From the NCBI GenBank assembly GCA_036496605.1, contig DASXKV010000019.1:1-33429 (forward strand): a stretch of DNA of 33,429 nt, in the 5' to 3' direction. Under the pieces are notes generated by a model. That model saw only the letters and a program-made list of their open reading frames with translations, ran no database searches and had not been told where the DNA came from. Source of the stretch: Gemmatimonadaceae bacterium (GTDB lineage: Bacteria; Gemmatimonadota; Gemmatimonadetes; Gemmatimonadales; Gemmatimonadaceae). A program made the position numbers and the translations under genes. Shown here one piece after another: positions 1 to 33,429 of this stretch; position 1 is the first letter of the stretch, and each line of letters opens with the position of its first letter.

Positions 1-488
1 CATACACACTCCCCAGCTGATCAGTCGTTAGGCTGCTCGATGTGCTGCCGTGGACGTGGATGACACCGAGGGTCGCGCTCGTTCCGCGGGTGCGGCGAGC
101 ACGCCTCCGAGCGTGTGGCGCGACACCGTACCCGTTAGGCAACACGGGGATGGCGGCGCGGTACACCCGCTCTGGTTGTCTGGTTGTGATCGCTGAGCGT
201 CCGGTCGTCGCAGGGGTGCAGCCAACTGCCGGCAGCGCGGATCGGGGCCCGCGATGCGCGTTACCGGCCGGCGATGGCTCGCCGGTCAGCGGCTACACGC
301 TCTCTCTTCTCCCACGGCGCCCACACAGTCCCGCCGATGCCCGTAGCGACTTGCGTCTCCAATCGCTCAGAGCAGGCTCCGCATCAGTTGACCGAAGGTC
401 ACGGGGAGCGTCTCACACGGCAGCGATCGCGCCTCTCGGCGCTCGGGTCCTGCGGGGAAAGCCGCTCCGTGCACCAAGTAGCAGCACC
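1..488. other. No convincing gene
   Basis: Open frames on both strands here are rich in Arg, Pro and Ser and show no domain, signal peptide or ribosome binding site. They look like chance frames of GC-rich DNA. A minus-strand frame around 20-230 lacks a usable start codon and resembles no family I know. Two copies of the CGTTAGGC octamer (26-33 and 133-140) lie here. Elsewhere that octamer is mostly inside genes, so this may be the remains of coding sequence. I cannot name it. Confidence 0.4.
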
Positions 489-562
489 TGTCATCCTGAG
501 CGCAGCGAAGGATCTATTGCAGGCCGAGTAGATCCTTCGTCGCTTCGCTCCTCAGGATGACA
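489..562. repeat. Dispersed inverted repeat (HPERSEGS type), copy 1
   Basis: Two arms, 489-515 and 530-562, are near reverse complements built on TGTCATCCTGAGCG...GAAGGATCT. The same arms recur at 9946-10007 and 16537-16636. In translation the element reads HPERSEGS or LSAAKDL, a signature often seen in spurious proteins from soil bacteria. The 14-base centre differs from the other copies. No transposase is present, so it behaves like a non-autonomous palindromic repeat. It could form a long hairpin in RNA. Confidence 0.9.
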
Positions 563-639
563 CTTAGTGCAGAAACCTCCCGACGCATTCACAAATTGAA
601 AACATCATTGGGCGCGGAGCGTCTCTGGACACGGAGCCC

Positions 640-675
640 GTCAGCGGTTTCAGCGCCGTGTCAGTGGTTTCAGCG
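640..675. repeat. Short direct repeat with 20-bp period
   Basis: GTCAGCGGTTTCAGCG (640-655) is followed by GTCAGTGGTTTCAGCG (660-675), with one mismatch between them. The pair lies in the 153-base gap between the dispersed repeat and the end of the metallophosphoesterase gene. No function can be assigned. Nothing else in 563-715 stands out. Confidence 0.6.
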
Positions 676-715
676 GCCTCCGATGGCTTGACCTCGCGTA
701 ATGGTCGGTGCTCTC

Positions 716-1828
716 TCAATGGCACGTCCCACCGCCCGAGTCGCGGATGGTGTGATCGACAGCGACGAACGACCACGCGTACTGCCCGGCATCGAGCGCT
801 AGCGCGAGTACGCCATGCACGGTGTTGATCAACACTTCGCTGTTCGGTTGCCGAACGCTCACATCGTAAAACTCGGCGCCGCCCGTACCGACAGTGAACT
901 GGCGAATCCCTTTTGCCGGATCCGCGTTTCCATCGGGGTCCTGCGGCGCGAAGCGCTCATACATGTGATCGTGTCCGGAAACGACGACGTCGACTCCAGC
1001 GGCGTACATGATGTCCCACATCTTCTGCATCTGATACTGATCGCCGTGCATGCCGGAGCTGAAGCGCGGGTGATGGAAATACGCGATCGTGCACGTGGCG
1101 TTGCGATGTGCCGCGAGGTCGCTCGCTAGCCAGGTCTGTTGCGCGACGTCACCGGCACATGCGCGACCAGCTGCCGGCCCGGGCTGCGCGGGCATTGGTA
1201 GTTGAGGAAACCCTGGCGGAAACTCGGTGAGCTCCGGTGGCCAACAGAGATATTCCTGCGTCGTGCTGTTGATGACCACCACGTGCCAACTTCCGAGATC
1301 GTAGCTGTAATATCCGAGCGGCGGGTGGCTGCGCCGACCGAAGTACTGGAAATAGCCGAGCGCGCCCGGCGTCAGGTATTCGTGATTCCCCGTCGCCGGA
1401 CGCGTGCGATCGCGAAGATGGCCCCACGTCGGTTGGTAGCAACCGGCGTAGTCTGCCGGAGAGCCGAATTCGTAGGCGTTGTCGCCGACGGCCATGACCG
1501 TTGCGCCGGGCATCGCGTCCAGGAGACGCGCGGTTTGCGCTGCGGGATTGTCGGGACCAGGCCTCTGGAATTGAGTGACGTCCTCGCCCGGATAGCATCG
1601 AGCGATGTCGCCGGCGCCCGCGAGTACTGCCGGATCCCCGGTGCGCGGAGCCTTCCGGTGGTGGAGATATCGATCCAGCCACGCGCCGGGATCGCGCTCG
1701 ATCGTCGAGCGCGCCTGCACAACGCTGGTGTCGGGGTGCAACGGACGAGTGGGCGTGTGGTCACGACAGGCGCCTAACGTGATGGCGCAGAGTGCCGACG
1801 CGGCGACTCGGAGGATTGCAGCACGCAC
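716..1828 (-). CDS. Secreted metallophosphoesterase lipoprotein
   Basis: A 370-residue calcineurin-like phosphoesterase, probably anchored on the outer face of a membrane. The metal-binding blocks appear in order: GAGDIA (D74), GDNAY (D116), GNHEY (147-151), a FHHPRFSS histidine and SGHDHMYERF near the C-terminus. This arrangement is typical of the purple acid phosphatase/alkaline phosphatase branch. I chose the GTG start at 1828 because it has an upstream GAGGTGG and gives a compact signal peptide ending in the lipobox LGAC (Cys21). The same frame is open to 1972, but that would overlap the preceding gene and bury the signal. The gene lies 83 bases downstream of another lipoprotein gene on the same strand, so the two may be co-transcribed. 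The substrate is unknown. Confidence 0.88.
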   Translation of the reverse strand: MRAAILRVAASALCAITLGACRDHTPTRPLHPDTSVVQARSTIERDPGAWLDRYLHHRKAPRTGDPAVLAGAGDIARCYPGEDVTQFQRPGPDNPAAQTARLLDAMPGATVMAVGDNAYEFGSPADYAGCYQPTWGHLRDRTRPATGNHEYLTPGALGYFQYFGRRSHPPLGYYSYDLGSWHVVVINSTTQEYLCWPPELTEFPPGFPQLPMPAQPGPAAGRACAGDVAQQTWLASDLAAHRNATCTIAYFHHPRFSSGMHGDQYQMQKMWDIMYAAGVDVVVSGHDHMYERFAPQDPDGNADPAKGIRQFTVGTGGAEFYDVSVRQPNSEVLINTVHGVLALALDAGQYAWSFVAVDHTIRDSGGGTCH

Positions 1829-1911
1829 GTGCCACCTCGCTGATGCTTGGGACGTGGACCTCGAGCAGAGGTGTAGGTGTCCGCAAGCGCTGCACCACAA
1901 GGCGTCCAGCG

Positions 1912-3960
1912 CTACTGCAAGTCGATCCGGGTAACCTTCGTCCACGCGAGACTCTCGAACGCCAGTGCCCATTGGCCGGATGGCGACACGAACACGCGAT
2001 TCGCGCTGATGGGAATCGAGCTGCGCGCCAGCATCACGTGATCCGCGACGCGCGCCGTGCTCAGCGTCTGGCCTGCGCCGAGGTAAAGTGTGGACCCGTC
2101 GGGAGAGATCGCGGTCGTCGGGAGAAGATGAACGATCGCGTCGGGCGTCCAGGCGATGTGCATGCCGGCATCGAGAAGGTACTCGCCGCGCGCGATATGG
2201 GTCCCAGTTGCATCGACGCTGACGCCGTACTGATCACTTGCGATACCGTTGGCACACGTCGTGAACGTGTCCGACGACGCGTCGTAGCGACTGGCACATG
2301 TCCACTCGAGGAAGAAAAGGTGCGAGCGATCGGACGTGCGGCCGCTGAACATCGTCCAATACGGACCATTCGTACTGAGCGCGCGGGCGTCGCTGCGGAT
2401 GCGCTGCGCGCCAGTCGTGAGATCGACCTCCACTGTCTGGTCGTTGTGCGCCGTCATGTTATTCAGCATGACGAACATCTTGTTGTTCGATGCAATACGC
2501 AGCCCGGTGGGCGCGACAGGCACTCCGGGGTAGAGCGCCGTCGTATCGAGAACGGACAGCTTGATCCTGCCTAACGGCGCATTCGCGTTCGTGAGGTCGA
2601 CGACGCCGATCTCGTTCTGCGCCGGGAGCGTGACGTAGAGCGAGTCGCCGCTGAGCGCGACGTCCATTCCCGCGCCGGCGCCGGGCAGGGTGATCGGCGC
2701 CTGCATCGTCATCGTCGTCGGCGAGAACACTACTATATGATTGTCCGTGAACAGCTCCACGTACATCAGGTCGTGCTTCGGGTCGTAGACGATGTCGTTG
2801 ATCCCGTACTGCGACGATAGCGAGAGTGGCGTCGTCGCCGGACGATTCACAATCGGGTAGAAGACAATGCTGTCCGATTGTGACGTGACCGTCTGACTCA
2901 CGTTTCCGCCGGCGTCGCGCGCGTAAGCGGTGAGCGTCGGTGTTCCGACCCATGTTGGGCCCACCGCGAGGTTGATCGTCCAGCTCTGCGCGCGCACCCC
3001 CGGTGTCGCGGGGAGCGAGTCGCGCACGTTGACCGGCGCGCCGATCTGATAGACGACCGAGCCGAGTGCGGCGTCGTCGTAGGCGCTCACCGTCAACGAG
3101 ATCGTATCGCCGACAGCGTATTGTCCGCTCAGAGCGTTGCGGCCGGTGATGCTGAAGGCCGAGACGACCGGTGGCGTGCGATCGACGTACTCGAGCTGCG
3201 TCTCGAGCGACCTCGACGAGCCGATCAGCGCGGCGTCGAATGCGCGAACCGAGATGGTGATCGGGATGCCTGGTGTCGCGCCGTTAGGCACGACGAACCT
3301 GGCGACGCGATTGACCGACGTCGCGAGGTGCTCGCCGATCACCTGCTCGCTCTTGAACGCGCCAGTGACGTCGACGACGGTGACCCAGACACCGCTGCTA
3401 CCGGTTTCCTGATAGGAAACACTCAATGTGTCACCGACGCGAACTTCGCCCGTCATGTTCGGCACGCTCAGCTGCGTGATCGTTGGCACGACCGCGCCTT
3501 GCGGTGTCGGTCCACAGGTGATGCGCGTGCTGGCGAGTGACGTTTGGCCGCCGGTGACCTGATAGCCGAAGCCGAGCGATGCTTCGAACGGCGCACCGGC
3601 GTACAGATGCCATCGGGTGTGCTGGGTCTCGCCTCCCGCGATCGTCGCACCGCCAAACGCGCCCTGCACCTCCGATTGAGGATTGCCCGTGCTATCGACC
3701 GCTGTGCTGCGATCAGGGCCGATGTACCATAAGGTTCGTGAATCCAGCCAGGTGGCGGTGCCGTTCCCGGTCGCCGTTGCGGTCACGTCGAAGATGCACT
3801 CGATCTGGGGGCCGTTCGGGGTGTCGCTGATGATGGGCGTCGGCGGCGCGTCGAGCGTCAGCGTAACGACGAGCGGCTTGTCGGGCGCGGTGGTGTCACG
3901 ACATCCGACGACCGCGACGGCTAGCGCGACGGCGACGGCCTTTGAGCGGCTTATCGACAC
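1912..3960 (-). CDS. Large Ig-like/beta-propeller lipoprotein
   Basis: A 682-residue exported protein. From the GTG at 3960 it begins with a hydrophobic signal and the lipobox VVGC (Cys20). The N-terminal half is Thr/Ser/Val-rich with repeated beta-sandwich stretches (for example RTPPVVSAFSITG and ARDAGGNVSQTVTS), which look like bacterial Ig-like domains. The C-terminal half has repeated DVALSGDSLYV- and AISPDGSTLYLG-type blades, suggesting a YVTN/NHL-like propeller. No catalytic residues are evident. An ATG at 4077 would add 39 residues in front of the signal peptide, so it is rejected. The role is probably adhesion or surface binding, and its ligand is unknown. Confidence 0.75.
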   Translation of the reverse strand: MSISRSKAVAVALAVAVVGCRDTTAPDKPLVVTLTLDAPPTPIISDTPNGPQIECIFDVTATATGNGTATWLDSRTLWYIGPDRSTAVDSTGNPQSEVQGAFGGATIAGGETQHTRWHLYAGAPFEASLGFGYQVTGGQTSLASTRITCGPTPQGAVVPTITQLSVPNMTGEVRVGDTLSVSYQETGSSGVWVTVVDVTGAFKSEQVIGEHLATSVNRVARFVVPNGATPGIPITISVRAFDAALIGSSRSLETQLEYVDRTPPVVSAFSITGRNALSGQYAVGDTISLTVSAYDDAALGSVVYQIGAPVNVRDSLPATPGVRAQSWTINLAVGPTWVGTPTLTAYARDAGGNVSQTVTSQSDSIVFYPIVNRPATTPLSLSSQYGINDIVYDPKHDLMYVELFTDNHIVVFSPTTMTMQAPITLPGAGAGMDVALSGDSLYVTLPAQNEIGVVDLTNANAPLGRIKLSVLDTTALYPGVPVAPTGLRIASNNKMFVMLNNMTAHNDQTVEVDLTTGAQRIRSDARALSTNGPYWTMFSGRTSDRSHLFFLEWTCASRYDASSDTFTTCANGIASDQYGVSVDATGTHIARGEYLLDAGMHIAWTPDAIVHLLPTTAISPDGSTLYLGAGQTLSTARVADHVMLARSSIPISANRVFVSPSGQWALAFESLAWTKVTRIDLQ

Positions 3961-4142
3961 GGTAAAGTTGCTTCTCGTTTTGCGGCCGACGCCAATCTGC
4001 GACGTGGACCGGCACCGGTCCAGTTCCACGACGACGACCAGAATGTCCCGCTGGCGCAAACCATGTACCAAGCGCATTCTTGCCCTCGACGCTGCCCGCG
4101 ATGCCGTGAGGCAGCGACCCCGCCGTTCATTAAAGCCTTCTC
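3961..4142. promoter_or_regulatory. Divergent intergenic region with palindrome
   Basis: This 182-base region separates two divergent lipoprotein genes and should carry promoters for both. A perfect inverted repeat GGACCGG-CA-CCGGTCC lies at 4006-4021 and could be an operator or a small hairpin. CATTAA at about 4129-4134 sits near the plus-strand start and might be a -10 box, but I see no matching -35. No small gene is convincing here. Confidence 0.35.
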
Positions 4143-5612
4143 ATGAAAAGCCGCCTCCCGATACTCGGCCTCGCAGGGCTGTCCGTCCTCGCCTGTACGC
4201 CGCCGTCGCAGCACACCTATATCGCCCCGTCGAACGACAATGTCGTCCAGACGACCGAGGTGAACGACGCCAATCCCCCCACGCATCTGGTGTACGTCGA
4301 GAATCACTCGACCGTGCCGGTGATCGTGTTCGCGATCATCCTCACCAATTGCGAGAATGTGAACATCGAGTGCGGCGCCAAGCGAACGAACACGCGCATC
4401 GACGCTGGAAGCCGGGCGATGCTGGCGCGAATCGAGCCGAAAATGGTCGATCGCGCCTCGAACTATTCGTTCGGCTTCAGCTGGCGCCCCGACTCGTCCT
4501 ACGGGAAGGCGGCGTTGAACGCGCTCGCGGAAAGCGGCGACGAGGCGGCTCGCGTTCGGCTCGCGGCGATGCAGCACGCGGACTCGCTGCGGAAGGCCGA
4601 GGAGGGGCCGCACTACAACGAGCTGTCGCGGACGGATTACCCGATGATTGCCGGCAAGGTCGCGGGGATGCGCGCGTACCCCGAGTCGCTGGTCATCGCG
4701 CCGGGCGAGCGCGCGAGCGTCGAGCGCATTCGCCTTCTGCTCGTCGACAGCGCCGGGGTCGTGCTTGGGATGACGCGGTGGGTCCGCTGGCGCATCGGCA
4801 TGGGCGCAGTGCAGTTCGTGCCGCCGGACATGCTGATCGCGAAACGGCCCGGTCGCACGGTGATTCACTACAGCCTCGCCGACGAGCCACAGCAGATGCT
4901 CGGCGCCCCGGTACCGGATCTCGACTACGCGGTCGTCGCCGCGTATCCGCCGGACGCGCACGCCCCGATATTCGAAGGCCGCGCGGTGGACGCGGACAGC
5001 AAGTCGCTGCTCGCCTGCGCGTCGGTGGCGCTCGAGGACAGCGCGCAGAATGTCGTCGCTCGTGGGCGCACCAGCGTGGGCGGCACCTTCGCGCTCAGCG
5101 CACCGCGCGCTGGCACGTATCGGGTGCGCGTCGAGACGCGGGGCTGGAGCCCCGTCTTCGGCCCGAACGAGCTCGCGAAGCCCGACGAGGACAGACAGCA
5201 TGAGTATCTGGTCAAATTCAGTGAACAGATGCTCATGCCGCGATACATGCGCGACCCGGACGAGATGGAGCACGCGCACCCGGTCTCGCTACGAATGGAG
5301 GCGCCGACGGGCCCAAAGAGGGGGAGGGGCGCTGCACCGATCGTGAGCAGCGTGACGCTCGGCGGCTCGGAAGCGATGCCGATTCTCGGGATCGTCGGCC
5401 GCGCGCCGACGGGGACGCAGTGGATGCAGTTCGTCGTCGATTCGACTGGTCAGGTCGATCAGAAGTCGATCACGCTACCGTCGGGCACCGATCCGCGCGC
5501 GTTGACGAGTGTCACGTCGGTGCTGCCGCGAGTTCGCTTCGCGCCGGCGCGTGAAGCGGGGAAGCCGGTGTGTGAGTTGTTGAGGATGCAGGTGAACTTC
5601 AGTAGCCGTTAA
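4143..5612 (+). CDS. Lipoprotein with regulatory-like and TonB-C-like domains
   Basis: A 489-residue protein that starts with a short signal and the lipobox LSVLAC (Cys18), so it is probably membrane-anchored. The central part (about 40-270) is not recognised. Residues about 275-340 (FEGRAVDADSKSLLACASV, then GGTFALSAPRAGTYRVRVET) match the carboxypeptidase-regulatory-like beta-sandwich. The last 75 residues (FVVDSTGQVDQKSI, VLPRVRFAPAREAGKPV) resemble the TonB C-terminal fold, often found in Gemmatimonadota lipoproteins without a link to TonB transport. The end converges on the SRPBCC gene with only 12 bases between them. No Shine-Dalgarno is obvious. Function unknown. Confidence 0.8.
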   Translation: MKSRLPILGLAGLSVLACTPPSQHTYIAPSNDNVVQTTEVNDANPPTHLVYVENHSTVPVIVFAIILTNCENVNIECGAKRTNTRIDAGSRAMLARIEPKMVDRASNYSFGFSWRPDSSYGKAALNALAESGDEAARVRLAAMQHADSLRKAEEGPHYNELSRTDYPMIAGKVAGMRAYPESLVIAPGERASVERIRLLLVDSAGVVLGMTRWVRWRIGMGAVQFVPPDMLIAKRPGRTVIHYSLADEPQQMLGAPVPDLDYAVVAAYPPDAHAPIFEGRAVDADSKSLLACASVALEDSAQNVVARGRTSVGGTFALSAPRAGTYRVRVETRGWSPVFGPNELAKPDEDRQHEYLVKFSEQMLMPRYMRDPDEMEHAHPVSLRMEAPTGPKRGRGAAPIVSSVTLGGSEAMPILGIVGRAPTGTQWMQFVVDSTGQVDQKSITLPSGTDPRALTSVTSVLPRVRFAPAREAGKPVCELLRMQVNFSSR

Positions 5613-5624
5613 TGTCGTGCGCAA

Positions 5625-6131
5625 TTACCCGATCGCTGAGGCGCGCGCTACCTCAATTGCCTGCGCCTCGCCGGCGGCCGCGGTCTCGGGCGCCGAGACG
5701 GCGAGCGGCCGGCCCGTCTCGAGGAGCGACTTGAGACTCGCAATCGCCTTTGGCCAACCCATCGAGATGCCTTTCAACACACCCGAACCGTCGCGGAGCT
5801 CGTCGTGGATGACCGTCAGTTTCACCTCGCCGCCTAACGGCTCTAGCTCGAACGTGACCTTGGAGTAGCCCTCGCGCCGGAGCGCGTCGTCGAACTCGAC
5901 GCGCCAGGTGAAGACGAGTCGCCGCGGCGGATCGGACTCGAGCACTTCACCGCTGTCCGAGAGAGCACCGTCGCGGCCGATGTAACGCACCGGGGCACCC
6001 ACGGCCCAGGTCGACTCGACCTTGCGACCGAACATATAGCGTTCCGTAAACTCGGCGGTCGTCAACGCGGCCCAGAGTCGCTCCGGTGTCGTCGCGATGT
6101 AGGTGACGTAGACGAAGCTTGGCTTAGTCAT
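5625..6131 (-). CDS. SRPBCC (AHSA1-like) domain protein
   Basis: A 168-residue START/Bet v1-like ligand-binding protein of the AHSA1 subfamily. The family pattern is clear: YVTYIATTPERLWAALT at the N-terminus, the ERYMFGRKVESTWAVG strand pair, then GEVLESDPPRRLVFTW and the amphipathic C-terminal helix with GWPKAIASLKSLLE. The final 25 residues are an Ala/Glu-rich tail. Its start overlaps the ArsR-type gene by eight bases, so the two are one transcript. Such pairs are common, and the SRPBCC protein is usually assumed to bind a small hydrophobic ligand. The ligand here is unknown. Confidence 0.9.
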   Translation of the reverse strand: MTKPSFVYVTYIATTPERLWAALTTAEFTERYMFGRKVESTWAVGAPVRYIGRDGALSDSGEVLESDPPRRLVFTWRVEFDDALRREGYSKVTFELEPLGGEVKLTVIHDELRDGSGVLKGISMGWPKAIASLKSLLETGRPLAVSAPETAAAGEAQAIEVARASAIG

Positions 6132-6441
6132 GTTCGGCTTCCTCCAATGCGCGCTTGAGATCGGCGAGTGCCGTTAGGCGCGACTTCTCGTATTCCCCGA
6201 TCCACCGACGCATGATCTCGTGAATCGGCGCGGGATTGAGATAGTGCAGCTTCTCGCGTCCCTGCCACACGGTGACGACGAGATTCGCCGCCTCGAGCAC
6301 CGCGAGGTGCTTCGTGACAGCCTGCCGCGACATGTCCAGATGATCGCCGAGCTCACCCAGTGTCTGCCCGTTGTTCGCGCGCAACTTGTCGAGCAACAGC
6401 CGCCGGTTGGGATCGGCGAGCGCTTTGAACACCTTGTCCAT
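6124..6441 (-). CDS. ArsR-family winged-helix repressor
   Basis: A 105-residue DNA-binding protein. KALADPNRRLLLDKLR, GELGDHLDMSRQAVTKHLAVLE (the helix-turn-helix, about residues 31-52) and the wing TVWQGREKLHYLNP are textbook ArsR/SmtB features. No cysteine metal site is visible, so it is probably not a metal sensor. The C-terminus IHEIMRRWIGEYEKSRL is typical of ArsR proteins paired with SRPBCC partners. The gene is first in a two-gene operon and is preceded by a strong promoter overlapping an inverted repeat, which suggests autoregulation. Confidence 0.93.
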   Translation of the reverse strand: MDKVFKALADPNRRLLLDKLRANNGQTLGELGDHLDMSRQAVTKHLAVLEAANLVVTVWQGREKLHYLNPAPIHEIMRRWIGEYEKSRLTALADLKRALEEAEHD

Positions 6442-6449
6442 TGAGCGCG

Positions 6450-6479
6450 TTAATATGCAACTCTTTGGTTGCCTGTCAA
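6450..6479 (-). promoter_or_regulatory. ArsR operon promoter and operator
   Basis: On the minus strand TTGACA (6474-6479) and TATTAA (6450-6455) are separated by 18 bases, a near-consensus sigma-70 promoter. The inverted repeat GCAAC-CAAAGA-GTTGC (6457-6472) fills the spacer, the expected place for an autoregulatory ArsR operator. The -10 box is only eight bases from the ATG at 6441. The transcript would therefore start within one or two bases of the start codon and be effectively leaderless. No Shine-Dalgarno is present, which fits. Confidence 0.7.
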
Positions 6480-6537
6480 GAGTGTTTCGTCAGTGGTACC
6501 TTACAGCACGCATCCGTCGGATGAGGCTTCTACCCCG

Positions 6538-6690
6538 GGAGATTTATTTGATCGACGACATCGACGACCTGTTGCCGGACGGAACGACGTTGTGATCAGG
6601 ATCCATGCGGCAGCGGTTACCGCGAGCGACGTCTTCATCAGAAGGGATTCCTCCGACGCGGCGCGTCATGCGCCCGGACCACACCTGTAG
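6538..6690 (+). pseudogene. Relic of a medium-chain dehydrogenase N-terminus
   Basis: One frame reads EIYLIDDIDD (about 6539-6568). A +1 shift then gives PVAGRNDVVIRIHAAAVTAS followed by DVFIRR. Together they match the start of zinc-type alcohol dehydrogenase/quinone oxidoreductase proteins, whose N-terminus typically reads 'DVLVRVHAAAV(T/N)..D'. There is no proper start, the frame is broken, and a stop follows at 6688-6690. No remaining catalytic or Rossmann domain is found, so only about 45 residues of similarity survive. The identification rests on pattern memory and is moderate. Confidence 0.4.
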
Positions 6691-6692
6691 CG

Positions 6693-8005
6693 ATGTCCGC
6701 CACTTCGCGCTGGTGCGCGACCACCATATGCCTCGCAGTCGCGACCGTGGGACTCCCGTCATGGTCAGCGGGACAAAAAGCGCGATCTGCCACTGGTGGG
6801 CCGAGCTTCGCTCTTGCGCCTTGTCATCTCCAGGCTGTAAACGGCGACGGACGCTGCGGGACGTATTGGGTGTACGAGAACAGAAATCTCGTGCATGGCC
6901 GGCGCATTCCGCTTCTCGTCATCGTACTGCCGGCGCGCAATGGTCATCCACATGCGGACCCGATGTTCCTCGTCTCGCCCGGCGGCCCAGGGACGACAAA
7001 TAGTGAGCAAGGACTCGTCATCGGCTGGAATGCGTGGTGGCGCGACGATCGCGACGTCGTGCTCGTCGATCTGCGCGGGACGAGTGGTCCCAATCGTCTC
7101 GACTGCACACTCCCCGGATCGAACGACCATCCTGCCGGCTACCTCGAAACGCTGTTCCCGCACGACGCGATCGCGCAGTGCCGGGATGCATTGTCGAAGG
7201 CGTCGCGCCGCCGTCACTCAGAAATCCGCTGCCACACGCACGCGCGGCGCAGGACGCACTCGATTCGATCCTGGCGGCGTGCGCACGGAGGGATGCCTGC
7301 CATCGCGCGTATCCCGACGGAAGGGCCGACCTCGACTCGATCCTCGCGCGCCTGCGCCACGCTCCCGCGAAGGTCGGCATCCCCAACGCAGCTGCCGGCA
7401 CCGACACCACTCAGCTCCGCTGGCAACAGTTCGCCGAAGCGCTACGGGTCATGACGTACCGCGTGCCGACGCTCGTCGCCGTCCCCAAACTCCTGCATCA
7501 GGCGGCCAGAGGGGACATGACCGCGTTCGCGCTCGCGGCAATAACCTCCAATAGAGGATTGCGGTCGCTGTTGCGCTTTGGCTTCCTGCTGTCGATCACG
7601 TGTAGCGAAGATGTACCGCGGATTCGGGAAGCGGAGATTCATTCAGCAACGAGGGACACATATCTCGGGGATTCCCGCGTGCGCGAGCAGATCGGCGCCT
7701 GCGCGCAATGGCCGCACGCGCCGGTGCCCTCGGACTACGGCGCCCCGATTCGATCGAGCGTCCCGGTCTTCCTCCTCTCCGGTGCGTGGGACCCCGTGGC
7801 GCCGCCGAGCTATGGGGCCGACGCGGCGCGGTACCTCACGAACAGCATTCACGTCATCGCGCCTGGCGCGCACGTTCCGACGGGACCCTGCGTCGTCGCG
7901 ATGGAGCGGGCGTTCCTGGCCGCGGCGTCGCCTAACGGTGTCAACACGGGCTGCGTCGCGACCATGACCCTTCCGCCATTCATCGTCGACTCGATCTCCT
8001 CGTGA
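6693..8005 (+). pseudogene. Decayed alpha/beta hydrolase (TAP-like), nucleophile lost
   Basis: The first frame (ATG 6693) has a signal peptide, then GTYWVYENRN, FLVSPGGPG, VVLVDLRGTSGPNRLDC and ending CRDALSK. These are hallmarks of secreted S33/TAP-like hydrolases. Near 7195-7203 the family sequence jumps to another frame (GVAPPSLRNPLPHARAAQDA), which runs to 8005 with the C-terminal LSGAWDPVAPPSYG (acid residue) and PGAHVPTGPC (histidine). In intact relatives the segment between these blocks carries the GxSxG nucleophile elbow. Here it is absent, so an out-of-frame deletion of perhaps 60-70 codons has removed the catalytic serine. Total length, about 437 codons, is correspondingly short. 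A sequencing error could explain a frameshift but not the missing segment. Confidence 0.75.
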
Positions 8006-8018
8006 CCACGCGAGCTCG

Positions 8019-9902
8019 TTACCACGCGATCCCGTAATCCTCGCCGTTGTTGCTCGAGCCACCCCACATCGTGTGGTGCTTCATGTCGAGCAGGATGGCG
8101 TTGATGGGGCCTGACGTGCGCTCACCGATCTGCAGCGTGTACCCCATGGCTTGCAAGGCAGTTCGTGTCTCCATGGGAGTCGACGAACTAATGAGGATTC
8201 GGCCCGGGCGCGACTCATGTTGTCCAAAAGACGATCGCATCTGGTAGCTGTTGATGTTCGGCGCCTCGACCGCCTGCTGCGGCGTCATTCCCCATTCGAC
8301 GACGTTGAGGAAGAACTGTAGCAAGTTCTGATCTTGTGAATCGCCGCCCTGCACCGAGAAGCAGAGGAATGGCGCGCCATCTTTCATGGCGATCGTCGGC
8401 GTCAACGTCACGCGTGGCCGCTTGCCTGGCTCGATGACATTGAACGGGCCATCCTTCGCGTCGGTGACGAAGCTCTGCGCGCGCTGGCTCAACCCGATCC
8501 CCGTGCGCCCCGCGATCACCGCCGGCACCCAGCCGCCGCTCGGCGTCACCGAGACGACCCAACCGGCCGAGTCAGCCGCCTCGATCGAGGTCGTACCGCT
8601 GTAGAAAGATTGAATGAATGCTGAATCGGCAGGTGGAACGTCCTGTTGGCCGCTGCGGCGTACCGTGTCGCCATTGGTCGACTTCCATTCGGCCAGCAAG
8701 TTGGCAAAGGGGTTGGTACCGTTCTGATATGGATACGGGTCTCCCGGCTTGATGTTCGGGTCGTTCTTCGTCCAGTCGATCGTTGCATAGCGAGCCTTCG
8801 CGTAATCCTTCGACAGCAGTCCCTTCGTTGGCTCCTCCGGCGGGAAGTACGGGTCGCCGTAGTAGAAGTCGCGATCGGCGAAGGCGAGGCTCATCGCCTG
8901 GTAGAGCGTGTGGATATACTTCGGCGAGTTGAAGCCCATCGGCTTGAGGTCGGCGTTCTCGAGAATGTTCAACGCCTGGAGCATTGCTGGACCCTGCTGC
9001 CAGAAGGGGAGCTTGTAGACGGTGATTCCCTTGTATGTCGTGCTCACGGGCTCCTCGATCCGGACTTTCCAATTCGCTAAATCCTGAAGCGTGAAGAGCC
9101 CACCGTCCTCCTGCACCCCGCGGACGATCTCGCGCGCGATGTCGCCTTTGTAGAACCGATCGTACGCGGCATAGATCGCCTGCTTGCGCGTCTTCCCCTG
9201 CTTGCGCGCCGTGCGCTCCGCGTCGACGAGCTTGCGCCACGTCGACGCGAGATCCTTCTGCACGAATACTTCGCCAGGCTCTGGTGCCTCTTTCGCCTGG
9301 CCCTGGTGCGTCAACATGATCGATGGCGAGTACTTCCACTTCTTGATCCAGTCCTTGTCGTGCTCGATGGTGTTGGCGAGCTGCGCCTCGATCGGATAGC
9401 CATCGGCCATCTGGATCGCCGGCGCGAGAACTTCCGCGAGCGACATCGTACCGTACTCGGCGAGCATGACCATCAGGCCGCCGGGCGTTCCCGGCGTGAC
9501 CGCGGCGAGCGGCCCGTACTCCGGCGGATATTTATAACCTTTCGAATGATAGAATTCGGCAGTCGCTCCGCTTGGTGCGACGCCTAACGCGTCGATGCCG
9601 ATGACCTTCTTCGTCTTCGGGTTATAGATGAGGGCCTGCGTCTCGCCGCCGCACGACAGCGTATCCCACATCGTGCATCCCGCGGCGAGCATGGCCGCGG
9701 TGGCGTCGACGGCGTTGCCACCCTTCGCGAAGATGATCGCGCCGGCGGTTGCCGACAGCGGCTTGCCGGTGATCGCGAGCCAATGCTCCGCGTGGAGGGG
9801 CGGCTTCTGCGTGCGGCGCGGGATCTGAGCGTTGGTCTGCTGTGCGCCGGCAGTCATCGACGCCGCAGCCACGAGAATCGCCGACAGACGCGTAATTGAC
9901 AT
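8019..9902 (-). CDS. ggt: Gamma-glutamyltransferase family protein, exported
   Basis: A 627-residue Ntn-hydrolase precursor with a cleavable signal (ends near AGAQ). These enzymes cleave glutathione and other gamma-glutamyl compounds in the periplasm after self-processing. Visible blocks are GGNAVDA (61-67), CGGETQALIY, AAVTPGTPGG and the processing site YSGTTSIEAADS, where Thr437 should become the N-terminal nucleophile. Classical enzymes have TTH at this site and the lid SGI..N..MDDFS. Here it is TTS, and the lid region is replaced by PSGGWVPAVIAGRTGIGLSQ, so substrate choice may differ. GGGAAG in the reverse sense is not seen, but GGGAAG-like GGGAAGTTCG precedes the ATG as a good Shine-Dalgarno. 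The gene is apparently monocistronic. Confidence 0.88.
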   Translation of the reverse strand: MSITRLSAILVAAASMTAGAQQTNAQIPRRTQKPPLHAEHWLAITGKPLSATAGAIIFAKGGNAVDATAAMLAAGCTMWDTLSCGGETQALIYNPKTKKVIGIDALGVAPSGATAEFYHSKGYKYPPEYGPLAAVTPGTPGGLMVMLAEYGTMSLAEVLAPAIQMADGYPIEAQLANTIEHDKDWIKKWKYSPSIMLTHQGQAKEAPEPGEVFVQKDLASTWRKLVDAERTARKQGKTRKQAIYAAYDRFYKGDIAREIVRGVQEDGGLFTLQDLANWKVRIEEPVSTTYKGITVYKLPFWQQGPAMLQALNILENADLKPMGFNSPKYIHTLYQAMSLAFADRDFYYGDPYFPPEEPTKGLLSKDYAKARYATIDWTKNDPNIKPGDPYPYQNGTNPFANLLAEWKSTNGDTVRRSGQQDVPPADSAFIQSFYSGTTSIEAADSAGWVVSVTPSGGWVPAVIAGRTGIGLSQRAQSFVTDAKDGPFNVIEPGKRPRVTLTPTIAMKDGAPFLCFSVQGGDSQDQNLLQFFLNVVEWGMTPQQAVEAPNINSYQMRSSFGQHESRPGRILISSSTPMETRTALQAMGYTLQIGERTSGPINAILLDMKHHTMWGGSSNNGEDYGIAW

Positions 9903-9945
9903 CGAACTTCCCGGGTTGATGTTAGGCTACGATGCTGTGCACACC

Positions 9946-10007
9946 AGATCCTTCGCTGCGCTCAGGATGACACACTCTCGTGTCATACTGAGCGAAGCGA
10001 AGGATCT
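9946..10007. repeat. Dispersed inverted repeat (HPERSEGS type), copy 2
   Basis: Arms 9946-9972 and 9981-10007 are nearly perfect reverse complements with an eight-base centre, the most compact of the three copies. The right arm overlaps the 3' end of the next minus-strand gene and supplies its stop codon (9983-9985). As RNA it would form a roughly 27-bp hairpin at the end of that transcript and could act as a terminator or a stabilising 3' structure. Confidence 0.9.
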
Positions 10008-10717
10008 TCTTTCATTTCTTTTTTACTCAATTGTCCGGCGCGTTCGACAAGGCCACTAACGATCGATCGGGTGCGCTTCCGCCAGCGGTCGGCCACGCCG
10101 TGCCAGAGGACGCGCGCGCTGACCACGGTTCCCGCAATCGCCGAAGCGGCGACGATACCACTTGCGAGCAATGCGCTGTTGGTGACGTTGATCGCGATCG
10201 CAACACCGCCGAGTGCGGCGAGAAGGCCGATGCCGACGCTGCCGAAGCCGATGAGGACGGCCTGATCGAGCCGCTCCGTCGTTAGGGCGATGCGAGTTCC
10301 GTCGCCCCGCGGACCCATCGTGAGGATCGACGCGCCGAGACTGGAGCGCGCGCGCCATTCGACGCCGTCGAAGACCTGGTGGACCTCGCCGTGTAGACCA
10401 AGCTCGGCGCGCGCCTGATCGAGAAGCTCACCGATCTCGTCGGGCGTCAGTTTGCGAGGGACGCTCTGCTCCTCGCGAAAGCGCGTCGGGGCGCCGAGCC
10501 AACCGGTACGCGGGCGAGGACGCTGCAGTTCGGCCACCGCTTCGGCGACGAACTCCGCATCGATCCCGACCTCGGCGGCGATGTCATTTATCTCGGCGAG
10601 CGAGCGCTGAATGCCTCGACCGTCCGCGCCTTCCTGCAGCTCGGCGGCGCGCTTGAGGATGAGCGCCATCTCCTGCTCGGAAAATCGCGGAGAAGACGTG
10701 GGGAGTTGCTCGGGCAT
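9983..10717 (-). CDS. Membrane protein with N-terminal regulatory-like helices
   Basis: A 244-residue protein of unknown function. The N-terminus FSEQEMALILKRAAELQEG followed by a predicted helical segment to about residue 70 resembles a short domain seen at the start of many Gemmatimonadota membrane proteins. Residues about 150-205 form two hydrophobic segments (QAVLIGFGSVGIGLLAAL and SALLASGIVAASAIAGTVV). A basic stretch WRKRTRS follows. The last residues EDPSLRSV are encoded by the dispersed repeat at 9946-10007, so the original C-terminus has probably been altered. The gene lies 177 bases downstream of the chorismate mutase gene and may belong to a separate transcript. Confidence 0.7.
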   Translation of the reverse strand: MPEQLPTSSPRFSEQEMALILKRAAELQEGADGRGIQRSLAEINDIAAEVGIDAEFVAEAVAELQRPRPRTGWLGAPTRFREEQSVPRKLTPDEIGELLDQARAELGLHGEVHQVFDGVEWRARSSLGASILTMGPRGDGTRIALTTERLDQAVLIGFGSVGIGLLAALGGVAIAINVTNSALLASGIVAASAIAGTVVSARVLWHGVADRWRKRTRSIVSGLVERAGQLSKKEMKEDPSLRSV

Positions 10718-10894
10718 GACGAGAGAATATGCGACACAAGCGCCGAGCGGGGCAACGAGGATGGCTCAGGCTGGTAGGTCAGGCTCGCCGGACCACAGGC
10801 CCTCGGGATGTCTCAGGGACCTGGCACGGCGTCCGTACTCGATAGGTGTGCCGTTCACGTCTTCGTCATTGGAGCCGGTCCAAACAATCGTCGA

Positions 10895-11182
10895 TCACTC
10901 ATCGACCTGCACCGCGCGCGAGAGTCCGATCACATGCCAAAAAATGTCTCGGACTTTCTCGTCACTGAGCCCAGCGTCTCTCGCAATCCCGGCCGCGCGG
11001 CGGATGACCTCCGCTTCGCGAGCCGGATCGAGCGTCGGCAGCCCCGCGACCTTCTTCATCGCACCGATCTCCTTGCTCAGTGCGACGCGCTTCGCCAGCA
11101 GCCCGACCAGCTCGCGGTCGAGCGCCTCGATCTGCTGACGACATTTGCCGAGCGCGTCGAGCGCCGTATCGGGTGAGGTCAT
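10895..11182 (-). CDS. Chorismate mutase (AroQ class)
   Basis: A 95-residue all-helical enzyme that converts chorismate to prephenate, the first step toward Phe and Tyr. The AroQ pattern is visible: CRQQIEALDRELVGLLAKR (helix 1, with the conserved Arg), ALSKEIGAMKK (catalytic Lys region) and REAEVIRRAAGIARDAGLSD before the last helix with IFWHVIGLSR. The length is that of a free-standing monofunctional domain. Its start overlaps the DAHP synthase stop by four bases (ATGA), so the two are translationally coupled. It is therefore likely under the same tyrosine attenuator. Confidence 0.92.
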   Translation of the reverse strand: MTSPDTALDALGKCRQQIEALDRELVGLLAKRVALSKEIGAMKKVAGLPTLDPAREAEVIRRAAGIARDAGLSDEKVRDIFWHVIGLSRAVQVDE

Positions 11183-12252
11183 GCTGCGGCTCCCGTCGCG
11201 TCGTCGCGCGATCCACCTAACGAGCGGCCGGCGGCCTCGGCGAACGCGGCCAGGCGCGCCATGAGCGATCGGAATCCCTCGAACGACAGCGATTGATCGC
11301 CGTCAGACAACGCATTGGCGGGATCCGGATGAACCTCGATAATGAGTCCGTCGGCGCCAGCCGCGATGGAAGCGAACGAAAGTGGCGCGACGAGATCGGC
11401 GACGCCGCCGGCGTGACTCGGGTCAACGATCACCGGCAGGTGCGTCTCGCGCTTGAGCACCGGAACGGCGGCGACGTCGAGGGTATTCCGCGTCGCCTGC
11501 TCGAAGGTCCGGATCCCGCGCTCGCACAGCACCACGTCGCGATTTCCCTGCGCCATGATATACTCGGCGGCCATGAGTAACTCCTTAATGGTCGCCGAAA
11601 GACCACGTTTAAGTAATATGGGCCGCTTGACGCGACCGAGCTCCGACAGCAACGAAAAGTTCTGCATGTTGCGCGCGCCGACCTGGAGCATGTCCGCGTG
11701 CTCGGCGACGCTGTCGATCTGACGCGGGTCCATCACCTCGGTGACGACCGGCATGCCCGTGCTGCGTCGCACCTCGGCGAGCATTTTGAGCGCCGTATTG
11801 CCGAGACCCTGGAATGCGTAGGGGGAGGTGCGCGGTTTGAACGCCCCGCCGCGGAGCATCACGCCGCCTGCGTCGCGCACCGCTTCGGCGCTCTCGCGCA
11901 ACATTTCAGGTCCTTCTACCGAGCAAGGGCCTGCTATGACGGCGATCGCTCGCCCGCCGAACGCAGCGACGCGGCTCGGGTGCGAGGGATCGTCGCCAAC
12001 GCGCACGATGGTCGGCGCCGCCGCGAACTCGCGCGACGCGAGCTTGTAGGGCTTGAGCACCGGCACGACGTCCTCGACGCCGGGCATCGAACGCAGCGGG
12101 ACCTCGGCGAGCAGCGATTCGTCGCCAATGCAGCCGATGATGGTGCGCTCGACGCCGCGCGAGAGATGGGTGCGCATGCCACGTTGCTCGATGCGCTCGC
12201 GAATGGCGTCGAGCTCGGCGTCGGAGATGTTCGCGCGGGTGATGATGATCAA
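11179..12252 (-). CDS. aroF: DAHP synthase (type I beta, regulated form)
   Basis: A 357-residue 3-deoxy-7-phosphoheptulonate synthase that joins PEP and erythrose 4-phosphate at the head of the shikimate pathway. Residues 1-70 form a ferredoxin/ACT-like regulatory domain ([29 protein letters not shown]) like that of Thermotoga DAHPS, where it mediates Tyr/Phe feedback inhibition. The barrel follows with [58 protein letters not shown] and VDPSHAGG. The start is TTG at 12252, fixed by the expected N-terminus MIIITR. The Shine-Dalgarno is weak. It is the first structural gene after the leader peptide and terminator, so expression should depend on read-through. Confidence 0.93.
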
Positions 12253-12285
12253 GGGACTAGGGACTAGAGGAATACGGCCTAGTAC

Positions 12286-12315
12286 AAAAAAGCGGCCCGG
12301 AGGTCCGGGCCGCTT
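12286..12315 (-). terminator. Intrinsic terminator of the aroF leader (attenuator)
   Basis: Read on the minus strand, AAGCGGCCCGGA-CC-TCCGGGCCGCTT is a perfect 12-bp inverted repeat (12290-12315) followed by six T residues (12286-12291). It lies 23 bases after the leader stop codon and 33 bases before the aroF start. Because it stands upstream of the operon and just after a leader peptide, it should act as an attenuator. The opposite orientation lacks a T-tract. Confidence 0.9.
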
Positions 12316-12377
12316 GGAGATTCGTGTGTGCTAATCGACTACCTGGTCGTGCGCACGCCTCCACTGTCGGCCCCGGA
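12290..12377 (-). promoter_or_regulatory. Antiterminator pairing region of the aroF attenuator
   Basis: The leader mRNA segment TCCGGGGCCG (12368-12377) is complementary to CGGCCCGGA in the 5' arm of the terminator: six contiguous pairs, then four more after a bulged G. Forming this pairing would prevent the terminator. The segment begins nine bases after the last leader Tyr codon. A ribosome stalled at the first Tyr codons would leave it free to pair. A second candidate hairpin (CGACagTGG pairing with CCAggtaGTCG) overlaps the leader stop codon and might favour termination when translation is complete. Confidence 0.65.
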
Positions 12378-12425
12378 AAGGGTCGCATAGTAGTAATAGC
12401 CGTAATACTTGGCGCGGATCGACAT
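12339..12425 (-). CDS. Tyrosine-rich leader peptide of the aroF operon
   Basis: A 28-codon open frame from ATG (12425) to TAG (12339-12341). Codons 7-13 (12387-12407) encode YYGYYYY, six tyrosines in seven residues, with no Phe or Trp in the peptide. Such a run just before a terminator and an aromatic biosynthesis gene is the hallmark of ribosome-mediated attenuation: low charged tRNA-Tyr stalls the ribosome and allows read-through into the operon. There is no Shine-Dalgarno, and the promoter spacing puts the transcription start on the A of ATG, so it should be translated as a leaderless message. The same frame is open further upstream only as a shadow of the divergent permease gene. Confidence 0.82.
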   Translation of the reverse strand: MSIRAKYYGYYYYATLSGADSGGVRTTR

Positions 12426-12431
12426 GGGCCG

Positions 12432-12461
12432 AGAATAGCACACCGGACGCATCCCGGTCAA
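12432..12461 (-). promoter_or_regulatory. Promoter of the aroF leader/operon
   Basis: On the minus strand TTGACC (12456-12461) and TATTCT (12432-12437) have an 18-base spacer, a good match to a housekeeping promoter. Six bases separate the -10 box from the leader ATG, which predicts a transcript beginning at or within a base of the start codon. The promoter lies in the divergent gap shared with the permease gene (12528). Confidence 0.7.
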
Positions 12462-12527
12462 GAGGGCGAACCCCAGGAGTGGGCGGTGTGTTATTCTCTC
12501 CAGGGCAGGCCGAGCTCGAGGAGTTCC

Positions 12528-15023
12528 ATGATAGAGAATCAAGAAGTGAGATACGTCCTTCGCTCTCTGCGGCGATCGCCGTTGTTCACGACGACCGTCG
12601 TGCTGACGCTCGCGCTCGGGATCGGTGTGACGACCTCCATTTTCGGCATCGTGAACGCCGTGTTGCTGCGACCGTTGCCGTATCCGGACTCTGACCGGCT
12701 CGTCGAGCCGTATCACACGCTGCTTGCAATCGGCATCCCCACCGCAGCGCAATCGCGCGGGACGTACTTCCACTATTCGCGCACTGTCCATTCGCTGCAG
12801 TCGATCGCGGCATCGTCTCCGACGACGGTGAATCTCGCCGACGCAAGCGCCACCAGCGAACCGGAGCGCATCAGCGCCGCCCGCGTCACCGCCAATCTGC
12901 TGACGACGCTTCGCGTGCTGCCGGAGCGCGGCCGCGGATTTACGGCGAACGAGGATCTGCCTAACGGCGCTCGCGTCGTACTGATCGGCGACGGTCTCTG
13001 GCACCGCCGCTTCGGCGCCGACCCTTCGATTCTTTCGCGCGACATCCGCATCGACGGGAACATCTATCGGATCGTCGGGGTGATGCCCTCGAGCTTCCAC
13101 TATCCGGATCCACTGGTCGAGCTCTGGGTGCCGATGCAGCTCGACCCGGCTGCGCGTGACGCCCAGGGCTTCGGCATCGTCGGGGTCGCGCGTCTCGCAC
13201 CCAACGCGACGATCGCGAGCGCCGAGCGGGAGCTCAACACGCAGCTGACGCGGCTGCCGGAATCCTACCCGAACATCTATCCGGGCTTGCCGACGGACAA
13301 GCTGTTGGCGCAGGCGAGCGCACGGGCTGCGGTGCACTCACTCCGCGACAGCGTCGTCGGCAATTTCGCCAGCATCCTCTGGGTCGTGGCGGCGACGGTC
13401 TGTCTCGTGCTCGTCGTCACCTGTGCGAACGTCGTGAATCTCCTGCTGGTTCGCTCGCAAGGACGAGCGCGAGAGGTCGCGGTGCGTGCCGCGTTAGGCG
13501 CGAGCCGACGCCGCCTTCTGGCGCTGTTCGTGACCGAGGCAGCGGTCCTGGCGACGGGTGGTGCGATCGTTGGCCTTGGAATCGCGGAGCTCACGACCCA
13601 GCTGCTCCTGCGTGCTGGCCCGACGACCATTCCGCGCTGGGACGAGATTGGAGTGGACGGCACCAGCTTCGCGTTCACGTTAGGCATCACGATACTCGTG
13701 GCGCTCACCTGCAGCGTCTTCCCGGCACTGCGGTATCGGTCGATGCGATTCACCGCGCTGCTCCGCGAGGGAGGACGCACGGGCACGGTCGGCCGCGAGC
13801 GACATCGGGCACAACGAACGCTCATCGTCATCCAGGTCGCTCTGGCGTTGCTGCTTCTGGCCGGCTGCGGGTTGTTGACGCGCACGGTGTCCCAGCTGAG
13901 CAAGGTCAAGCCAGGCTTCGATCCTTCGCAGACATTGGCTTTCGCTGTATCGCTGCCGGCTGGACAGTTCCCGAGGCTGGCGATGGCCTCGCAGTTCTAC
14001 CTCGACGTGATGGATCGGCTGCGTGCACTCCCTGGCGTCGAGGCGGTGGGCGCGGTGTCGAAGCTTCCGCTGCGAGCAGCGTCGCCTCTCGTCCCGGTCT
14101 ATCTGGAACACTTTCCCGTCGCGCCGGGAACACTGCCGCATGTATTCCCCTTTCCGGTCGCCAGCGCCGGATACTTTCAGGCGATGCACATTCGCTTGCT
14201 CGCAGGCCGGTTGTTTCCGGATCGGTTGCCGACAGCCGCGCCGCAAGAAGTCGTCGTAAGTAGAGCGTTTGCTGAACAGTATTGGCACGACTCGACCGGA
14301 CGCCGCGCGCTAGGCGAACGCCTCAAGGTCTCTACGTCCGAGACGGTGCCCTGGTCCACCGTCGTCGGCGTCGTCGAGAGCGTTCGCGACACGTCGCTCG
14401 CCGGACCGCCCATCGCCGAGGTCTACTCTCCTCTCCGCCCACTCGACCCGGCGACGGCCGACAGCCTCGCGCCCTTCACGCCGCGCGTGATGAGCATTGT
14501 GGTGCGGGCGAGCGGTGACCCGCTGACGCTTGCATCGGCCGTACGGCGGCAGGTGTTCGCCCTGAACGCGAGCGTTCCGATCTTCGACGTGCAGCCGATG
14601 ACTGCCGTCCTCGAACGAGTCTCGTCGCAGACGCGGTTCGCGTTATTGGCGCTCGGTGCCGCGGCGGCGATCACGCTCGTGCTCGGCGCGCTCGGGCTGT
14701 ATGGCGTGATCGCCTATGTCGTGAGCCTGCGCACGCGCGAGCTCGGCCTCCGCATGGCGTTAGGCGCCGAGCCGTCGGCCGTGCTCGGGCTCGTGCTACG
14801 CGACGGCGTCACCCTCGCGGCCATCGGCATCGTGGCGGGGCTCGCGGCGTTCGCAGTGGTCGGGCGATTTCTCCGTGGGTTGCTGTTCGGCGTCGCGCCT
14901 GACGATCCAGCGACGCTGCTCTCGGTCGTGGCGGTGATCGTGCTGGTTGCCGCGGTCGCGAGCTGGCTGCCCGCGTGGCGCGCGTCGCGCATCGATCCGC
15001 TGGAGGCGCTGCGCCTCGAGTGA
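12528..15023 (+). CDS. Orphan MacB/FtsX-type ABC permease (ADOP family)
   Basis: An 831-residue duplicated permease. It starts VRYVLRSLRRSPLFTTT and the first membrane helix (VVLTLALGIGVTTSIFGIVN) is followed by VLLRPLPYPDSDRLV, the signature of the acidobacterial-type duplicated orphan permeases. A MacB-like periplasmic core lies at about 60-250. A first FtsX block of three helices spans about 280-420 (with ANVVNLLLVRSQGRAREVAVRAALGASRR). A second periplasmic core and a second FtsX block close the protein (SLRTRELGLRMALGAEPSAV). No ATPase gene is adjacent. ATG 12528 is preceded by GAGGAG. Some relatives carry an N-terminal PadR-associated helix, which is absent here. The substrate is unknown. 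Confidence 0.93.
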   Translation: MIENQEVRYVLRSLRRSPLFTTTVVLTLALGIGVTTSIFGIVNAVLLRPLPYPDSDRLVEPYHTLLAIGIPTAAQSRGTYFHYSRTVHSLQSIAASSPTTVNLADASATSEPERISAARVTANLLTTLRVLPERGRGFTANEDLPNGARVVLIGDGLWHRRFGADPSILSRDIRIDGNIYRIVGVMPSSFHYPDPLVELWVPMQLDPAARDAQGFGIVGVARLAPNATIASAERELNTQLTRLPESYPNIYPGLPTDKLLAQASARAAVHSLRDSVVGNFASILWVVAATVCLVLVVTCANVVNLLLVRSQGRAREVAVRAALGASRRRLLALFVTEAAVLATGGAIVGLGIAELTTQLLLRAGPTTIPRWDEIGVDGTSFAFTLGITILVALTCSVFPALRYRSMRFTALLREGGRTGTVGRERHRAQRTLIVIQVALALLLLAGCGLLTRTVSQLSKVKPGFDPSQTLAFAVSLPAGQFPRLAMASQFYLDVMDRLRALPGVEAVGAVSKLPLRAASPLVPVYLEHFPVAPGTLPHVFPFPVASAGYFQAMHIRLLAGRLFPDRLPTAAPQEVVVSRAFAEQYWHDSTGRRALGERLKVSTSETVPWSTVVGVVESVRDTSLAGPPIAEVYSPLRPLDPATADSLAPFTPRVMSIVVRASGDPLTLASAVRRQVFALNASVPIFDVQPMTAVLERVSSQTRFALLALGAAAAITLVLGALGLYGVIAYVVSLRTRELGLRMALGAEPSAVLGLVLRDGVTLAAIGIVAGLAAFAVVGRFLRGLLFGVAPDDPATLLSVVAVIVLVAAVASWLPAWRASRIDPLEALRLE

Positions 15024-15051
15024 TGCGCGTCCTCCAGTCGTGGCATGCGAC

Positions 15052-16653
15052 TCAGCGCCGCGTTGCCGGCGCCGTGCCGACCCAACTGCCGCCGAGCGCC
15101 TTGTACAGCTGCACCGCTGCCGTGAGCTCACCGAGCTGCGCCTGACTCGCCGCGAGCTCGGCGCCGAAAAGACTGCGTTGCGCGTCGAGCAGATCGAGGT
15201 AGCTCGACAATCCTGCCTCGTAGCGCACGGTCGCGAGCTCGAGCGCCTTTCGCAACGCGTTCGCTTGCGTCGCCTGCGCCACCGCTTCGTCGCGCGCTGT
15301 CCGTACTCCGACGAGCGCGTCGTTCGCTTCGCGCACCGCGTTGAGTGCCACGGACTCGTACGATGCTCGCGCCTGAGCCGCTCGCGCACGCGCCGCGGAG
15401 GACACGTTCGCGAGTCGCGCGCCGTCGAAGAGCGGGAACGAGATGCCGACGAGTGCCTGATACACACGTGTCTGGCCCCCGAAGAGATTGTTCGGGAGCC
15501 CTGCTTGACTGCCCGTTGTGCCGGCGATGCTGAACGTGGGCCAGCGCGCTGCGTCCGCGACGCCGATGCGCGCCACCGCCGCCGCATACGATCGCTCGGC
15601 CTGCACGATATCCGGACGACGCGTGAGCAGCGCCGCCGGAATCGAATCCGGCACGACGAGCGTCGAGACGGCGGCGCTGAGCGTGGTGCCGCGTGGAATC
15701 GCGGCGGGTCCTTCGCCGAGTAGGACGTTGAGGTTGTGCTCCGTCTGCGCGCGCGAGCGCTCCGCCTGCGCGAGCGTGACGGCCGGCGCCGCGACCTGCG
15801 CCTCGAACTGCCTAACGTCGAGCTCCGACGTCAGACCCTGCGAAAAACGTTGCCGGGCAATGTCGAGCGTGGTCTGGCGCGTGCTGAGTGTACGCTCGGC
15901 TATGGTCTTTTCCTGATCGAGCTCGAGAAGCTGCAGATAGCTCGAGGCGACATCACTCACGAGCGAGAGCGCGGTCGCGCGCTCGCCGGCCTCCTGCGCG
16001 CCGAGGTCGGCGCGTGCGGCCTGGACGCCGCGACGGATCCGGCCCCAAAAATCGAGCTCCCAGGCGAGGTCGGCGGTGAAGCGCGCCGCGCGATACCCCA
16101 CCGGCGGAAACGCGCCTAACGCGATCTGATTCGTGCTCTCACTCCCGTTGAGGCTCAGCGACGGCAGCTGCGAAGCGCGCGAGATGCCGACGTCGGCACG
16201 ATACTCGTTGATCCGAGCGACGGCACCCTGCAGGTCGCGATTCTGACGCAACGCGACGTCGATGAGCGAGACGAGAGTCGAGTCGTGAATGATGTCGATC
16301 CACGCGGCCGAGGTCACCGTATTCATGCTCAAGGCAGGACGCGGCGCGATCTCGGTCTCTTCGGGCGTGATGTCGCGCGCACGCTCGACCGCGAGCGAGT
16401 CGAAGAAGTGCTGTGCGGAATCACTCAACCGCGCCGCGCCAACGCGTTCCGATGGCGCGATCACGGTTTCGGGATGGTATCGCGGCCCCATCGAGCATGC
16501 GGTCAGCGTCATCGCGAGGAGGGCGACGACGCCGCGTGTCATCCTGAGCGAAGCGAAGGATCTACCGTCCGTAGTCAATGGCCAGCCACTAGCAAGCGAC
16601 AGTAGATCCTTCGTCGCTTCGTTCCTCAGCATGACAACAAGAGGGCGTTTCAT
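15052..16653 (-). CDS. RND efflux outer-membrane channel (NodT/OprM type)
   Basis: A TolC-like outer-membrane factor with two OEP domains (conserved PSLSLNGS, LSLVSDVASSYLQLLELD, RRPDIVQAERSYAAAVARIGVADAARWP split across the repeats). It has a lipobox LTAC near residue 53 from the first ATG. That ATG (16653) overlaps the pump stop codon as ATGA, which fits translational coupling and is used here. The 33-odd codons after MKRPLV are a copy of the dispersed repeat. Without them the N-terminus would be a normal lipoprotein signal (RGVVALLAMTLTACS). An internal ATG at 16542, formed by the repeat end, would give a clean 496-residue lipoprotein but has no good ribosome binding site. Which start is used is uncertain. 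Confidence 0.87.
   Translation of the reverse strand: MKRPLVVMLRNEATKDLLSLASGWPLTTDGRSFASLRMTRGVVALLAMTLTACSMGPRYHPETVIAPSERVGAARLSDSAQHFFDSLAVERARDITPEETEIAPRPALSMNTVTSAAWIDIIHDSTLVSLIDVALRQNRDLQGAVARINEYRADVGISRASQLPSLSLNGSESTNQIALGAFPPVGYRAARFTADLAWELDFWGRIRRGVQAARADLGAQEAGERATALSLVSDVASSYLQLLELDQEKTIAERTLSTRQTTLDIARQRFSQGLTSELDVRQFEAQVAAPAVTLAQAERSRAQTEHNLNVLLGEGPAAIPRGTTLSAAVSTLVVPDSIPAALLTRRPDIVQAERSYAAAVARIGVADAARWPTFSIAGTTGSQAGLPNNLFGGQTRVYQALVGISFPLFDGARLANVSSAARARAAQARASYESVALNAVREANDALVGVRTARDEAVAQATQANALRKALELATVRYEAGLSSYLDLLDAQRSLFGAELAASQAQLGELTAAVQLYKALGGSWVGTAPATRR
16537..16636. repeat. Dispersed inverted repeat (HPERSEGS type), copy 3, inside a gene
   Basis: Arms 16537-16563 and 16604-16636 match the copies at 489 and 9946, separated by a 40-base unrelated centre. 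The element lies between the start codon and the signal-peptide core of the outer-membrane channel gene, and the reading frame stays open across it. It creates a second in-frame ATG at 16542. Confidence 0.9.
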
Positions 16654-19600
16654 GCGCGCTCCGTTGCGACAACGTGCGCCGGTTCGCGTTCGGACAGCGG
16701 CGACGTGAGCGGCGCGGCGATGGGCTTCGCCTGACGCGGCCCGCGTCGCTCCGCCAATCCACGAATGATCCGGAAGAAGAGCGGGATGAAGAAAATCCCG
16801 ATCGACGTCGCGAAGAGCATCCCGGCAAACACGCCGGTGCCGATCGAGTGCCGGCTCGCCGCGCCTGCACCGGACGCGATCATCAACGGTAGCACGCCGA
16901 GAATGAATGCGAAGGACGTCATCAAGATCGGACGCAACCTCTCGCGCGCCGCTTCGATAGCCGCCTGACGAATGTCTAGTCCCTGATCCCTAAGGTGCGT
17001 CGCGAACTCGACGATGAGGATCGCGTTCTTCGCCGCGAGTCCCACGACGGTGATCAATCCGACCTGGAAGTAGATGTCGTTAGGCTGCCCTCGCAGCCAG
17101 ATCCCGAGCAGCGCGCCGAGGACGCCGAAGGGCACGCCGAGCAGGACGGCGAATGGCACCGACCAGCTCTCGAACTGCGCGGCGAGCACGAGGAACACCA
17201 TGATCAGCCCGAGGACAAACACGATACCCGCGGCACCACTCGACACGCGCTCCTGATACGACTGACCAGAAAACGAGACGCCCAGGCCCGCGGACCCGAA
17301 CTGATTTCTGATCACGTCGTCGACTTCCGACAAGAGCTCACCGCTCGAGTGACCTTGCTTCGGCGGCCCGGTGAATTGAGTGGACGTGAAACCATTGAAG
17401 CGAGTGATCACGGTCGGCGCGCTCCGGAAGCTCGTCGACGTGAGCGCCGAGATCGGCACCATCTGGTTGTTGGTGCCGCGCACGTAGAGGCGGCCGATGT
17501 CGTTAGGCGATTGGCGGTACTGTTCGGCGGCATTCGCCTGCACGCGATAGGTCTTGCCGAACAGGTTGAAGTCGTTGATGTACAGCGACGACAAAAAGGC
17601 TTGAAGGGTAGCAAATAAGTCCGTGAGATTCACGCCGCGCGCCTTGGCCGCCGTGCGATCGACGGTCACGTACACCTGCGGCACATTCGCACGAAAGGTC
17701 GAGTTCAGGCCGCCGGACGCAGGCAGCAGATTCACCGCCTGACGAAACTCGTTGACGTGACCGGCGAACTCCCGAATGTCCTGACCATTTCGATTCTGCA
17801 GGTTCAGCTCGACGCCGGCGGTCACACCAAGGCCTGGCACCTCCGGGAGATTGAAGCCGAAGGCGTTCGCATCGCGCATCGCAAATAGCTTCCCGTTGAT
17901 GCGCGCCGCGATCGAGTCGAGCGCGTCGTGCTTCGTGCGCTTGTCCCACGGCTTCAGGTTCATGAACACCGTAGCCGCGTTGGTGGTATTCGACTGAGTG
18001 AGCAGATCGAGGCCGACGAGCGCGACGATGTTCTGCACCGCCGGCTCGCTGCGAATGATCTTCTCCACGTTCGAGACGACCGCCACCGTGCGCTGTAGCG
18101 ACGCCGCGTCCGGCAGCTGGATCGACATCGCCATGTAGCCCTTGTCTTCCGTTGGAATGAAAGCAGTCGGAATCCGCGTCCATAGGACGCCGGCAAGAGC
18201 GATCAGGATCGCAAAGGCGCCGAGCCATGCCGACGGACGGCCCAGCACGGAGTCCACCGCGCCCACGTAGCGATTGGTGCCGCGCGCAAAGACGCGATTG
18301 AACCAACCAAAGAATCCCGTCGTGTGCGTCTCGTTGGTCTCCGTGAGCAGCAGCGCACACAGCGCCGGCGTCAACGTCAGCGCGACGAGCCCCGACAACA
18401 CGACGGCGATCACGATCGTCATCGCGAACTGTTTGAAGAAGGCGCCCGTCACCCCGCCGATGAACGCGACCGGCACGAACACCGAGCAGAGCACGAGTAC
18501 GATCGCGATGAGCGCGGCCCCGACCTGGCGAATCGCTTTGTCCGCGGCGAGTCGCGGCGACAGCTTCTCCGTCGCCATGATGCGCTCGACGTTCTCGATC
18601 ACGACAATCGCGTCGTCGACGACGATGCCGATCGCGAGCACGAGACCAAACAGCGTCAGCACGTTGATTGACATGCCGAACGCAAGCAGACCGAGGAACG
18701 TGCCGATGACGCTCACAGGAACGGCGAGCATCGGGATCAGCGTCGCGCGCCAGCTCTGCAGGAACAGGAAGACGACGAGCGTCACGAGGATCATCGCCTC
18801 GACGAGCGTGATCGCCACTTCCTTGATCGACGCGCTGACGAAGGGCGTCGTGTCGAAGGGCAGCGCCGCGGTGATCCCCTGCGGGAAGCTCGTCTGCAGC
18901 TCATTCAATCGCTTCTGGACGGCGTCCTTCACCGCGAGCGCATTCGCGCCGGGACGCGTGTAGAGAAGGGCGAAGGCGGTCGGTACGCCGTTGAGCCGCC
19001 CCTGCAGATCGTAGCTCCGCGCGCCGAGCGTCGCTTTGCCGATGTCGGAAAGCCTGACGATCGAACCGTCCGGGCGTGCACGGACTACTATGTCGTCGAA
19101 CTCTTTGGGAGTCGTTAGGCGACCGAGGGTAGTGATTGGTAGTGTCAGCTGCGTGCCGGGGGGAGACGGCTCTGCCCCCAAGCGGCCAGCGGGATTGGTC
19201 GCGTTCTGCTCGCGGACGGCGGCAGCAACATCGGTCACCGTGATGCCGAGCTGCGCCATCTTCTCCGGATCGAGCTGGAGAATCATCGCGAAATCGCGCG
19301 CCGGGAACGGCGTCGCGTCGCCGACGCCCGGTACGCGCTTCAGCTCGTCGAGCACGTTGAGCTTCAGGTAATTCGCGAGGTACGTCGCGTCGTAACGCGG
19401 ATCCGTCGAGTGTAACGCAACCACGGCGAGAATATCCGTATTCGCCTTGAGAATCGTTATGCCATTCGTGCGCACCGCGTCCGGCAGCTGCGGCTCAGCG
19501 AGCTTCACGGCATTCTGCACGTCGACCGCGGCGAGATCCTGGTTGCGCGAGACGTCGAAGGTGACGGTGATGTTGGTCGAACCGTCGCTCGCGTTCGACG

Positions 19601-19886
19601 ACGAGTAGTACAGCATCCCCTGCAGACCGGCGAGCTGCTCCTCGATCGGCGCGGCGACTGCCTGGGCGGCGTCTTCGGACGACGCGCCCGGATAGTTCGC
19701 CTGGATACGCACCGCGGGTGGCGAGATCTGCGGGTAGCGCGCGATGGGCAACAGTCGAATCGCGAACAGACCGAGCAGCGTGATGACAATGGAGATCACC
19801 GCCGCGAGCACAGGGCGACGAATGAAGAAGTACCTGATCTCTTCTTTCTCACCGTGGCCGTTCGGCGAGTAGACCGTATTGCTCAC
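16650..19886 (-). CDS. RND efflux pump inner-membrane transporter (HAE1/AcrB type)
   Basis: A 1078-residue proton-driven drug/solvent exporter of the AcrB/MexB group. It opens FFIRRPVLAAVISIVITLLG and shows the porter motif PQISPPAVRIQANYPGAS. The TM4 charge pair lies in GIVVDDAIVVIEN (Asp424, Asp425) and the TM10 lysine in GLAAKNAILIVEFA. The length is normal for the family. Its start overlaps the fusion-protein stop by four bases and its stop overlaps the channel start by four, so all three form one operon. It should assemble with both neighbours into a tripartite pump. Substrates cannot be read from sequence. Confidence 0.95.
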   Translation of the reverse strand: MSNTVYSPNGHGEKEEIRYFFIRRPVLAAVISIVITLLGLFAIRLLPIARYPQISPPAVRIQANYPGASSEDAAQAVAAPIEEQLAGLQGMLYYSSSNASDGSTNITVTFDVSRNQDLAAVDVQNAVKLAEPQLPDAVRTNGITILKANTDILAVVALHSTDPRYDATYLANYLKLNVLDELKRVPGVGDATPFPARDFAMILQLDPEKMAQLGITVTDVAAAVREQNATNPAGRLGAEPSPPGTQLTLPITTLGRLTTPKEFDDIVVRARPDGSIVRLSDIGKATLGARSYDLQGRLNGVPTAFALLYTRPGANALAVKDAVQKRLNELQTSFPQGITAALPFDTTPFVSASIKEVAITLVEAMILVTLVVFLFLQSWRATLIPMLAVPVSVIGTFLGLLAFGMSINVLTLFGLVLAIGIVVDDAIVVIENVERIMATEKLSPRLAADKAIRQVGAALIAIVLVLCSVFVPVAFIGGVTGAFFKQFAMTIVIAVVLSGLVALTLTPALCALLLTETNETHTTGFFGWFNRVFARGTNRYVGAVDSVLGRPSAWLGAFAILIALAGVLWTRIPTAFIPTEDKGYMAMSIQLPDAASLQRTVAVVSNVEKIIRSEPAVQNIVALVGLDLLTQSNTTNAATVFMNLKPWDKRTKHDALDSIAARINGKLFAMRDANAFGFNLPEVPGLGVTAGVELNLQNRNGQDIREFAGHVNEFRQAVNLLPASGGLNSTFRANVPQVYVTVDRTAAKARGVNLTDLFATLQAFLSSLYINDFNLFGKTYRVQANAAEQYRQSPNDIGRLYVRGTNNQMVPISALTSTSFRSAPTVITRFNGFTSTQFTGPPKQGHSSGELLSEVDDVIRNQFGSAGLGVSFSGQSYQERVSSGAAGIVFVLGLIMVFLVLAAQFESWSVPFAVLLGVPFGVLGALLGIWLRGQPNDIYFQVGLITVVGLAAKNAILIVEFATHLRDQGLDIRQAAIEAARERLRPILMTSFAFILGVLPLMIASGAGAASRHSIGTGVFAGMLFATSIGIFFIPLFFRIIRGLAERRGPRQAKPIAAPLTSPLSEREPAHVVATERA

Positions 19887-21028
19887 GACTTCACCTTGCC
19901 CTTCGCTGCCGACGAATCGATCGGCATCGGCCTAACGACTCGCCCTGGTGCGATCTTCTGAATGCCGTCGACGACGACGCGATCGCCGGACACGAGACCG
20001 GAATCGATGAGCCAGAGGCCGCCGCCGCTCCACTGACCCGGATTGACGTCACGCGCGACGACGGTGTCGCCCGCGCCGACGACGTACACGAACTGACGCC
20101 CCAGACCTTGCTGGACGGCGCGCTGCGGAACGGCGAGCGCACTCGAGCGCGCGAAGCCCTCGAGCCGCACCCGCACGAACTGCCCCGGCAGCAATCGACG
20201 ATCACCATTCGTGAACTCGGCGCGGAATTCCTGCGTGCCGCTCGCCGAGTCGAGGGAGGGCGACATGAAATTGATGTGTCCAACGCGCGGAAGGAGCGAG
20301 CCGTCTGGTAATACGACGCGCACACCGATTCCGTTTGTGCTCCCGGTGCCGTTGCTCACGTTCATCGCGCCTGTCGCGAGCAGCGCCCGTGATTGGGGAT
20401 CGCCCTGCCAGGCCAGCAGCTGCTGCGACGACGGGTGGAAGGTGACGTAGATCGGGTCCAGCTCATCAATGGTCGTCAGCAGATCCGCGGACCCGGTGAC
20501 GCGTGCACCGAGCTCGAGACGCGCGCGTCCGACCTGACCGGATATCTCCGCGCGAATGACGGTGTCGTCCAGGTCCTTCTTTGCGGCGTCCACCGCGGCC
20601 TGCGACGACTCGAGCTCGGAGCGCGCGTTGTCGACGTCCTGCTGCGCGACGGCGTGCCTCGGCACGAGCGGCTCGAGTCGCGCGAGCGTGCGCTTCGCGT
20701 TGTCGAGACGCGCGACGGCACTGCGATAGGCCGCGTCGTACTTCACGACATCCAGCTTGTAAAGAATTTGTCCCTTCTGGACGAAGCTCCCTTCGGTGAA
20801 CGGCCGCTCGGTGACGATGCCTTCGACGCGCGAGCGAACCTCGACGCGCCGGTACGGCGAGACCTGGCCGACGAACTCGTATGCCTCGGGAATGCTCGTG
20901 GGCGTAACGGTGACTATGCCGACCTGGGCCGGCGGCGGAGCAAATGGTTTCGCGGGTTTACTGCATGCTGACGCGCCATACAGGACGACGATGGCAAGCG
21001 CGGCGGACCGCGCGAAGGGGCTGATCAT
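19883..21028 (-). CDS. RND efflux periplasmic adaptor (membrane fusion protein)
   Basis: A 381-residue AcrA/MexA-type adaptor. ATG 21028 gives a lipoprotein signal ending YGASAC. The lipoyl halves are visible as VGQVSPYRRVEVRSRVEGIV and DDTVIRAEISGQVGRARLELG. Between them lies a coiled-coil hairpin (about 90-170, NAKRTLARLEPLV... SELESSQAAVDAAKKDL). The beta-barrel (QFRAEFTNGDRRLLPGQFVRVRLEG region) and membrane-proximal domain follow. The same frame is open to 21229, but that would translate an intergenic repeat, so the shorter start is preferred. It is first in the efflux operon. No linked regulator is seen. Confidence 0.93.
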   Translation of the reverse strand: MISPFARSAALAIVVLYGASACSKPAKPFAPPPAQVGIVTVTPTSIPEAYEFVGQVSPYRRVEVRSRVEGIVTERPFTEGSFVQKGQILYKLDVVKYDAAYRSAVARLDNAKRTLARLEPLVPRHAVAQQDVDNARSELESSQAAVDAAKKDLDDTVIRAEISGQVGRARLELGARVTGSADLLTTIDELDPIYVTFHPSSQQLLAWQGDPQSRALLATGAMNVSNGTGSTNGIGVRVVLPDGSLLPRVGHINFMSPSLDSASGTQEFRAEFTNGDRRLLPGQFVRVRLEGFARSSALAVPQRAVQQGLGRQFVYVVGAGDTVVARDVNPGQWSGGGLWLIDSGLVSGDRVVVDGIQKIAPGRVVRPMPIDSSAAKGKVKS

Positions 21029-21091
21029 GCTTCTCGGCAATTCGAAGGGAGTGGGGTGGGCCCTCTGTAATGTGGTGCTCGGGGCAAGTGC

Positions 21092-21220
21092 GTGGGTAGA
21101 GGGCTGAGGGCTGCGCGTAGAGGGCAGAGGGCAGTGGGTGGTTGGTCGTTGGTGAGTCCGAAGCACCGAATGACCAACAACCAACAACCAGCAACCAGCA
21201 ACTCGGTCACCACCCACGCC
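21092..21220. repeat. G-rich heptad array with inverted counterpart
   Basis: The plus strand has GGG triplets with four-base spacers (GGGTAGAGGGCTGAGGG, then GAGGGCAGAGGGCAGTGGG), degrading into GGTTGGTCGTTGGT. The complementary ACCAACAACC and ACCCACG segments follow, so the whole block can fold on itself. It lies between the efflux operon start and its likely promoter, in the 5' untranslated region, where it could form a large hairpin or a quadruplex. Confidence 0.75.
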
Positions 21221-21262
21221 CGAAAACAAGCCGCACCGGGTAGGTCACTACCGCCGAGTCAA

Positions 21263-21290
21263 TTTATAGATCGCTAATCCGGTGATGCAA
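21263..21290 (-). promoter_or_regulatory. Candidate promoter of the RND efflux operon
   Basis: On the minus strand TTGCAT (21285-21290) and TATAAA (21263-21268) are 16 bases apart, the best promoter-like pair upstream of the adaptor gene. The 5' leader would be about 230 bases and include the heptad array at 21092-21220. The spacing is slightly short, so this is tentative. Confidence 0.45.
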
Positions 21291-21391
21291 CGCACATCGG
21301 TCATTTTACGCTCTTTTGCTCAGTGAGCGGTGACTCGTCACCCTCAGAGCAACTTCCTTCTAAACCCCTCCTCCCACCCGAGGGCGACTCA

Positions 21392-22666
21392 ATGTTCGAA
21401 TCGTTCGCGGAACTCTTTCCCGCAAACTGGCGCCCGGCGATCCTGATCCTGACCGCGCCATTCCGCTGGTTGGCAGCATGGCAAGGCCTTATGCTGCGAT
21501 GGATCTTCGGCCACCAGCAGTCGGCCGGTTTCATCGCCGGCGAGGCGCTGCTGATCATCCCGATACTGCTCATCTGCGCCGGTACGTGGAGTAGCGCGGC
21601 GTCGCTCTACACGGTGCCCTTCCGCTCGGGACGCGGCCGCTTTCTCACCTTGCTGCTCATGACGTGGTGGGACGCGGGTCGCTGCATCCTGTTCTTCTAT
21701 ACGGGAATGGTACGCGTTATCGTCGCCTTTCTCGGCTGGATCATCGGCGCGGTGCGCTTCGGCCTGCGCATGATCAAGAGCCTGATCATCGGACTCGTTA
21801 GGTCACCGATCACGTTGATCCAGAATTCGTCGCGAGCCTATTTCGAGGCCGGCGGCATGCCGTGGGTGGCGTTCCTGATTCTCATGCTGTGGTCGGCCGT
21901 CGAAGCGACGATCTTCACCTTCACGCTGACGCCGACGCTCAAAGAGGTCTTCGACAGCCTGACGGGCACCGAAGTGAGCCCGCGAGTCATGCAGCCGCTG
22001 CTCTGGGTCTTCCTCTTCATGCTCGTCGCCGGCAGCTTCGCCTGCGTCCATGTGATGACAGAGGCGATCAAGCAGAAGAAGATCGGCAACATCGTCTCGA
22101 TGGTCATCGTCGAGAGCGCGGTCATGTTCTTCGAAGTGATGTTCCTCTACCGCGAGCTCATCGATGCGATCACACCATGGATCGCGCAGCAGTCCGGCGG
22201 TACGGTGCAGTTAGGCATTGGCGCGACGATTCTACTGGCGTCGTTCGGCTGGATGGGCGTACGCGGTATGACGTGGTTCCTCTTCGGCCGCTTCGGGACG
22301 CCCGCGTTGATCGCGATCCTGTCGCGCCAGAACCCGGAGCGTGGCAACGCGCCGACCGTGAAGCATCACGACGCGCCGGAGCTCTGGCGCGCGCCGATCG
22401 AGGCGCTCAAGGCCGAGACGAAGTGGTTCCACGAGGAAGCACGGCGAATGTTCGAGCTGCTGTCGCTCCCCGTGCTGCAGCTCTTCGCCTCCGCGCTCAA
22501 CTTCGCGGTGGTGGTGGTGCAGTCGCGTCCGATGTTCATGCTGCCATTCAAATCGCTCGACGACGTGCTCCACGCGACGCCCGGAGCGTCTGGCAAGCCG
22601 GAGCTGTCGGGCCGTTTCGCCGCGGGTATGCGCACGCCCCGTGATCCAATGGCGAGGGCCTCATGA
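21392..22666 (+). CDS. Polytopic membrane protein of unknown family
   Basis: A 424-residue integral membrane protein from ATG 21392, which has AGGG seven to eight bases upstream. A GTG at 21323 is in frame but adds a polar tail without a clear ribosome binding site. At least six hydrophobic segments are visible (GEALLIIPILLICAG, FLTLLLMTWWDAG, MVRVIVAFLGWIIGAV, MPWVAFLILMLWSAVEATI, LLWVFLFMLVAGSFACV, LGIGATILLASFGWMG). The C-terminal 110 residues are soluble and partly helical (PIEALKAETKWFHEEARRMF). I do not recognise the family. The stop overlaps the next start as ATGA, so it is coupled to the von Willebrand A lipoprotein and probably works with it. Confidence 0.8.
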   Translation: MFESFAELFPANWRPAILILTAPFRWLAAWQGLMLRWIFGHQQSAGFIAGEALLIIPILLICAGTWSSAASLYTVPFRSGRGRFLTLLLMTWWDAGRCILFFYTGMVRVIVAFLGWIIGAVRFGLRMIKSLIIGLVRSPITLIQNSSRAYFEAGGMPWVAFLILMLWSAVEATIFTFTLTPTLKEVFDSLTGTEVSPRVMQPLLWVFLFMLVAGSFACVHVMTEAIKQKKIGNIVSMVIVESAVMFFEVMFLYRELIDAITPWIAQQSGGTVQLGIGATILLASFGWMGVRGMTWFLFGRFGTPALIAILSRQNPERGNAPTVKHHDAPELWRAPIEALKAETKWFHEEARRMFELLSLPVLQLFASALNFAVVVVQSRPMFMLPFKSLDDVLHATPGASGKPELSGRFAAGMRTPRDPMARAS

Positions 22667-23424
22667 GAAAGAATCCTATTTGTCGGGCGACAACGCTGCT
22701 GGCGTTGGGCGTTCTCGCATCCTGCGGCGGCGCGCCGGACGGCGGAGGGGCGAAGACCATTCCGCGCTCGACGCTCGTCATCGGCATCGACGTCAGCGGC
22801 TCATTCGGAAAGAACTACGAGAGCTCGATTGATTTCACCGCGAATTACATATACGCTCACATCCACGGCCTCGGCGGTCTCAAGCAGCCGACGGCGGTGT
22901 TCGTCGGTTCCATTGGCGGCGAGCATCCGCAGGAGACCAAGTCCTTCCAGCCGATCGACACGTTCGAGCACATGAGCGTCGCCGAGATCGCGCGATATCT
23001 CCGCAAGGAATATCCGAATCGTGACGGCCTCACCGACTTCAACCCGTTCTTCAATCGCGTCGCGACACTCGTCACGCGGCAGAATCTCGTGCTCGCGCCG
23101 CTCAATATCGTACTCGTGACCGACGGCGTCCCCGATACGCCGGCGGCGAAGAACGACAGCCTCGGCAAGTACAAAAAGATCGACGTCAGTAAGCTCGAGT
23201 ACCTGTCGAAGAACGTCACGGTGCGCGTGCTCTACCCGCGGCCGACGATTGCGGTGCGATGGGAGAAGCAGGTCCCGCGTCACCGCGTGCGCATGTGGAC
23301 GGTCGACGACGAGGTAATGGCGACGTGGAAGACGCACTACCACGCCGGTGCCTCCTCTGAGAGTCAGACCGAGCTATGGCAGTGGATCAATGACAATGTG
23401 GATTTCCGGGTGAGGAGCATTTAG
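22663..23424 (+). CDS. Von Willebrand A-like lipoprotein
   Basis: A 253-residue lipoprotein (signal ending VLASC, Cys21) with a metal-ion-dependent adhesion site. STLVIGIDVSGSFGKN supplies DxSxS (Asp43, Ser45, Ser47), DGLTDF a candidate threonine (Thr124) and NIVLVTDGVPDTP the third loop (Asp154). The MIDAS appears complete, so it should bind a divalent ion and a partner. Residues 60-130 resemble no other vWA subgroup I know. It is the second gene of a coupled pair with the preceding membrane protein. The stop codon lies in the first bases of a G-rich intergenic array. Confidence 0.82.
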   Translation: MRKNPICRATTLLALGVLASCGGAPDGGGAKTIPRSTLVIGIDVSGSFGKNYESSIDFTANYIYAHIHGLGGLKQPTAVFVGSIGGEHPQETKSFQPIDTFEHMSVAEIARYLRKEYPNRDGLTDFNPFFNRVATLVTRQNLVLAPLNIVLVTDGVPDTPAAKNDSLGKYKKIDVSKLEYLSKNVTVRVLYPRPTIAVRWEKQVPRHRVRMWTVDDEVMATWKTHYHAGASSESQTELWQWINDNVDFRVRSI

Positions 23425-23503
23425 GGCAGAGGGCAGAGGGCGGCGGGCTGAGGGTGCTACCCTCTACGCTCTGCCCTCAGCCCTCGGCCCACTCTACCCT
23501 CTA
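23424..23503. repeat. G-rich heptad array between convergent genes
   Basis: GGGCAGAGGGCAGAGGG continues with the same seven-base phase to about 23454. A C-rich mirror (CCCTCTACGCTCTGCCCTC...) follows to 23503. The stop codons of both convergent genes (TAG at 23422-23424 and, on the minus strand, 23501-23503) fall at its edges. It can form a long hairpin on either transcript and may terminate both. Confidence 0.8.
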
Positions 23504-25144
23504 CGCGTTCAGCGTCGCTGTCGCCGCAAACGTCGGCGGTCGGCGCATCTTCGACGCCTGCTCGTAGGCATAAGCAAGTTTTAACAGCGTCGGCTCGCTC
23601 CAGGCACGTCCGCAGAACGACAATCCGACCGGCAGACCCTGCACCAACCCCATCGGCACCGTGATGTGCGGATAGCCGGCCACCGCCGCGGGTTGGGTGA
23701 AGCTCCCGCCGCCGCCGGCGTCGCCGTTCACAAGATCGATCAGCCACACGGGGCCCTGCGTCGGCGCGACGAGCGCATCGAGGCGGTTTTTGGCCATCAC
23801 CGCGTCGATGCCTTCCGTCCGCGCGTAGCGAAGGCATTTCGCACGTGCCGACGTGTACTTCGAGTCGGTCAGCGGTCCCTTCTTCTGCGCCTGCTCGAAG
23901 AGCTCCTGGCCGAAGTACGGCATCTCGCGCGCGGCGTTCTGCTCGTTGAATTGAATGAGATCGGCCAGTGTCTTGTAGGGAGCACTCGGGCCTAACGACG
24001 CGAGGTACGCGTTGAGATCCGTCTTCAGCTCATAGAGCAGCACCTCGAGCTCGGCGTCGCCAATCTTGGCAATACTTGGCAGATTCGCGGGATCGACGAT
24101 CGTCGCGCCCGAGTGCTTCAGGACATCGATCGCCTGTTCGACGAGTTTATCCGTCTTGGGGCTGTAGCCCATGAACGTTTCGCGGACGATGCCGATTCGC
24201 GCGCCGCGCAAGCCGCCTGCGTCGAGAAACTTCGTATAGTCGGCGTAGGATTTTCCCGCGCTCGCTTTCGTCGCGTCATCTCGTGGATCCACGCCCGTGA
24301 GTGCGCCGAGGAGAATCGCCGCGTCTCGAACGGTACGCGTCATCGGGCCCGCAGTATCCTGCGAGTGCGCGATCGGGACGATGCCCGAACGTCCAACCAG
24401 ACCCACGGTCGGCTTGATTCCCACGAGACCGCACGCCGCGCTCGGCGACGTCACCGATCCGTCGGTCTCGGAGCCAATCGCCGCGGCGCAATAACTCGCC
24501 GCCACGGAGCCGCCGGAGCCCGAGCTCGACCCCGACGTGTTCCGGTCGAGCGCGTACGGATTCTTCCCTTGGCCGCCACGGCCGCTCCACCCGCTCGACG
24601 AATGGGTCGATCGGATATTCGCCCATTCGCTGAGATTCGTCTTTCCTAAAATCACCGCGCCGGCCGCGCGCAGTCGCTCGGCGACAAACGAGTCGCGCGA
24701 TGGAATCGAGTCTTTCAGCGCGAGCGAGCCTGCCGACGTATGCATGCGATCCCCGGTATCGATGTTGTCCTTGATCAGGATCGGAATGCCGTGTAGCGCT
24801 CCATGGATCTTTCCCGCTTTGCGCTCGGCGTCACGCTGGTCGGCAATCGTTAGGGCATCGATATTCAACTCGAGAACATGCTGCAGCATCGGCCCCTTCT
24901 GATCGAGCGCGCCGATGCGCATGATGTATTGTTCGACGAGCGAGCGTGCTGTGTACTTCCCCGACTGCAAACCGCTCTGCAGGTCGACAATCGTCAGGTC
25001 GTCGAGTGGTCCCAGCGGCGGACGTCCTGCGTCGAGCAGCGCACGCGGTGGGATCTGTGTAGCGCGTGACTTCTCGAGCCTGGTTACGGCAATGGCGGCG
25101 GAAACTCCAACGAACGCGCGGCGGGAGAGGGCTTCGTCGGACAT
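23501..25144 (-). CDS. Exported amidase (amidase signature family)
   Basis: A 547-residue Ser-cisSer-Lys hydrolase related to GatA and FAAH. The N-terminus LSRRAFVGVSAAIAV is a twin-arginine-type signal, so it probably acts outside the cytoplasm and is not the tRNA amidotransferase subunit. The triad can be placed by spacing: Lys125 in PILIKDNID, Ser206 in TSGSSSGSGG and the nucleophile Ser230 in SETDGSVTSPSA. The usual GGSIR...PA is altered to DGSVTSPSA. The C-terminus with PHITVPMG and GLPVGLSFCG is intact. The substrate is unknown, perhaps an amide or peptide. The stop TAG is provided by the adjacent repeat. Confidence 0.92.
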   Translation of the reverse strand: MSDEALSRRAFVGVSAAIAVTRLEKSRATQIPPRALLDAGRPPLGPLDDLTIVDLQSGLQSGKYTARSLVEQYIMRIGALDQKGPMLQHVLELNIDALTIADQRDAERKAGKIHGALHGIPILIKDNIDTGDRMHTSAGSLALKDSIPSRDSFVAERLRAAGAVILGKTNLSEWANIRSTHSSSGWSGRGGQGKNPYALDRNTSGSSSGSGGSVAASYCAAAIGSETDGSVTSPSAACGLVGIKPTVGLVGRSGIVPIAHSQDTAGPMTRTVRDAAILLGALTGVDPRDDATKASAGKSYADYTKFLDAGGLRGARIGIVRETFMGYSPKTDKLVEQAIDVLKHSGATIVDPANLPSIAKIGDAELEVLLYELKTDLNAYLASLGPSAPYKTLADLIQFNEQNAAREMPYFGQELFEQAQKKGPLTDSKYTSARAKCLRYARTEGIDAVMAKNRLDALVAPTQGPVWLIDLVNGDAGGGGSFTQPAAVAGYPHITVPMGLVQGLPVGLSFCGRAWSEPTLLKLAYAYEQASKMRRPPTFAATATLNA

Positions 25145-25150
25145 GTCAGG

Positions 25151-25219
25151 AGGGGCTCGGGTCTAGGGGCTAGGGACTAGGGTAGTTCCTCTAGCCCCTA
25201 ACCTCTAGCCCCAGCCCCT
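25151..25219. repeat. G-rich heptad array with inverted counterpart (CTAG variant)
   Basis: GGGTCTAGGGGCTAGGGACTAGGG (25160-25182) is followed after GTAGTTC by its C-rich mirror CTCTAGCCCCTAACCTCTAGCCCC. The block fills the gap between two minus-strand genes, ending three bases before the upstream gene's stop. A short GGGACTAGGGACTAG copy lies at 12253-12267, just before the DAHP synthase start. Confidence 0.75.
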
Positions 25220-25221
25220 CA

Positions 25222-27120
25222 TCATGCACCGTGCGCCAATGGATCCATGGCCCGAAACGCGCGACGCAGCTGCGCATCGGAGAGTAGAGGCAACTGCGGC
25301 AACAACGGCCTGCTCGTATCCAATCCGGGAATCGATGACGAGTTCGCGCGCATCCATCGGATCAGTCCCAGCATGACGCGCGCGTTCGCCCGACCATGCG
25401 GCGTGGCGTCGCCGATGTTGGGGTGCATGATAGACGATAGCACGATTTTCGGCCGAGCCGCGAACGCCACCTCCGAGAGCTTCGCGCGAAACTCGCGCTC
25501 CTCGGTGCCGAGCGACGGTCGAACGGTGTCATCGATCGCGTGACGACCTTCGTGCGCGATGATCGAGCTTTGCCGAATCAGCCGCGAGGCCTCGCGAATG
25601 AACGCGGCGCCAAGCGCGGAATCCGGAATGCCAGCACGACGCAACGAGTCGATGAGCGCGTCGCGTCCGTCGCGCCGAAAACGCGCCGCGACTCCAGGCA
25701 GATACGTGACGGAATCCTGTGCGGCAAGCCTCCAATCGAGAGCGCTGTCCATCGCAATGCTGCGGTCCTCGCGCTCGCGCCGGCTCGAATCCGCGCTCAC
25801 CCACAAGCTCACCGAGTGCTCGACAAAAATGGGCCGAACCTGAACGATCGTGTCGCGCCGTTGCCAGCCGCCGTGACCGCCCGCGTCGTCCCATGCCCAG
25901 CTCTGGAGACCATTGCTGACGATGCCGTCGATGACGATGAACGTCACGTGCGCTCGACGGCCGTACTGCGTCACCGTCCGCTGCTCGACGCCGACGACGT
26001 GGCCCATGTGCATGTCGTAGAAGCCGCCGGTGATGCCTAACTGGATAACCGTGCCGAAGCGACGCGCGAGCTCGATTTCCGCGCCGGCTGGATAGAACGC
26101 CGGCGGCTTGCCCTTCCACGTCAGGCGAGGCCAGAGATCGCGTGTCGCGTGAATGTACCCGCGCGTCAGCTCGTCTTCTCGCGCCTGGCCGAGCAACGCG
26201 CGTCGATAGTATTCGTCGGCCTCGCGACCAACGCGCCGGCAATACTGCGAATAGGCAATGATCTCCGAACCGGGTGGCGCGACGAGCGCGGCGGCTTCGA
26301 TGAGCCGCGCCCGCGTGAGCGCGGCGGCGAGCTGCACGCGAACCGCGCGCGGCGTGTCGCGTCCCGTCCATGAGGGAAGCGTTCGCTCGAGCTCGGCCAG
26401 GGTCGCTGGAATCGTGGTGCGCATCGACGCTTCGCCGACGCCGATGAGATAATACGAATGCACTCCGCGCGCCGCGGCGGCACCGTCGCCGGCGGCGAGC
26501 CCGGCGAGCAGCAACTCGCGCGACTCGTCGGCACGCCCCGGCGTCTCGCGGACGAGCATCGAAAGTGATGCCACCGCGAGCGACGCCGACGCCAAGTCGA
26601 CCGGTTCGGAGGGAGAGGCGGCGTCCTCACCGAGCAACGCGGACAGCGCCGCGTCCGAGACCGCGTGGCCCATTTGAAGGATCGCGCCACGCCGCGCGAC
26701 GTCGTCGGTCGCCGAGACGCGCGCATGATTAGCGTATTCAAAAGCCTGACGATAGCGACCTTCGTTGCTCGAGAGCCGCGCGAGCTCGATCAGCGTCGCC
26801 GGTGTGTCGCTCTGCGTGGCGAGCGCGGTGCCGAAATGGAGACGTGCGTTTCCGTCTTCCTTATAGAAGCGCCAATCGATGAGACCGAGCATCCGCTCGG
26901 CCGCGGCCCGCCGCCTCGCGCTCGAATCGCGGGCTGCCTCGCGGAATGCGTCGATTGCCGCGCCGAGCTCCTGGCGCTGGAGCGCCTCCTCGCCACGGAG
27001 CACGAGCGCAACGCGCTCGCGGGAGTACTGCGCCGGGAGCGTGGCGGGGACGAGGACGAAGAGTGTTAGGAGGACGAGTCGGCGCACGATGGTTGGGGCT
27101 GAGTGCTGGGTCCTACCCAT
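25222..27120 (-). CDS. Exported TPR-like protein with HExxH motif
   Basis: A 632-residue protein from ATG 27120 (GAGAG upstream). The signal peptide is VRRLVLLTLFVLVPATLPAQ. Residues about 30-190 are helical repeats resembling TPRs (RGEEALQRQELGAAIDAFREA, ELARLSSNEGRYRQAFEYA). The middle (about 290-450) is mixed and unrecognised. Near residue 523 the sequence SIIAHEGRHAIDD has the zinc-protease form HExxH (His523, Glu524, His527), followed by EEREFRAKLSEV, where an acidic residue could be the third ligand, and a later HGRAN. This is compatible with a zincin-type metallopeptidase but is not proven. An upstream ATG at 27153 has no ribosome binding site. The gene is divergent from a beta-solenoid protein. 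Confidence 0.75.
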   Translation of the reverse strand: MGRTQHSAPTIVRRLVLLTLFVLVPATLPAQYSRERVALVLRGEEALQRQELGAAIDAFREAARDSSARRRAAAERMLGLIDWRFYKEDGNARLHFGTALATQSDTPATLIELARLSSNEGRYRQAFEYANHARVSATDDVARRGAILQMGHAVSDAALSALLGEDAASPSEPVDLASASLAVASLSMLVRETPGRADESRELLLAGLAAGDGAAAARGVHSYYLIGVGEASMRTTIPATLAELERTLPSWTGRDTPRAVRVQLAAALTRARLIEAAALVAPPGSEIIAYSQYCRRVGREADEYYRRALLGQAREDELTRGYIHATRDLWPRLTWKGKPPAFYPAGAEIELARRFGTVIQLGITGGFYDMHMGHVVGVEQRTVTQYGRRAHVTFIVIDGIVSNGLQSWAWDDAGGHGGWQRRDTIVQVRPIFVEHSVSLWVSADSSRREREDRSIAMDSALDWRLAAQDSVTYLPGVAARFRRDGRDALIDSLRRAGIPDSALGAAFIREASRLIRQSSIIAHEGRHAIDDTVRPSLGTEEREFRAKLSEVAFAARPKIVLSSIMHPNIGDATPHGRANARVMLGLIRWMRANSSSIPGLDTSRPLLPQLPLLSDAQLRRAFRAMDPLAHGA

Positions 27121-27208
27121 AGGGTAACTCTCGGTACACCACGGCTTCAACATTTTTGCGGTTAGCGGTGTCGAATTGCGAGACGACCCTCACCCAAACG
27201 GCATCCAT

Positions 27209-27979
27209 ATGCGGCACTTCGCGATCATAGCCCTCTCGACTCTTTGTGCTGCGCCCGTGGCCGCGCAGGACTACACGGCGCCCCGGAACGCCACTGTCCC
27301 CGCCTCGCGCGTCGATCGGATCGAAGTCATCGGTCGCGCCGGCTCACTCCGCATCGACGGCCGGAACGGCGCGCGCGACGTCACCGTCCGCGGGACGGCC
27401 CGCGCCTCGTCACGCAGCGCGCTCGAGGATGTCAGGCTCATCGCCGAAGTGCGCGACGGCACGATTCACATCGAGGCGGACATCCCGGAGAATCGCGACT
27501 GGAACGACGATGAGCGTCAATCGCTCGACCTCGTGATCGAGGTGCCGAGCGATCTCCCCATCGATGTTCAGGACGGGAGCGGCGATCTCGAGATTCGCAA
27601 CGTGGGCGCGCTCGATCTGAGCGACGGCTCGGGGGAGGCGACGGTCGAGCACGTCGGCGGGAACCTGAGCGCGAAGGATGGATCCGGCGCGCTCCACATC
27701 ACCGATGTCAAGGGAGACGTGAACGTGACCGACGGCTCCGGACTCCTCGAGATCCGCGACGTCGAAGGTGGTGTGGAGATTGGGAGCAAGGGGTCAGGAT
27801 CGCTCCGCATAACGAGTGTCGCGAAATCGGTTCACGTGCGCTCGAAGGGATCCGGAACGGTCGAGGTCGATCATATCGGCGGGGATTTCATCGTCGATAG
27901 AAAGGCGAGCGGGAGCATCGATTACGCGGATGTGAAGGGCAGAGTCGAGATCCCTGAGAGGAGACGAGGGCAGAGGTAG
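27209..27979 (+). CDS. Exported DUF4097-like beta-solenoid protein
   Basis: A 256-residue secreted protein from ATG 27209 (signal MRHFAIIALSTLCAAPVAAQ). From about residue 110 to the end it has roughly seven short repeats of about 20 residues, each with a GSG turn (VQDGSGDLEIRNV, LSDGSGEATVEHV, AKDGSGALHITDV, VTDGSGLLEIRDV, KGSGSLRITSV, KGSGTVEVDHI). This is the pattern of DUF4097/adhesin-like beta-helices. No active site is visible, so a structural or binding role is likely. A TTG start at 27176 would extend past the signal and is rejected. It is divergent from the HExxH protein with 88 bases between starts, and a functional link is only possible. Confidence 0.85.
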   Translation: MRHFAIIALSTLCAAPVAAQDYTAPRNATVPASRVDRIEVIGRAGSLRIDGRNGARDVTVRGTARASSRSALEDVRLIAEVRDGTIHIEADIPENRDWNDDERQSLDLVIEVPSDLPIDVQDGSGDLEIRNVGALDLSDGSGEATVEHVGGNLSAKDGSGALHITDVKGDVNVTDGSGLLEIRDVEGGVEIGSKGSGSLRITSVAKSVHVRSKGSGTVEVDHIGGDFIVDRKASGSIDYADVKGRVEIPERRRGQR

Positions 27980-27994
27980 CGACTGTCATCGACC

Positions 27995-28843
27995 TCACTC
28001 CAACAAACCCTTCAGTTTTTCAATCTCGGCCGCCTCCATCCGGTATTCGTGTTCCGCACCAGGAAACCGTCTCGCCCGCACATCCTCGGCGTACCGCGTA
28101 ACCGCGTCCAGCATCACCTTCTTCACTTCCGCATAACGCTTCACGTATCTCGGCACGTGTGCGTCATAGAGGCCCACGAGATCGTGGAACACGAGCACCT
28201 GGCCATCGATCTCGCCGCCCGCGCCAATCCCAATCACCGGAGCACGCACGCGCGGCGTGAGCTCGCGCGCAACGGCGGCGGGCATTGCCTCGGCGACGAT
28301 CGCGAAGCAACCCGCCGCATCCAGAGCCTCTGCCGATGCGATGATGTCCAGCGCCGCCTGCGCCGTCTTACCGTGGACGCGGAAGCCCTCGCGATCTCCC
28401 GTCTGCTGCGGCGTGAGGCCGACGTGCCCCATCACCGGAATGCCGGCGGCGATCACGGCACGCGCTCGATCGACGATCGGACCGGCACCTTCCATCTTCA
28501 CTCCGTCGCAGCCCGCCTCGGCAAAGCGCCGCGCCGTCGCGACGGCGAGCTCGTTAGAGCTTTCATAACTCGTGTACGGCAGGTCGCCGATGAGCAGCGA
28601 CGACGGAGCGCCGCGCCGCGCCGCACGCGTCAGCATCAGCATCTCCTCGATGGTCACGAGCCGCGTGCTCTCGTGGCCCAGCACGACCATCGCCGCCGAG
28701 TCGCCGACGAGCACGAGGTCGACGCAGGCCTGTTCGGCGACCTGCGCCGTCGAGAAGTCGTATGCCGTGACCATGACGATGGGCTCGGCACCCCCCTTCA
28801 TGGCGCGAATACCCTCGATCGTTAGGCGACGCGTTGCCGTCAC
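27995..28843 (-). CDS. panB: Ketopantoate hydroxymethyltransferase
   Basis: A 282-residue TIM-barrel enzyme that adds a hydroxymethyl group from methylene-tetrahydrofolate to 2-oxoisovalerate, the first committed step to pantothenate and coenzyme A. Diagnostic blocks are PIVMVTAYDFSTAQVAEQA, LVLVGDSAAMVVLGHEST, GCDGVKMEGAG, IPVMGHVGLTPQ and FAIVAEAMPAAVA, with PVIGIGAGGEIDGQVLVFHD near the end. Mg-binding Asp residues lie in the first two blocks. Its start overlaps panC by four bases. It is last in the operon and its 3' end is 15 bases from the beta-solenoid gene, with which it converges. Confidence 0.96.
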   Translation of the reverse strand: MTATRRLTIEGIRAMKGGAEPIVMVTAYDFSTAQVAEQACVDLVLVGDSAAMVVLGHESTRLVTIEEMLMLTRAARRGAPSSLLIGDLPYTSYESSNELAVATARRFAEAGCDGVKMEGAGPIVDRARAVIAAGIPVMGHVGLTPQQTGDREGFRVHGKTAQAALDIIASAEALDAAGCFAIVAEAMPAAVARELTPRVRAPVIGIGAGGEIDGQVLVFHDLVGLYDAHVPRYVKRYAEVKKVMLDAVTRYAEDVRARRFPGAEHEYRMEAAEIEKLKGLLE

Positions 28844-29694
28844 GCCGGCGGAGTCCCAACAAGCTCGTTGTCGATGAGCCGCACACCGCCGATCCGCGCG
28901 GCGACAGCGAGCAGGATCTCACCGCTCAGCGTGCGCACGGGCGCGAGGGTGTCCAGCGACACGACGGCGAAGTACTCCGCCTCGACGCCGAGGGCCTCCA
29001 TCGCCGCGCGAGCCCGCGTGGCGACGCGGGCCGCGTTGCGCTCACCGCCAGCGATCGACGAGACCGCGGCGTCGAGGCCGCGGCGTAGCGCGAGCGCCTG
29101 CGCGCGGGCTTGCGGCGAGAGTCGCACATTGCGGCTGGACATGGCCAGCCCGTCCGGCTCGCGAACGGTTGGGCAGACTTCGATGCGAATCGGAAAGTGC
29201 AGATCGCGCACCATTCGCCGCACGACCAGCGCCTGCTGCGCGTCCTTCTGGCCGAAGTAAGCCACCGTTGGCTGGACGATGTTGAACAACTTTGAAACGA
29301 CGGTCGCCACGCCTTTCAAGTGCCCCGGGCCGCGCGATTCTCCTTCGAGCGGCTCGCTGAGGCCCTCGACAATCACTGACGTCGACGCGTCGTGTTGGTA
29401 CATCTCGTCGGCGTTAGGCGCAAAAACATAGTCGACGCCGGCGCTCTGTGCGATCGCCGCGTCGCGAGCCTCGTCGCGAGGATAGGCCTCGAGGTCCGCC
29501 GGGTCGTTGAACTGTGTCGGGTTCACGAAGAGCGAGACGACGACGACGTCGGTATCGATACGCGCTCGCCGCATCAGCGAGAGATGCCCTTCGTGAAAGG
29601 CGCCCATCGTCGGCACGAGTCCGATCCGCGCGCCCGTAGCGCGACTCGCCTCGAGCGCTCCCCGGAGCACCGCGATCTCGCGGATGATCCTCAC
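28840..29694 (-). CDS. panC: Pantoate-beta-alanine ligase
   Basis: A 284-residue pantothenate synthetase that condenses pantoate and beta-alanine with ATP through a pantoyl-adenylate. It has the nucleotidyltransferase HIGH-type motif in VPTMGAFHEGHLSLMRRA (HEGH 34-37), then FVNPTQFNDPADLEAYPRD, YFGQKDAQQALVVRRMVRDL and the KMSKS-like loop region LAMSSRNVRLSP. The length matches the family. It sits between the DUF2520 gene and panB, with ATGA-type overlaps on both sides. Confidence 0.96.
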   Translation of the reverse strand: MRIIREIAVLRGALEASRATGARIGLVPTMGAFHEGHLSLMRRARIDTDVVVVSLFVNPTQFNDPADLEAYPRDEARDAAIAQSAGVDYVFAPNADEMYQHDASTSVIVEGLSEPLEGESRGPGHLKGVATVVSKLFNIVQPTVAYFGQKDAQQALVVRRMVRDLHFPIRIEVCPTVREPDGLAMSSRNVRLSPQARAQALALRRGLDAAVSSIAGGERNAARVATRARAAMEALGVEAEYFAVVSLDTLAPVRTLSGEILLAVAARIGGVRLIDNELVGTPPA

Positions 29695-30443
29695 GATCGG
29701 GGATCCTCGGCAAGCGCACGCGTCGCGCGGGCGAGCGAATCCCAGAGGTCCACGAGTTCGGGCGCTCGTGCGGCCAGCGCCGCGCGTTGACGCTCCGCCG
29801 TCTCGACATCGCCGCGCGCGATCGGACCCGTGATCGCCTTGCGCGCGCCGAGCCGCGCCCAGTTCTCGACCGCGGCCCTAACGAGTGGCACCAGCAGATC
29901 CCGGTCGACGCCCGCCAGCGCGCCGAGTCGCTCCGCAGCGCCTTCGATCGTCACGAGGTAGTTGGAGGCCATCGATGCCGCCGCGTGATAGACGTCGCGA
30001 TCAGCCTCGGCGACCGCGAAAGGCCTCATGCGTAACCGCCGCGCAAGCGCAGTTGCAACCGCGCGCGCCCGCTCGGTGCTGCCCGCAACGGCGCACCCTG
30101 CACCCGCGAATGATACCGCCACATCGCCCGCGACCGTCATGAGAGGATGCATCGAGAACGCCTCGTGAGGCGCCAGCGGTGCCAGGCTCGTCGACCCGGA
30201 GCAATGGCCCACGAGCGGTCCCGGGTCGATCGCACGCGCCGCTGCGGCGATCGCGCCGTCGGGGACGCAAAGAAGAACCACCTCCGCGCTATCGGTGTCC
30301 GCGCTTGTCACCAATCTGGACGCCGATCCCCGGCTAATGGGACCAATTACCCTCAGCTCGGCGCCAATCATGGCGGCCGCGAGCGCCTTCCCCATCCGTC
30401 CGGCTCCCACGATCGCAACACACGTGTCCGTCAACGCATCCAT
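29691..30443 (-). CDS. DUF2520 Rossmann-fold reductase-like protein
   Basis: A 250-residue protein with an N-terminal NAD(P)-binding motif IVGAGRMGKALA (Gly13-x-Gly15-x-x-Gly18), VVLLCVPDGAIAAAA after it, and the family blocks GHCSGSTSL and AFSMHPLMTV. The all-helical C-terminal domain begins DVYHAAASMASNYLV. This is the Rossmann-like/DUF2520 pair, related to 6-phosphogluconate- and ketopantoate-type dehydrogenases. It is the first gene of an operon with panC and panB, and no classical panE gene occurs in the window. I infer it may be the ketopantoate reductase that supplies PanC. The specific activity is unproven. Confidence 0.85.
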   Translation of the reverse strand: MDALTDTCVAIVGAGRMGKALAAAMIGAELRVIGPISRGSASRLVTSADTDSAEVVLLCVPDGAIAAAARAIDPGPLVGHCSGSTSLAPLAPHEAFSMHPLMTVAGDVAVSFAGAGCAVAGSTERARAVATALARRLRMRPFAVAEADRDVYHAAASMASNYLVTIEGAAERLGALAGVDRDLLVPLVRAAVENWARLGARKAITGPIARGDVETAERQRAALAARAPELVDLWDSLARATRALAEDPRS

Positions 30444-30493
30444 GCGGGGAAAATAGCGGGGCTGGCTCGTGACGCTGGCGATGTTCGCAGAGG

Positions 30494-30523
30494 TTGAGGG
30501 AACCGGGCGCAGCGCCGTAGGTT
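30494..30523 (+). promoter_or_regulatory. Candidate promoter of the TonB-plug gene
   Basis: TTGAGG (30494-30499) and TAGGTT (30518-30523) have an 18-base spacer in the divergent gap after the DUF2520 gene start. The 5' leader would be about 40 bases. The -10 box is a weak match, so confidence is low. Confidence 0.35.
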
Positions 30524-30570
30524 ATCAGGACGTACCCCGGCTCCTTCTCTGCCGACCCCCCGAGCTACAC

Positions 30571-32031
30571 GTGTCAAAGCATCTCCTACTCTCTTCGGCC
30601 ATCGCCGCGCTCGCTTCTGTCAGCGCCGCCGCTCAGAATCCGCCCGCTGGCACATCGGCCACCGCAGGCGTGGCCACGATCCGTGGCGTCGTGCTGGACA
30701 GCCTCCACGACGGCTCGCTTGCCGGTGCTCTCATTCGCGTCGAGAACACCACGCGCGAAGGCATCACCGACGCAAGCGGCACCTATCGCATCGACAGCGT
30801 TCCGGCAGGTATGCGGCGACTCGTCGTCATACATCCTTTGCTCGACACGCTCGGCATCGCGCTCGTGACGCCCCCGATGACCTTCAACGCGGGCGACGTG
30901 AAGGAAGCCGATCTCGCAGTGCCCTCCGGCGAAACGCTGGTTGGGCTCTTCTGCACTCCTGCGGAGCGCACGCTCGGTCCCGCGGCGCTCGTCGGATTTG
31001 TGCGCGACGCGGACACCGAGGCTGCCGCCGAGGGCGCGAAGGCGTCGCTGCTCTATTACGTGTCCGATCCCCTGGGATTCAAGAAAGAGCCGCGTGTCCG
31101 TGGGAAACAGATCGGCAAGGACGGGCACTATCGCATCTGCGGTCTGCCGGCGACGATGAGCGGCAAGCTGCAGATCTTCCGCAACGGCGTGCAGACCGGC
31201 GAGGTGCCGGTCGACCTCGGCGGGACGAGCGGGACACAGCTGCTCGCGATGCGCAGCATGAGCATTTCCTCAACGTCGACGTCGCAGGTCATCGCGTCGG
31301 CGTCGCCGCATGACTCGGGCTCGAAGACCGTGATGATGGTCCGCGGCCGCTCGCGTGTCACGGGCAAAGTGCTCAACAAATACGGCCAGCCGGTCGAGGG
31401 CGCGCGCGTCGAGCTGCAGAACACGGGCGCGGCCACGAAGACACGCGCGGACGGGGGGTTCACTCTCGACAGCTTGCCGTCGGGGACACAAACGCTCGAG
31501 GTGCGTCAGCTCGGATTCTCGCCGACCGAGGTGCCGGTGGAGCTCTCGCAGAACTCGCCGCAGAGCGTCACCGTGAAGATGACGGAGTACGTACCGGTGT
31601 TGACCACGATGCGCGTGACGGCGGCGCGCGAGCGCGGCCTCAGCGACGTGGGTTTCGCCGACCGCAAACGCTCGGGCATGGGGTACTATCTCGACTCCGA
31701 TCAGTTGAAGAATCGCCAGACGACGCAGTTCAGCGACATGCTGCGCACCGTGCCTGGGATTCGCGTGCAGCCCGCGGGCGACGGGACCAACGTCATCACG
31801 AGCTCCCGCGATCCAACGGGCGGTTGCGTGACGTTCTACGTCGACGGCGCGCCGTGGCAGCAGATGACGCCGGGCGATCTCGACACGTATGTACGTCCCG
31901 AGGAAGTCGCCGCGCTCGAGGTATACAACGGCGTGACGACGCCGGCTCAGTTCCAGACGGCGGGCATGACTGGATGCACGACCGTGGTGATCTGGACGGA
32001 GCGAAGAGTCAGTCGAAAGAAGGAGCAGTAG
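30571..32031 (+). CDS. TonB-plug protein with carboxypeptidase-regulatory domains, no barrel
   Basis: A 486-residue exported protein. GTG 30571 gives the signal VSKHLLLSSAIAALASVSAA. Residues about 36-96 form a carboxypeptidase-regulatory-like domain (TIRGVVLDSLHDGSLAGALI...GTYRIDSVPAG). A second is at about 262-326 (VTGKVLNKYGQPVEGARVEL... GGFTLDSLPSGTQTLEVRQLGF). The C-terminal 140 residues are a TonB-dependent receptor plug (FSDMLRTVPGIRVQP, CVTFYVDGAPWQQM). A full receptor would need a beta-barrel of 500 or more residues, which is missing. Such plug-only proteins are common in Gemmatimonadota, so this is probably a normal architecture and not a truncation. The stop codon lies at the edge of a heptad array. 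Confidence 0.85.
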   Translation: MSKHLLLSSAIAALASVSAAAQNPPAGTSATAGVATIRGVVLDSLHDGSLAGALIRVENTTREGITDASGTYRIDSVPAGMRRLVVIHPLLDTLGIALVTPPMTFNAGDVKEADLAVPSGETLVGLFCTPAERTLGPAALVGFVRDADTEAAAEGAKASLLYYVSDPLGFKKEPRVRGKQIGKDGHYRICGLPATMSGKLQIFRNGVQTGEVPVDLGGTSGTQLLAMRSMSISSTSTSQVIASASPHDSGSKTVMMVRGRSRVTGKVLNKYGQPVEGARVELQNTGAATKTRADGGFTLDSLPSGTQTLEVRQLGFSPTEVPVELSQNSPQSVTVKMTEYVPVLTTMRVTAARERGLSDVGFADRKRSGMGYYLDSDQLKNRQTTQFSDMLRTVPGIRVQPAGDGTNVITSSRDPTGGCVTFYVDGAPWQQMTPGDLDTYVRPEEVAALEVYNGVTTPAQFQTAGMTGCTTVVIWTERRVSRKKEQ

Positions 32032-32116
32032 GGTAGAGGGCTGTGGGTAGAGGGTAGAGGGTTGCGGGTAGAGAGCGAAAACGCTCTGCCCACAACCCTC
32101 TGCCCGCAACCCTCTA
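32030..32116. repeat. G-rich heptad array between convergent genes
   Basis: From 32031 the plus strand reads six GGG triplets each separated by exactly four bases (TAGA, CTGT, TAGA, TAGA, TTGC). After GAGAGCGAAAACGCTCT it has the C-rich mirror to 32116. TAG in this unit provides the stop codons of both convergent neighbours (32029-32031 on plus, 32114-32116 on minus). The strand composition fits a four-stack quadruplex consensus, and the two halves could also form one long hairpin with a GAAAA-type loop. Confidence 0.85.
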
Positions 32117-32377
32117 GTCTTCGGCCCGCTCCGCTCGCCGTTCCTCACGTGCCTCGATCTCGGCGTCGGTGACTTCACCGACCTCGTCGAGCGACGCGCC
32201 GTGCTCGGCGATGCGCTGTCGCTCGCTTGTCTGATCGCGTTCCGTATTTGCGATGTTCGCCCCGGCGAAACTCCGGCCGTGCATTACGTCTTTGCCACGA
32301 GTATCCTCGCGGCTGTCATCGGATTCGTCCTGCTCACGCGGATGCTGGGGGTCGCCCGCTCGGTCGCGATCGGTCAT
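32114..32377 (-). CDS. Small highly charged protein
   Basis: An 87-residue hydrophilic protein from ATG 32377, chosen for its clear GGAGA at a spacing of six bases. The sequence is rich in Asp, Glu, Arg and Gln (MTDRDRAGDPQHPREQ, TDAEIEAREERRAERAED), with no hydrophobic core and a probable disordered or helical C-terminus. I recognise no family. It converges with the TonB-plug gene and is divergent from the PAP2 gene. It could be a stress-related disordered protein, but nothing proves that. Confidence 0.6.
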   Translation of the reverse strand: MTDRDRAGDPQHPREQDESDDSREDTRGKDVMHGRSFAGANIANTERDQTSERQRIAEHGASLDEVGEVTDAEIEAREERRAERAED

Positions 32378-32489
32378 TGATGGTCTCCGTTGATGTGGTG
32401 GCGGCGCGTGCTGCGCTACGCAACACGACGGCAGCAACCGTTCCACATGATCATCGCGCGCTGGCGCGCTCCCTGCTCAGGCAGCTTGG

Positions 32490-33179
32490 GTGAACCAGCA
32501 CGACAGCAGGAGCCAAAAAACGCGAGACGAGCGCCCGTGGTGGCGTCAGCGCTGGCTGACGATTGCCGCGGGTTATTCGTTCGCGTTCCTCACCGGAATG
32601 GCCGTCGCCGGCTGGACGAAACGGTACGGCGATTGGCAGCACGGCACGAGATGGGAACGATCGCTCATGATCGCGGCGCACGTGCATCTGCCAACCTGGG
32701 CGGACCGACTGCTCCTCATGACTCCCTGGTTAGGCACCAACATCACGCTCATTCCTGGCGTGCTCGCCGGCGTGTGGTGGTTGTGGAGCAGGATGAAGCG
32801 CCCGCATCTCGCGATGCGGCTGCTCATCGTTCAGATCGGGAGCTACACGCTGAACCCGGCACTGAAGGATCTGTACGACCGTCCACGCCCAGACCTCTTC
32901 GAGCGCCGCGGTTGGTACGGTTGGTCTGCCTACCCCAGCGGCCACGCCATCGCCAGTATCGCCGTTCTCTTCACCGTGTGCGCCATCCTGCACCGCGAGC
33001 GGGGGTGGGCGTGGACGTACTGGGTGCTGGTTCCGATCTCGCTGATGAGTCTTTACTCACGGATTTATCTGGGAGTACACTGGCCGATCGATGTTCTCGC
33101 CGGTGTTCTGGTGGGAATAGTGTGGCTCGTCATGACGTCGATCGCGTTCAGGGAAGGGGCGCGCGCGGCGAAAGACTAG
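32490..33179 (+). CDS. PAP2-family membrane phosphatase
   Basis: A 229-residue membrane protein of the type 2 phosphatidic acid phosphatase superfamily, which removes phosphate from lipid phosphates such as phosphatidic acid or undecaprenyl pyrophosphate. All three motifs are present: Kx6RP in KDLYDRPRP (126-134), PSGH (149-152) and SRx5Hx3D in SRIYLGVHWPID (190-201). Five or six hydrophobic segments surround them. The start is GTG 32490, with AGG eight bases upstream. It is followed immediately by tandem repeats and a hairpin. The substrate is not predictable from sequence. Confidence 0.92.
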   Translation: MNQHDSRSQKTRDERPWWRQRWLTIAAGYSFAFLTGMAVAGWTKRYGDWQHGTRWERSLMIAAHVHLPTWADRLLLMTPWLGTNITLIPGVLAGVWWLWSRMKRPHLAMRLLIVQIGSYTLNPALKDLYDRPRPDLFERRGWYGWSAYPSGHAIASIAVLFTVCAILHRERGWAWTYWVLVPISLMSLYSRIYLGVHWPIDVLAGVLVGIVWLVMTSIAFREGARAAKD

Positions 33180-33234
33180 AAGGGCGCGTCGAGAAGGGCG
33201 CGTCGAATACAGCGCGTCGAATACAGCGCGTCGA
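33179..33234. repeat. 14-bp tandem repeats after the PAP2 gene
   Basis: Two GAAGGGCGCGTCGA units (33179-33192, 33193-33206) are followed by two ATACAGCGCGTCGA units (33207-33220, 33221-33234), all sharing the core GCGCGTCGA. The first unit begins on the last base of the PAP2 stop codon. The core is the reverse complement of the array at the window end. Confidence 0.9.
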
Positions 33235-33256
33235 AACAAGCGTACAAAGAATGAAA

Positions 33257-33290
33257 CGGGCGCTGCGCCGTAGGCGCGCGCCCGATTTCC
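33257..33290 (+). terminator. Candidate terminator of the PAP2 gene
   Basis: CGGGCGCTGCGCC (33257-33269), loop GTA, and GGCGCGCGCCCG (33273-33284) form a strong GC hairpin with one bulged T. ATTTCC and ATTT follow, a weak T-tract. It sits between the two 14-bp tandem arrays and is a plausible transcript end for the PAP2 gene. Confidence 0.6.
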
Positions 33291-33317
33291 TTATTTGCGG
33301 GAGGTTCGACGCCGTCT

Positions 33318-33429
33318 GCGACGCGCCCCTCTCGACGCGCCCCTCTCGACGCGCCCCTCTCGACGCGCCCCTCTCGACGCGCCCCTCTCGACGCGCCCCT
33401 CTCGACGCGCCCCTCTCGACGCGCCCCTC
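33318..33429. repeat. 14-bp tandem array running off the window
   Basis: Seven perfect TCGACGCGCCCCTC units (33332-33429) are preceded by one imperfect unit (33318-33331), and the array continues past the end. The unit is the reverse complement of GAAGGGCGCGTCGA at 33179-33206 with one mismatch. With no spacers between units, it is a minisatellite-like array and not a CRISPR. Confidence 0.95.

Follow-up and report, generated by a model that had tools for sequence, protein, structure and literature searches.

The aroF locus and its leader element

In the window, i.e. the whole stretch of 33,429 nucleotides of Gemmatimonadaceae DNA that was analysed, the gene for a DAHP synthase (aroF) is followed on the minus strand by the gene for a chorismate mutase and preceded by a short leader element, the parts of which are the following:

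12456..12461, minus strand: -35 box, sequence TTGACC
12432..12437, minus strand: -10 box TATTCT with TG directly before, ending 6 nt ahead of the ATG
12339..12425, minus strand: leader ORF of 28 codons plus stop (ATG at 12425, TAG at 12339), MSIRAKYYGYYYYATLSGADSGGVRTTR
12387..12407, minus strand: control codons YYGYYYY (codons 7-13), relatives being rich in Tyr, Phe and Trp here
12380..12386, minus strand: segment 1, GCGACCC, candidate anti-antiterminator, a weak hairpin being possible with segment 2
12368..12377, minus strand: segment 2, TCCGGGGCCG, putative antiterminator strand within the leader ORF, pairing with the terminator 5' arm in a helix that covaries
12351..12357, minus strand: CGTNCGC motif close to the leader stop, conserved in alignment A1
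12305..12315, minus strand: segment 3, 5' arm of the terminator
12286..12300, minus strand: segment 4, 3' arm of the terminator plus T run
11179..12252, minus strand: aroF, type I-beta DAHP synthase, start codon TTG
10895..11182, minus strand: chorismate mutase type II (AroQ), overlapping the aroF stop

As an earlier sequence-only reading of this DNA had proposed, a -10 box ends six bases before an ATG, a 28-codon peptide with YYGYYYY is encoded at 12425-12339, and the DAHP synthase (12252-11179) and chorismate mutase (11182-10895) genes follow the terminator as an operon. All of these features lie on the minus strand. The perfect 12-bp terminator with six Ts had to be amended, as the six T are present but the GC-rich stem comprises 11 bp closed by a 4-nt loop (12315-12290; -23.2 kcal/mol); similarly, the segment said to be complementary to the terminator 5' arm does pair with it, at about -17 kcal/mol, but with one bulge in the duplex. 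An 18-nt spacer separates TTGACC from TATTCT, and the transcript should begin at, or just beside, the A of the ATG, which would make it leaderless. At least six Tyr in seven codons occur at one place in the window and nowhere in 60 mononucleotide shuffles; this rare run, together with an architecture recurring upstream of 46 aroF genes, makes the element more than a product of chance.

The N-terminal domain of AroF, with a putative role in feedback, corresponds to the Pfam family DAHP_snth_FXD (ferredoxin-like), and a second DAHP synthase gene of the same genome, 49% identical, is devoid of such a leader. On the other side of the leader, a gene for a duplicated permease of the ADOP family (window 12528-15023, plus strand) is divergently oriented; its start and that of the leader are about 100 bp apart, both promoters thus lying in one short intergenic region.

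Two covariance models, namely R1 built from 45 aroF leaders and R2, a second model whose additional matches were mainly his leaders, returned the aroF element as the sole strong match in its own genome (E about 7e-20 with R1). It was also the only element retrieved there by the pattern GGGCC...GGCCC...GGGCC plus a T run, a pattern that is specific yet does not capture leaders built on other stems, e.g. that of leuA. Two weak R1/R2 matches in this genome are both Leu leaders. Upstream of leuA, the Leu leader MHRANLLLLSSALGLLGRG (L061, contig C38 near 17500; MHRANLLLLSSALGLLGRGLLCMGGKERTE) is accompanied by an antiterminator and a terminator, the in-ORF ATGGGAGGG pairing with CCCTCCCAT of the terminator. 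Besides, a Leu-rich leader MHNARTLLLSSALGLLGRG (L175, contig C30:123434-123591, minus strand) is a near-copy of the leuA leader with its terminator present; no recognised amino-acid gene was found downstream of it, and it is perhaps an orphan copy. The GGCCCGTG/CACGGGCC stem is also encountered in unrelated terminators of the same genome, as partial model matches.

Conservation of the aroF leader in Gemmatimonadaceae

A protein search of 118 Gemmatimonadaceae genomes, combined with retrieval of upstream DNA, yielded the upstream sequence of about 50 aroF orthologues, at 46 of which a leader of the same plan could be placed. These upstream regions were where the sequence-only reading had suggested looking for conserved Tyr runs and covarying stems: leader, terminator and covarying stems were indeed recovered, but with Tyr mixed with Phe and Trp. 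In the relatives, some 17-18 nt separate TTGAC from a -10 box, which mostly ends 6-7 nt before the start. The leaders measure 23-31 codons in the 45 aligned relatives, one being longer, the terminator stem begins 17-44 nt past the leader stop (46 leaders), and a Shine-Dalgarno-like sequence is found in a single one of 45 leaders.

Ahead of the antiterminator, the 45 leaders contain 165 Tyr, 67 Phe and 11 Trp residues; ten are Tyr-only, 24 combine Tyr and Phe, ten have all three residues and one has Tyr and Trp, the run of the closest relative (AroF 93% identical) being YYSYYF. Since the relatives mix Tyr with Phe and in some cases Trp, the Tyr-only run is best regarded as a local state of an aromatic leader, and the conserved or ancestral signal of the aroF leaders is probably aromatic supply. 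The core of the leaderless attenuator initially proposed finds strong support in conservation, in covariation of the terminator and antiterminator and, most of all, in the codon swaps, while its Tyr-only character holds in this genome and not in the family.

In five aroF orthologues (L051, L053, L054, L134 and L169), the N-terminal regulatory domain is apparently lacking and aromatic leaders are still present; transcript control may persist there where enzyme feedback may be lost. The C-terminal end of the leader peptide is basic in many relatives. As for the CGTNCGC motif (CGTNCGCG; 12351-12357, columns 88-95 of alignment A1), the frame in which it is read differs between clades; a role as an RNA polymerase pause site or as the 3' strand of an outer hairpin is possible, as is base-pairing with the beginning of the run of control codons.

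Pairing and covariation of the terminator and antiterminator

Over the 45 aligned aroF leaders, 92.5% of the cells of the terminator helix are paired and nine of its 12 pairs have changed on both sides, and the antiterminator, composed of CACGGGCC in the ORF and the terminator 5' arm, is paired in 89.3% of cells with five pairs changed on both sides. Shifting the partner by one column lowered pairing to at most 43-45%. When 68 leaders of several specificities were considered, 85.8% of the antiterminator cells were paired and 42 double changes were counted vs. 14.7 in shuffles, the covariation of the antiterminator being partly forced by that of the terminator as the 5' arm is common to both. 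In his leaders, for instance, a change from C-A-C to G-A-C is matched by G-T-G to G-T-C in the antiterminator. In all 46 leaders, the duplex of the ORF segment and the 5' arm was more stable than those of shuffled versions, with a mean of -18.9 vs. -13.3 kcal/mol, and the two strands that pair with this shared arm lie about 90 nt apart. In a sister clade, CACGGGCC is read in another frame, i.e. as SRAAG or TRAAG vs. TGR, which indicates that the segment is kept as RNA and not as peptide.

In the aroF leaders, a predicted intrinsic terminator is found between the leader ORF and the first structural gene, and the antiterminator and terminator would be mutually exclusive. The hairpin between segments 1 and 2, i.e. 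between the bases just past the control codons and the antiterminator strand, is pairable in most leaders with weak energy and weak covariation; that of the window's own leader is weak at -6.2 kcal/mol.

Leaders of the same plan upstream of other amino-acid genes

At E<=1e-6, R1 found matches in 101 of 297 Gemmatimonadota genomes, about two thirds being without a match, so that the element is either common in the phylum yet not universal or diverged beyond the reach of R1. Many of these matches are not located upstream of aroF. Following assignment of the downstream genes by Pfam on representatives and then by tblastn to those, 131 of the 134 model matches examined were seen to precede an amino-acid gene. 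Prephenate dehydratase genes are headed by Phe-rich leaders (SHFCFIFFF, FTFAFFFF), and genes for a biopterin-dependent aromatic hydroxylase, which was equated with phenylalanine 4-hydroxylase, by Tyr-rich ones (SYSYRYYY, SYYSTYYY); Tyr leaders are also found at prephenate dehydrogenase (tyrA) operons; His leaders (HHDTHHHH) precede hisG and Thr leaders (TTTTTRVTTTT) aspartokinase. Another putative aspartokinase leader (L164) turned out to be a false positive on inspection and was left out of the codon-gene count.

The agreement between codons and genes was quantified over 174 distinct leaders, for which the cognate-codon statistic amounted to 622 vs. 272 +/- 23 in 10,000 label permutations (z about 15), the observed value being never reached. 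The top residue was His in all 48 his leaders, Tyr in 24 of 25 hydroxylase leaders and Phe in 11 of 14 dehydratase leaders. Even closely related aromatic residues are kept apart, with 23.9% Phe vs. 3.8% Tyr in prephenate dehydratase leaders and 20.2% Tyr vs. 1.2% Phe in phenylalanine hydroxylase leaders. As nothing but aromatic leaders had gone into the training of R1, the pairing of His codons with hisG or of Thr codons with aspartokinase cannot have been imposed by the model. This swap of codons following the downstream gene is the strongest evidence that the codons would act as the sensor.

Two further loci have leader-like features. One leader-like ORF with four Asn codons (SLNGNNSLN; L130) lies before an asparagine synthase gene (asnB), its start being ambiguous and a leaderless promoter not being seen at this locus. 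A model match with a Cys/Met-rich ORF (SACYCCRMMMA; L308) precedes an ATP-grasp-like gene.

Regarding promoters, 131 leaders had enough upstream sequence to be counted. In 101 of them, the distance between the end of a -10-like box and the start is 3-10 nt, vs. 17 expected in shuffles, and the combination of such a box with TTGAC 16-19 nt upstream is present in 78 vs. 0.06 expected. Shine-Dalgarno-like motifs occur in four. This promoter spacing and the near absence of Shine-Dalgarno-like motifs support predicted leaderless starts for the whole set.

Outside the phylum, R1 returned nothing at E<=1e-6 in 50 genomes reached through their aroF genes; the best match (1.9e-6) was partial and confined to the terminator end, and the rest were terminator-like partial or weak matches. 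Short Trp-, Tyr- and Phe-rich ORFs (e.g. NWYWFYYFFAPVCPLLRRT, SYYWFYYFYAPVCPLLRRT) also lie upstream of deltaproteobacterial/proteobacterial aroF genes (L206, L212, L224, L226, L240, L234); several of these ORFs share a conserved APVCPLLRR end, and they are apparently an independent aromatic leader family.

For the Gemmatimonadota, we lean slightly towards a single homologous leaderless attenuator chassis, with codons exchanged to suit aromatic, His, Thr and Leu genes, perhaps also Asn genes, and serving as a general device of amino-acid control; as part of the same joint reading, this chassis would consist of promoter, AUG, exchangeable control codons, antiterminator at a fixed distance and terminator. 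The set suggests that regulation is linked to pathway layout through the leader codons. From the Tyr leaders found at phenylalanine hydroxylase genes, it would seem that Phe is turned into Tyr in many of these bacteria; if the chassis is real, a phenylalanine hydroxylase with a Tyr-sensing leader would be a biosynthetic source of Tyr. The same RNA frame bearing different codons amounts to a natural swap experiment, and control codons could help to assign the products of unannotated amino-acid genes in poorly studied genomes.

Proposed mechanism and alternative explanations

The comparison establishes the ORF, the control codons, the terminator, the antiterminator and the promoter spacing, as well as the matching of codons to genes in the leaders of other genes. 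From these features, we infer that the transcript is leaderless, that the ribosome stalls, that termination and antitermination take place in the cell, and that the ribosome at the stop codon plays a role. The element is, with high probability, a leaderless ribosome-mediated transcription attenuator of the aroF-chorismate mutase operon, sensing Tyr in this genome. Transcription would begin at or beside the leader AUG, where a 70S ribosome would initiate without a Shine-Dalgarno site. When charged Tyr-tRNA is scarce, the ribosome would stall on YYGYYYY and cover segment 1, leaving segment 2, exposed about 16 nt downstream of the stall, to pair with the terminator 5' arm; the terminator would be blocked in this way and the aroF-chorismate mutase operon transcribed. 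When Tyr-tRNA is plentiful, the ribosome would reach the leader stop and stand between segments 2 and 3, a small hairpin perhaps capturing segment 2 behind it as in a wedge, and the terminator would form. The amino acid sensed would be Tyr here, and Tyr together with Phe, sometimes Trp, in the family. The dependence of read-through on tRNA charging is predicted from the control codons, whose match to the downstream gene supports it indirectly.

The geometry is consistent with this scheme. In 45 aroF leaders, the last aromatic codon and the GGG of the antiterminator are separated by a median of 17 nt, and GGGCC and the leader stop by a median of 23 nt (range 2-27). Given the size of the ribosome footprint, a ribosome stalled on the control codons would leave the antiterminator segment free and one at the stop would lie just beyond it. 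It had been pointed out as odd that a ribosome at the leader stop would not cover the antiterminator segment as in the classical model; the likely answer is that it would instead stand between segment 2 and the terminator arm, in keeping with the median of 23 nt.

Ribosome occupancy was simulated by partition-function folding with the footprint masked and the RNA ending before the terminator 3' arm. The mean probability of the antiterminator was 0.93 for a stall in the middle of the run, 0.78 for a stall at the last aromatic codon, 0.49 with no ribosome and 0.57 with a ribosome at the stop, the stalled state coming out above the stop state in 39 of the 45 leaders. With the leader of the window itself, equilibrium folding gave no switch, with a probability of 0.85-0.87 in every occupancy state. 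As folding does not discriminate between states in this leader and its 1:2 hairpin is weak, the off state would have to come from kinetics or else from the ribosome.

The leader might also answer general aromatic or global translation stress, any slow aromatic codon serving and the Tyr-only run resulting from drift. The free exchange of Tyr, Phe and Trp among the aroF leaders of relatives, down to YYSYYF in the sister species, speaks for this, as does the supply of all three aromatic pathways by DAHP synthase; nonetheless it seems unlikely, as the leaders of single-product genes keep one residue (Phe for prephenate dehydratase, Tyr for phenylalanine hydroxylase), which argues for discrimination between Tyr-tRNA and Phe-tRNA.

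It is highly improbable that the leader peptide acts in trans as a small protein, attenuation being secondary. A precedent is given by the Sinorhizobium attenuator peptide peTrpL, which acts in trans (PMC7298713), and the basic end of the peptide in many relatives would suit such a function. Against this, what is kept in the C-terminal part of the peptide is the RNA, the frames differing between clades.

Scarcely any weight can be given to direct control of the terminator by an RNA sensor, i.e. a T-box or Tyr riboswitch, with the ORF incidental. Aromatic genes are controlled by Tyr T-boxes in Firmicutes, but the window has no Rfam match at gathering thresholds, and what changes with the downstream gene is the codons and not a conserved aptamer. 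In ten related loci, nothing was found against Rfam apart from four matches (E<=0.5) that are weak and unrelated, and no Rfam T-box match, i.e. neither T-box core nor specifier loop, was obtained in the window or in these loci.

Finally, short ORFs and GC-rich hairpins are frequent in such genomes, but a chance encounter of a Tyr-rich ORF with the ordinary terminator of another transcript has virtually no probability left and is, as far as comparative sequence data go, already refuted by the conservation at 46 aroF loci, the covariation, the codon-gene matching and the single strong whole-model match in the genome.

The aroF element is real and its reading as an attenuator is very likely correct; of the defining features of a classical attenuator, the ORF with its codon run, the intrinsic terminator and the antiterminator were found, the 1:2 hairpin being a weak candidate, and the element is predicted to work like one.

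Comparison with known attenuators

Attenuators have been surveyed in actinobacteria for trp, ilv, leu and cys genes (PMC1262725), and a survey of 2010 reported leader-peptide systems in Proteobacteria and Actinobacteria, to which Firmicutes were added (PMC2965389). A search of the available literature found no paper linking Gemmatimonadota or Gemmatimonas to leader peptides or leaderless transcripts. The set of leaders with matched codons extends leader-peptide attenuation to this phylum, and phylum-wide matched leaderless attenuators are a more interesting result than the Tyr-only claim.

Among the closest known systems is the aroR-aroF attenuator of Corynebacterium glutamicum with its Phe-Tyr-Phe leader (Neshat et al., 2014, as described in PMC11802643 and PMC4046766). 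In both, the aromatic codons of a leader peptide come ahead of the gene for a DAHP synthase, a stall being proposed to raise read-through; unlike the actinobacterial FYF leader, the present one has YYGYYYY, a type I-beta DAHP synthase and a chorismate mutase in the operon. The aroR operon reportedly responds to Phe and not to Tyr (PMC11802643), which indicates that the response need not follow directly from the codons.

In C. glutamicum, the ilvBNC attenuator (ilvL) is leaderless, with transcription starting one nucleotide from the start codon (PMC11857589). Its model has three alternative hairpins, i.e. anti-antiterminator, antiterminator and terminator. The aroF leader resembles ilvL in its predicted leaderless start and in its antiterminator and terminator, with a weak candidate for the anti-antiterminator, and differs from it in that ilvL has branched-chain codons and an unrelated sequence; in the passages of PMC11857589 considered, no matched set of leaders of one architecture before different operons is described. 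Judging by the present set, leaderless attenuation would not be peculiar to Corynebacterium. With aroR-aroF and the leaderless ilvBNC as precedents, the claim that a Tyr-only aroF leader is undescribed is too narrow and slightly overstated (PMC11802643, PMC11857589).

Neither the window nor ten related loci matched the His_leader, Phe_leader, Thr_leader, Trp_leader or Leu_leader models of Rfam. In the classical trp, phe, his and thr leaders of Proteobacteria, a 5' untranslated region provides a ribosome-binding site. The aroF leader resembles these classical leaders in its run of control codons, in the mutually exclusive 2:3 and 3:4 hairpins and in the cognate biosynthetic genes downstream; unlike them, it appears to be leaderless and has segment 2 inside the ORF, about 20-23 nt before the stop.
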